A stretch of 64,000 nt of DNA from Bolinopsis microptera (Eukaryota; Ctenophora; Tentaculata; Lobata; Bolinopsidae): contig NC_087083.1 in NCBI RefSeq assembly GCF_026151205.1, forward strand, positions 1,986,501-2,050,500, read 5' to 3'. The notes beneath the pieces are model-generated. The model saw only the letters and a program-made list of their open reading frames with translations, was not told where the DNA came from and searched no databases. The position numbers were made by a program, and so were the translations under genes. Shown here piece after piece: positions 1 to 64,000 of the stretch (position 1 is its first letter; each line of letters begins with the position of its first letter).

Positions 1-229
1 CCTTGTTCCTTAATAATGAAAGGAGGTCCAGAGCATAAACTTGCTAGAAGCTATTTTTTAAATTTGAAGCCAGTGTCGATGACAAATGATTTCTATTTTC
101 GTGAAGAGCATAAGTAAAATGGGAAGGGAAAGTTTAACGGACTTAGCTTAAAATATGCAGATACTCTGGAATTTGTAAAGAACCATTTAATTGATTATTA
201 TTAATTGTTATCATAGTTAAAGAACTGAC

Positions 230-1766
230 CATTATAAGAATTTCTTGTTTACAGTTTTCCAGATCAACTTGAGAGTTGACTAACATTCTCTTCAGTGCAA
301 ATATTCTGTTCTTTGTGGTGTCCCGAACTAAAAACACAAACGAGAAACCTCCTGAAATTATTTGGTTATATTTGTTATTACTTGATTAAATAGATAAGTT
401 ATTACTTTATTAAATAAATAAGTTATAAGATAAGTTATTCAATTTAATTAATTTTAATTAAGTAAGTCATCTACATGAGAGGATTTTCAAATTTAGAGAC
501 TTTGTCAATGTCATAAAACAAAACTAAGTGATGAGCAAACGCTACTACTTATTTCATTTACATGATTCTTCATTAATATCAGAGCAGAATAATTTCACCA
601 TTTTATTGTATAATTGATTAATTTACAGCTGAAGGAATAATCATTTAATAGCTTATTAATTGTTATATATTTAATTGTTATATATTTGGTAAGATTCAAA
701 TACATCTGGTGACCACGTTAACTATACATTGTACGAATAGTATGCTTAACAGAACTGATCGCGGAAATAACGTGTACACTGTACACTGTACAGTGTACAA
801 CGTCAACAACAAACATCTTATGTACAATGTAACAGTCCGGGTATAGTATTTTATTGTATAGTACTACTAATATAGTATAGTACTACTAATATATTTACAA
901 TACACTACAATCTAGATGTACGAAGGGGTATTCTATGAAGATACTTTCTCTTTTGGTAGGGCCTAGGAACACATAACCTTGAGTATGGAGGTGGAGGTCT
1001 CCGACATTATTATCACTGCATATCTGAACGTGAACAATGAAGAGCAGAACATTGGCCCTTTAGGACTGCTATTCTTGTGGAAAACTATATATATGTGTTT
1101 ACACAAGAGGCCTTTTAAATCAATAATTTGTACAAAGTGTAATTTACACTACATGGAATCGCCCATATAATATGAATTATATCTATTTCTTCCTGGATTG
1201 TAGAGTAAAAACTTAAATATTATTCAAAAGCGTACATGCACCAATTTAACTGTGTTGTAATTTATAGCTCACCGTAAATATTATATGAATTACTGCAATA
1301 ACACATGTGATGATAATGGCTATTTAATTTAGAGGAAGGAAATAGAAATGGTACCACATGCTTATACTTATTATACTACACTATTAAGAGAAATACAAAC
1401 AAAATAGGCGTGATTATGTAACCTGCTCACTGCACTGAAAGGTAAAGAATACTAGATAAATTTAAAACTATACATATACAATATAAGTGTATAATATCAA
1501 TCACTTTTATTTAACCTTGATTCAGATCTCAGATCTCTCTTTGATCAAGCCACAAGAACTTTTATACTCAAATCTAAACTAATTAAGTTATTATTCCAGA
1601 CATAATTCTAACAATTGGTTAATTAATTGATTCAACATCAAAAAATTAGCATACCTTCAGCGATGACATCCTCAACGACAAGTGTCAGGTCCCCTACACC
1701 ATAGTGCTTACCAACAAAGGAGTCATACTGAGAATCCTGCTTCGACGATGCAAACAGCTTTTTCAT
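230..1766 (-). CDS. AAK1: AAK1/BMP2K-type NAK family kinase, first two coding exons (partial)
   Basis: Two exons on the minus strand splice cleanly: 1766-1655 (112 nt, ATG at 1766, donor GTATGC) and 351-230 (122 nt, acceptor TTTCAG, donor GTCAGT). The protein starts MKKLF and has a short variable stretch. It then reads VEDVIAEGGFSFVFLVRD, a NAK-type glycine-rich loop, and FALKRM, whose lysine is the expected beta-3 ATP-binding residue, and ends CKQEILIM. Known AAK1 and BMP2K begin MKKF and share the EGGF-S/A-x-VFLVR and CALKRM-xVN blocks. These kinases phosphorylate the mu subunit of AP2 in clathrin-mediated endocytosis. The rest of the kinase domain lies left of position 1. The 1.3 kb intron (352-1654) shows no gene, only AT-rich DNA and the palindrome at 781. 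GAK is less likely because of the MKK start. Whether this is AAK1, BMP2K or their common ancestor cannot be told. Confidence 0.85.
781..798. repeat. 18-bp perfect palindrome
   Basis: GTACACTGTACAGTGTAC is its own reverse complement and lies in a run of GTACA/TGTAC words inside the kinase intron. No function is evident. Confidence 0.5.
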
Positions 1767-2904
1767 GTTTTAATCTTACATTTGTTACTGTCATGTTGGC
1801 ATTCTGAACTGAAAATATGTTCCATTTAGAAAACATCATATAATTTGAATCATTGCAGGGATGTTATTCAAATCTCACTGTAGGCACATCATGCATAGTG
1901 TAGAATGTTACAGAAATCTTGTCTACTTAGAAAAGAGTAATAGAATAGAGTAAAATAAGAATAACGATAATTAAAATAATAGAATACTAGAACAAAATCC
2001 ACTGAATTATCTAATTCAAGAGCTAGAGCAAAGTAATGAGTGTGAACAGAGTGTGGTGTATTTGAACATTGTGTTTATATGATAAAAGAAAGTGAGGACT
2101 CAAAATTATTTGTTGAGAAATTAACTTATTAAATACTTGAATGTCTGTCTCTTTATGAGATTCGAATTTTAACCCAACATAGCAGTGAATCAAAGTGAAC
2201 GTAACATACTGTAACCTCCAATCTGTTGCATCACCAAGTTTAAATAATCATTGTATATAGTATAATAAGAATAATTGAAATTCAAAAGAGCCCATAAGTC
2301 AGTGTGCAAAGGTTTGGCTTATATAAAACATAGCCGCTTTTCAGAATTGGTGGTAAGTGGTTTAATCGATGGTTTTGTACCCCAAATATGTGGTATTAAA
2401 GAGAGAAAAAAAATTCTCTTTCTTAAATTGACTAATTCGGCCAGTTTTGACTGGGCAAGTTCATGCTTTTGTACCATTTTTACTTTTGCAATTCAACTGC
2501 AATAGTGAAGTCCCGGCCGAAGGCACGGGTTACTCTAGTTAGTCTCACAACGTGATAGAACATAAAATAATAATAATAAATTAGTTTTATTTTTATGCGG
2601 CCAAAATTTAAGGGGTAAAACAATTTAAAATGAACGTTTAATAATAATAATAAATTAATGTTATTTTTATACAGCACCAAAAGGTTAAATAATTTAAATT
2701 AAACCCTTGCTCAGCTGTAAATGATAATTAATTAACGAGATCGTGCATCTTTGGGATCTTTGCCTTGAACGGAGGTGAAACAAGAAACTGTTCAGAAAAC
2801 AGAAGTTAGTAACAGTTAATTAAATTAAATTGTAAACCCTTATTCTCAGCTATGATTATCATTATTAAATCAAAATAGCAAATAATTTAATTTATGATCG
2901 GAGG
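1767..2904. other. Intergenic AT-rich DNA upstream of the kinase gene
   Basis: No exon with convincing splice sites or codon use is visible. The stretch should contain the kinase promoter near 1767-2200. A short imperfect duplication with AATAAT runs occurs at about 2566-2620 and 2645-2700. The small open frames here are low complexity. Confidence 0.5.
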
Positions 2905-3297
2905 GCATTTTTTGATGTAAGGGTATTTCATGCCCCAGCCCCCTCCAATGCAAGCAAACCGATACCAGCAATGTACCTGTCCCATGAAAATGAGAAAAAG
3001 CGATGTTACAATGCAAGGGTTCTTGAAGTGGAGAAAGGAAGCTTCACACCTTTAGTGTTCTCGACTTCTGGTGGAATGGGTGGTGAAGCTGAGAGACTGG
3101 TCAAGAAGCTGGCCAGTAAGATGGAGTACCACACTGGCCAGAGGTACTCAGACGCTGTAGGATACATAAGAAAGCGCCTTCGCTTTGAAATCCTCAGAAC
3201 AACAGTGATTTCTCTCCGTGGAGACAGAGGTGCGAGAAAAAACATTGTTGATATAAACAGTCTAGATCTTAACTTGGAGCCACAAGGCCAAGGGTAA
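2905..3297 (+). pseudogene. Mobile-element polyprotein C-terminal fragment (F-TPLVF-GGM type)
   Basis: The frame is open from about 2905 to the TAA at 3295-3297. It reads FDVRVFHAPAPS, then HENEKKRCYNARVLEVEKG, SFTPLVFSTSGGMGGEA, and a tail RKRLRFEILRTTVISLRGDRG. This order (FDVRV-H-P, HENEKKR-Y, F-TPLVF-T-GGM, RLRF-LL/RSTLI-LRG) is familiar to me as the C-terminal part of reverse-transcriptase-bearing mobile elements abundant in cnidarian and other invertebrate genomes. The exact superfamily is not certain. There is no upstream catalytic domain and no intron structure, so it is a 5'-truncated relic. The window shows no element ends for it. Confidence 0.6.
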
Positions 3298-3528
3298 ACA
3301 ATTTTTTGATTGTTAAGGGAATTTTTTGAATTCTTAAAGGGTTGATTTTATATAGGGTCATTGCTATATTATGTGTATATTGTTTGAATATTTTATATAA
3401 AAAAATAATTTATGATCGGTCATCCCCTTTATATTATAAATGGGCAATAACATACTCTTCATAACAATTCAATGAAACAATAAGTTTTCATTGTCTAATA
3501 CAAATTCATGTCTGGTTTTGAGAACTAT

Positions 3529-3898
3529 TTTCGGTCTTTCATTGTGGGAGTTCCCACATTTGTTGGTTGAGAATGCTCAATATAACATAGCTTGACTGCT
3601 TTATTGACCAAGGTAGGAACTGGGGCGGACATCCCAACATAAGTTTAAGACATATATAAGACATATATTTTGTTCTAACACTTATTTTACTTCATACATT
3701 CCACTGAGCTAAATCAGCAAAGGGATGGCGCGGCGGCTTCTCTGGGATATAACACATCCTGAAGCAGCCCAACACGATGTCCCAACGCACTGGTGTTGGG
3801 ATGTCTGCCCAGGTCAATAAAACAGTCAAGCATCATCTGTGTTATGTTGAGCATTCTCAACCAACAAATGTGATAACTCCCACAATGAAAGACTGAAA
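3529..3898. mobile_element. Palindromic MITE, about 370 bp
   Basis: Left arm 3529-3643 and right arm 3792-3898 are inverted copies of about 110 bp. They share TTTC(G/A)GTCTTTCATTGTGGGAG at the ends and TTGGTTGAGAATGCTCAA within. The loop (3644-3791) is unrelated. A target-site duplication is not obvious. The near-full palindromic form suggests a non-autonomous DNA element. Confidence 0.65.
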
Positions 3899-4235
3899 CA
3901 GATCTAAAGAGACAATTAACAGAATCGGAGTAATAGACTTGAATTGTAGATATAATCTATGTTAATAATAGTTTTAAATTATTAGCTATTTTAGATTTAA
4001 TAATAATCATACATTCAAACAGCCATATTTGTTACACGAGTGTAACCAGGCAATTACGGGAAGCTAAATGATACAATTAGTGACAGTTAGATAGTGAGTA
4101 CCATAATTTCTTCGCCCGAGACTTCACTGCAATGGGCAGCTCCCCCATTTAACCCTCACACTTGATTTTTCAAGCATTCGGCTGAGTGGACCAGTGGTGA
4201 GGGGAGGGGCTGCATTAGGATTTTTCTACATAGGA

Positions 4236-4326
4236 TTCTTAGCTGAGAATCGAACCTGGAACCTCGTGAAACGCTTTAATAATTTAGCAGGTATATTTGA
4301 CCAAATAAACCACTCAGCCGTGTTGG
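4236..4326 (-). repeat. tRNA-derived SINE-like head
   Basis: The minus strand reads GGCTGAGTGG, resembling an RNA polymerase III A box of tRNA-Ser/Leu type. About 60 nt on it has AGGTTCGATTCTC, matching the B box. Folding into a proper cloverleaf is doubtful, so this is a tRNA pseudogene or SINE head rather than a working tRNA gene. The same GGCTGAGTGG occurs in the opposite orientation at 4180-4189. Confidence 0.5.
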
Positions 4327-4535
4327 ACTGCTTCAGAGGTGTTAGATCAGAGAACTTGTATTGAAAGATTGCGCATTTAAAGTTTTAACCTTGGTCTGAC
4401 GTGCATGCGTGAAACTTTTGTCCAAAACAAAATATGAAACTTTATATAAATCAATGAATCTATTTAGAAAACAATTTTTTTCATTGTACTAACGTTGTAC
4501 TTATAAATTCTATAATCCTATTTGAAATGATTTTC

Positions 4536-5765
4536 AAAGTTAAAACAATTTTCTGGATGGCAAAAACTGTTTCTTACATTGTATGACCCGCCGCGCACGA
4601 GTGCGCGGCCACCTCAGTTAAACAAAAATTTCAGTTAAACAAAAATTTCAATTTTATGCCATTTATTACAGATTAAACAAGTTTACAATAAATCAATTTG
4701 ATATTTAACGGAATCCTAATTCAATGTGCAGTATGGTTGTCACTCTTTAAATAGATTAGATATAGGTTGACGGGGCAAAGGAGTGTGCGTGCTGTTCGCT
4801 ATTGCTCACACCAAACGGCAACCTAGTAAATGTTTTGTATGAACACCGGTCTCCATCACGACACAAAATTAGGATTGTAGAATTTATTGTATAACTATTA
4901 GTGCAGTGGAGGTAGCGGTGTGGTGCATTAATAGAGTGACAGCCTACTGATTTAGAGTTGTTTTTAAGTGAGCATAATAGGTGTATTTTTGGATCAAATG
5001 GCAACTTTAAAATTTGTTCTTTTAATCATTTATTAAATATCAGTTTAAAAATATATAAATCTGGAATCTGTTCACTCTGTGAACCAGTCCTATAAAAATT
5101 TCAAAAACCCTCCTAAATTAAATATTAAAAACGTCTCAGTAATGGAAATAGTCATACAATTAAGAAATTATCCAAATTCTTAATATCTACCTAAGAGAAA
5201 AATACCTACCTAAGTCAATTTCTACCTGTAATACACTAAATATTAGGTTAAATACATAGGTGGTGGAGTCAGCACACATTTACAAAAATCAAAATTGTTT
5301 AATAGGAGGAGCCTGTGGGCCGAGATCACTGGATTAAATTTGATGACGGGGATTGTTTTCAAATGACAGCTGCATTATGTCATAATCGCTTGTGGTCCAT
5401 GCCGAATCATTATAAGCATGTTGCAGCTTAAGAAGTGCCTTTTTCAGGCGACTTTTAGCAAAGCTAATCTTGTAGGAGTAGTCAAAGAGCTTAAGTTTAG
5501 GTGCAATTGTGTTCCAAATTTTTAGTAGTAGTCCAAACCTGTTTAGTAGAAACCTGAAACGCTACACAGTGAAACGACAATGGGGCCGGTACAACTTGTA
5601 TCACGTTGTAACTATTGTCTTTTATTATATTGTCGTTTTACTAAGTCATGAGTGTTTATTTCACTTTAGCGTTTGTACGATGCAGTGGAGCCGCGCACGA
5701 GTGCGCGGCGAATCATACAATGTAAAAAAAGTTTTAGTCATCCAGAAAATTGTTTTAACTTTTCT
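4536..5765. mobile_element. Inverted-repeat element with GC hairpins, about 1.2 kb
   Basis: Arms of about 75 bp (4536-4610 and 5690-5765) are inverted copies. Both contain AAAACAATTTTCTGGATG and TACATTGTATGA, and each ends inward in the near-palindrome CCGCGCACGAGTGCGCGG (4591-4608 and 5691-5708). That GC-rich hairpin is striking in AT-rich surroundings. The interior has a 17-bp direct duplication near 4622-4655 and no convincing gene. No TSD was found. Confidence 0.55.
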
Positions 5766-6478
5766 AAGGCCAAGTTGGACTCGTCGACGGTCCTTTATTT
5801 GGAATAAAAATATTTGGAACAAATATTTAAAGACGCGAGTATTACCCGTTAAATGCCAAATGCAAAGTAACTATATTGTATATTTATTCGTTACAAATAA
5901 AAATGTTACAAATAAAAATGATTCATAATGTTGCAATTTCCGTTATAGTAGTTAGGAGAAGCCCAATAGTACATTTTGCCGATCTATTACATTGCTTTTT
6001 ACTGCAGTTTACTAAATTGTTATTGCGAGAAAAATTTATTAATGCGCTGCGCAGTTCAGTAATGCATCGCGCTTCAACAAAAACAATTAATTTAATATAA
6101 AAAGATACAATTTTTATTTACAACAAAACAATCAATATTTGTAGCGAAATGCGCTACTGTGCCGCGCCGAGCTGCGATGAATTGACATTTTCAATTAAAA
6201 TCAATACATAATGTTATATTCATAAATAAATTCAAATTTGAATTTCAACCATATATACATCCCGCCGCGCACACAGCCACACATTGTTGAGAAATCCTTA
6301 TGTGCGGCTGTTTGCGCCGCGCACAGGATCCATTTAATTTGTATCTTACAATTACATGTCACATTTATTAATTACTAGAGCCAATTAGTTTAAGTTAAAT
6401 GATGTTATTTTTTAAAATTACGTCGAAGTAATGCACGCCGCTTTTTTCTCGAAATGTTAGCCCGAGGCAAGTACTACG
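5766..6478. other. Intergenic DNA with scattered GCCGCGC motifs
   Basis: The DNA is AT-rich with short GC clusters, notably an imperfect inverted pair at about 6263-6330 (CCGCCGCGCACACAGCC and GGCTGTTTGCGCCGCGC). No gene is seen. Confidence 0.45.
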
Positions 6479-6689
6479 ATTTATAAATATGTAGGAATAA
6501 TTTAGAAATGTTATGCTATTATACAAATTAATCAAATTTATAGGGTTCAATTCTATTTTGTGGTCCTATTGCATTATGCACTACCCACTGGCAAGTATTT
6601 GAGTGAAAATCTGGGCTCTTATAGTGGCTGAATATACAGAGTGGCCCAAAAGTAACTGCCCACACGTAACCCTTTAATAACTCACGTAA

Positions 6690-8855
6690 TTCTTTTTAGA
6701 ATATTGAAATAAAGGGATTATGGGCAGTGGTACTTGATAATCTTAAAGAATTCTAAAATACAGTGATATTTGTACAAGTTTTGAGCCGTTAGAATGTTTA
6801 ATCTATTGAAAATGGGTTTTGTGTGCTCCTTTTCAAAGTGTTGATGGTCTAGTTTTTTAAATATGAGTCGAGATCACAAGAAAACAACAAATTTTTTTTC
6901 TTCAAGAAAACAACACATTTTTTATTTAAATCAATTATAGCAACAATTTTAAAAACTTTAAAGTTCTTCTATTACCATGGAATATACTACGGGTATGGTG
7001 ACTTGGGCTATTGAGTTGTTAAGTAGATTAAGATTAGTAAACCTGCACTTGAATTGTATTTATAAAAACTAGAAATTAGGCTTCACGGTAAAATGGAGAA
7101 GCAGGCTGATCTTGGAGAGAGCAGACCGTAAAGTTTACGCACCCACCAGGGCTACCTACCTACCCCAGTTGTTCTTTTTGGTTTATCAGCTTGTATTGTT
7201 ATATTTATGAACCCCAAGTCACCACACTAAGAAGAAGTATGTTTAAAAAATAATAATAAGTTAAGTTAATATCATCATATCAGTTTTAAACAGTAAAAGT
7301 TAAGTTGATGATTGAATTTTCTAGTTAATTTAATGGTTCAAACGTTTGGGAATATAATAATGTTGGTATTTGTATCTGTATCTGCTGCAGCAATAATATC
7401 GATATGTCATTTGTCTAGAAAATTTACGCCTCTTCAATAGATATTGGGTCGGCAATTTGGTGAGTGAGTGATGAACTGGTTTGGTCTGTGACTGAGTGAG
7501 GGGCGATGTGAAAGTTGTGGTAAGTCCAGGTGTTATTATTGTTGATGGATTGGGATCCCAGGATGATACTTTTACAGCGTAATTTAACCAAAGATACAGA
7601 AGTAGTGAGGATTTCCCCATTCTCATTTAGAATCCGTTTATGTATGCTATTCCACAATTTGGAGGCTATATAAAGAAACGTGTTAGTTTTTCTTGGGAGG
7701 ATTACGACATTGCTTGTATCACGTTTTGATGAGTCTATAGTACAATACAAAGAGTATGGTGTGCGAAATTTCATGATTCGAAATATCTCAGATATACAGT
7801 GGTATTTGTACAAGTTTTGAACAATAAGCAATTTTAGTCGATTAAAAATGGGCTTGGTGTGCTCTTTTTCGAAAAAAGCAGCTCCTAACCTCTGTTTTGT
7901 ATAAGGTCTGGCTCGTGCACAAGTGGCATGTTTGTCGAGGTATGCATTTAGGTCTCCAAAAAGGATTCTTATACAACGTTTCTGAGTTATGAACAGCTTA
8001 TCGTTTGGTTGGTCTTTGAGGGCTGAGCCCCAAACACTTATTCCGTAAGCAAGATGTGATTCCAATAATGCAGAGTATATTTTTTGGTAGTGTTCCCCTG
8101 GAACTGAATGTTTAATCCTGTTAAGTGCTCCTGTAGTGGATCTAATTTTTTTTCTTAGATATTCTATATGTGGGCCCCAGCTAAGTTTTTCATCAATTAC
8201 TACACCAAGAAATTTGGTGTTGCTAACCTTGACAATTTTGTGTCCATTTATAAATATTCCTTGTGATTTGTCATATTCATTGGCATACGGCCTAACTCTG
8301 GCGCAGGTTTCATCAGATTCGTATGCAGGTAGAAAATGTATGTAGCAGCATTTAGACATATTTATATGTAAGAGATTACTTCTCATGAATTTGCATATGA
8401 AATCAAGAACTTTATTGGCCTTCAAGTATGTTGATTCTTTGGACGGTCCAGTGATAAATATATTTGTGTCATCAGCATAGAGCACAAATTTGCATTCATC
8501 GCCTTTGTAACAGTTTATTATGTCGTTCATATATAATAAGAAAAGTAGAGGGCCTAGTATGGAACCTTGGGGAACTCCATATTTTACATTCACCAAAAAG
8601 GATCCTTATACAGTGCTTCTGTGTGATAAAAAGACTATCATTGGACCGTTATTTGAAGACAACACCCCAAACACTTATACCATAACTGAGATGTGATTCA
8701 AAGAGAGCATTATATATTTTCAAATATAGTTCAGAAGGTATCGAGTACCGAATTCTGCAGATTGCACCAGTCATAGATCGCAGTTTTTTTACGGATGCAG
8801 TGCATGTGGGCAATCCAGTTTAGCTTACTATCTATAACAACACCTAAGAATTCTT
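6690..8855 (-). mobile_element. LINE B, decayed and split by LINE A
   Basis: 8855-8596 (minus) encodes a frameshifted piece similar to the LINE A segment at about 8215-7953: a thumb/connection region ending ITQK-CIRILFG. About 6860-6738 (minus) matches the LINE A segment at about 7870-7790 (FEKEHTKPIFNRL, QNLYKYH), which lies just downstream in the protein. The two pieces are therefore consecutive parts of one older LINE separated by LINE A. They are diverged from LINE A and contain stops. Confidence 0.5.
7424..8596 (-). pseudogene. LINE A reverse transcriptase, C-terminal half (5'-truncated)
   Basis: An uninterrupted 390-codon minus-strand frame starts at GVPQGSILGPLLFLLYMNDI and includes the catalytic FVLYADDTNIF, so the YADD box is intact. 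LGVVIDEKLSW, SHLAYGISVWG and SKLWNSIHK follow, which are usual LINE thumb and C-terminal signatures of the CR1/L2/Jockey group. The fingers, the first catalytic Asp and the endonuclease are absent, so the copy is 5'-truncated and cannot move on its own. Truncation falls exactly where LINE B sequence begins (8596). The lack of stops suggests a fairly young insertion. Confidence 0.8.
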
Positions 8856-9597
8856 TTTAGAATTGCACAGAAATTTCAGACATTATTGACTGGGTCAAAC
8901 TTAGATTTCCTGAAAGTTTCGTCAAATTTAATTAAATACAGTGGGTGTGGCACGCCATACTCCCTATTTTTCACTATTTTCACCATAAAGTAAGAAGGCT
9001 TTCAGCTAGGAACTTCAAAGATTCTAGACATGTTTGGTTTGATAATTAAAGTGCTTTCCCAAAATTTCAAGCTTATTGTTACAATTTAACCGAGTTATGA
9101 CCCTTAATTAAGATATTGCAGATACGTGATCTTGGCACTTAATCATTGATTTCGTCACCCAATCAGTAATCTCATCGGGAGCTATTCGCTAGGGAGTAGG
9201 GAGCAACAATGAGACTCATTAGGCGGTAACGAGCATGTTGGTGGATGACGATCTGATCACTTTGAGTGAATACTGATAATGACGTTCCTTAAAACCGAAG
9301 AAATTTGCGTTATAGCGCTTTGGTTGCTGTCCTAAAAGTAGTCTCCAACCAATTAGGGCATTGATTGAGTGAAGATATCACTGAGTGAGTTATTAAAGGA
9401 TTGCGTGTGGGCAGTTACTTTTGGGCCACCCCGTATATTCAGGCACTATAAGAGCCTAGATTTGCACTCAAATACTTGCCAGTGGGTAGTGCATAATGCA
9501 ATAGGACCACAAAATAGAATTGAACCCTATAAATTCGATTAATTTTTATAATAGCATAACATTTCTAAATTATTCCTACATATTTAATATTTATAAA

Positions 9598-10251
9598 TAA
9601 CTAGAATTGTTTTAACTAAAATTATTTCAGTAGTTACTACTATTATGTATTCAATAGAGTAATTACCACTTTTGTATCCGTGTATCGTCACAAAACTGTA
9701 GACCAAATATCTATTGAAGTGGCATAGATCTTTGTAGGAATTAGGAGCTCAACAGATACAAAACCAAGCTTACATATTGATTATTGGTATTATTTAAAAA
9801 AATATTGTTTTATGATGTCCGAAAATATTCTGCCCATTTTGTAAAGATTAAATTGGAACTTTTTGGAATTCAAATTATCATATTATCTATATTATGTATT
9901 TTAAACTTGGCGAAATCCCCCGTTGCAACGGGGACAAAAAAACACTGAAAATTGACCTTAAACCGATCGTCCGTTCTGAACAATTTTAGCTAATTTTAGG
10001 GTTGTAGAAAAAAGGATAGAAATAGGAGACAACATTTTTAGAATTTTGCACAGAAGAAGAAACTTTTGTGCATGTCCTCTAAAAGAAATAAAAAACCATC
10101 TCTTCAGTCTTCATCTATGATAGTACTCATGCTAGTACTTCACCCTGTCTCTAGGGATTTAGGAGTGATTTGGCCTTAATTAAATTTCTGGACTCCGGTA
10201 TAATAACATGCTAAATACAGTCATGAATCCTGATTCCTATTATAACAAGGA

Positions 10252-10285
<34 letters not shown>

Positions 10286-11225
10286 TCTCTCTGTTGTGAT
10301 TTAAAGCATATAGGCTAAATATACATAATACATGTATTATAACCGTGGTTTAACCTTGATTGTACTTAAACATTAGAATAAGAATTATACAGCAAATTAC
10401 ACAATGATATTATCAAATAATTCGCATTTGATTATGAAACTACGAAGAACATTCAAATCAATTTTATGAATTGTCTCATATGACGGTAAACCAAAATTTA
10501 AACCACACTAGTGCAACTTCTGCCTTCGGACGGGTTTCACTGTTGCAGTTAAAAAGGTGCAAAAGTATGAACCTGCTCGATGGACCTGCAACAAAATTGT
10601 CAAATTGGACCCACTACGACTACTTACTAGTTACTACAGGACTAGAGCTGTGAGCCGTGATCAAATTAGAACTTGTATACACTTCAGATATATATAATAT
10701 ATTCTGCAGTGATAAGTGACCAAAATAAATGCAAAAAGTACCATTTAAACCACTGCACTTAACGATTTTTAAAACTTAAATTATTTTGCTTCGGCAGAGT
10801 CTTATCGGCACTATACTGAAAAAAATCGGTCCCCAAACTCTTATCGTTTTCTTGATTAAGCGGTTTGTAAATTAAAACCAAGCAGATGCAGTTTCTAGCA
10901 TCATTTGCATTACTGATGGTATGTTATGGTATTAACCATAATAATCTGTCTGTAGAAAATCCCATTTTAGTTTCTTATAATGGTAATTGGTACTACATAT
11001 ATCACTCTGTAGTAGACGTTGGCTGAGCCTTCCGGTTACATTCTGTCAGCAGAATTCATCATCTTATTACGGACTATAATTACGATGTTTAATACTTGCT
11101 GTCAGGAACGCAATTAACCAAAACAATAGTGAATTCTTTGCCACCCACCGAAACACTTGGATCGCTGTAAGGACATTAAGGAATAAGTATAAAGAGAACA
11201 GTGACACTTACCATTTAAGGTAGTT
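9598..11225. other. Intergenic DNA 5' of the EF-hand gene
   Basis: No exon is supported. It holds a 16-bp perfect palindrome CCCCGTTGCAACGGGG (9917-9932), a CT-rich microsatellite near 10253-10290, and AT-rich DNA. The promoter and 5' UTR of the following gene are expected in the last few hundred bases but no core element is clear. Confidence 0.45.
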
Positions 11226-14200
11226 ATGTCAAAGAACGAGCAATTGTCTTTACTTTACGGTAAAGACCCCCAAAGAGAGCTCATCAAGAATTTACTAACA
11301 AGTGACAACGTTCTGAAGAAAGGTAAGCTGATAAACAAAAAGTACAAACTTTGAATATTATATATAAACGTTTCTTTTGCATGGATTGCTTTCTTTAAGA
11401 TGAAATAATGATAATGAATAACGAATCCCTAAGGCGAACTATACGACTATGACGTTCCTTGTACTACCACTAAAGCTGACGACTACAAAGCCTGGACTGG
11501 GGCCGCGTTGAGACCTCCTCAAGTGAAACAGGTTGTTTAAATTTACTAGGGTTGTCCAACTTGTGGGTTTTTGAACCTCCCCGGAGATATTTTCGATGGC
11601 GTTTATTCAAGAGGATTGCTATGAAAGTCTTGTTGTTTCACTTCAATTTGGAATAAGCTAGGTTTTCATTATTAGACATTTGCAGATAAACCAAGGCAAA
11701 AAGCATCAGGTATTATTTAGAGCACTCGTGTTTAACCCTGACTGTAGAAATAAATCAGCACCGTATTATTTAGAGCACTCGTGTTTAACCCTGACTGTAG
11801 AAAAAAGCAGCACCGTATTATTTAGAGCACTCGTGTTTAACCCTGACTGTAGAAAAAAAGCAGCACCGTATTATTTAGAGCACTCGTGTTTAACCCTGAC
11901 TGTAGAAAAAAAGCAGCACCGTATTATTTAGAGCACTCGTGTTTAACCCTGACTGTAGAAATAAATTAGCACCGTATTATTTAGAGCACTCGTGTTTAAC
12001 CCTGACTGTAGAAATAAAGCAGCACTGTATTATTTAGAGCACTCGTGTTTAACCCTGACTGTAGAAATAAAGCAGCACTGTTAGCTGTGGAGCCTACTTT
12101 AACGCTGACTGTAGAAATAAAGCAGCACTGTTGGCTGTGGAGCCTACTTAATTACTTTTAATAGAATTGCATGCCGTACAATAAAGCAGTTTGAAGTGCA
12201 CATTTCAGAATTCCAATATATTTCACAAGCTGTTTGGAAAAATAATTATTCCGGCACACTTTTATCCAAAGATGCATGTAAAGATGTAAAGATGCGGTAA
12301 TCCATAATCAGAGAAGTGAACTATACAGATTGACTCAGAGTTTTATTTTCTAATGTTATTGTGGTTAGCTATTTCATCTAAGTTTGATATTAAATCATAC
12401 CAAAATATAACCCATAAATACTACACGTTTGACATTTTTGTGATAAAATATCATTAAATAATGGTAAAATTGCAGGAGACACTAAAGACTAATATTAGTT
12501 TCGGGTCCTATGTTGCCGGGAAATCCTCTATACACAGTAGTGATTACAACACCAAGAAATACTCAAAGTAAGCCTGTTGATGTCACGTGGTTACTTAATA
12601 ATTCGTTTTAAATCTTATTTTAATTTGTATTGGTCGATTAAATTAAACATAATTTTATGTTTTCCTTTTTAATATGTAATCGCAGAAGTGACAACTCCAA
12701 CAGAAGTCTCAACTGAAACAATTTACCGCCAAACTCTACTGTTTTGAATCCTGTTACTCAACTGATTTTACAGGTCAACAGTTTCAAGCCTGCAAATAAC
12801 ATCAACATAATCGACTTGGATCCTAAATACCAAACTGATGCAAACCCTATAACATCATCTTATGCTGCTGAGTTTGACAAGGATGCTCTGGTTTGTCTTT
12901 AATATTATTCAATCGATGAAACATTTATTGATAAATTAATTAATAAATTAATTGATAAATTAATTGATAAATTAATTGATAAATTTATTGATCAATTTAT
13001 TGACAAATTTATTGATCAATTTATGTTATAAACAATTAAAACATTGGTGGTATCCAAGAAGCCCGACAACGTATGACATGATGGTTAGCAGATCATATGA
13101 CCGCATACCAATCATGATATTTCTTTCATTCAAATTTCATGATATTATGTAATGAATGGTATCGTGGTATCTTGGTATCTTGGTATCTTGGTATCTTGGT
13201 ATCTTGGTATCTTGGTATCTTGGTATCTTGGTATCTTGGTATCTTGGTATCTTGGTATCTTGGTATCTTGGTATCTTGGTATCTTGGTATCTTGGTATCT
13301 TGGTATCTTGGTATCTTGGATGCAATTAATTATGACTATCGTAGTGAATTGCTCCCGAGCTCGGATTGCAAAAGGGAGACCTGCCTTCCGAGATTGTATC
13401 GGGGGAACCTCGATTCAAAAAAGTTGAAGGTGGGGGCCGGGGTAGGTTCAGGCATTGATTACGTGATATTGCGGTTAGGAGGGGTTGGGGCTTCTTGGAT
13501 ATTACCTGGAACTCTACACAACTAATTAGTAATTAGTCGGCTCTACACAACTAATTAGTAATTAGTCGGCTCTACTCAACTAATTAGCAATTAGTCGGCT
13601 CTACCCTCTACTACACTGCGCTGCTACGTCTACACATTCGCTTATCTACTTAACAATCACGTGACACAAGAATCGTGGGATTTGTTGCTTTTTTTCTGCA
13701 CGTAGATTTGAAGAGCAACCAAACTTCGATAAAAATAACAGAGGCGGAATCTTGTTGACTGTACTGTATATTTTACTGAAAATTTCGCAGGTTCGACATC
13801 AAGCGAAGAACAAAGTATTGATACACGGATCAGGAAACCCAATTACGAATTATCTACGAGCTACCCACTTTACTCTCGGTAGCGATCCTTCAGAGTAAGA
13901 TTCTGTTTTAATGTCGTATTGTCGTATTGTCGAAGTGTGACGGATGGAGGAAAGGAAGGACATTCGACATATTTAGACCCACTTTTCCCAATTTCCCTTA
14001 TTTCATTTATATTGCCATTCATATTTCATATTCATCCTTTCTTTTTAAAGTGGAGGATGAAAAAAGATCACGTTACAAAACTACAAAAGTTGTAACTTGT
14101 GTTACCAAAAGACCAAAGCTCGAATTCATCTTTTGTGCGCGCGAACGTCAAATGACATTTTTGTATGAAAATAATTTTATCGATAACCATTTAAGGTGCG

Positions 14201-17200
14201 TTTCCATGGGAACGCGCATAAAATAAAATTTGCAGATGCTTATACCAATACGATAACAAATGCACTATAAATAAAAGCAGTGAGCAACTTCACATGTTGA
14301 CGAATCTAACTGATATCTGTGCCACCTCACCACCAGTTTTCAAGTTGAGGAACTCGATTCTTTTCCAAATGTTCAGTTCATGAACGATTCAAACAGCTAA
14401 TTCTCAGAGTGAACTATCATTATTGGTTTCAGACAAAAGACTGAAGCTCAAGCTGCATTTTCAAATGCAGAGTCTTTAACAGCCAAAAACTCTGTCGCGG
14501 CAGAACGAGCACAGCAAGATAAACGTACAAACAACGTCTTTAGGTGAGTGCAATTTTTTGTAACGAATTGTAATGCATATCATTCTTCAAATAAATCTGT
14601 CAAAATAAAAAGAACAATTTGAATAGATTTATTATAACAATCGTGTGTTACAACTATGTAAAGAGTAATCTCAACGTTTCGTCTAAGAAAAAGGCGAAAC
14701 GTCGACAATACATGATGTATTTTGTTTTAAAGTGTGTGGAGACTCTCATTTCGTCCCCAGTTGTAGTAATCTATCATTTGTTAAAATTTTTAGGTAATTA
14801 ATTCCACTTTCAAGTTATTAACATTACCCTAGGAATGGTGATTACAACATAACCAAAGTGCCGGAAAACAAATCAGTTTTCTCCATGTCCTACGCAGGAA
14901 TTCCATCAACTCAGAAGGGATACGATCACATAATCAACTCAAGGTTTTATTTGAAGGATTCTGCTTCCCAGATGCGATTTTTTCTATAAATATTTTGATT
15001 TTATGCTCGATTATTAATTTGTGTTATTTTGTCTTTATTAAGGGCTAAATCACCATGAAAATGCATCATAACATTTTAAATTTTGTTTTAAAGTTAGTGA
15101 AAGCTCGTCGTAAACTGTGATTCAGAGCTTGTCTGAAGAAATCTCGCATATTTCAGGTCCAACATCAAAATGGACGATACAAAGTACGCTATTTCCAAGA
15201 AGTTGTACAGTTACTTGAGAGAAAAGTTCCAGAATCCCAGAGATCCGTGTCAGGTTAACCTTAGACAAGCTTTTGCTCTATTCGACAAGAAAAGAACAGG
15301 TATGTATTAAAGAAAATTTTATGGACGACGGACGTACTTTTTATTCTAAATGAATTACTGTAGATTTTTTATAGGACTTTGTGAAATCTCTCAATCTTCA
15401 TCAAAATTTGTCCTCATTGTTACCAGATTTATAACGTTAAAATATAATATTATTTCTGAAAATTATAAATTAGCTATTGCGTCTCATACTACACTTAAAG
15501 GAGTGTATACTGTTAACTCTAGGAAACTACAATATAAGATCATCACTTCGACCAAGTTATTTCACCGGTTACCCTCCACTCAGGTTTCATCTCCTACGAC
15601 AGTCTTTCAAGTGTCCTAAAACGTTTCCTGGACCCATCAGATCATTCTATGGTGGGTGAAATTGTGGCTCTGTTCGACCTCAACAACGACGGTAAGATCG
15701 ATTACCTTGAGTTCGAGACCTTCCTCAACCAGAAGTTCCCGGAAGTTGAGAAAGAAGCTTCACTCTATTCAGGTAATTTTGAGAGTTTATCCTTGCGTTT
15801 GACTTTTCTTGTCGTTTTAAAATGTTTGTGGCTCATGTATAGTATTTGTCTTTTAAATGGATAGAGGATATTCACTGACAAAATTATTCCATAGACTAAT
15901 CGTGTCTCATCGTAAAATCCATGTCTTATCATGACTAAATATGTTAACCTAAAATAAATCCTTGTGTTTCAGATACGTATAAACCAAGTCTACTGGAGGG
16001 GGCAAAAAGACCCCGATCCTCGGACAACTCCCCTGTGGACGGCAGCTACCAGATCAAAACTCATTTCAAGTAACAAATCTTTCTTTGGGTATTTTCACGA
16101 TATGCTTCTGGTTTAAATTAAACCAGGTTTAATATCGTTTATATCACTTAAAAACAGGAACAAGATGAATACTTTAAGACGTACATTTTGAAATTCAATA
16201 CAATAAAAAAGAAAACAATTTTAGGATTTCTTCATTTTTAAGGTTCGGTGAAGGAATGGAGAACTCGGAGTCGCTGTATAAGAGCACATTTGGAGAAGTT
16301 ACTAAGCATGGTATTCGCCCTGAAGTAGCTAAACCTCCCCCTCCATCACAGGTATGTGATATTTCTCAACCTAATCATTAATTAATGCTAACAAATTAGC
16401 TTCGTTTTGACTTAGTAATATATCGACTATGTGACATATTAACTTTTTGACTTATTGACTTAGAAACATATCGACCATGTAACATAACGACTTTATGACA
16501 TATTAACTTTATGACTATGTAACATATTAACTTTATAACATATTGACTATGTGACATATAATTGACTATGTAACATATTAACTTTATGACTTATTACCGA
16601 TTGTACCCAGATGTTGCCAGTAGAACCGGAGCACATGAGGACAGCTAACAGTATACAGAGAGAGGACTACCACTGTCACTTCACACATCTCCGCAAAATG
16701 GCTGACGAGCGCGCTGCCACTATACGTGCTAACAAGAGCTTGCATGAGAACGCCAGCTTTGCTATTGGGAATGATAGTGAGGTGTCCAAGGTGAATTTAT
16801 GTTCTGCTGACGTAACGTGATTGGTTGGCGACGTCGCGTGGTTTATTGGTGACGTCACGCGGTTAATTGGCCTATCACGGATTTAAGGCACTGTTTCTTT
16901 ATCCTTTAAACTCTATCAATTAACGTCTCTATCACTTTGACTGAATACAAATAAGATATTACTAACAAACAAAATTGCAACTAATTAATTAATTAACTGA
17001 TTAACTAATTAGCTAATTAATTAATCCCAACTACAGGATCTGCACATGCAGAGTCTTACTCTTAGCTCGTACCAACCTAAGAAGCTGCTTCCATGTGAAC
17101 GAGCTCGAGGGTTCGAGTCACAGTGGAACCATCTTAAGACTGAAGATGCTCTTCCTGACCTAACTGCGGGTACATGAGAATATTAGTGTCGTTTATTATT

Positions 17201-20200
17201 ATTAAATGTAACATTGATTGTATGATTTATCGATTAATTTATTATTTCTGAGATTATTTGTCTCAAATGTAACAATATTCAATACAAGGATAGCACATAA
17301 CTTCGATTCGGCGAGTACAAACCACCCTCCCCCATGCCCCCCCCCCCCCCCCCCCAACCGGCAACCACCCTCCTCGTTAGATACTAACGAAGCCCACCAT
17401 CCCAGGTCCAATGGTTTCGGAACACACGGATGCGTTCAACAACAAATCTACCTCTGCTCAGAACGAGTTCATTCTAAACAAAGATCTACGAAAGGTAAAA
17501 TTAATTAATAACTTAATTAGTCAATTAATTAATCGTTCTTTCACGTGATGTTTTGAATCAAAATTCGATTGGGGGCCGGCTTTTGGTCTACCGATCATAG
17601 AGGTTTACAATCGAATTGGGAAGTAAACTAGTCATGTTTTGGCGAAATTTTAAATTTTTCGGTCTATTCGGTCGAACCGAACTCCGAATACCGAATATTT
17701 TCCGAACTATTTGGTAACCCTACTTAATGTTAAGGTGCGTGTTAACGATGAGAAGAGCAGTCATTTGAAGTTTGGTAATGACGCTAACATTGGAGACGTG
17801 TCAGAAATGGTACGTAAATCATAGTATCATATTATAGTATAGATATATCTTACAGTATTATAGATATATCTTATTGTATAGATATATCTTACAGTATTAT
17901 AGATATATCTTATTGTATAGATATATCTTATTGTATAGATATATCTTATTGTATAGATATATCTTATTGTATAGATATATCTTATTGTATAGATATATAT
18001 TATTGTATAGATATATCTTATTGTATAGATATATCTTATTGTATAGATATATCTTATTGTATAGATATATCTTATTGTATAGATATATCTTATTGTATAG
18101 ATATATCTTATTGTTGCGACTTTATGTACAGAGTCCGAGAAATACCTTGGTGGTTAATTTTACAGTCACTGTCAATTGAATCGTTCCTTATGACAGCAGT
18201 AAATGAAATAAATACGTTTCCCTAAATCTTCTCATGTAAAATGTTGATAAATTACTATCTAGGGGCACAATTTAATACATCATCTAACTTCTCGGTTACA
18301 AGCCTCTAGCTGTCGATAAATATATTGGGACACGTGACAGCTATCAACCAATCAGCTTCCAGCATTGACCAATCAAACCCCAGAAACTATCAAGATTCAC
18401 ATTGTCATTAAAAATTTGTTATCTAATGACGTAAAAATTCTCAACACATGATTTAACTATTTATCTTCATTAGAACATTGTCATCACTGAGTCCATTCAG
18501 ATAAAATCTGAAATTTTCTTTAGAGAATCATCAAATAACACTACACAACTTAATCAGATCAAATACGATTCATCTCCCCACCATCACCCACATTTATTGA
18601 TAACTTTATAACGAGTAAATAACTCAGTCACTTAATTAGCTAATTAAATGTTCGCCAGGCAGTTCAGTTCAAGACCCCCAAAGTAAACCCTGGACACCCC
18701 GCGGCTGGTATAGCAGGTGGTCCGATAGCAGAACACAAGCACATCCACCATAGTGACAACCAGACAGCTCTCAGCGATCCCAGTGTCAAGAGTTTGCAGG
18801 ACTCTATTAAACAGACTATTTTAGAGGTTTGAGTGGTTTTTATTTAGTGTAATATTCAGAGTACAGATGGCATTGGTTTGGTTTTTTGAATGAGTTATAT
18901 TCGTCATCATTTCTGAGTTTGAACAACTATCGGTATCCTTTGCAAAATATCTGACCAATGTTTAACTAAAAGTGATTTGTTAATAAGTTATGAACTTTCA
19001 GAAATGTTATAACCACCGTGACCCTTTGAACATCAACCTACAAAAAGCGTTTAAGGAATTTGACAAGAACAACACCGGAAAAATAACTGTCACCGGTAAG
19101 ATGAAATTAGATACTAAGCAAAACATTTAAATACTACGAAGAACGGTCGTTATACGGTCGTTATACGGTCGTAATGCGGTCGTTATACGGTCGTTATACG
19201 GTCGTTATACGGTCGTTATACGGTCGTTATACGGTCGTTATACGGTCGTTATACGGTCGTTATACGGTCGTTATACGGTCGTTATACGGTCGTTATACGG
19301 TCGTTATACGGTCGTTATACGGTCGTTATACAATATACGGTCGTTATACGGTCGTTATACGGTCGTTATACGGTCGTTATACGGTCGTTATACGGCCGTT
19401 ATACGGTCGTTATACGGTCGTTATACGGTCGTTATACGGTCGGTATACGGTTTTTATACACGAATTGTTCCAATGCACCAATGCCCAATAAGAAGTAGAG
19501 GGTTATAATTTCTATACTGCGAGTTTAATGTTTTAATTAAACTATGGCCGATTTAGGTCTGTAGCTGCCTGTAGTGCCTTGCTGGACTTCATATTGCATA
19601 ACACAAAAAGTAAAATGTTGTGCTACCCACTAACACTACTTTTATGTATTGTGCAGGACTAAGGGAGGCCTGTAAAAGATTGCAACTACCAGTGGACGAT
19701 GCAACTCTCAGAAGATACTTCATCTGGTACGTTACTAAGAGTGTACAACTTAATATCACACTTTCATTTTACAATGACTGGTTGTTAACCTAGCACACAA
19801 TCTTAATTAGTTAAATCGTAATTAATCAAATCGTAATTAATCAAATCTTAGTTAATTAAATCCTAATTAATTAAATCTTAATTAATTAAATCCCCCTTTT
19901 CACAGTTTAGACAAGAACAAGGACGGTTCTATTGATTACAACGAGTTTGCAGATGAGTTGGGTGTGCATATTCAACATGTCAGCTCCAAAGGAATGACAA
20001 CGGTCATGAAGAGCAGTTATACTCCAATTAATGAGAGGTCCGTTTTAACATTTTAAAAACTTTTGTAAACGTTTCAAACATTTTTGTTTATAGTTTTAAA
20101 AACTCAGTTCTGACTCTTTGGTTACTCGTTTAATTTAGGTAGTTGAATTTGCTTATCTTTTGATTTAAGACTACTTTTTAGTGATCGTTTTTTATGGATT

Positions 20201-20716
20201 AAATAACAACCATATCATGTTGATAGTCCTACAAGTAACTCTTATGTTGATAAACTATAGTTCAACAAGTTACTCTTATGTTGATAAACTATAGTATAAG
20301 TTACTTGCCTCTAAAAGTAAAATTTAAAATTAAAAAAGAATTTATATGGCAGGAGTCAGGAGATGGAAGTAAAGATTGACAAACAGAAAATCCAACCTTC
20401 TCATTATTTCCACATGAACAACACTTCTGGTAAACATTTGTCGAGATTTAAACAATTTCAAAACACTATTAATGACCTTCAAGAGGCCTTTCATCTTTTG
20501 TAGTTTTCTTAGAACATTTTAATTTTATACCCAAATTTCGCATCTACTTTCCCTTTCTAAACTAAACTGCCATGATATTCGTGTTCATACTGTTGATTCT
20601 ACCACGTTTATAATTGTTAAATTTCAGCAACTCCTGGTACCACAACCCAGAACGACTTTTCACACCCGATCGAAAAGATGGACATTCCAGCATACCAGAC
20701 CGTGTCATCTACATAG
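11226..20716 (+). CDS. Ciliary-type protein with two EF-hand pairs (21 exons, 774 aa)
   Basis: I assembled 21 GT-AG exons that keep frame throughout: 11226-11322, 11476-11531, 12476-12567, 12782-12890, 13791-13894, 14433-14543, 14833-14943, 15157-15299, 15584-15772, 15973-16069, 16243-16351, 16611-16790, 17037-17169, 17406-17494, 17735-17809, 18659-18826, 19002-19095, 19657-19726, 19906-20037, 20353-20429, 20628-20716 (TAG). They sum to 2,325 nt. EF-hand loops fall at residues about 270-281, 306-317, 642-653 and 678-689. In each pair the second loop (DLNNDGKIDYLE, DKNKDGSIDYNE) is canonical and the first lacks the position-12 Glu. A motif resembling H-F-x-L-G-S/N-D recurs at 144-150, 455-461 and 550-556. 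There is no signal peptide or membrane segment. The layout resembles axonemal EF-hand proteins (EFHB/CFAP type), but orthology is not established. Confidence 0.85.
11708..12140. repeat. About 54-bp minisatellite in intron 2 of the EF-hand gene
   Basis: Seven or so near-identical units carry ATTTAGAGCACTCGTG and TTTAACCCTGACTGTAGAAA, followed by two shortened units ending in GGCTGTGGAGCCTACTT. The open frame across it is a by-product of the repeat. Confidence 0.85.
12905..13025. repeat. AT-rich 12-13-bp repeats in intron 4
   Basis: TTAATTGATAAA units in tandem drift into TTATTGATCAAT units. Confidence 0.7.
13168..13319. repeat. 8-bp array (TATCTTGG)n in intron 4
   Basis: About 19 perfect copies of an 8-bp unit. 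Because 8 is not a multiple of 3 and the unit has no stops, frames stay open on both strands. Confidence 0.95.
13505..13610. repeat. 32-bp repeat, three copies, intron 4
   Basis: Three tandem copies contain ACTAATTAG-AATTAGTCGGCT, just upstream of exon 5. Confidence 0.75.
16390..16600. repeat. Degenerate ACTATGTGACATATTAACTT repeats, intron 11
   Basis: Words of the form GACTATGTAACATATTAACTT recur about seven times with variation immediately before the exon at 16611. Confidence 0.7.
17862..18113. repeat. 18-bp array (TATAGATATATCTTATTG)n in intron 15
   Basis: About 14 tandem copies; one unit has TATATATTATTG. The 18-bp period explains the artefactual open frame of repeated YRYILL. Confidence 0.95.
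19144..19450. repeat. 11-bp array (TTATACGGTCG)n in intron 17
   Basis: About 27 copies, with one break at about 19330 (CAATATACGG), between the exons encoding EF-hand 3. Confidence 0.95.
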
Positions 20717-22394
20717 TCGGCGCCTGGGAATGTTGAGAGAATTTGAACACTGTTCATTTATTCAAATAACTTTCAACCTTGTCAGATTAGTGAAAATATC
20801 TTGAGCTTTATCGACAATCGAAAAACTGCTGAGTTTGAATAATGATCTGTTCAGCTATTATTATCGGTGATCTTTAAAATTGAGTGAACATTTCGAAGCT
20901 AGAGTGTAAACTTGTTAGTTCTTCTACTTCGTGCATTCTTACATGAAAAGTCATTTCTTCGTGAAGAGCCACAAAATTTGAAAATTTGTTACAACTATTA
21001 ACTGATTAACGTCATTATGAAAAGTATGTACATTGTGAACATTATGTACATCAATATTAAATTTTAGCACCGAAAAATTGTGTTTAATATATTTTCAAGA
21101 TTAAATGTTTATACCAAATCGAAGAATTATTATCTACTAATAACGGAATGACTTATAATATTATTATCAATTGTAATCCTAAGGCCAAGGCTAAATTCAA
21201 AATATTATCGGTCGCGGTATTTGTTTCCAAAGAAAAACACCCTAACATGTTACAATAAATAACACAATTTCATTTTTGACGTAGCTCTAACCAAAGCCCT
21301 TTCGCTTGCAATACCGTAACGGCCTAATTTAAAGTTTCTAAACATAACATGTCAGCCTAAATTAAAATTAAAATGCAGTTTAATTTGCGACTAATAGTAA
21401 TTGCAAACTGGTACGGTAGTGATACTGATATGTCACGTGGCCAAAAAACGGACAGTTTTTGCCAATAACTTGTGCCTTATAAGCGTATATTTGATATTAT
21501 TGCACCACATATATAGCATGGTTATGATCATGACATATATGTATTATGTGCATGTGGTAATTTGGAAATTAAATCCGCGCCGGTGTCATGTCAAGTTAAA
21601 TATTGAGAAACGCGAACGATTTTATTTGGTTTCAACTTGGCAGCAGCTTGCTGCTTGCAACAGTGCCGGGACCTATATATAATTATATAACAGCTGAGGC
21701 CTGAGCACAGCTGGGGATCTTATTATAAACGGGTGATACTGATCGTAAATATATTTGTTCCAACACGGCGCGCGTCCTGGTAGTGGTAAGTTGTTGGAGG
21801 ACTTCGCCGCTTCGACGCGCCGCGCGAACTAGCATTCTTGCTTCTTATCGTTGCTCTGCTTCGCAGAGCAACGATCTCGATGGGTTGACATTGTCAACCA
21901 AGGTAAGTTGTAAACCTACAAGGCCGAGGGATCTCAGCTAAGCTTTTGTGTTCACACTTAGCTTCATATAAACAGTAAACACGATTATAAAAATTACTAG
22001 TGATTAAGCTAATAAGAGGATTGGCATTAAATGTATTATGCTAAACTAATATAATAAACCCCGCTTATGAAACCCCGCTTTTATGTACATGATAAAGCTA
22101 AAGCTTTATGAAGGATGCTCAAGGCAAAAAACCAGTAATATATTTGTCATTCAGCGTGATTACTATTTTTCTTTTTAAATGATATGCATAAAATCAAAAA
22201 TTGGTGCGCCGCGCATATTCTAATTAACGCGCCGCGCGGTTATTTCGTATTTTAACTGATTAAATTTATTTGTACCGCACTGTACAATCAAGCGCTACAT
22301 AAACAACCAGTTGTGATAAATCCTTTATATTTGTTTCCTTTGCTTTGAGTTTTCCGATTTACTTCTTCTCACTTTTTAAAATTTTACTTGGGGA
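20717..22394. other. Intergenic DNA 3' of the EF-hand gene
   Basis: Contains the presumed 3' UTR. Farther on are several GCGCCGCGC clusters (about 21766, 21817, 22207, 22233) like those at 4.5-6.3 kb. Two tandem hairpins lie at 21847-21899. No gene is supported. Confidence 0.45.
21847..21899. repeat. Two adjacent perfect hairpins before a GTAAGT
   Basis: 21847-21875 folds with a 13-bp perfect stem (ATCGTTGCTCTGC) and a 3-nt loop. 21883-21899 folds with a 7-bp stem (GGTTGAC, loop ATT). AAGGTAAGTTG follows directly, and the same GGTAAGTTG occurs at about 21786. A structured RNA or element end is possible; the function is unknown. Confidence 0.5.
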
Positions 22395-22783
22395 TCCAAG
22401 GCTTTGTGTTTATAGACACACTGATTTGGTTTATCGAAAATTTGGTTTTCAGCATAAACATAGTTTTCAGCAAAATATTGTAGGTTCCTAGCAAGTTCTT
22501 AACTTGTAACTTTCTGGAAATGAGCTCTTATTCTTTTAGCAACTTTAGATTAAATCACATAATCAATATGGTTTTGAAAGTTTAACAGGTTGTCTATCAT
22601 CAAACCTAAATATTTCTGTGATTTAGTTACTTCTATGTGAAGACTGCTATTTTCCAAATCAAGAAGGATCAACAGGCTATCAAGATAAAGACACTTGTCG
22701 AATACTATGAATGATGATTTGGAAACATTTAGTCTCAGCGTGTTAATTCTTGTATCACGTCGTGACCCCCATTGTCGTTTCAC
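22395..22783 (-). pseudogene. LINE reverse-transcriptase fragment
   Basis: The minus strand reads LRLNVSKSSFIVFDK, then TKSQKYLGLMIDNLLNFQNHIDYVI, followed after a stop by SKVAKRIRA. These match the RT palm/thumb pattern (LNxxKS, KYLG-x-IDxxL-x-HI, SKVSKRIG) of CR1/Jockey-like LINEs. Catalytic boxes are not present and stops interrupt it, so it is a short dead fragment. It lies just left of the fold-back element. Confidence 0.65.
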
Positions 22784-22920
22784 TAAGTGTCGTTCACTAG
22801 TATCGTGGCTACGATACAGCCGGTTATTCGTGCAATTATTACTAAGATCATTTTTACCTGAGGACCCCAGGCTATTATGTTCATTAACAACGAATAGAGA
22901 TTAGGCGGAATGACAGGCTG

Positions 22921-25824
22921 TAGGGACTACCGGTGGGTGATGAATAATTGAGAATCCAACAGGATCTTGTTCTCTTCATTGTGCTGATTCCGGGAAGCAT
23001 TCGTTTTACGCTCTAATCCTATTAAAAATCGAGATATCGGTCATTGAAAAATGAGTAATTATAGGCCTGTCAATGATTGCAGCCCATTTAAGAGCTGATC
23101 AGTTGCAGCTACTTGTGCCATATAAGGGATAACTGAAGTCACGTGACCGCCAATCCTATCACGTGACCTTGATTCGTAAATCCTTGGTCACGTGATCACA
23201 TTCGTAACGTGTCGAATGCTGACTAGGATATCTCGTGACGTCACCAGAGCTCAAGCTTCCTGACCAGGCCTTATATGGAATAATATAGTGTATCACGAGT
23301 AATTGGATCCAATTAAGATGAGCTGCGCAATTATCGCAGCATCTTGATCTGGTATCACCTTTTGAAACCCAGCAGGCAGCTGGGCCAGAGCTTTTAAAAT
23401 AGAAGGATTTTTTGTTGATGAAAATCGGAGCGAAAATCATGTAACCCTATGTTTCCGAGGACGCCGAACACGATAAAACTGGTTATAATTATCATACTCA
23501 AGGGCAAATTGCTTTAAATTGCACTTGAATGTCATAGATGTTATTATAAGCTAAGCGCCTAAGCGGCTTATCGGGTGGCACCAGTCTCTCTGCCGAATCT
23601 CAGTAATTGTAAACAACGACGCTACTAGTTTTCAACTAATAATCGGGCTTATGAAGGACAGATCTCAAGTTCAGAAGACTTGTGCCTTACATTTAGAGTT
23701 AATGTTACATTATACCTTATATCTGGAGTTAACGTTACATTATACCTTACATCTAGAGTTAACATTACATTATATCTTACATCTAGAGTTAACGTTACAT
23801 TATACCTTACATCTAGAGTTAACGTTACATTATACCTTTTATCTAGAGTTAACGTTACATTATACCTTACATCTAGAGTTAACGTTACATTATACCTTTT
23901 ATCTAGAGTTAACGTTACATTATACCTTACATCTAGAGTTATAACGTTACATTATACCTTTTATCTAGAGTTAACGTTACATTATACCTTACATCTAGAG
24001 TTAACGTTACATTATACCTTACATCTAGAGTTAACGTTACATTATACCTTTTATCTAGAGTTAACGTTACATTATACCTTACATCTAGAGTTATAACGTT
24101 ACATTATACCTTACATGTAGAGTTAACGTTACATTATACCTTACATCTAGAGTTAACGTTAGGTACATTATACCTTTCATCTAGAGTTAACGTTACCTTA
24201 TACCTTACATCTAGAGTTAACGTTACATTATACCTTTCATCTAGAGTTAACGTTACATTATACCTTACATCTAGAGTTAACGTTACATTATACCTTTCAT
24301 CTAGAGTTAACGTTACATTATACCTTACATCTCGAGTTATAACGTTACATTATACCTTACATCTAGAGTTAACGTTACATTATACATTCATATTATTTTC
24401 TTACCTTTCTTTTGACGTATTACCAAGAAATCACTGGACCTCGTTAGTCGATAAGGATCCAGTTAGTGACGAGCTATGAAGTAATCATTCGACCTCATTA
24501 ATACTGATCCTGTCAGTTACGAACTATGAAGTTATTATTCGACCTCTTTAATCTTAACTTTACATGTGGCGTGGAAGGTAATGTTAACTCACGAATCACG
24601 ATGTAAGGTATAATGTAACGTTAACGGTATAATGTAACGTTAACTCTAGATGTACGGTATAATGTAATTTTAACTCTAGATGTAATGTATAATGGAACGT
24701 TAACTCCATATATAAGGTATAATGTAACATTGACTCTAAATTTAAGGCACAAGTAAATGGTAACTCAAATTGTAAGATACAAGGTAATATTAACTACATA
24801 TGCTAAGTAAAAGGTAAGGTTAACTTTAAATTTGAGGCAGAAGGCAATGAATAGTGTACAACAGAAGGGACCATTCTCATAACAGGAGCGTCAACTTATC
24901 CGTAAGTAGCCCTAGCACAATCCTTAAATACCGTTAGTTCATCCTTAAACCGTTATAAAGACTTGAATTACCGCTTATAGAAGTCCCGATACAATCCTTG
25001 GTAGTCCTTTTCGATATTGGTTGAAATCCGTATTCGTTAATCTTAAGCAAATATTTGAATAAATTTCTTTCGTCCTCTGAACTTGAGATCTTTCCTTCAT
25101 AAGCCCGATTATTAGTTGAGAACTAGTAGCGTCGTTGTTTACAATTACTGAGATTCGGCAGAGAGACTGGTGCCACCCGATAAGCCGCTTAGCTTATAAT
25201 AACATCTAGATGACATTCAAGTGCATTTTAAAGCAATTTGCCCTTGAGTATGATAATTATAACCAGTTTTATCGTGTTCGGCGTCCTCGGAAACATAGGG
25301 TTACATGATTTTCGCTCCGATTTTCATCAACAAAAAATCCTTCTATTTTAAAATCTCTGGCCCAGCTGCCTGCTGGGTTTCAAAAGGTGATACCAGATCG
25401 AGATGCTGCGATAATTGCGCAGCTCATCTTAATTGGATCCAATTACACATGATACACTATATTATTCCATATAAGGCCTGGTCAGGAAGCTTGAGCTCTG
25501 GTGACGTCACGAGATATCCTAGTCAGCATTCGACACGTTACGAATGTGATCACGTGACCAAGGATTTACGAATCAAGGTCACGTGATAGGATTGGCGGTC
25601 ACGTGACTTCAGTTATCCCTTATATGGCACAAGTAGCTGCAACTGATCAGCTCTTAATTGGGCTGCAATCATTAACAGGCCTATAATTATTCATTTTTCA
25701 ATGACCGATATCCCGATTTTTAATAGGATTAGAGCGTAAAACGAATGCTTCCCGGAATCAGCACAATGAAGAGAACAGCATCCTGTTGGATTCTCAATTA
25801 TTCATCACCCACCGGTAGTCCCTA
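22921..25824. mobile_element. 2.9 kb fold-back transposon with 9-bp TSD
   Basis: The element begins TAGGGACTACCGGTGGGTGA and ends with its exact inverse. It is flanked by the direct repeat GACAGGCTG at 22912-22920 and 25825-25833. Arms of about 755 bp (22921 to about 23680, and about 25070 to 25824) are inverted copies with only scattered differences. The middle holds a 30-bp repeat array and a decayed inverted array. No transposase is seen; the 93-codon frames mirrored in the arms (23440-23159 and 25305-25586) are arm sequence. Very long TIRs with a 9-bp TSD suggest a non-autonomous Mutator-like or Foldback-like element (inference). Confidence 0.9.
23685..24390. repeat. 30-bp array within the fold-back element
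   Basis: About 23 copies of a 30-bp unit containing ACATCTAGAGTTAACGTTAC, with TTTATCTAGAG and TTTCATCTAGAG variants and a few insertions (ATAACG). A short decayed array in reverse orientation follows at about 24600-24840, so the palindromic plan extends into the array but only the left side expanded. Confidence 0.9.
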
Positions 25825-26070
25825 GACAGGCTGAGCGCGGCCCAGTAAAGATCATTTATGAATAGAATTGACTCTTGTATGATTGTTCCAACTGTGGCAA
25901 AATGTAGGTTGACTCTGTTTACATTTAAGTTATTTGGAGAGGTGTTTTTTCAGGTAAGTTTGAAGCATGTTTAATTATTTTCCATATACCTTTTAAATCC
26001 ACTTTACTTTACTTTACTTTACAATTAAATTTGTTTATTTCTTCTGAAAAATTTTTATGTTTTCTGAATA

Positions 26071-26563
26071 TGGGTCGTTCACATATTACGTAATCAATAT
26101 TTTAGCAATTTTTACCCCCCTCCCCCCTTCCGTAATCAACCGTAATCAAAACCCAGCCCCCCCTCCTGACAGCAATATTACGTAATCATGGCCTGACCCC
26201 CCCTGCCCCCTTGACTTTTTTCCTAGAAAACACTTTTCTCTACGTTTCATGCTACCCTAATCAATAATCATGCTATCATGATGAGCCGAAATCATTGTTA
26301 TGACAGCCGGCCAAGCACCTTCTAAACTACTTACTATTATAGCCGGATATTCGATCAATTTCTAAATTTTATCACTCAGAGTGAAATTGAGTGGAATTTG
26401 AATTAAAATATTGTCAAATTGTTATTATTCTAGAGGGTAAAAAAGAAAATTTTGATTACGTAATCAACGGCCAAACCCCCCCCCCCCCCCCCCCGTAATC
26501 AACCGTAAGCATTTGGAAACCCCCCTCCCCCTCGGCTGATTACGTAATATGTGAACGACCCCA
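26071..26563. mobile_element. 493-bp MITE with TA target duplication
   Basis: Ends TGGGTCGTTCACATATTACG and its inverse (one G longer) are flanked by TA at 26069-26070 and 26564-26565. Just inside are opposed C-rich tracts. TIRs of the form GGGTCGT-CA-ATTACGTAA with TA duplications resemble ISL2EU or mariner-like families (inference). No protein is encoded. A smaller relative lies at 62510-62666. Confidence 0.85.
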
Positions 26564-26565
26564 TA

Positions 26566-27160
26566 GCAATTTCTTTTTCCGTATTCCAGCCAACAGTTAT
26601 TTAGAAGGCTCGAATAGAAAGTCGCTGTTACATTTAATCTGTTTAGCTGAACAGAAATTATCGCATGATTTCTGAATATGATGGTTGAGTCCATAGATAT
26701 AGCATGGTCTACATTAGTATAATCTAGTTTAATATTGATGTAGTCAATGCAAGTACCGAGGAAATAGCTCAGAGCTTCGAGATAATTAAGGGATTGAACT
26801 CTTATTTAAAGGAACTTTTGGAATTTACAAGCTTAATTTTCTTTAAAATCGAGAGTACATTTGAGAATTAGAATTAGAATTAGAATTATAATCAAATTTA
26901 CCCAGCAATACAAGAAGAATAGAAAATAATTTAAGAAGCTTCAATCTGCTGTCCAGGACATTCAAGTCAGTCGAAACTGTTAGCAAAACACCCTTCTATG
27001 GACATAAGGATTATAGCATGTAAAAGGTAAAACATAATAAGTAATAAATTAATGAGTGATAAAATAAGATATGATTTAACAGTGAACTGTGGGATTGAAG
27101 GTAACAATTAATGTTGAAAATTACATAGATGCCCACTTTGGAAATCGTAAGTAATATTAT
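26566..27160. other. Intergenic DNA, no gene seen
   Basis: AT-rich sequence with a short TAGAAT repeat near 26870 and an AATAAT microsatellite (27165-27205) that abuts the next LINE fragment. Confidence 0.45.
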
Positions 27161-27201
27161 TTACAGTTAATAATAATAATAATATAATAATAATAATAAT
27201 A

Positions 27202-28005
27202 AACCGAACACAACGCGAGGAAATACGCAAGGAGAAGTGGACTACTAAAGTGATGCACGGACAGTTTCCAAGGCAGATGACGGGTATAGCAGATCCGATA
27301 ACCTCTTGGAACTGGCTCACTCAACAAGACTTGAAGAAGGAGACAGAAGGATTGTTGATAGCAGCCCAAGACCAAGCACTTAGGACTAACTATGTAAAGA
27401 ATAAGATTGACAAAACACCTGGCTCTTCTCCACTCTGCAGACTCTGCAGAAATCATTATGAGACAATAGATCACATACTGAATGGGTGCCCAAAACTTTC
27501 ACAGACAGAATATAAGTGTCGGCATGACAAAGTAGCTGCCGCATTGCACTGGAGTCTGTGCAAGGAATACGGCTTCCCACGCAGTAAAAAGTGGTACGAA
27601 CACCGAGCAGAGAAGGTGTTGGAGAACGAAAAAGTCAAGCTATTGTGGGACTTTCACATCCAGTCAGACCACGTTATTGAGCACTGCAGACCGGATCTTC
27701 TCCTGGTAGACAAGGTAACCAACGCAGCAACCATCATCGACGTTGCAGTCCCAGGAGATACCCGGATCTTGGATAGAGAGCAAGATAAGATACTAGCTTA
27801 TCAAGACCTAAAAAGAGAGATTAAGAAGAACTGGAATTTACGAAAGGTTACAATTGTCCCAGTGGTGGTAGGCGCTTTAGGAACTGTCACCATAAACTTT
27901 CGTAAGCACCTCGATGCAGTCCACTGCAATCTGAGCATCTCTAATCTTCAGAAGACAGCTCTGCTTGGATCAGCCAGAATTCTCAGGATGGTCTTGGACA
28001 TCTAA
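27202..28005 (+). pseudogene. LINE with restriction-like endonuclease, C-terminal part
   Basis: The frame runs from about 27202 to a TAA at 28003. Features in order: HGQFPRQM and LLIAAQDQALRTNYVKNKI; a zinc knuckle CRLCRNHYETIDHILNGC; WYEH-EKVLEN; then VIEHCRPDLLLVDK and TIIDVAVPGDTRI, a PD-(D/E)XK-like nuclease core; then KYQDL-like and VVPVVVGALGTV blocks. This arrangement marks the C-terminus of R2/R4/NeSL-type LINEs, where the nuclease nicks the target for reverse transcription. The RT domain is missing, a typical 5' truncation. The frame itself is unbroken, implying recent insertion. It is followed by its own 3' UTR. Confidence 0.8.
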
Positions 28006-29040
28006 TTGAGTGTTTAATACACACTTCTTTCAGTTTTAGTTTATTCTGTATAACTGTAATATATACTTTTTGCCTGGTCCTCTTTTATCTCTTCCCTTGC
28101 TCCGCAAGCCCTGTCTCTTGTTTATACAACTTTTAACTCATATCAATGTACATATCGGAAAGTTATTGTATTTATTAAGTACTGTATTGAATTTACTCCC
28201 AGATTTGTGCAAAGATTATTTTCGTCTGGACTTTGTGATATACAATTGTTACAGTTATTTCTCTTGTTTTTCTTCCCTTGCTCTGCAAGCCCTGTTTCTT
28301 GTATAAAAATTGTGTTTAGTATTTCATATATTCTTGTAATTATTGTGATAATTTGTGATTCAGTTTTCAGTATTAGTAATAGGCGTTTGCTGAATTACTG
28401 TATCATACACTCTGTGGCCAGCTCTTATGTGTCCCATCTCTTGCCCTGCAAGCCCTGTTTCTTGTTTGTACAACATATTATAATTATGTAATAAACATTT
28501 ATTGTAGTGTAGGATTGTTTGAATTTCTAAGTCATTTAACATACATTTTGTGTTTGTTTCTCCCGTTTTTCTTCCCTTGCGTTGCAAGCCCTGTCTCTTG
28601 TAAAAACAACCACTTTTGTAGATACACACAGTCTCTACGCCTTTATCCTCTGGTCCCTAGGGTCAGCTGACTCCGGGCCAGAGGAAAATTACCGATTGCC
28701 AAGGTTTGATGCCTAGGCAGTCGAGACCTCTTATTGAGACCCGATATAATAATAATAATAACTACTACATTTGTAGTAGTGTAGGATTGTTTGAATTTCT
28801 TTTTGCTATGTTTTATAATATTTATTTGTATAATTTGTGAGTGTTTCTCCCGCTTTTCTTCCCTTGCGCAGCAAGCCCTGTCTCTTGTAAAAACAACCTT
28901 GAAAGTTTTGTAGATACATATAGTTTCTACACCTTTATCCTCTGGTCCCTAGGGTCAGCTGATCCCGGGCCAGAGGAAAACTACCGACTGCCAAGGTCTG
29001 ACGCCTAGGCAGTCGAGACCTCTTATTGAGACCCTTTATA
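28006..29040 (+). repeat. Structured repetitive 3' UTR of the endonuclease LINE
   Basis: Five hairpin modules of the form CTTGC-nnn-GCAAGCCCTGT occur at about 28095, 28276, 28443, 28577 and 28864. The stem is constant and the loop varies (TCC, TCT, CCT, GTT, GCA). A terminal module with two stems (CCTCTGG...CCAGAGG and GACTGCC...GGCAGTC) occurs twice, at about 28637-28745 and 28932-29037, each followed by an ATA microsatellite. The block 28505-28765 is a tandem copy of 28778-29045. Confidence 0.75.
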
Positions 29041-29225
29041 ATAATAATAACGCTTTATTTGTATACCGCTTAGGCCGTATAAGCGACCAAAGTCCAAAAA
29101 ATGGAGTTGATACTGGCCAACAAAGCGGTGCAGATAAATTTACCTTAGTAGTCCCTTTTCTAATCAAAAATTCAAATTTATAAATTGTAGATTGATCTTA
29201 AAGTCCTGCGTCCATGACTACTGAA

Positions 29226-29461
29226 TCACCAAAAATACTGTTCGCACATACAGGATAGGCTTGATGAAATAGATCGATGGGTCTTGAGAGCCTTCTTGAA
29301 AACATCTAGTCGAGAGATGGAGCGTAGTGAGTAGGGAAGTGTATTCCAGATTTTAGGAGCAGTGTGAGAGAAAGCACCAGCTGTAGCCCTCAGCCTTGAT
29401 AAAGGAGGGCGTTCCAGTAGGAAGAAGTCATGGTCCATTCTGACATGATGTTTACTAGTGT
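29226..29461 (-). pseudogene. LINE ORF2 C-terminus, separated by the insertion
   Basis: Encodes the SKHHVRMDHDFFLLERPPL block and then APKIWNTLPYSLRSISRLDVFKKALKTH, the standard C-terminal signature of CR1/L2-like ORF2. It continues in frame the ORF2 piece ending at 32450, with the DNA element in between. The open frame continues a little into the inserted element (to 29501), which is artefactual. Confidence 0.85.
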
Positions 29462-29497
29462 AGGCCCCGTGACAGCATGGACATTTTTTCGTAATTC

Positions 29498-29715
29498 GCA
29501 TCTTTTGGCGTTAAGCTTAACTCCAAAAGATGCGATTTGACGTCGTGTCAAATAATTTTGACTTGAAATAATCGAGATTTATCCCCAAATTGCATCTTTT
29601 GGCGCTAAGCTTAACGCCAAAAGATGCCGTTTGACGGATAAAGTCGTAAAATCTTAAAATGCGTTTTCAAATGGCATCTTTTTGAGTTAACCTTATCTTC
29701 AAAAGATGCGATTTG
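29498..29715. repeat. Left subterminal palindrome cluster
   Basis: Three imperfect palindromes of about 38 bp have GCATCTTTTGG...CCAAAAGATGC outer arms and a central TTAAGCTTAA, separated by 50-70 bp. The matching cluster is at 32064-32410. Confidence 0.8.
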
Positions 29716-30369
29716 GGAAATACTTTCGCGCGAAATTTCAAAATTCTTCTTCCGAATTCTTGAATTGCTGCATTTTGCAAATCAGCTGATATTTGTAACT
29801 TTAAAAAATAACTGTAACTTATATATTTATACAGGTCCCCGGTTTAACAAGCATTCAGGATAGAACCAGCAGCGGTTAATGACACTGAAACAGAAATGAA
29901 ACACAGTAAGAACAGCAGAAAGAGTGGAGTGCGATAAATATCTTCTTTTCTTCTGCAGTCTGCACTGGTTACTGATACTGATTACTGGAATCGGTTATCT
30001 AATCGAAGCCTAGCCTCTTTGTAACTGGCAAGTGATTTTCCGGATTCAATTTTCAGATAGTCCTTTTTAGCTAGTCGTGAATTTCGTCTTTACTCCATTG
30101 TATTTGTACACTGTATAGACAGTTCTAATTAAATGCAGAAGAGTTGTTCCCACCTCCCAATTACAATCATGACCAACTCGAAATTGAGGATTGTATGCGG
30201 TACTAATTTCTGTAAAATAAGCATGGTTCATGTCTTGCAAAAATATAGTCATCAAAATTTTAGTCCATGTAACACAGCAGTAGCGTGCATCCTAGAGCGC
30301 CAGCATTGAAGTCGATGATCGCATGTTCAACTCTGCGTACTGGCATGTTAATTTTTTTGCTCAGATCAC

Positions 30370-30510
30370 TCTGAGCAAAATCATTTTTCATGATAAATAT
30401 AACATAAACAAAACTGACATGGGCCTTGCTAGGTAACTCTGAGCAAAATCATTTTTCATGATAAATATAACATAAACAAAACTGACATGGGCCTTGCTAG
30501 GTAACTCGAG
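30370..30510. repeat. Tandem 68-bp duplication
   Basis: Two adjacent direct copies contain CTGAGCAAAATCATTTTTCA and ACATGGGCCTTGCTAGGTAA, inside the inverted-repeat arm of the 2,988-bp element. Confidence 0.8.
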
Positions 30511-30589
30511 CAGCGGTAATTTGCCGATGAATTTTAGCAAGCTAGTGAATAAGTAGATAGTGTATTAAAGATACAAAGATAGTAATCTT

Positions 30590-30948
30590 GATTTGACCTG
30601 GATTTCAGCTATTTTGGGATGGGCGTGGCCCCTGGGAGTGGCCTGAATGGGTTGGGAGGTTGAAACTTGATTTTCTGATGGTTTGGGACAGGTACTAACT
30701 ATTTAAACCCCTAAACCTGTTACAAATACCCCGGAACATAAATCCCCTACAGGGGTAAACATTTTAAAACTTGATTTGACCTGGATTTCAGCTATTTTGG
30801 GATGGGCGTGGCCCCTGGGATTGGCCTGAGTGGGTTGGGAGGTCAAAACTTGATTTTTTCTGATGGTTTGGGACAGGAACTAACTATTTAAACCCCTAAA
30901 CCTGTTACAAATACCCCGGAACATAAATCCCCTACAGGGGTCAAATCC
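30590..30948. repeat. Two direct copies of a 178-bp unit
   Basis: Both copies run from GATTTGACCTGGATTTCAGC to AATCCCCTACAGGGGT with few differences. They occupy the centre of the 2,988-bp element. Confidence 0.85.
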
Positions 30949-32063
30949 CCTACAAATCCCCTACAAAAATCAAGGAAACGTGCTAGTTGTATTAGATATG
31001 ATTGAGAGACTATTTACCTTGATCCCTTCCTATTAGTAAGTATCACTATGCTATCTTTGTATCTTTAATACACTATCTACTTATTCACTAGCTTGCTAAA
31101 ATTCATCGGCAAATTACCGCTGCTCGAGTTACCTAGCAAGGCCCATGTCAGTTTTGTTTATGTTATATTTGTAGATGATATGGAATTTGAATTTTATATA
31201 AATTTACACTATGTGGTTGGGGCATTTTGCATAGTAAATATGGTTACTACTCCTATATATCATATTATTTGATTGGTATTCGATTTCTGATTATTTCCCT
31301 AGGAATATGATTATTATATCTCAATTTGGCTTTAGGTAGGGTGCCCCGCTAAAAGAACTGGATTCTTCCAGGAAGCATCCCGTGCACAGAGCTTGGTCTA
31401 CATATATATTAAATTATTAAACATTCATTCTGTATGTGCACGAAAATTTATTTCAATCAATTTATCATGAAAAATGATTTTGCTCAGAGTGATCTGAGCA
31501 AAAAAATTATCATGCCAGTACGCAGAGTTGAACATGCGATCGTCGGCTTCAATGCTGGCGCTCTAGGATGCACCCCACTGCTGTGTTACATGGACTAAAA
31601 TTTTGATGACTATATTTTTGCAAGACATGAACCGTGCTTATTTTACAGAAATTAGTACCGCATACAATCCTCAATTTCGAGTTGGTCATGATTGTAATTG
31701 GGAGGTGGGAACAACTCTTCTGCATTTAATTAGAACTGTCTATACAGTGTACAAATACAATTGAGTAAATACAAAGGTTGTGTACACTATTGTGCTGATA
31801 TGGAAAACTCCCGACTAGACTATATGTTGCTACAATTCATTCGGGGGCGTGGATGAGGTTTGTAATTTAGCTATTTAGGCATTTGCTTTTGACTTATTTA
31901 TCTTCTGGACAGTTCTTGGAACATTGGAAGTTCAATAAAAATCAGTGCAGTAGAGGAGTAAACTTGCACGAGAGTTAAAATGGTACTATTATAATCTGTG
32001 TTGTCAGGTAAGATTTCAGTTTTAACTTTTTAGTGGCGTTTTTAATCAAGATAAACTCCCCTT

Positions 32064-32410
32064 AAATCGCATCTTTTAGAGCTAAGCTTAACTCAAAAAG
32101 ATGCGTTTTAGCGACGCGTTATAAAATTCTCAAAATATTTGTAAAACCGCATCTTTTGGCGTTAAGCTTAACTCCAAAAGATGCGATTTAGCGACGCGTT
32201 ATAAAATTTTCAAAATATTTCTTAAACCGCATCTTTTTGAGTTAACGACACGAATTACGATTCTAGCTTTCGGTTTAAAGCGCATCTTTTGGCGTTAAGA
32301 CTAACTCCAAAAGATGCGAGTAAAGAATCGAAAGATGCACGTTCACGACTCGGGTTTTTTAAGAAATTTTAGCGTAGAAATGCATCTTTTGAGCTTAAGC
32401 AGGCATCTTT
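32064..32410. repeat. Right subterminal palindrome cluster
   Basis: Four or five imperfect palindromes of the GCATCTTTT(G/T)...AAAAGATGC type occur here, two of them followed by the shared spacer AGCGACGCGTTATAAAATT. They correspond to those at 29498-29715. Confidence 0.8.
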
Positions 32411-32438
32411 TTTGCGCCAAAGCGCAATGTCCAGGGTG

Positions 32439-35239
32439 TCACGGGGCCTTAGTGTCCCTAATTTTGACCATTGTCCTTAGATATTCAGGAGCACAATCGT
32501 TTATGCACTTGAAAACCAGTAACGCTATCTTGAATTTGATTCGCATTGCTACAGGTAAGAAGTGTAATTCAATCATATAGGGTGTGATGGGCTCCTGTCT
32601 CAACTTCCCGTGAAGTCCGAATATGAATCTCACAGCAGTATTCTGCACTTTTTGAAGTTTCTGGAGAAGTCTTTCAGAAAGGGCACCATAAGTAGCATTT
32701 CCATTGTCCAGAATGGAATGAATTGAAGCGTGTACCATTTGGATTTTGAGCTCCTTACTCAGTTTGGAACCTATTCTGCCAAGATTTTGCTGATTTACAT
32801 AGCAAACTCTGACAACGTTGTTGATCTGTGCCTCTAAATTGAGATGGTTGTCAAAAATGAATCCCAGATTCTTTGCTGACTTGGTAGGTTTAATGGAGCA
32901 TATGCTCAATGCTGTCAAGATTGAATTCAACTTGTTTTGGGGCTTTGGAGTTTGTAGATATCTCGATTATCTCACTTTTATTGTCGTTGAGTTTCAGGTA
33001 GTTCTCACTCATCCATGATTTGATGTGCTCGAAACATTCTTTCAATTTGCTCTTCATAGATTCAATGGCCATGTCTTTTTTAGGATCAAATGAGAAGTAT
33101 ATCTGAGTACCATCAGCATATAGATGGATTTGGAGACCATGCATACTTGCAATATCTTGTAGCTGTTTAGTGTAAAGGATGAAAAATATAGGACCAAGAA
33201 TTGAGCCCTGAGGAACTCCAATCTCGAGGTCACAGAGAGAGGAATATTCACCCTTAACACCAACGATAAAGGATCGATTTGACAGGTAGCTTGCAACCCA
33301 TTGAAGAATAATACCACTAAATCCATAGCTATGTTCGAGTCGTCTCAAAAGTCTTTTGTGATTGATGGTATCAAATGCAGCTGACAAGTCAAGAAGAAGA
33401 AGAACAGTATGACTCTTCTTGTCAACTTGGAGGAGTATATCATTATGTACCTTGAGCACTGCAGTTTCACAGCTCATGTTTTTCCGATAACCTGATTGAT
33501 TTGCTGCGAAAAGATTGTTCTTATTTAGGTACTCGGAAAACTGTGAGTGGGCACACTTTTCTATAACCTTGGAAATAAAACTGAGGTTACTCACAGGTCT
33601 ATAGCTTTTCAAGTCGTCTGCATCTAGAGAGGCTTTCTTTAGGACTGGTCGTACTATAGCAGACTTCAGAGCATGTGGAAAATAGCCCTCTTGGAGGGAT
33701 AGGTTAACTATGAGGGTGATATGAGGGAGCAATTCATCGAGACAGTGCTTGAGGAGCCATGTTGGAAGAGGATCGAGTTCACACGACTTATTATTCATCG
33801 TCTTAGTAATCAGGGAAAGAACCTCTGATCGAGTAACTAATCTGAAAGCTGTAGCAGAGCATGGTAGAGAACTATGTGTATCATTAGGCATCTCTAACTC
33901 TTTTACACAAGGTTTGTCTTCAGATTGACTATCAGCACTGGACAGGTTTTCCTCTGAGATAGACCCATAAATCTTCTTTACTTTATCGTCAAAGTAGTTT
34001 TTGAGACTTTCTGCAACTGCTTGATGCGTGGGCCCAGAAGGGGACTTCCGAGAAAGATCTTTATCCAGAAGGTTATTTATAATTCTGTATGTAGCTTTTG
34101 GATCTCCTTTAGCATCTGTAAGTCGTTTCTCATAATAGCGATTCCGTTCTCTAGAGATGATTAAGGTAGTATCTACACAAGCTTCCCTGTAGATTTTTCT
34201 ATAATCTTGAGCATCAGCCATACCTTTATGCTTCTTCCAGAGTCTTTCAGTAGCTCTGCGCTTTTTACGGGCATCATTGCAGTTTTCATTCCACCAGTCA
34301 CTACGACCAGGTATAAAATAGATGTTCTTAGCTGGTGCATGCTTATTAAGAACTGAGGATATAACAGAATCGTATTTGTCGACTGCGTCATCTAAACTAG
34401 TTAGCTGGGATGGAGATGGCATGTGGAGTACAATGTCAGCTTTGAAAGCATCAATATCAATTTTGCTAAACTCACGAACTGTTTTTTGTTCCTTACTTGG
34501 CTGCTTTGATGACACATCAATCTCGGGTGCACTAAACTTAACCAGGAAGTGATCTGACGTTGTGCCCGTGTCTTCCACAATTTCAAGCTCTGTGATGTTT
34601 AAGTTGTCAGCCGGTGATTCCAATGTTAGCACTAGGTCCAGTGTGCCGCCAGAGATGTGTGTTGGTGAGGAAACATGCTGCTTCAAGCCTTTTGAATGAC
34701 AGAGTGCCATGAATTGTTTAGCCCAATAGTAGATGGATCCTCTACATGAAAGTTGAAATCCCCTGCTAATATAGGAATACCAGATTTAGTTATCAAGGTA
34801 TCCATGTAATCAGAAAACTGTTCAAGAAACAATTTCTTTCGGGTTTCTTGATATTTCTTATGAGAAGAAACTTGAGTTGATCGATAAAGGACACAAAATC
34901 TGATCAAGTGAGATTTTGCTCTGAAGACAGTTTCCAAAACCTCAAAGGAACTAAACTTCACACTGTTTCTTGTCAGGGAGACAACCTTTGGGTCATAGAT
35001 GAAGGCAACACCGCCACCCCACGTCTTGGAGCACTAATAATATCATATTTGTGGTCTTTCACCTCAGCGATTTTGGCCTTATCATCAACTCTCAGCCAAG
35101 TCTCTGTCAGGAAGCATATATCCACGTTCTCTTCTCTCAGTAGCTCTAGTACAGATACCGTTTTGTTGCAAATGGATCTTGCATTAAAGGTTGCCATTTT
35201 CAGAGCATGGGGTGGACTGTGATGGTGTCCTGGTGTCAC
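32439..35239 (-). pseudogene. CR1/L2-like LINE ORF2 (endonuclease plus RT), broken
   Basis: In order on the minus strand: an APE endonuclease start (MATFNARSICNKT, FLTETWL) at 35239-34973; a frameshifted piece with GIPILAGDFNFHVEDP at 34961-34683; then a long frame 34710-32890 with TSDHFLVKF and the RT domain (SAIVRPVLKK, YRPVSNLSFISKVIEK, LLLLDLSAAFDTINH, GVPQGSILGP). The catalytic box reads LYADGTQIYF, so the second metal-binding Asp of YADD is Gly. A further frameshift near 32910 leads to KNLGFIFDNHLNLEAQI and the thumb, ending at 32439. The point change and three frameshifts show a dead copy. Its last 80 or so codons are at 29461-29226. Confidence 0.85.
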
Positions 35240-35748
35240 ATCATGTTTTTTGAGTCATATTCTGTATTCATCACTAGCCTCTGTATCTCTCTGGCAATGA
35301 TTGGACACTTCATTGATGCTGCATTATGGGACTTGTGCTGTGCTTTATCACTGGGATTCTTCGAGTCTTTGCACCTGGCACAGCACTTTGCTTCACTTTT
35401 GGACTTGTTACTGCAATCTTTAGACAGGTGGTTTCCTGAGCAGCGGAAGCAAGTTGGATCATCAACCTTGGTAGGACAGTTTGTAGAAGTGTGACCAATT
35501 CCTTGACAATGGTAACAAGAAACAACATGAACTCGATCGGACACAGGATGGCAGGTATTTCCAAAATAAAGAGCTCTTCCTTGGTCATTCATGATGCAAG
35601 ATCGGATAGCAGGAGAGACTTTAAGTGCAAATGTGAAATACTTGCTATTTTCAGTAAAACGTGACATGTACACAGAGAAGTATAGAACAATAATAGAATG
35701 GCAATGATAACAAATGTTAATGCAGCCAAGCTTTGGAACGCTGTTCAT
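35236..35748 (-). pseudogene. LINE ORF1 fragment with CCHC zinc knuckles
   Basis: The frame encodes CYHCQGIGHTSTNC and CFRCSGNHLSKDC, two CCHC zinc knuckles, then a Cys/Lys-rich tail (CCARCKDSKNPSDKAQHKSHNA). Zinc-knuckle ORF1 proteins bind LINE RNA in Jockey/CR1-like elements. The end overlaps the ORF2 start (35239) by 4 bp, consistent with coupled translation. The N-terminus is not LINE-like beyond about 35660, so the copy is probably 5'-truncated. Confidence 0.75.
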
Positions 35749-36148
35749 AAAAAAATTTTAACTTCAAGCAACTGCTAGAAACGTCCATTAACTTGATAAA
35801 ACTGAGAACCAAAACACTATTAATACAAGCACAGGCAGCTGACTTAAAAGATACTTGGACTCCAAACAATTTTAAATTGCAGTAATTAAATCTAATTGCA
35901 GCGGCAAACACTTACTATTACTATCATAATTGTACTATAGACAGAAAATCTTTCAAATCGATTTTGGGCGCTTTTCAACCATTTGTTGTAATGTTTTTAG
36001 ATACTAAATATCTAAATTTATAAAAATTCTTATAGGAACGAATTAATTGATATTTAATAATTTATTCCGTAGGTTTATCTGATTATATTGATATTGATAT
36101 TGAACGAAGCTAACTCTAGACATAGTTAATATTACTTCTTTTAACAAA
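35749..36148. other. Intergenic DNA, no gene seen
   Basis: AT-rich sequence between the LINE 5' end and a small inverted-repeat element. Confidence 0.4.
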
Positions 36149-36332
36149 GGGACTTGGAGTATAAACGACCAAGTTTGCATAAATTTCTATCCAACCAAGA
36201 ACTCAGGAGGCAAAGGTGGGTGCGTAAACTTTTGGTCTGCTCTCTCCGATCCTGCATCACCCTGGATTCTTCTCAACGTATCTTTGTAAAAGGTAAATAC
36301 CTTCTAGTCAATCTCTTGCTACTCCAAGTCCC
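36149..36332. mobile_element. 184-bp MITE-like element
   Basis: Ends GGGACTTGGAGTA (36149-36161) and TACTCCAAGTCCC (36320-36332) are perfect 13-bp inverted repeats. A TSD is not clear. An internal stretch near 36212-36250 (GGTGGGTGCGTAAACTTT, GGTCTGCTCTCTCC) also occurs inverted at about 7105-7147. Confidence 0.6.
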
Positions 36333-36893
36333 CTAAGATATCTGATCTAAAGTTCGTGCTAGTTATATATAATATATGAAATATATTTTTGTCTGCTTTA
36401 ATTGATAGGTACTAAATAAAATTGTTGTTTTCTTGATTGTTTGGGGGGTAGGAAGCTCAATCTCAATTCTGAAACATGATTTTTCCGAAATTGATATTGA
36501 AAAAATTGAAAAAATTAAAAATCTTTTAAAATCATTTTTCCGTTTAACTCAGTTCACTGATCAGTCCATAATGTTCCGATTACTGTTAAAATTACGTATA
36601 CACTATACAGGAGTACAATAATCTGTATGTATCACTGTGACTAGGGCATTATAGATAATAAAATTGACTCTGGTAGCAACCATGATCCAAAAAACTAAAA
36701 AATTGTACGATCATCTGAGAGCTGATAAGTTCAGTTAAGTTGTTCTCAATGACAAACATGTTTATGTTTTTATATAATGTGGTAATTACTGACATCACTT
36801 TTACCGTTTTATATTAATTGTTGAGAGAAAAAAAGCTATTAAAAAGATTCCAGTAAGTTACTTTTATCCTCATGCTGAATATACTACGAGAGC

Positions 36894-36895
<2 letters not shown>

Positions 36896-36930
<35 letters not shown>
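36896..36930. repeat. 35-bp poly-G run
   Basis: An uninterrupted run of G. Length is likely uncertain in sequencing. Confidence 0.9.
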
Positions 36931-36932
<2 letters not shown>

Positions 36933-37374
36933 GATGAGGCCAAAACCTCTCAGAAGTGATATAATTCAACCAGAACCCCTACATATGCTATATTGTTACG
37001 AGAAAACGAACCAATTGGACATTCCAATAGTATGTTTTATGTGTTTTTGCACTGCAGGGGCTAGTATGCTCACTACTAGTTGGAGTTGTCATGTACTCCA
37101 AGACCCGAGTGCTTTGGCCTCTTGACCTGAGATCGATTGTTTCTGCTCATTAATTTTATCCCTGTTACTTGTTATTATGTATTAGTACAACACTAGGTAC
37201 CGGGTTATATTTTGTGGTCCGGTCTTTAAACATACCATAATATCACTAGTACACTGCACCTTAAATGTATAGTCAAGTACATTTGTATCATAACACATGC
37301 TTGGCTGGGGGTGCCCTGTATTTTCAAAACGGACAAAAAGTAGGGCGGACAAAAACAGACAAAACATTTAGATG

Positions 37375-39185
37375 TCCTCCACCTCCTCGTTAGTCTTCCT
37401 CTTCCTTCTCATCAGTCCACCTCCTCCTCCTAAGTCTTCGGACTCCTCCTCCTCCTGAGTCCTTCTCCTCCTGAGTCCTCTTCAGTCCTCTTCCTGACTC
37501 CTCCTCCTCCTTCTCATTAATCTCCTCCCCATCCTCCTCCTTTATCCTCCTCCTCCTCCTCAGACCTACTCCTCAGTCCTCCTCATACTCTTCAGTCTTC
37601 TTCCTCAGTCCTCATCTTCTTCCTCCTCAGTCCTCCTCCTCCTCAGTCCCCAGTCCTTCTCCTCCTCGTCAGTCCTCCTCCTCCTCCTGAGTCCTTCTCC
37701 TCCTGAATCCTCTTCAGTCCTCTTCCTGACTCCTCCTCCTCCTTCTCATTAATCTCCTCCTCATCCTCCTCCTTAGTCCTCCTCCTCCTCCTCAGACCTA
37801 CTCCTCAGTCCTCCTCATACTCTTCAGTCTTCTTCCTCAGTCCTCATCTTCTTCCTCCTCAGTCCTCCTCCTCCTCAGTCCCCAGTCCTTCTCCTCCCCG
37901 TCAGTCCTCCTCCTCCTCAGTCGTCCTCCTCCTCGTCCTTAGTCATCGTCCTTAGTCCTCATCCTCCTAGTCCTCGTCCTTATTCCTAGTCCTCATCCTC
38001 CTAGTCCTCGTCTTGATCCTCCTCAGTCCTCTTCCTCTTCCTCAGTCCTCCCCCAGTCCTCCTTCTCCTCTTCCTCATCCTCAGTCCTCCTCCTCCTCCT
38101 CCTTCTCCTTCTTATCAGTCATCTTCCTGACTCCTCCTCCTCAGTCCTCCTCCTCCTCATCCTCCTCCTTAGTCCTCCTCCTCCTCAGTCCTCCTCCTCT
38201 TCATCAGTCTCCTCCTCCTCATCCTCCTCCTTAGTCCTCCTCCTCCTCAGTCCTCCTCCTCAGTCCTACTCCTCAGTCCTCCTCATCCTCTTCAGTCTTC
38301 TTCCACAGTCCTCATCTTCTTCCTCCTTAGTCCTCCTCCTCAGTCCTTCTCCTCCTCGTCAGTCCTCCTCGTCAGTTCTCCTCCTCCTCCTTCTCCTCTT
38401 CCTTCTCCTCCTAATCAGTCATCCTCCTCAGTCGTCCTCCTCCTCGTCCTGAGTCGTCCTCCTCATCGTCCTTCTCCTTCTTATCAGTCATCTTCCTGAC
38501 TCCTCCTCCTCAGTCCTCCTCCTCCTCATCCTCCTCCTCCTCATCCTCCTCCTTAGTCCTCCTCCTCCTCAGTCCTCCTCCTCTTCATCAGTCTCCTCCT
38601 CCTCATCCTCCTCCTTAGTCCTCCTCCTCCTCAGTCCTCCTCCTCAGTCCTACTCCTCAGTCCTCCTCATCCTCTTCAGTCTTCTTCCACAGTCCTCATC
38701 TTCTTCCTCCTTAGTCCTCCTCCTCAGTCCTTCTCCTCCTCGTCAGTCCTCCTCGTCAGTTCTCCTCCTCCTCCTTCTCCTCTTCCTTCTCCTCCTAATC
38801 AGTCATCCTCCTCATCTTCTTCCTCCTCGTCCTGAGTCGTCCTCCTCATCGTCCTTAGTCCTCGTCCTCATCCTCCTAGTCCTCGTCCTTAGTCCTCTTC
38901 CTCCTCCTTAGTCCTCCCTCAGTCCTCCTTCTCCTCCTCCCCATCCTCAGTCCTCCTCTTCCTCCTCCTCCTCACCAATCCTCTTCATCAGTCCTCCCTC
39001 TCATCTTCAGTCCTCCTCCTCCTCAGTCCTCCTCCTCCTCCTCCTCCTCCTCCTCCTCAGTCCTCCTCGGTCCTTCTCCTCCTCGTCAGTCCTCCCTGCA
39101 GTCCTCCTCCTCCTCATTCTTCCTCCTCCTCCTCCTCAGTCCTCCTCAGTCCTCCTCTTCTTCAGTCCTCCTCCTCCTCCTCATC
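37375..39185. repeat. 1.8 kb CCT-rich polypyrimidine array
   Basis: The plus strand is almost pure pyrimidine, made of CTCCTC and AGTCCTCC words. Higher-order duplications include blocks at about 37457 and 37690 and blocks at about 38241 and 38633 that repeat long stretches. The strand asymmetry could allow triplex (H-DNA) formation. Open frames here are low-complexity artefacts. Confidence 0.9.
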
Positions 39186-40199
39186 AGTTTACACAATTTA
39201 TCGTACTAAAATGTTTTTAAACGCATTTGAGTCTGTAAGATATTGAAATGTTACTGTTCCTGACTCAAAATGTGCTCGAGAATTTTTTGTTTAACAGAGT
39301 TTTACTCTCCAGTTCTATGGAAAAGTTGTTACACGATAAATAAAAATTTTGATAAATAAAGTGATTTTCATCCCTTTTAATGTTATTAAAAATTGTGTAG
39401 ACTATTCTTTGTATCTAACTGAAGATTGGAGGTTTGAGAAAGGACCATGGTCATTAACCGTGCTACCCATTTCTGCTGATAGCCTGTTACAAATTGTGGA
39501 GACAATTTAAATCAAAAGTTACTAAAGCGTTCGCTATTTGTTACAATTGTAATTACCAACTGCAACCGTACCTCTTTCAATTATGGACCGGGGTGGATGT
39601 TTCTGTCAAACAAGAGTTGATACGACAATGTTTTGTTTTTCGGACGAAAAGATTCTTGTTTGGAACAAGAAAGCATTTTGGGGTTCTGGGACCACCACCA
39701 ATCGATTTCTTGTCATATTTAAGTACAGAAATAGCTACCTATATCGCCTAGAAACCTCGGAGGGAAGATTTAAATTTTCCCGATTTTTCCGATATATGAG
39801 GGTTGATGAGGCTAAAATCCCCCCCCCCCCCCCTCCCCAGAGCTAATGAACTCAGTTGTTTTCTCATGCTATTCATCCCATTTATGATCTGTTGTGATGA
39901 TTACTTTGATCATATTTTACCGAATCATTTCTGCTATTTAATATTATGCTTGCGTTTTATTGCTCAGCAGCTGTTCAAAAGGATCAAACTCAAATATAAG
40001 ATAATTAATCATTTCACAGTAATAAGTTTGAAACATGTTTTCATCATACATTTAGCTCGTGTATTATTTAGTTACTTGGAGAGATAAAGATGTCCATTTT
40101 TCAATTTTTTCAATTTTTTCAATTTTTTCAATTCTGAAACACGATTTTTCCAAAATTGAGATTGAAAAGATTGAGCTTCCTACCCCCCATTGTTTATTT

Positions 40200-40910
40200 C
40201 ATAGGATGAGCCTGATGGTTTCTTATTCTATCATTGAGCATTTTACACTCTATGAAATTTGAGTAGCAATTAGTCATGACAACATCAATTGTGCTTTGGG
40301 TTATCCTGTCGTCCAGGTTTGCAACTCTTGTTATTCCTGTAACAGTCTGGATCATTCCAAAGAGCTTCATTGTGATATCTATAGATTTGTTTGGAGGGGC
40401 GAAATTGTGATATCTAGTTTTTTATAGTCTAAATCAGACAAGGAGTTCTGGTTAAAATTTACGTCTCCGATCCATATTACTTTCTTTCCTTGAAGTTTCA
40501 TCATACATTCAGTCATATAATCAACGAATTTATCTAAATGACAAAAGTTGTGTGATCTATAAAAACAGCAAATGTAGATATTAGCATCCTTGAGTTGTAT
40601 CCATATGGCAGATGGCTTCAACTTTTGAAAGATCAGAGTAGGTTATATCTAGGTTGATTAATTTGTAATTCACACTTTGGTTAATCAACATACCACATCC
40701 TCCTCTTCCCTTGTCATTTAGGTCTATCACATCTTAAAAAGTCGAAGTTTAGTGTGCTAGTGTTTTAAATATCAGATTTAAGGTTGGTTTCATTAATTCC
40801 GATAATATCTAGTTGTTCTTGAAGTTCAAGGGTCTTTGCCAAGTTAGTTAAGCCCCCCTGTATATTACATAGACCAATAGCAAGATTTTTGTTTATCAAT
40901 GTGTGCATAT
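40200..40910 (-). pseudogene. LINE endonuclease domain remnant
   Basis: Read on the minus strand with frameshifts: LAKTLELQEQLDIIGINETNL, GRGGCGMLINQSVNYKL, FYRSHN, KKVIWIGDVNFNQN, then TVTGITRVANLDDRITQSTIDVV. These are consecutive APE endonuclease blocks of a CR1-like ORF2 (I-x-ETNL, GGCG, YRSHN, W-GDVNFN). RT is absent. The sequence stops beside the TIR element that ends at 40188. Confidence 0.75.
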
Positions 40911-41146
40911 AAAGCAAAATGAGAATGTGAGATAAATAGTGTCACCAGTGGTGATTGAAAAGAATCACAAAAAAGCAGCAACCATACTGCAGTTTATATC
41001 ATAAAATATTAATGGCCAAAATACTTGTCCTTTCTATTATTATTTATTAAGTAAAGAGATTATTCTCGTGTTCTGTGTTTATGTATAATAGCCCATGCTT
41101 ATAACACATATTTTCTAAGTATCGATTCCCAGTCCCTGGATAATAT

Positions 41147-41776
41147 CTATCTAGTGACAGCTTTAGGCAGAATGTTTAAAATATATATTTTCGCAATATT
41201 AAATTCTGCCCACAATTTTTCAACAAATTCTTCAATGTCTTTTGTAGCACTGTTGAAGTTCATTGTGTTGAGGTCAATGGAATCAACATAGTTAGTACCA
41301 GTTAGTAGAACAACCTTTTTAACCTTTTCTTTGTTTAGAATTTTGAACTGACTGTCACTGAAGAGTCTTTGGGACATTTGGACTGAGTTGGCCCCTGGGT
41401 AGAAAAATACTTTGGTCCACGAGTCGAAGAGCTTAACAGTTTTTCATCCAGATGTCTAAACATGCTGCTGCTGATATACACTGTGCTCACATCTGTCTGT
41501 GGCATGTCTGTTAACATGCCACCCTGATTGACGGAGTGGTGGAGATGGATAGGGTGGGGTTAAGTGTGGGGGTGGCTCAGACTCCGGGGGCTCATTCTCC
41601 ATTTCATCATTGCTGTAGAGATTATCCAGCAGATCAGCCATGCTGTCTTTGGAAAGGGTTTTGCTGGCAAGGGTTCTTAGGGGGTGCTTAATACAACTGT
41701 TGGGAATTGTGTTCCGTGTGTCACAGATTCGAAGGAAACGATCTTTTAAACTTCCAATAATACATTTTTTGTACAT
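41147..41776 (-). pseudogene. LINE ORF1 with SGNH/esterase-like domain
   Basis: Three overlapping minus-strand frames form one broken ORF1. First a charged, proline-rich N-terminal part (SEPPPHLTPPYPSPP), then VSTVYISSSMFRHLDEKLLS (SGNH block I), then KVVLLTGTNYVDSID and IYILNILPK (blocks III and later). Esterase-type ORF1 is known in CR1 and related LINEs, including Hydra elements. It belongs with the endonuclease remnant at 40200-40910. Frameshifts near 41470 and 41350 show it is dead. Confidence 0.75.
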
Positions 41777-41894
41777 TGCAGATGTATTTTGTACATAATA
41801 TGTGCTTGGAAACAGCTAGACTGATTTTGTAATTTTCAAAAGATTTTTATCTTTTTGATCATCTTCAAGTTTTCTGTATACTAGTCCTAATATA

Positions 41895-41975
41895 CTTTCT
41901 GATAATTACTGATAATTACTGATAATTACTGATATGATAATTACTGATAATTACTGATTACTGATAATTACTAGG
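41895..41975. repeat. GATAATTACT repeats before the FAM210-like gene
   Basis: About six 11-bp TGATAATTACT units with small gaps, within 30 bp of the FAM210-like start codon. Confidence 0.8.
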
Positions 41976-42000
41976 TACATGGTATGGTCAGTCAGGAATC

Positions 42001-42709
42001 ATGTTTCAAGTCAGATTCCAACAGATAAGCAGAATCATAAGTTCTGTAATACCAACTGCTCCCTTGTCACTTTCTTCTGTATCCTGTCAACAAAAGCTTG
42101 CAACAGGAAATAATTTGCAAGTTTCCTTTCAAACCCTGAGTGCAAGCTCTTTTAGGCAATACTCTTCGGCGAACAAATGTCAGCTATCAGCTAATCATTA
42201 TCAGAGAGTAAATTTGGGTTTCAGGAGAACATTTTCAGGATCTTCAAATTTAAGTAGTACTGTGAAAGCTTTTACGCAAAAGTATGGAACGCTTTTCATT
42301 GTCTTTCACACCAGTTGTTCTGTTCTTTCTATTACAACTTTCTTCATCCTCATCTACAGGTAAACCAGCTCCCCAAAATTTGCTGAAAAAAGTGTCTTCT
42401 GATTCCTGAATCCAAATAATATATTGTTATTTAACATTGTTTAATGTTCATTTTACATGTTCATGTAAGATTAACAACCTCAGGGGGCTTGATACAACGC
42501 CATTCATCTCATTTGCTGAAAACTTCATAAACGTCGACAACCTTCTAGCAAAGGCAGGTTACGATCGCTCTTTTCTCACCGGAGCACCTTCTTCTAAAGC
42601 AGCATGTTTTGGGTTGGCGATGATTTTGACAAAGTGTATCCAACCGCTTCGTTTAGCTTTCAGTGGTATAATGGTACCTATCATTGCCAAATACTCTAAG
42701 AAAAGCTAA
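42001..42709 (+). CDS. FAM210-like mitochondrial protein (DUF1279)
   Basis: Two exons, 42001-42359 and 42484-42709, join GT-AG in phase to give 194 residues (stop TAA 42707-42709). The first 85 or so residues are rich in Ser, Arg and Gln with few acids (MFQVRFQQISRIISS, FRRTFSGSS), like a mitochondrial presequence. Next comes FTQKYGTLFIVFHTSCSVLS, matching the DUF1279 opening YG-x-F-x-x-x-H. Then RGLDTTPF and a second hydrophobic stretch ending LTKCIQPLRLAFSGIMVPII, matching the family's K-APVR-x-VPLI pattern. FAM210A/B are mitochondrial membrane proteins linked to translation and metabolism. Which paralogue this is cannot be said. AATAAA at about 42889 may be the poly(A) signal. Confidence 0.85.
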
Positions 42710-43238
42710 AAGCTTTTAGAAAAGCTAATCAGCTAGTTCACGAATCTGTGCTTTACATGGCCATGGGTACCAAAACTTTTGATTGGTAACCTGAGCTGAT
42801 TTACATGATACATCCAGATTTATTGTAATCAAATTTTCCTCCCCCCTGATTTTTCCGGTAAATCAAGTGTTCACTGTTTATAATACGATAAATAAACTAT
42901 TTTTTGTATTGTCTAATCCCAGTTTTTCTATGATCATCTCTGTCAGCAAGTTCACTGTTTGCAAGTAACAATACCAGGGCATATTAAAACTACCGGTATA
43001 TGTGTAACGTTTGTGAATACTTTTTAATTTTACATGTTTCATTATTTGAATGTAACAATGATCAATTCGAGCAAGTAAAAAGTATCTTTTGTTCTAGTTT
43101 CGTTGAAATCATTATTTTATTTTGTAATCACTATTATACTGTTAAGCTATTCTAATGTTGTATTCAGTATGTACTATGTATATTGTATTCTAATACATTC
43201 ACCACTCAGGCTAGGTATATGTTCATCATAATCAGGTA
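42710..43238. other. Intergenic spacer between the FAM210-like gene and TSEN34
   Basis: Holds the 3' UTR of the upstream gene and presumably the TSEN34 promoter. No other gene is seen. Confidence 0.5.
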
Positions 43239-44080
43239 ATGATCGGGGGAGGAATACTATGTGATATTCGCAATACCCAAGCATGTAGCAGATCCTTCAA
43301 ACCAGAATATGAAAAGGTTAATATTTATTTCGTGGATGGATCTTTCCTTGTATGGGAAGCTGAAACAGCGATATTTCTTCGGGAGAAATTTGGTGTTAGT
43401 GGTGTTTTAGTAGGGACCTTACCAAGAAGCCACGACAGAACAGAGCATTGGGCCTGCCTCTCGAAATCATGAAAGAGGAAGCGATTGTTCTGCACAGGGA
43501 GGGCGTAGTTAATATTGTTAAACAAAAAGACATGCCAGTAGTTGGTTCTGAAGAAAAGTATGCTGATTATTTAGCAAAGTCTTACAAGGAACAGAATGAG
43601 TTTTTGCAGAATAAAATTTTTAGTAAGTCTCAGAAGTTTGTTCAGGATCCTGTGGAAGAGCCTGTACATTTGAATCTGAGTGGAAAAATTGATATTGATA
43701 ACCCACCTTATCATTTACAAAGGGTTTTTAATAGGCAATCTAGAGAATTTTGGTCCCAAAGTTTCGGTGATATCAACGAATTTGAATTGTCTGAATCTGA
43801 AAAAATGCGCCTTATGGTCCTTCAAGATCTTCGTCACAGAAACTATTTAATCACTTCAGGATCAAAATTTGGTGGAGATTTTCTCGTTTACCCTGGAGAC
43901 CCATTAGTGTTTCATGCATATTTCATAGTTAAAGTTGTCCCCAAGGGTTTCAGAATGAAAGCCAATGAATTGTTAGCTTTTTCCAGACTGGCAACATCCG
44001 TTAAAAAGGTAGCTGTTTTGGGGACAGTGGACGGCTCAAATGTTTCCTACATCAGTTTACAGTGGTCTGGATTGAAATGA
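43239..44080 (+). CDS. TSEN34: tRNA-splicing endonuclease subunit TSEN34 (one apparent frameshift)
   Basis: The protein has the TSEN34 layout. The N-terminal domain has VDGSFLVWEAETAIFLREKFGV and LVGTLPR, then after a shift PRQNRALGLPLEIM. The C-terminal nuclease fold has the catalytic triad in place: Tyr and His in VYPGDPLVFHAYF and Lys in the SVKKVAVLG region, ending VSYISLQWSGLK as in the human enzyme. TSEN34 cleaves the 3' splice site of pre-tRNA introns. The frames 43239-43469 and 43448-44080 differ; one extra base near 43427 would join them with family-conserved sequence on both sides. Given intact catalytic residues, a sequencing deletion is at least as likely as a pseudogene. The first 25 or so codons do not look conserved, so the true start may be near 43317 or in an upstream exon. 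Confidence 0.9.
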
Positions 44081-44403
44081 ACAAGATTATATTTTTGCAT
44101 TTGAGGATCTGTATTTTGAGATAAATTTTGATGGTTGTTTATTTCTTCCTGGGTATTAGTAGCATGATTTGTAAAACTTTGTATTGTAATTTTATTGATT
44201 TTGAGGAGTAAAATAACAGACACTAAAATTAACCTCCATTCATATTACGAAATCTTCATCAGATAAGTTTTTAGTCAAATTTTCTACAAATATCTTCAAT
44301 ATAATATTACGAACTTATCCACGAAAGTGTCTAATGTCACACGTACTTAATAAAATCATCTGTTTATTTAGCTGCTGGTACCGTCCGGATCCGAAAGCCA
44401 GCT

Positions 44404-47400
44404 ATGTTGACAGTAGAAGATGAAACTAATAAAGAGAACAAGCTTAACGCCTCATCCGAAAACGTAAGCTTTCTTTTTAAAGCGATTTCAGTTGAAAATG
44501 GAAAGTATTTTTTTGAATGATTATTGACTCTGTTTTTGGTGAAGAGACAAAGGAATGTGATGACTCCTTCAACTATTTGTCACAGATATCACCTCATCGC
44601 GACAGAAAAATTAATGATATGATTGGCCGCAAAAAAACTTATTATAGCCGGTAGGTGCTACTCATAACTTAATACATATTATTATTAAGAATAAGCATTC
44701 CAAGCATTACAATTAATAGCTACAGTTAGCAATATATAGCCGCTCTATTCAGCCGCTCTTTTTAGATTCTTCGTGACAATTTAAATGTGGATACTCTGTC
44801 TCAATACTACGTCTAAAACGGTCTTCTTTAAGTTTTTACGGAAAGCGCAGACAATTTTTCGCCAGATATCTCCGCGCGAGTATTAAATTTGTTTGCTCGA
44901 GCGCGCGCGCTATTTTCGCGCCAATGCAAATCTCAAAGAGCTGAGCTAGATCAAGAGGTGTCACTGTACACCTCCAATCAACATTGAACATAATTAAAGA
45001 TGGGTCATGGGTGTCTCTAATTTTTTCAACTAATTTTCTTTCAGATTGAGCGTTCTGTCAATTCGTCCAAGACCATTCTTCCGAAAGACAATGGCGCTCT
45101 ATCCTCAGACGAAGAGAACTTCCACCGAAAGAAAAGAACGGTTTTAGATGACAGTTCAGATGAAGAAAATCAGCTAGTTATCGACGAAAATCAGCCGATG
45201 ACATCACCATCACTATCTCTTGAACCAAATCGGGAGAAATTCTTGGTGGATAATATAGAATCTGATATGGACTCGGATGCTCCTATGTTGTCGAAGAACG
45301 CTAAAAAATTTGATTCAGACAGCGTCCCAACTGACGGCAAAGAATCGAGCTCAGACATTGAAAGCTTTATCAAGAAAAAGAAAAAGAAGAAGTTGAAGAA
45401 ATCGCGGAAGAAGAACATGGCAAAAGAAGATTTATTAGATAAGTCTAAATTAACGGATGATGAAAACGATGAATTACTCAAGGATCTCGAGACAATGTTA
45501 AACGAACCAAACAGCGAACCTGACTTGAAGGATGTGGGTAACGAGAAGGTTTGTTTTGTGCATGATATATCTGCAGGCATACTAATACATGGCTGTTATA
45601 CAGGGTGTCCCAAAATAGGCGACCAAGTTACTCTTACTATTAACTCGCCTCACATTTAATCTGACGATTTGAAAACGTCTCCAGTCATATGCTATGATGC
45701 TCCAGAATCTGTGTAAAAAATTTCAGGACCAAAATCTACAATGAACCTATTCTACTGATTATAGTTGAATCCTTAACTTTTATCCTCATCCCTTTCAAAG
45801 GTGGTAGCTATATTTTATGATCTTATTACCAATTCTAATCTTATGCATATATTGCATATCTATAAAATTCGATTGGTAACGCCGCAAACCTTTTTATTCA
45901 GACTGGGTGCAGTGATTCTGAAAGTGGCAGCAGCGTAGGAATGCCCGAGGATACCTACATCGTTCGAAAAACAGAGGGAACTGAGGATGTTAAGTCTAAG
46001 AAAGAAAAGATCTACAAAGATTTTGATCCTGAGGATTGGCAGAACGAAGAAGTTAAAGGTTAATGGCTTCCATTTGTGACATATCGGCATTTGACTTAAT
46101 GATATTGATATTAATTTGAGATTAAAACTCTTTTTTTGAGACTCATCGAATATCGATTGATATTTTATATTATATAACAAATTTTAACGTCGTCAACTAT
46201 CTCTAGAGAAGGAATACAAAGATAGTGAGAAGAAGAAGGGGGAGAAAAAGAAGAAAGAAACTCTTGATCCTGTTGCTCTGTTGGTCAGTGAGAGACAAAA
46301 AATGATGAGAGGTTAGTTCATAGTTGAATGAGTAGGCAATATTTTAACACCTTTTTCTTTCAGGGACAGCGGGAACGGAATCCTCGAACATTTTTTATAT
46401 TACAATCTCAAAGCACAAATTTAAAGCAATATTGTCAAGAACAGAATTTCTTGTTCCCTGTAAATTGTTAGGTTTTGACCATGATGGGACCATGATAAGA
46501 AATGTTGTCTATAAGCTCATATCTATTGATCTCCCGAATATCGTGAAGAATATCATGCTGACCAATGGCGGTACTGCGATTGATCAGCTGATTTGAATCC
46601 TTTATGTGAGAAGCCTTCGAGTTGCTGAATCAGTTGTAAGGGCCACACATAAAAATATCAGGTTACCAGAGTCAATAACTCTAAAACCATTCCACATCTG
46701 GAATTCTATTCTTTAGATTACTTCTCGAAAAACTCATTCCTTACGATTGTAAGTCCGTAGCACTAGAACACTGTTCTATTTACAATGTTCCTGCGCACTG
46801 TGCCCCAAGCCACTGGAGTCAGAGACATAGCCAAGAAGTGTTTCGAACTAGCCTACAAGGATATAGCTCCAGTAAACATCACTCTCAGCCTCTTAATCAT
46901 CATTTTGAACAGTCTCGTGATAGCCTACTACCGTCGCAACATCTTCAAGTTAACTCCGGCGCTTTTTGTCTGCATTGCTTGCTGCGATATCTCAGCAGCC
47001 GTTGGGAATATTGTCGTCGGTGTTGTTGTGGTTTCACGGTCCGGAGAACCACGCGGAGAGGACTATGTGGTGGTGCTATGTGATCTACAGGGTAGTTGGG
47101 TTGCTTGGTTATGCTGCCTCTATATTTTTCAACACCCTGCTTGCTGTCTCCAGGACAGTCTTTATCTGTAACCCATTTTATCTAAATTTATGGTTATGAA
47201 GGCTTTTGCGGGGGGCTTTCTTAGGGTTTCTTACTTTCCTTGTCGCTCTTACTATTTTTGATGTTTACTTCTTGGTGGACATAACGCCCGAAATGCAGTT
47301 CACGCAAGTCATTGTTTTCTTTTTCTTCGTTGTCTCTCTGATGGCAAGCATCACTTTTCCTGGACAGGCCATTGCTTGGCGTGTCTATATTGGCTCTCAC

Positions 47401-50400
47401 TTTAATGCAGCACCCACCGCTGCTGTTGAGTTCACTCTTCTCACCTTGATCTACTTGTTGCCCGTTCTAGCTGTGTTCGTTAGCATGCTAGTTCAGGTGA
47501 TCGTTGTGGTACGAAGATCTAGAGCGAGAAGTGATGAAGACGGAGGGCAACACTTTGATGACTGGAACTACATTACCACAACAGTCACCCTCTTAGCGTC
47601 GCTCTTCTTGGTGTGCAATGCCGCCCTCACCATTGACACCTTCATCGTACAGCTGGTATACCACGGACCTGATTACCACCCAGCAGAATATCGGGTGTTT
47701 GGGATTGTTGAGACGGTGCTGCCCCTTGTCAACTCACTGCTGTCTCCTGTTATCATTGTCTCCAACTCACTGCTGTCTCCTGTTATCATTGTCTCCAACT
47801 CACTGCTGTCTCCTGTTATCATTGTCTCCAACTCACTGCTGTCTCCTGTTATCATTGTCTCCAACTCACTGCTGTCTCCTGTTATCATTGTCTCCAACTC
47901 ACTGCTGTCTCCTGTTATCATTGTCTCCAACTCACTGCTGTCTCCTGTTATCATTGTCTCCAACTCACTGCTGTCTCCTGTTATCATTGTCTCCAACTCA
48001 CTGCTGTCTCCTGTTATCATTGTCTCCAACTCACTGCTGTCTCCTGTTATCATTGTCTCCAACTCACTGCTGTCTCCTGTTATCATTGTCTCTAGGAACG
48101 CAAGGATCAAGCATGATCTGCTCAGCAAAGTTAGGGCTGTCTTCAGGCATGCTGGATAGGATTATATATGGTGATTGAGGAGAATTGATGAACGTTATCT
48201 GTTCCGAAGGAAGAGTGGACGTTTTTGAAACCGCTGATTTTAAGGAGACAAATACCGGTTACATAGTTTTAATGTTTTGTGTTGCAGTGTATAATCATTA
48301 ATCATGTCTTAATTTACATAACATAATCATTTAATTTGTTACCGATACAATCGTGAAATGATATTTCATTTGTAACCCTTCATTCAACGCTTCAAGGAAA
48401 TACTGATCAAAACTGAAGGACAAGGTTACCCTGGCATATTAGAAACATGCCAGAAACATGCCACATGCCAGAAACATGCCACATGCCAGAAACATGCCAC
48501 ATGCCAGAAACATGCCACATGTCAGGAACATGCCACATCCACCGTATAAGTTACTGTTAGATGGGGGTAATGCAACGACCATTAATGTCAGTATTTGAGA
48601 TTTTTCCGAAACTGACATTGTCATTAATGGTCATTAATGGTCATTAATGGTCATTAATGGTCATTAATGGTCATTAATGGTCATTAATGGTCATAAGATA
48701 TCTCAAATTTTGAAATATCTGGCAGTAGCCTTGACTAATTGAGGGGAGAAATCATGTTTCGTACGGAGATCAGCGGCTTAGGTCAATACAGATGAATGGA
48801 TCAAAACAGCCAGTCAGAGCGAGCTGTCGAAGTGGGAGTACCCGCCAGTATTTTACTTCAACAAAACAGGAGACTTTCCCATGCAGGACATCTGTCATGA
48901 GTTGAAAAAACTGGTTAACTGTCTCCATTACCTCAGTACTAGATTCATCATAATGGCCGATTCTGATTCGATCGAAGACACGAAATTCACCCTAAACTGG
49001 GGGATGATTCTTAAACTCGCTACGGAAAGTGAAGAATTCAGAGACTCTGTATCCCTTACAACTCTGCAGCACTCTGATAGACAAAACCCGCAGTGTGCTG
49101 CAGAGCTAACGGCTAAATGGGATGTTCTAAAACAAGCAGGATTTCTGAGCCTCTCGGCCTATCTTAAGGCCGGGTTTTTGCTCCTGGCAGCGTTTTATGA
49201 CAAATCGCTGACTGTTTCAGAAAGAGCTGAAAATGCGTGGACTGTTTTCACGTTCTTCACTCTGTGGGGAGAACACTCGAAGAAATTAAATACCAGCGAG
49301 AACTTCATAACTAGAGAAAGCTTCAAAGACTTAATATCCGCAGCTAACGGACTTGTCTTGTATTTTGTCGACTTGATTTGTAATCACCCCAAAGCACCAG
49401 TAGTACCGTGGTTTTTATCGTCTGATCAAAATGAACAACTCTTCGCTCGAATCAGGGTTGGACGGCACTCCGGTAGACGCACACAAATCGACTCTACAAG
49501 AGTCCCTGAAGCCATGGGTCGTTACAACCGACTATTAGAGGTGGAGAATACGCTTGATGTTGAATGTGGTACAAGTGTTCATAAAACCGCTCATACCCGG
49601 GGGAAGACACTCTTTCGTTCTGAGTGGAGCAAACATCCAGAGAAAAAGATTGCTGTTGATTTTGGAGGTTCGGTCAAGATGAGTAACCTTATAATCCAAA
49701 GCTTAAAAAGAGGATCCAAGATTGGAGAGGAACTCTTTGTTTCCTCTTCTAGTTATGGAAGTTCGTATCTTTCAGGTGATAATGGAAATGTTATTTCTGA
49801 AAGACGGCGGAGTCTCCAATTTCCACTCTCATATGGTAGTGAACAACAATCAGATGATGAATCAGACCATGAGAGTGAAGACAATTTTTCTGATTATGAG
49901 GACGAAGAGCTGGTTGATAGCTCCACTAAGGTCGTGACCAAATATTGTAACCAAAGCAAGACCAACTTTGGTGCGAAAAGCCGAAGGAAAAGATTTTTTG
50001 GTCTTGCCTTGGATACAAGTATTGGGTTGTATCGCCCAGTCTGTAAAGGTTTAGCAGAACCAGAGCTATGCAACGCTCAAGAGGTGCAAGTTGGTGGAAC
50101 AATAACTGGTATACTCATAACAGGCAAGGATGAAAAAAGAAGGCGCACGGTTGTGCAGGGCAAAGTGCTTTCTATATCTGTTAAGACATCTAAAGCATCA
50201 CAAAGAAAAGGAAATGCTCGGTCGGGAGAGAGAAGACCTGCGGTGGCGATCTGTATTGAGCACGATATGTCTTCCCAGTGTTGGGTGAAGACCCAGGATG
50301 GTTCAATAATAAGTTTAGATTGGGAGAACGTTGTTGTTATGGTATAATTGGGTTAGTTGTAATATGTAGTAATATCAGTGTTTGAGAAAGTTGTAAAATT

Positions 50401-51102
50401 AACTTTTCATCCTCTTCCAAGACGTAAAGTACCGTCTACTTATTGTTAGTTAACTTTAGGTAGGTTCTAAGTGGTCCTCGTGTCCGTCCTTCTTGTTCCA
50501 GGAAGTGCGGAAAAAAACATGACCATTAATGTCAGTATTCGAAATTTTGGCAAAACTGACATTGTCATTAATGGTCATTAATGGTCATTAATGGTCATTA
50601 ATGGTCATTAATGGTCGTTGCATCACCCCCTGTTAGATAATGCCGGATAAAGCTGAAATAATGGAGGGATAATGATTGACGGAAAGAGCGCTGGAAACCA
50701 TGAAATTTTTTCGAGCAGCTTTGAAACTTTGTACGAACTCTCCTTTTTTTCGAGGAGATTGTTACAATGCAGTTAATATTAAATATTCGATATTCTTTAA
50801 TATTGTTCAAACCTCCTCTCCTCAGAATCTGAGATATCCCTACCAAGACACGAACCTGTTCCGCTCCAACTAAGCGATTGCCTGGCCAGAATTCCCAAAC
50901 TCACCACTCTTAGACCGACCAGAGTCGAGGAGAAGAAATCTGCGTTTGTGCCAAAGTTGTCCTCCAAAACCGACGAGTTTTTCCTTCCTAAAGATTTGGG
51001 AAACTTCATGGGGAGGTCTAGAGTTGTATAGTGCTTCTCAAATAAATATAGCTTACCAAACTACTGAAAGTATCGTGCCAAATCTGCCTGCTGCTGTAAA
51101 AT

Positions 51103-51144
<42 letters not shown>

Positions 51145-54100
51145 AAAAAAAATTTAAAAATAAAATCCCCCCCAAAATCAAAAAAAAAAACAATTTAAAA
51201 AAATCCAAATAAAGTTTATATTTTTTAAGTTTTGAAAAAAAAACCCCAAATTAAAACCTTTTAGGAAGTACAAAAATTCCCCAAAAATTTCCCCAAAAAT
51301 TGGCTAAAAAAAAAAAATTTGGGGCTTTTACCCAATTTTCCCCTTTCCCCCAAATTCGTAAATTTAAAATTTTTTTTAATTTTTTAAAAAAACCATTTTT
51401 TTTAAATTTTTGGGAAAGAAAAAATTAAAAAATTTTTTTAAAAAAACCAAATACTGGGGGAAAAAAAAAAAATTTTTGGGAATTTTTGATGGAATATCCC
51501 AAAAATTTTTAAAATTTTAAAGAGAAAACCCCCTTAAAAGGGAAAAAGTCTTTAATTTAAAAAAAAAAAGGGGGGGGAATTGGGGGGGTAAAAATTTAAA
51601 AAAAAATTTATTTTGAAAAAATGCTTTAGGGGACTTAATTTTTTTTCCCCAACCTTTTTTGCATTGAAATTGCAAAAAGTAGTTTGTTTTTTAACCTTGA
51701 TCTTTTCCCTTTTTTAAAAAAAAAAAAACCCAAAGTTTTTTATATTTTTGGGGTAAAGGTGACCTTTTTGGAAAAAATCAAAAAAAGCCCAACCCCTAAA
51801 CCCGGGCACCCCCGATTGGTTTCCCCCGGGAAACCCCCCTTTTTTAAAGCCCCTTTTTCCAAAAAAATTTTTTTAAAAAATTTTTTTAAAAAACTTAAAA
51901 CCAAACCGGCGAAAAAAAGTTTTAAAAGGGAAAAGAAAAAATTAGTCCTTAACAATTATGGCAAAAAACTTAAAATTTTTTAAAAAATTTTAAAAAAACC
52001 CTTTTAAAAAAAATTTTTAAAAGGTCGTTTTTTAAAAAAATTGGGGTTTTTTGGCAAACAATTTTTGGGCCCGAAAAAAAAAGCCAAAACGTTTGGACGA
52101 ATTTTCTGGGGAAAAAAAAAATAAAATCGGTTTAAAAACTTTTGAAAAAAATTAAAAAAATTTTTCCTAAAAACCAAAGATTTTTAAAAATTTTTTAAAT
52201 TTTTCCCGCCCTTTTTTTGAACAATTGAAAAAGCTAAAACTTTAAAATTTGGGGCCTTTAAAAAAAGTCAACCTTTTTAAAAAACTTTTTCTTTATGAAA
52301 TTTCCCAGCCGGGATTTTCAAGAAAATCCCAAAATTAGGAAAAGGGAAAAATTAGGCCCCCCCCCTCCCTTTAAAAAAAAAATTAAATAATAAAAAAATT
52401 TTTAAATTTTTTTGGGGGTTGAATTTTTTAAGTTTTTTGGGCCAAATTTTGGGGCCTCCAAAAAGGGGTAAAAAAAATTTTTTTAACCCCCCCCCGGGGG
52501 ATTTTGCCCATTAAAAAGGGGGAAATTAAAACCCCGGTTTAAGCTTTAGGGGGGGGCCCCACATCCAAAGAAAAAAGAAAAAAAGAAAAAAAAAAAAAGA
52601 AAAAAAAAAAAACCCCTTTTAATTTCTTAAATTTGCCCCCCCCCCCCCCCCCCCCCCAAAATTCCCCCCTTTATTAAAAAAATTTTTTTAAAAAAAAAAA
52701 AATTTACGTTAAATTTCGCCCCAAAAAAAGGGGGAAAAGGGCCCCCCGTCCCCTTTTTTTCCTAAAAAAGAAACAAAATTTTTAAAAACCCCAAAAAAAC
52801 TTCCCCCCCCCCTTTTTTTAAAATTTGAGGGTTAAAATTTTTGTCGCCAAAAACCAAAAAAACCCGGAATTTTCCCCCTTTTTTTGAAAACCTTTTTAAA
52901 AAAATTTTAAACCCCCCTAAAAATTTCGGTTTTTTTTGAAGTTTAAAAAAAAGTTTTGGGAAAAGGGGGAAAAAAATTTTTAAAAACTTTTTGGGGGGGG
53001 CCCCCCCCCCCCCCCCCCCCCCAAAATTTGTCATTTTTATTTTACAATTTTTAAAATCAATAAAATTTACAGGTTTTAAAAAAATTTGTACTTTTAAAAT
53101 AAACGGATGGGAAAAAATTGCCTTTTTAAAAAAAAAAAGCTTAAAAGTTTTCTTTAAAAAAAATACGGGAAAATTAAAAAAGGGGCCCCCCCCCCCTTTT
53201 ACGAAGTTGGGTGTTTAAAAAGGGGTTTGAAAAATTTTTAATTTTTTTTTTTTGAACCCTTTGGGTTTTTTAAACTTTAATTTTTACCACGGGGGAAAGT
53301 TGACCCAGGGTTTGGGAAATGTGTAAACGGGGGAATTTTTGAAGGGGGAAAAAGTTGCCCCGGGGGGAAATTTTTTTGAAAAGTTTGGAATTTAATTTTG
53401 GGGTTTTTGAAAATGTTGGGAATGTTTTTTGACCCCGTTTGGGAAGTTCCCCCTTTTGGGGTTTTTAAAACCCTTTGGGAATTTTCCCCCTTTTTGGAAA
53501 AACCCCCCCCCAAAATTTTCCCCAGGCCCAAAAAAAAGAAAGATTTCCTTTTCCGGAAAAAACAAAGATTGAACAGAAAACGCGAAGGGTTTTGTTAGAG
53601 GGGGGAAACGTTTTCGGGAAAAATTGATTCAACAAAAGAATTTTTCCCCCCTCTTTTTAAAATTTTTTTCCCCAAAAAAAGGAAGAAAAAAAACGACCAG
53701 AAATCTGGTTAAAACGGGGGAAAAAATTCAAATAGGACAAAATATGTTTTTTTTTTTTGTTTTTTAATTTTCCCCAGTGGGATTTGTGGTCCCGGCCACC
53801 CCCCAGCCCCCCCCCCCCTTTCCCCCGCGAAAAAAAAACCCTTTAAAAACCAAAAAGGGAGAATATTGGAAAAAGGGGTTTTAAATTGAAAAAATGGGAA
53901 AAAAAAAGTTTTTGGGGAAAAAAAATTTTTCCCTGGAGGTAAAAACAATTGAAAAAAAAAAAAAATTACCCCTGATTGGGGGATGAAAGAAAAAAAAAAA
54001 AAAAAATCAGCTAAAAAATTTTTAAAAATTTAAAATTTTCCAATTTTTTTAGATTTTTTTTTTAAAAAAAAAGGGGTTTCCCAGGGGAAGAAGGAAAAAA

Positions 54101-57100
54101 TTTGACCCCCCTAAAAAAGCCCTTTAAAAACCCGAGATCTCTCAAAAGGAATTAAAAAAAAAATTTATTTTGAAAAAAAGGAAAAAAAAAAGAATTTGGA
54201 TAAATTAAAGAGATTTTTTTAATACTTTTTTGGGGGTAAATTGAAAAAAAATTTTTTAAAAAATTTAAAAAATTTTTTTATTAAAAATTTCATTTTCCTT
54301 TTTTTGTATGAAAGGGAAAAACCCCTTTCCCGGGGTTTCCCCCCCGAAATCGCTAAAAGCCCCCTCAAGACTCAACCCTAAAAATTGGGCAAAAAAAAAA
54401 AACAAAAAACAAAAAAAAAAAAAATCTTTTTAAAAGGGAAATCCAAAAAACAAACAAAAAAAAAAAACCTTTTTTTTTTTAAAAATTCCCCCCAATCCCA
54501 AAACTTTTTAATTGAAAAAAAAAAAAAAATTTTTTAAAAAAAAAAAGGGTTTTTAAGAAAAAGGAAAGGAAAAAGGGAAAAAAAAAAAGGAAAGAATAAG
54601 AAAAAAAGGGGAGGGGAAAAATTTCTCCAGAGGAACAACGGAAATCCCTCTCACAGGTTTTTTTTTTTTTAAAAAATTTCTTTTTCCCCTTAAATCAGTT
54701 TTTAAAGGAGGAGAAAAAAAAAATTATTTATTCATTTTGCGGCAGAAAATTTATACAAAAAATTTTTTGATCAAAAAGACAGCATCCAAACCGGCAACGC
54801 CCCAAACCCCTGGCTGCCCCCCGAGGACAGGAATTGCCAAGAGTTTGAAACTGAAGGAGATGGCTAAACTCCGACTGCTGGCCAAGGGGCCAAAACCTGA
54901 ATTTGTTCAACGTAGTTTTATAAAAACATTCAAACTTTCCCCCTTTGGTCCGATCGCACGGTTTTTTTTTTTTTAATTGTCTGTCAGTATTGAAAAATCC
55001 CCACTCCACTCATGAGCTCATGTTTTTTTTCCCGAGATGGGCGAAGGGCAGAAAGCTAGAATTAAAGTGCTGCTCATATTTGCGGGCGACAATGAGCAGT
55101 AGTCAGAGGAAACGGGGGAACCCCAGGAAAAATACCACCGGACACTGACACGATTTTTTTTTGAAGAAAAGTATTAGATAAAGTAAGAAATCTAAGTATT
55201 CAAATGTACAATGACAAAAGAAGGTGGGCCAAAAAAATCACGTACATAGTTTTGGGCTTTTTTTTAGTCACTGATTGTTTTTACACCATTCGAAATTTTA
55301 AAAATTTTTGGGGTTAGAATCCCCCCGAAAAGAATGTTTAAAGACCCAACGTTTTGGAAATGACTTTTGCCACTGATTAAATATCATTTTTTACGATAAA
55401 AAAATTTTAAGTAATGTAAATGTTAGATGATGCAAGATAAAGCAAGAAATGCAAGATAAAGTAAATAATTTTCGGATAAAGACTTGGGCTTTCCCCCCAG
55501 ACGTCAGCTATGAAATACAGGGGGAACGAGCTCCCTGCACTTCGCGAGTGAAGTGACGCTTTACAGCCCAGCAGATACCTCCAGGAGACTTACCCGGTTT
55601 AATATGCTATAGAAGCATGTAGTAGATACATGGAAGTAGAGAATGAGTAGAGTACACAAGTATTGAGTCATGTTTTGAGTACACATGTAGTAGAGTCATG
55701 TAGTAGAGTACATGTGTAATACATGTAGTAGAGTACATGTAGGAGAGTACATGTATAATACATTTGGGAGAGTACTGTAGTAGAGTCATTATTGAGTTCA
55801 TTATAGAGACTGTATAGAGTTCATGTGTAAAACAAGTAGTAGAGTACATGAGTAGAGTCATGAGTAATACATGTTAGAGTACATGTAAGAGTACAGTAGT
55901 TAATACATGGTGAGTACAGTAGAGAGTACATGTAGTTTAAGTACATGTAGTAGGTCATGTAGTAAGACATGTAGTAAGTTTTAGTAGAGTACAGTGTAGA
56001 GTACAGTGTAAGACATTAGTGAGTAAAGTTAGAACATGTAGTAGAGTACATGTAGTAGAGAAGGTGAGTACGTAGTAGGTCATTAGTAGGTAAAATGATA
56101 GATACTGGTAGAGTACATGTAGTAGAGTCAGTAGTAGAGTACTGTAGTAAGTAATGTATAGAACATGTAGAGAGTACCCTGTAGAGAGTACATGTGTAGT
56201 AGAGACATGTAGTAGAGTAAAATGTAGGTACATTAGTAGAACATGTATAGGTACATGGGTAAGTACAGTATAGATACATTTGTAGAGAAAAGTAGTAGAT
56301 ACTGAGTAAGTACATGTAGTAGAGTACATGTTAAAAGTACATGTAGTAGAGTAATGTATAGAAACATAAGTAATACATGTGTTAGATACATTAGTAGAGA
56401 CATGTAGTAGGTAAAAGTATAGATAATTTAGTAAGTCATGTGTAGAGTACTGTGTAGGTAAATTTTAGAGTTTAAATTTGTAGAGACATGGTTGTAGAGT
56501 ACATGTAGTAGATCCCGTAGTAGGTACATGTATAAAATCATGTAGTAAGTACAGTAGTAGAGAACGTAGTAATTACATGTGTGTAGAGTAATGTTGAGTA
56601 CTGTATAGAGTAATTATGAGTAAAATGTAGTAAGTACATGTAGTAAGATAATGGAGTAGAGACATGTAGTAAGTCTGTATAGAGTACATGTATGGGTACA
56701 TGGTAGAGACTGTAGTAGAGTCTGTGGTAAGTACATGAGTGAAATGTAGTAAGCATTAGTGAGTACATGTGGTAGATACAGAGGGAAAAAGAAAATGAGA
56801 GGCTGGAGAGTACATGTATAGGTACTGAGAGAGACAGAAAATAGGGGAACAGTTTATAGAGTACGTAGTAGAAATCAAGTAGAGAGACATGAGTAGGTAC
56901 ATGAGTAGAGTACAGTAGAGAGAAATTATAGAGAACATGAAAAGAGACGTATTAGGAAATTATAGAGACATGTAGTAGGCATTAGTGATACTGGGAGAGT
57001 ACAGTTTTAAAAGTAATTTAGTAGGGTACAGTAGAGGGTACTGTAGAGAGTAAAAATGTGGTAGAGTAATGTAGTAGAGTACAGTAGAAAGGTACATTTT

Positions 57101-60100
57101 TGAGTCATGAGAATACATTGGGAGAGTACATGTAGTATTCTGTAGTGAGCATGTGAAGTACAGTAGTGAGTACATTATAGATACAGAGTAGGTCAGTAGT
57201 AAGTACATGTGTAAGTACAGGAGTAGATAAAAGTAGTTGAGTACATTTAGAGTACATTAGAGAGTACATGTAGTTTGAGACTGTGGAGTTGTGTAGTAAT
57301 GTAGGGTAACATGTGAGGTACATGTTTGTAGAGTACATGTGGTAGAGTACTGTGTAGGTACTGTAGTAGAGCTGTAGTAGAGTACATGTAGTAGAGTACA
57401 TGTAGTAGAGTACATGTAGTAGAGTACATGTAGTAGAGTACATGTAGTAGAGTACATGTATTAGATTACATGTGGTAGAGTACATGTAGTAGAGTACATG
57501 TAGCAGAGTACATGTAGTAGAGTACATGTAGTAGAGTAAGCTATTTTTTTGATATCAGATTTCTCTACATTTTACTCGTAGGTACTGTAGAAAGAAACGA
57601 ATAGCAAGAGAAAAAAGGCATGTGCAACGGGTAGCAATCGGTTCTGAGTCGGAAAAAGAAGAGAAAGCGAGAAGAAAGTTGCAGGACATATTGAAGAGAA
57701 GGGAAGAAATCAAGAAGAAGATTTATCGAAAGAAAACCCAGAAAAGGGAGGATAGCTGTACGTTTATTTAAATTTAAATCGTTAACTCTGGTTTTATTGA
57801 TAAATATTTCGTCACAAAGCATAGCTCATGATTTAAATAGTCTAGGAAGGGTATACTGTTAATAGTTTGTAGAATGTAGAACTAATTTGAGTGTCCTTCA
57901 CAGCTTGTTAAATATTCTCGTCATGTTAATTGCTGTATAAATTATACCCTAATTGCATAAATATTTCCTAATTACAATCATAATTCATCACGTCACGTTC
58001 TCAGGTACTAGTATACAAGATTTGTTTGGAGGTAGCGGTGGCTTATCTCTAACTGGAATCAGTCGACCATCAGATAGTCAATCTCTCCCCAGTGCCTCCA
58101 GGTAAATGAGTTTTTTTGGAATGTTTTCTGAATCATAATGTTTCTCCAACGATTTGCTTTAACGCATTAGAGCAATGCAAGAGCGAGAAGCCATATGTTT
58201 CTCCCCCAGTTCACTTGCCACTTCACCTCCACATAGATAGTTCCGGCAACCCCCTTGGTCCTTCAGGGTTGCCCTACCCCAGAGGCAGGCAGAGTTGATA
58301 AATGGGTTAATTAACGGCATTTTTTCAGAGATTCAGTTCACATCTCGAGTACGATTATACCTGATAGTATGGACACGTTACCCATTAGCGAGAAAACCTT
58401 CGACGTTGATACCGCTGGTCAGAATATATTGTAATATTTTGTAAACTATTGTAAGATAATGTAAGATATTGTAAGATATTGTAAAATATTGTAAAATATT
58501 GTTAAATATTGTAAAATATTGTGAGATATTGTAAGATATTGTAAAATATTGTAAAATATTGTTAAATATTGTAAAATATTGTAAGATATTGTAAGATATT
58601 GTAAGATATTGTAAGATATTGTAAGATATTGTAAAATATTGTAAGATATTGTAAGATATTGTAAGATATTGTAAGATATTGTAAAATATTGTAAAATAAT
58701 GTAAGATATTGTAAAATATTGTAAAATATTGTTAAATATTGTGAGATATTGTTAAATATTGTAAGATATTGTTAAATATTGTAAGATATTGTAAGATATT
58801 GTAAGATATTGTAACACGTAATGATTAATACTCTCAGTCCGTAACGTAGTAGAGGACTCTCAGTACTCTGGAAAGAGTTCCTCTAACTTTCTCCCACCTG
58901 ACGAGGACGCTGTTTTTCTGGACACTCAGGGAATGTTACGTAGTGGTCTTGATATCAGGTAAATTGTACAACGCTACTAATTTGTTGCATTTGTTGAGGC
59001 TTCGTCTTTTGGTAATGAAACTAGCACAAATTGAGTCGGACAGGAGTCGCTGTCGGACAGGAGTCGCTGTCGGACAGGAGTTGCTGTCGGACAGGAGTTG
59101 CTGTCGGACAGGAGTTGCTGTCGGACAGGAGTCACTGTCGGACAGGAGTCGCTGTCGGACAGGAGTCGCTGTCGGACAGGAGTCGCTGTCGGACAGGAGT
59201 CGCTGTCGGACAGGAGTTGCTGTCGGACAGGAGTTGCTGTCGGACAGGAGTCGCTGTCGGACAGGAGTCGCTGTCGGACAGGAGTCGCTGTCGGACAGGA
59301 GTCGCTGTCGGACAGGAGTCGCTGTCGGACAGGAGTTGCTGTCGGACAGGAGTCGCTGTCGGACAGGAGTTGCTGTCGGACAGGAGTCGCTGTCGGACAG
59401 GAGTTGCTGTCGGACAGGAGTCGCTGTCGGACAGGAGTCGCTGTCGGACAGGAGTTGCTGTCGGACAGGAGTTGCTGTCGGACAGGAGTCGCTGTCGGAC
59501 AGGAGTCGCTGTCGGACAGGAGTCGCTGTCGGACAGGAGTTGCTGTCGGACAGGAGTCGCTGTCGGACAGGAGTTGCTGTCGGACAGGAGTTGCTGTCGG
59601 ACAGGAGTCGCTGTCGGACAGGAGTCGCTGTCGGACAGGAGTCGCTGTCGGACAGGAGTCGCTGTCGGACAGGAGTTGCTGTCGGACAGGAGTCGCTGTT
59701 GGACAAGAGTTGCTGTCGGACAGGAGTCGCTGTCGGACAGGAGTCGCCGTCGGACAGTAGTTATCACCCTGAATATATCACACGTTGACACGGTGTATAA
59801 CTACAACCTTTGCCCCTCAGTGGTGAAGGAGGAATAGACGCTCTCGCTGGAGACGGTTCCCTGCTCGACAATTCCATGGACCTGCTAAATCTCTGTTCAG
59901 GACGCTTTGGGTCGTCAGCTGCGGATAGTGGAGGTTTTGGGGGCACGGCCCCCGATAGTGGAGGTTTTGGGGGCACGGCCCCCGATAGTGGAGGTTCGGG
60001 GGGCAGGGTTACAGTTCAGGACATCAGTTTTAACCTGGCTACTTCTCCCAGCCTAGTTGGTTGGTCATTATTTAGAAGTTATCATTTTGTAGCTCACTGG

Positions 60101-63100
60101 GGATTGCTTCCATTCAAACTACTTAACTAGAATTGTAAGTTTCTTCTAATTCTCCCTCTTTTTAATCTGCTTTTGAGACCATTAACCACATTTCCAAACT
60201 TGCACGCATATCTCCGCAGGATCTGGACTATCCCAAACACCAAACCATTCTAGAACACCCTCCTATAAAAACCGGACACCACTTCCAAACGGTGACCCGG
60301 ACCAAACTACACTTTTTAAGGGCGGCACGGATCAGACACCCCTGAGAAAGGGGCTGTCTCAGACACCTCTGACCAGGTTTGGTAACCTTGCAGGGTTACT
60401 GAGTCAAGAGAGTGATGAAGAGGAGGAACATGTCTCTAGTAAAGCCAAAGGTATGTTAGTTCCTTGATGAGATGGTTATTTCGTCACGTGATTCATTATC
60501 ATTTGTATTGATCTGGTTACTGGCGGGGAGGTATTGTTATACCTCATATTTGTTTTGACGACGACGTTTGGGTTTCAATGGGTTATTACTGGAAGCTGAT
60601 TGTTTATTCGCTGTCACCGGTCACTACCACATGTATATATCATGTGATGGATCATGGATTAAACAGGATTAAACAGGATTAAACATGAAATTACCAGAGA
60701 GAACACTAACGGACTCGTCTTGGCTATACAAGGATGAATAAATAAATCAATAAATAAAATTATTAAAACTGAATCATTTAAAAATTATTAAAATTTAACC
60801 GTTTACAATTTCACGAAAATAAAAGAAGATCGTCTATAATAATTTAAGGTAATACAGTAAATAAAGTTCGAGTACGAGGATTAGGACTTATTTTTAGGAT
60901 TTCGAAGGTTTGAAGAGTCTGTTAGGTATTTCCCGAATTCTTTTGTGTGACAAGAGTTCATTATGGTCCTATACTCTTTTAGCATTACAAGGCTTGCCGA
61001 ATCCTGTGAAGTAGGCGTCCTTGGAGGGTTCTGAGCCTTTGGGTGTTGCAAGGTTGTCAGAGTGCCGATCACACGTAGAGTTGTTAAGTTTATTCTCCTT
61101 CGGTGAGTGGACTGTTATTTCTGGGATCTGAGTTGTCATTGTGGTATAGGTGACTCAGATGGGGACAGGTCGTGATTGTTGTTCGTCATAGGCGTGCCTA
61201 AGCCTTGACTGGGGCAAACTCTGTTGTCCTCATTGATGGTGCCGTTAGGGTTTGGACCCACAATCCAGTTTCTTGCGTATGATCCAATTATCCCAAAAAA
61301 GGATGTTTCGGACATCATGCTGGCGTTAGGCTTGTCAGTAACAGCTTGAGTTGCGTTTAGCTCATCGTTACCCTTGATTTCAATCCTACAGGGAAGACTG
61401 GCCCGCTTCTTTTGTTTGGCTGTCTTACGATCTAACGTTGACTCTTTGCTGTCAAGTTCACAGCGGCTAGGGATTTTGTTCCTGGATCTGGATGGGTCCT
61501 CATCGTCCTCTTCATCGTCACCATTGCTGTTGGATATCCTGTAGGGATGGTGACGGTTTGCTAGAGGTTTCCTCCCATGTATCTTGGACCTTTGAGAGCC
61601 GGTTGAACTGGTCGAATCAGATGACCGCTGTCTCCCAGCACCACCCGAGGTCTCTTCACCGTCTTGTGGGTGACAAGTGTTGGCAAGTGGTGAGGGAGGC
61701 ATGTGCTGCCGGGTACGAACTCTGCTCTCATCCAATGTATAGATATGTGATGTACGTGTATATACATTGTCGAGTGAGCGGTGCTCGGGAAGGCTGCACA
61801 TGCCGGAAGTGAGCAGTGAGAGGTCATCGCGAACTGATATTACGTATCTGCACTGGTTTACACTGACAGTTGAACTTGAAGTGCAGATAGCGCGATTAGT
61901 TAGCATATCACGTGACGTGCTGGTATCGGTGTTGGTTTGCATGTCACGTGACATACTGGTTGTATCGCGCTCAGAAGTTGGGTTCAAGTTTCTGATGATG
62001 GGGAGATAGCGTGCCGCTGTACCGACAGGCAGCACATTTCTCACATGGCATGTATATCCAATATTATACATAGTGTGTAATGTATATAATAAGGCTGCTG
62101 CTGCTGAGCAGCATCTGCTCTCCCGGAAGTAGCGGTTAATTTAGCAGGGTAAGTATTGCTAAATTCCCCACATGTTGAGAGGTGGTTAGCACAGGCTACC
62201 ATCTCGGAGCACAGGGTGCGAGAGGTCAGCTGTTCTGTGATGGATCGTGTGATGCTACATTTGTGTGCCTTGAGCTGATCACATGTTCAGATCACATCGT
62301 AGGTTAATTTTCATTTTTCTGGATCATCCACTTCAAATTTAACACGTGACACACCACAGGAAAGAAACGTCGAGCACTGTATTCTGACTTACTTGACAAT
62401 GAAGCTGAAAAGAGTGGTTCAGATCACAGTGATGATGAAAACGAAGGTACCATTTTAAAGTATATTTGTCTATCTAAAATAGATACGTTTGCTTGCCGTG
62501 TCTATTATAGGGGTTATATTACATAATCAGCTGAGGGGGGGGGGGGGGGGTTTCGAAATGATTATGCTAGTGTAATTTTGACACAATGGTATGTGTAAAT
62601 CTGATTACGGAGGGGGGGGGGGGTAAAAATGTTTCAAAAAGTGATTACGTAATATGTGAACGACCATTATATATTTTATATGAACAACAAACTTTCCTTC
62701 AGAGGACCATGATGAGTATGACAAGAGTATGATGGCGAAGGACTCGGAACTGCCCTCGGACGAGGAAGAATTAGCCGCCCAGCTGAAACTAGCCTACCAT
62801 GACCAGCAGGCGTTAGATGAGAAGGATCAGATTAAACGGCTCAAGGAGAGATTCATTCAGGTTGTGGTCTTATTCCAACTTCAAATTGTGTTTAGATGGT
62901 CATTGCTCGTGCCAGTTGTAGTTTTTATTTCATTAATTGTGCCGGGTTGTTTCAATGGATGGTTACCGTAATGGGTGCCACATGCTTAGCATGAAATATT
63001 TACTATACTTACTTGCACTAGTGTAGGTCTGTAGAAGCATTAGTATCGGGCGTTGCCTGCTACAGGCTATCCCGAAACTAGAAGCTTGCTTTAATAATAA

Positions 63101-64000
63101 TAATTATGCCGGGTATGTTGAGTGAACACCCTCGATCTTATGTCAGAGAGGCACGGAGATAATTTATTTATGTTGCAGGAGGAGCAAGGATTTTTTAGGA
63201 CTCGTAAATTCCACGGCGAAGATTCCAACATGGATTTATTTTCAACAAACCTTGGACTCGACTTCGAGGACGATAATGGTACTTAAACTTAAAGCCAGTT
63301 TTTTCATTCTTAACATTCTTACAAAGTTGATTTTATGTGCCACAAATCATGGGACCCAGATTATTATGGTTTATTTTACATGATATTTTAGTGGAGACGA
63401 GTGCTGAAACATATAAGGAGGCTATGGAAAAGCGAACTGAACGGTTAAAAAGGGAGCAGTTTGTTAAAGAAAAGCGCATAAAAGAGGTAACTATCGCCAT
63501 AATTTCTCACTTGCCTCCAGCTTTATCTACCAATCACAATACTCATTTTTCCCAGCTTCAACAAAATTTATCAGTTTCCTCAGCTTTACCCACAATTCTC
63601 AGTTTTCCACCAGCGTCACCCACATTTCTCCCTAATTCACCCACATAATTTCCTGACCAGGCAAGCAAAATGAACAGGGTTGATGAGGACAGTCAAGCGT
63701 TTCTAGACACCCTCCAAGACATCACCGACTCAAATTCCAGATCTGCGTTCTCCTCGAGTCAGGTGTGCGAAAACATGATTAACTAGAACACAACAAATCA
63801 AATCATATTTATATTAGAAACTTCCAACACATTATTAGAAACTTTCAACACACAAATATCACTAATTAAATGTATTATGACACCAACTTGTCCCCTTCAG
63901 CAATGCGGTAGTTTCCTCAAGCACACAACCGGGACTCTGTCCAGACTATCCAGCGTTACCTCGTCCTCCCTGAATTCTGATAAAACCAGCAACCGGGCGT
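44404..64000 (+). CDS. CLSPN: Claspin, checkpoint mediator (3' end beyond window)
   Basis: Claspin links ATR to CHK1 at stalled forks. Readable exons: 44404-44463, 45045-45548, 45902-46058, 46207-46311, 50826-51015, about 57589-57757, 58005-58101, 58329-58417, 58838-58958, 59821-60059, 60220-60450, 62360-62446, 62703-62860, 63179-63278, 63392-63486, 63661-63762, 63901 onward. All flanking sites are GT-AG and phases agree. Diagnostic parts are acidic/SD-rich stretches with a KKKKKKKLKKSRKK block, MMR|ESEISLPRHEP across the long intron, MDLLNLCSGRF (as vertebrate LCSG-F), FFRTRKF near the C-terminus, and GSFLKHTTGTLSRLSS at the edge. Exons between 51015 and 57589 fall in corrupt sequence; a possible one is at about 54768-54900. 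Another GT-AG segment, 44586-44650, does not keep phase and is left out. Confidence 0.85.
46364..46596 (+). other. Possible alternative 3'-terminal claspin exon
   Basis: A strong acceptor (TTTTTCTTTCAG) lies 52 bp after the donor at 46311. Splicing to 46364 keeps frame for 77 codons to a TGA (46594-46596). The encoded peptide resembles nothing I recognise, so this may be chance or a mobile-element remnant rather than a real short isoform. Confidence 0.3.
46785..48159 (+). pseudogene. Rhodopsin-like receptor gene nested in a claspin intron, broken
   Basis: The frame from ATG 46785 encodes TM1 (NITLSLLIIILNSLVIAYY) and TM2 (FVCIACCDISAAVGNIVVG). TM3 continues in the +1 frame (RVVGLLGYAASIFFNTLLAV, then SRTVFICNPF in DRY-like position), so a frameshift lies near 47000-47070. 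An in-frame TGA follows at 47197. The frame then stays open to 48159 through four further hydrophobic segments to TM7, where the NPxxY-like NSLLSPVIIVS is repeated 11 times before RNARIKHDLLSKVR. No intron is seen. The order of hydrophobic segments fits a class A GPCR, though eight segments are visible between 46850 and 47760. With a frameshift, a stop and the TM7 expansion it is most likely a pseudogene. Assembly error could explain the first two. Confidence 0.65.
47731..48093 (+). repeat. 33-bp in-frame minisatellite, 11 copies, coding TM7
   Basis: Exactly 363 bp, or 11 units, each encoding NSLLSPVIIVS. The copies are essentially identical and differ only at the last codon (TCT). The unit equals the TM7 core, so the array arose from the gene's own exon. 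Confidence 0.95.
48443..48534. repeat. ACATGCCAGAA/ACATGCCAC array
   Basis: About four 20-bp units of ACATGCCAGAAACATGCCAC, just outside the P-like transposon. Confidence 0.85.
48563..50630 (+). mobile_element. 2,068-bp P-element-like DNA transposon with 8-bp TSD
   Basis: Inverted ends GGGGGTAATGCAACGACC and GGGGGTGATGCAACGACC (one mismatch) are flanked by the perfect 8-bp duplication TGTTAGAT at 48555-48562 and 50631-50638. Both ends also carry a copy of CAGTATT-GA-ATTTT----AAACTGACATTG and runs of the 10-mer ATTAATGGTC (48618-48692, 50563-50617). One ORF lies inside. Eight-bp TSDs are typical of P and hAT elements. The ORF favours P-like. The intact TSD and near-identical TIRs suggest a recent insertion. 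Confidence 0.9.
48782..50347 (+). CDS. Transposase-like protein, probable C-terminal exon of a P-like element
   Basis: The frame is open from 48782, right after a CTTAG that could be a splice acceptor; the first Met is at 48881 (488 codons). Stretches include MQDICHELKKLVNCLHYL, a helical central part, FLSSDQNEQLFARIRVGR, HSGRRTQIDSTRVPEAMGRY, and acidic clusters (DDESDHESEDNFSDYEDEEL) before a basic C-terminal domain. The SDQNEQLFARIR block resembles the glutamine/Phe-rich Q-D-x-LE-x-LF-x-IR block of P/THAP9 transposase C-termini. No THAP finger and no obvious DDE triad are visible, so the copy is probably internally shortened or its N-terminal exons are lost. hAT or KDZ origin is not excluded. 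Confidence 0.55.
   Translation, partial: VNTDEWIKTASQSELSKWEYPPVFYFNKTGDFPMQDICHELKKLVNCLHYLSTRFIIMADSDSIEDTKFTLNWGMILKLATESEEFRDSVSLTTLQHSDRQNPQCAAELTAKWDVLKQAGFLSLSAYLKAGFLLLAAFYDKSLTVSERAENAWTVFTFFTLWGEHSKKLNTSENFITRESFKDLISAANGLVLYFVDLICNHPKAPVVPWFLSSDQNEQLFARIRVGRHSGRRTQIDSTRVPEAMGRYNRLLEVENTLDVECGTSVHKTAHTRGKTLFRSEWSKHPEKKIAVDFGGSVKMSNLIIQSLKRGSKIGEELFVSSSSYGSSYLSGDNGNVISERRRSLQFPLSYGSEQQSDDESDHESEDNFSDYEDEELVDSSTKVVTKYCNQSKTNFGAKSRRKRFFGLALDTSIGLYRPVCKGLAEPELCNAQEVQVGGTITGILITGKDEKRRRTVVQGKVLSISVKTSKASQRKGNARSGERRPAVAICIEHDMSSQCWVKTQDGSIISLDWENVVVMV
51103..55560. other. Corrupted, low-accuracy sequence inside claspin
   Basis: A 41-bp G run opens a 4.4 kb stretch in which nearly every base sits in a homopolymer block (AAAA, TTTT, CCCC, GGGG). 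Coding signals vanish and short exon-like remnants are only partly readable, for example AKLRLLAKGPKPEFV near 54860. This pattern is typical of uncorrected long-read consensus, not biology. Open frames here should not be annotated. Confidence 0.85.
55600..57540. repeat. 14-bp array (GTAGTAGAGTACAT)n, heavily error-laden
   Basis: At 57370-57535 clean copies of a 14-bp unit AGTACATGTAGTAG are seen. To the left the same words are scrambled by small indels, grading into noise. It is one minisatellite in a claspin intron of which most is poorly sequenced. Confidence 0.85.
58431..58812. repeat. 10-bp array (ATATTGTAAG)n in claspin intron
   Basis: About 38 copies of a 10-bp unit with A/G/T variation at one position. 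Confidence 0.95.
59035..59757. repeat. 17-bp array (GTCGGACAGGAGTCGCT)n in claspin intron
   Basis: About 42 copies alternate GAGTCGCTG and GAGTTGCTG variants. The unit contains no stop in any frame on either strand, so frames of over 200 codons appear in several frames; none is a gene. Confidence 0.95.
59930..60000 (+). repeat. CLSPN: 30-bp coding repeat in claspin exon
   Basis: Two full units and one partial unit of GATAGTGGAGGTTTTGGGGG plus CACGGCCCCC encode DSGGFGGTAP in frame, just after the conserved LCSGRF motif. Confidence 0.85.
61136..62071 (-). CDS. Hypothetical antisense ORF, 311 aa, in a claspin intron
   Basis: An uninterrupted minus-strand frame of 311 codons lies in the 1.9 kb intron 60451-62359. 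Its composition is not repeat-driven. It is polar, with an acidic cluster (NGDDEEDDEDPSRSRNK), a basic stretch (KTAKQKKRASLPCRIEIK), and Ser/Thr-rich parts. It has no signal peptide or membrane segment and no domain I recognise. It could be an exon encoding a disordered cytoplasmic tail. A coding-like frame (TQIPEITVHSPKENKLN) begins at the stop in the next frame and runs 55 codons further, hinting at a frameshift. No promoter or splice evidence was found. Confidence 0.4.
   Translation of the reverse strand: MYNIGYTCHVRNVLPVGTAARYLPIIRNLNPTSERDTTSMSRDMQTNTDTSTSRDMLTNRAICTSSSTVSVNQCRYVISVRDDLSLLTSGMCSLPEHRSLDNVYTRTSHIYTLDESRVRTRQHMPPSPLANTCHPQDGEETSGGAGRQRSSDSTSSTGSQRSKIHGRKPLANRHHPYRISNSNGDDEEDDEDPSRSRNKIPSRCELDSKESTLDRKTAKQKKRASLPCRIEIKGNDELNATQAVTDKPNASMMSETSFFGIIGSYARNWIVGPNPNGTINEDNRVCPSQGLGTPMTNNNHDLSPSESPIPQ
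62510..62666. mobile_element. Short MITE related to the 26 kb copy
   Basis: The left end TAGGGGTTATATTACATAAT and right end GATTACGTAATATGTGAACG mirror the ends of 26071-26563. G-rich runs lie just inside, including AATCAGCTGAGGGGG as in the larger copy. The left end is degraded. Confidence 0.65.

Follow-up and report, generated by a model that had tools for sequence, protein, structure and literature searches.

Elements of the Ds, dSpm and MITE type are non-autonomous derivatives of cut-and-paste terminal-inverted-repeat transposons. In hAT and CACTA elements, too, short tips can adjoin subterminal arrays, and hAT tips usually start C/T-A-R-N-G. Published accounts report hAT lineages with 6-bp target site duplications and MuDR/IS256 elements with duplications of 4–10 bp (PMC12730594 and PMC10045372), IS3EU and GingerRoot elements with TA..TA ends, which in GingerRoot are occasionally TG..CA (PMC10045372), Dada-U6 and Dada-U1 elements with small RNA genes as their targets and no terminal inverted repeats (PMC3706591), and vertebrate Mavericks with an (AG)3 or (AGT)2 end motif (PMC8097293). 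For comparing element ends, the Repbase rule asks for equal duplication length and no more than 1 mismatch in 11 bp (PMC4455052).

We analyzed a window of 64,000 nucleotides, positions 1,986,501 to 2,050,500 of contig NC_087083.1 in the Bolinopsis microptera assembly GCF_026151205.1, and searched this assembly for related copies. The window holds an insertion of 2,988 bp (29462-32449) with 13-bp inverted tips, AGGCCCCGTGACA at 29462 and TGTCACGGGGCCT at 32449, and TAGTGT adjoins each tip. Its features are as follows (window coordinates, with strand where one applies):

29456 to 29461: left copy of the target site duplication TAGTGT, single in 19/19 empty LINE sites
29462 to 29474, plus strand: left terminal inverted repeat AGGCCCCGTGACA, within a longer imperfect repeat reaching 29485 (92%)
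29499 to 29708: left subterminal array of three palindromes (29499-29532, 29593-29626, 29675-29708)
30083 to 30582: left arm of the inner fold-back, repeating the right inner core in opposite orientation and containing a 68-bp tandem duplication (30363-30498)
30583 to 31050: fold-back loop, in which two almost identical units stand in tandem at a spacing of about 183-185 bp
31051 to 31775: right arm of the inner fold-back, from inverted-repeat comparison, split by the insertion at 31171-31459
31171 to 31459: 289-bp insertion of a high-copy repeat, with a likely 4-bp duplication, ATTT
32070 to 32316: right subterminal array of three palindromes (32070-32103, 32150-32183, 32283-32316)
32230, 32383 and 32404: further palindrome half sites on the right side
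32437 to 32449, minus strand: right terminal inverted repeat, reading TGTCACGGGGCCT on the plus strand, from inverted-repeat and tip comparison
32450 to 32455: right copy of the target site duplication TAGTGT
32456 to 34710, minus strand: ORF2 of the interrupted young LINE, whose 3′ coding end resumes below 29456

A preliminary description of this DNA had placed TAGTGT on both sides of the element, and had drawn its boundaries there on the grounds that removing the insert and one TAGTGT restores the LINE ORF2 frame. These points were borne out: the minus-strand frame reads through the junction once both are removed, and other genomic copies carry the same ends. Independently of the insert, the reading frame of the host LINE is broken near 32,900 (ORFs 32890-34710 and 32439-32930). 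A search with the right flank of the LINE returned 24 matches, 19 of which, the window's own excluded, extend to the junction. We compared all 19, and each has an empty site with one TAGTGT and uninterrupted TTTACTAGTGTCCCTAATTTTGACCAT; none of these LINE relatives naturally holds the insert, the finding that the same description had named as a refutation.

Searching the genome with the element's ends, a check suggested in that description, yielded eight two-ended copies of 2.6–12.4 kb, their ends all alike. Seven measure 2.6–3.8 kb, and the eighth is longer owing to nested insertions. All eight share perfect terminal inverted repeats, and each is flanked by a perfect 6-bp duplication, with eight different 6-mers; one of these, TATATA at copy C11b, lies within a TA run and is therefore little informative. 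The flanks, as printed, differ between the copies. The exact 13-mer tip occurs 18 times in the genome, corresponding to the eight pairs and two one-ended remnants. Because copies of one subfamily are 98.8–100% identical to each other over both ends, we regard the movement of the family as recent.

Arrays of a 34–36-bp palindrome lie just inside both tips. All 64 strict matches to this palindrome fell inside family members. A relaxed search found 52 sites, and 50/50 among the matches listed lie in nine members, with none in the control; among the matches listed, the palindrome is thus specific to this family.

The interior is more varied. Within the window element we measured nested inverted repeats, one of 316 bp (97% identity) and one of 120 bp (100%), and long inner inverted repeats capable of forming a hairpin are present in four of the eight copies and absent from the other four. 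The kilobase-scale nested inverted repeats described earlier are therefore real but not a family trait: they are a secondary, internal fold-back rearrangement of one subfamily, with joints that overlap by up to 7 bp and 2 bp, and what defines the family is its 13-bp tips, subterminal palindrome arrays and 6-bp duplication. The repeat at 31171-31459 has at least 41 matches at 98–100% identity (40 scored of 575 candidates); the insertion is missing at that place in the other copies, and copy C11a has a truncated LINE there instead. An Rfam search of L015, L014 and L060 gave nine matches to hairpin (microRNA) families, all under the family gathering score. A core module struck us as tRNA-like in look, an impression only, to be set beside an ARAGORN scan of L015, L014, L060 and L062 that returned no tRNA.

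The eight copies contain 83 open frames of at least 60 aa, and a Pfam scan took in 20 of them. Significant matches among these 20 came only from LINEs nested in C11a and in the long copy, C13, in keeping with the earlier statement that no transposase is visible; the cores may still hold decayed, stop-containing transposase remnants. The 12.4-kb C13 was considered as an autonomous partner and rejected, as it consists of a copy of about 2.7 kb and two later insertions, one of them a LINE with a 716-aa ORF bearing an oxygenase domain and a 917-aa frame matching endonuclease and reverse transcriptase domains. A 369-aa frame in C11a was likewise rejected as a transposase: the frame corresponds to part of the inserted LINE's reverse transcriptase (PF00078, 5.5e-12), with weak PDB matches to reverse transcriptases only. 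Two remnants were also discarded as large autonomous elements. At C10, 70 bp of tip lie within a reverse transcriptase gene, fused to the tail of the 31171-31459 repeat, a tail match judged by eye. At C5, about 400 bp of the right end remain, with a high-copy insertion, and the surrounding 28.5 kb contain no left tip even when 3 mismatches are allowed. The autonomous relative with the same ends that the preliminary description had proposed looking for did not appear in end, tip or palindrome searches among the matches listed from this assembly, which may be incomplete.

We read the family as a DNA transposon because the 6-bp duplication recurs at its other copies. At a probability of roughly 0.85, the window element is a copy of a small, young, non-autonomous family of terminal-inverted-repeat DNA transposons moved in trans by a putative transposase. 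A transposase encoded elsewhere, probably of DDE type, would bind the palindrome arrays beside both tips, its putative binding sites; it would then bring the ends together and cut at AGGCCCC.../...GGGGCCT. The element would insert at a staggered 6-bp cut, and repair would convert the stagger into the 6-bp duplication. Movement by excision is suggested by one remnant, C5, in which the right end only is followed by a later high-copy insertion and then by TTAATA, the 6-mer at its tip; excision followed by partial repair of the gap would be expected to leave such a structure, and the 6-mer match could be chance in AT-rich DNA. The fold-back subfamily probably arose by a template switch within an older copy, followed by several transpositions. 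The autonomous partner has presumably been lost from the genome represented by this assembly, or is missing in it. We consider this an orphan family of interest that involves no new mechanism.

Membership of a known cut-and-paste superfamily with unusual tips (hAT6, a short-duplication MuDR lineage or IS3EU/GingerRoot) is possible, with the odds somewhat against it, and would specify the non-autonomous transposon reading, not displace it. We compared the family with hAT6 by duplication and tip rule, and its AGGCC start misfits the usual hAT pattern C/T-A-R-N-G. The family does have the 6-bp duplication of the hAT6 category as given in PMC12730594, and the duplication lengths reported for hAT and MuDR/IS256 lineages (PMC12730594, PMC10045372) leave room for such a placement. 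The AG..CT termini of all eight copies stand against the TA..TA or TG..CA ends given for IS3EU/GingerRoot (PMC10045372).

We think it unlikely that the window element is a deleted Polinton/Maverick satellite inserted by a Polinton integrase. The genome does contain Polinton-type DNA polymerase genes (20 matches to PF03175), and a resident Polinton-like element has AG..CT ends and the duplication TACTTG, agreeing with the family in duplication length and first two bases; its ends were the only ones that could be defined, although six further polymerase loci were tried. Yet this element starts AGTAGTATG, where the window element starts AGGCCCC, and the window tips have neither the AG-repeat nor the AGT-repeat motif that PMC8097293 gives for vertebrate Mavericks. 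From the match lists, 0/99 matches to AGGCCCCGTGACA (up to 1 mismatch) lie within 20 kb of a polymerase match. None of the 20 polymerase matches lies inside a family copy, although a satellite would lack polymerase and integrase anyway. Its end motifs set the family apart from Polinton, IS3EU/GingerRoot and Dada, and the element still matches no superfamily that can be named, as had been said of it at the outset. In literature searches, which were not aimed at the sequence itself, we noticed no published family combining AGGCCCC ends with a 6-bp duplication. An undescribed superfamily, with AGGCCCC tips, a 6-bp duplication, palindromic putative binding-site arrays and an uncatalogued transposase absent from the assembly, seems improbable.

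Mobilization by the transposase of a CAC..GTG long-repeat family that has a common core with the window element is very unlikely. The left core piece is common to 21 loci and the right piece to 20 of these, and we compared four of the loci; however, the tips of that family are CACCCCCCGCGCGTG, unlike those here, and its repeats measure about 830–850 bp. We inspected two loci for target duplications: the first shows a clear one of 5 bp, and the second is set in an AT run. Since the tips of the two families differ, capture of sequence is the better reading of the shared core. Spread by segmental duplication or retroposition, with no DNA transposase, is scarcely credible: the C10 remnant looks carried along by a retroposon, but all eight copies have their own 6-bp duplication, identical double tips and differing flanks.

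The insertion is clean and recent and its ends are defined, so that the missing transposase can be searched for by those ends alone. The same genome has internal sequence common to families that differ in tips and duplication length, and the fold-back subfamily continued to move once it had formed. Together these illustrate, within one small family, how orphan elements may swap bodies and become hairpins.

Compared with known systems, the family resembles Dada-U6 in its 6-bp duplication and differs from Dada in its perfect tips and eight differing target 6-mers (PMC3706591). It is like IS3EU/GingerRoot in duplication length and unlike them in its ends, AG..CT as opposed to TA..TA or TG..CA (PMC10045372). 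With Polinton/Maverick elements, including the resident one, it shares AG..CT termini and a 6-bp duplication, whereas it has no AG- or AGT-repeat tip, measures 2.6–3.8 kb in 7/8 copies and gives no polymerase match. Inner long inverted repeats in 4/8 copies recall fold-back elements, although the fold-back here is internal, secondary and absent from the other four. The Ds/dSpm/MITE type differs in that here a 6-bp duplication accompanies AGGCCCC tips, the palindrome units are 34–36 bp and no partner was found; the family is nevertheless like that type in having no recognized gene, short inverted tips, subterminal repeat arrays and fixed-length duplications.

The 2,988-bp element at window 29462-32449 is a member of a real, recent and well-bounded family of non-autonomous DNA transposons. 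On re-reading the sequence, we recovered the tips, TAGTGT flanks and inverted repeats reported in the preliminary description, and the LINE frame (minus strand) was open across the junction after removal of the insert and one TAGTGT, as had been claimed. The window is C12:1986501-2050500 of a eukaryotic assembly (264.65 Mb in 232 contigs), and searching this assembly with the LINE right flank gave 24 matches, 19 of which, besides the window's own, extend to the junction. Since 18 of these 19 match at 98–100% identity (the other at 91%), the LINE is young, and all 19 fetched copies have the site uninterrupted with a single TAGTGT.

Genome-wide there are 18 exact matches to the 13-bp tip, forming eight pairs and two single tips (on contigs C5 and C10). 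Allowing one mismatch gave 81 matches, which is chance level because the reversed control pattern yields 100, and reading through these revealed no inward-facing pair up to 30 kb apart. The proposed search for other copies gave eight two-ended copies of 2620, 2640, 2987, 2988, 3548, 3601, 3776 and 12429 bp, which have the same tips and, in 8/8 cases, a perfect 6-bp duplication. In one orientation the duplications read TATATA (which sits in a TA run and cannot fix the length), TTACGA, ATCAGA, TAGTGT, TAAGGA, TAAGCA, TGTCTG and TAAGGT, with T as the first base in seven of the eight. The 12.4-kb copy on C13 is a ~2.7-kb copy plus two later insertions, one of them a two-ORF LINE. Separately, we observed that the same body position was hit by different insertions in the window copy and in one C11 copy (C11a). 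These two insertions and the LINE nested in the long C13 copy are as follows:

L010:2741-4891 and L010:3-2753 (fetched piece of the long C13 copy), minus strand, nested LINE
L012:1337-2443 (C11a copy), plus strand, truncated LINE
Window 31171-31459, 289-bp repeat

In the C13-nested LINE, an ORF of 716 aa carries an AlkB-type oxygenase domain (PF13532, 2.9e-17) and has weak PHD finger and GDSL matches; the open frame after it matches endonuclease and reverse transcriptase. Also inside this copy, C13:8386308-8389060 is an insertion bounded by TAAGG..CCTTA and apparently flanked by an 8-bp duplication, GCTGGCGC; we take it to be hAT-like. A CCCGGT-rich insertion with AGGAGGTGACCGGG inverted ends lies within the C8a copy (L015:1871-2812). 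In the window, 22921-25824 is a second long-inverted-repeat element, with TAGGGACTACCGGTGGG tips, an outer arm of 615 bp and the 9-bp direct repeat GACAGGCTG on both flanks, as in Mutator-like elements.

Arrays of the palindrome GCATCTTTTGGCGTTAAGCTTAACGCCAAAAGATGC and its variants adjoin the tips; the window copy has three on each side, together with three half sites. All 64 genome matches to the strict palindrome (≤3 mismatches) fall within the eight two-ended copies or the remnant at C5. A relaxed 34-place version (≤2 mismatches) gave 52 sites against 0 for the control, and all 50 of the sites listed fall in the same nine members. These palindromes are predicted to be transposase binding sites.

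Two groups were apparent among the ends. Left ends are 99.3–100% identical in group one (the window copy, C11a, C11b and C9) and 99.5–99.8% in group two (C8a, C8b and the shorter C13 copy, C13s), versus 96.0–96.5% between groups; for right ends the values are 98.9–99.4%, 98.8–99.1% and 95.1–95.6%, respectively. The ends of the long C13 copy side with group one (98.9–99.3%), yet this copy does not have the group-one rearrangement. With it as reference, nested insertions excluded, the four group-one copies align as 1-627 forward, ~2071-2077 down to 1359 inverted, and 1646 to the end forward, the joints overlapping by up to 7 bp and 2 bp. We infer that a template switch in repair or replication produced this fold-back, which would have created the inner inverted repeats before the rearranged product transposed. 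That it transposed after forming follows from its four carriers having four different duplications. The kilobase-scale nested inverted repeats of the preliminary description are thus present, in four of the eight copies, but secondary and not a defining trait.

At C5 the right end alone remains. The 6-mer beside its tip, TTAATA, recurs on the far side of a high-copy repeat that inserted later and has CAGGGTGGGCC-type tips. Such an arrangement is expected after excision and incomplete repair of the gap, but it is a single case within AT-rich DNA. At C10:11511460, the element's last 70 bp are fused to the 3′ tail of a high-copy repeat, the one also present at window 31171-31459, with the junction inside a reverse transcriptase ORF; it looks as though a retroposon carried the transposon tip along.

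The left piece of the element's core was found at at least 21 loci of another family, and the right piece at at least 20 of those, both lower bounds because 40 candidates were scored per search, out of 78 for the left piece and 90 for the right. At the four loci fetched, the pieces are 77–92% identical to C8a. The two loci that were extended have CACCCCCCGCGCGTG tips and inverted repeats of ~830–850 bp; the one on C12 (C12:2171599-2174278) has the 5-bp duplication GTTAT, and that on C3, with flanks in an AT repeat, is ambiguous. A common body is thus found in two non-autonomous families whose tips differ and whose duplication lengths, so far as observed, differ as well, which points to capture or exchange.

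The eight copies hold 83 open frames of ≥60 aa, 20 of which were scanned with Pfam. Two frames matched reverse transcriptase, namely ORF2 of the LINE nested in the long C13 copy and the LINE fragment in C11a; no remaining scanned frame reached a family cut-off, the best being DUF4528 (0.015, 15.7 bits versus 27). In agreement with the earlier statement, no transposase was visible among these 20 frames, and no partner for the AGGCCCC family was found in the assembly.

Resident Polintons are represented by 20 PF03175 matches in the genome. We also observed Polinton-type polymerase genes (1261-aa ORFs) as inverted pairs separated by 8–11 kb, as though each end of the element had its own copy of the polymerase:

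C7:6691702/6702995, inverted pair, PF03175 matches
C9:6595755/6606125, inverted pair, PF03175 matches
C9:663553/671611, inverted pair, PF03175 matches

The ends of the C7 Polinton have at least 1.29 kb in common at 99.8%. Because this element has AG..CT ends and a 6-bp duplication, TACTTG, Polinton comes closest to the AGGCCCC family in duplication length and the two leading bases. However, its tip reads AGTAGT, which is absent from the AGGCCCC family, and AG- or AGT-repeat tips have been reported for vertebrate Mavericks (PMC8097293). Repbase groups a non-autonomous pair if duplication length is equal and the first 11 bp have at most one mismatch (PMC4455052); the C7 and AGGCCCC tips fall outside this rule. 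By duplication length, the AGGCCCC family resembles hAT6, for which 6 bp is recorded (PMC12730594). IS3EU and GingerRoot are given TA..TA ends (PMC10045372), and Dada-U6 and Dada-U1 are described as having no inverted tips and targeting small RNA genes (PMC3706591). The AGGCCCC family is of a kind of element already known, its similarity to named superfamilies being judged by end motifs and duplication length.
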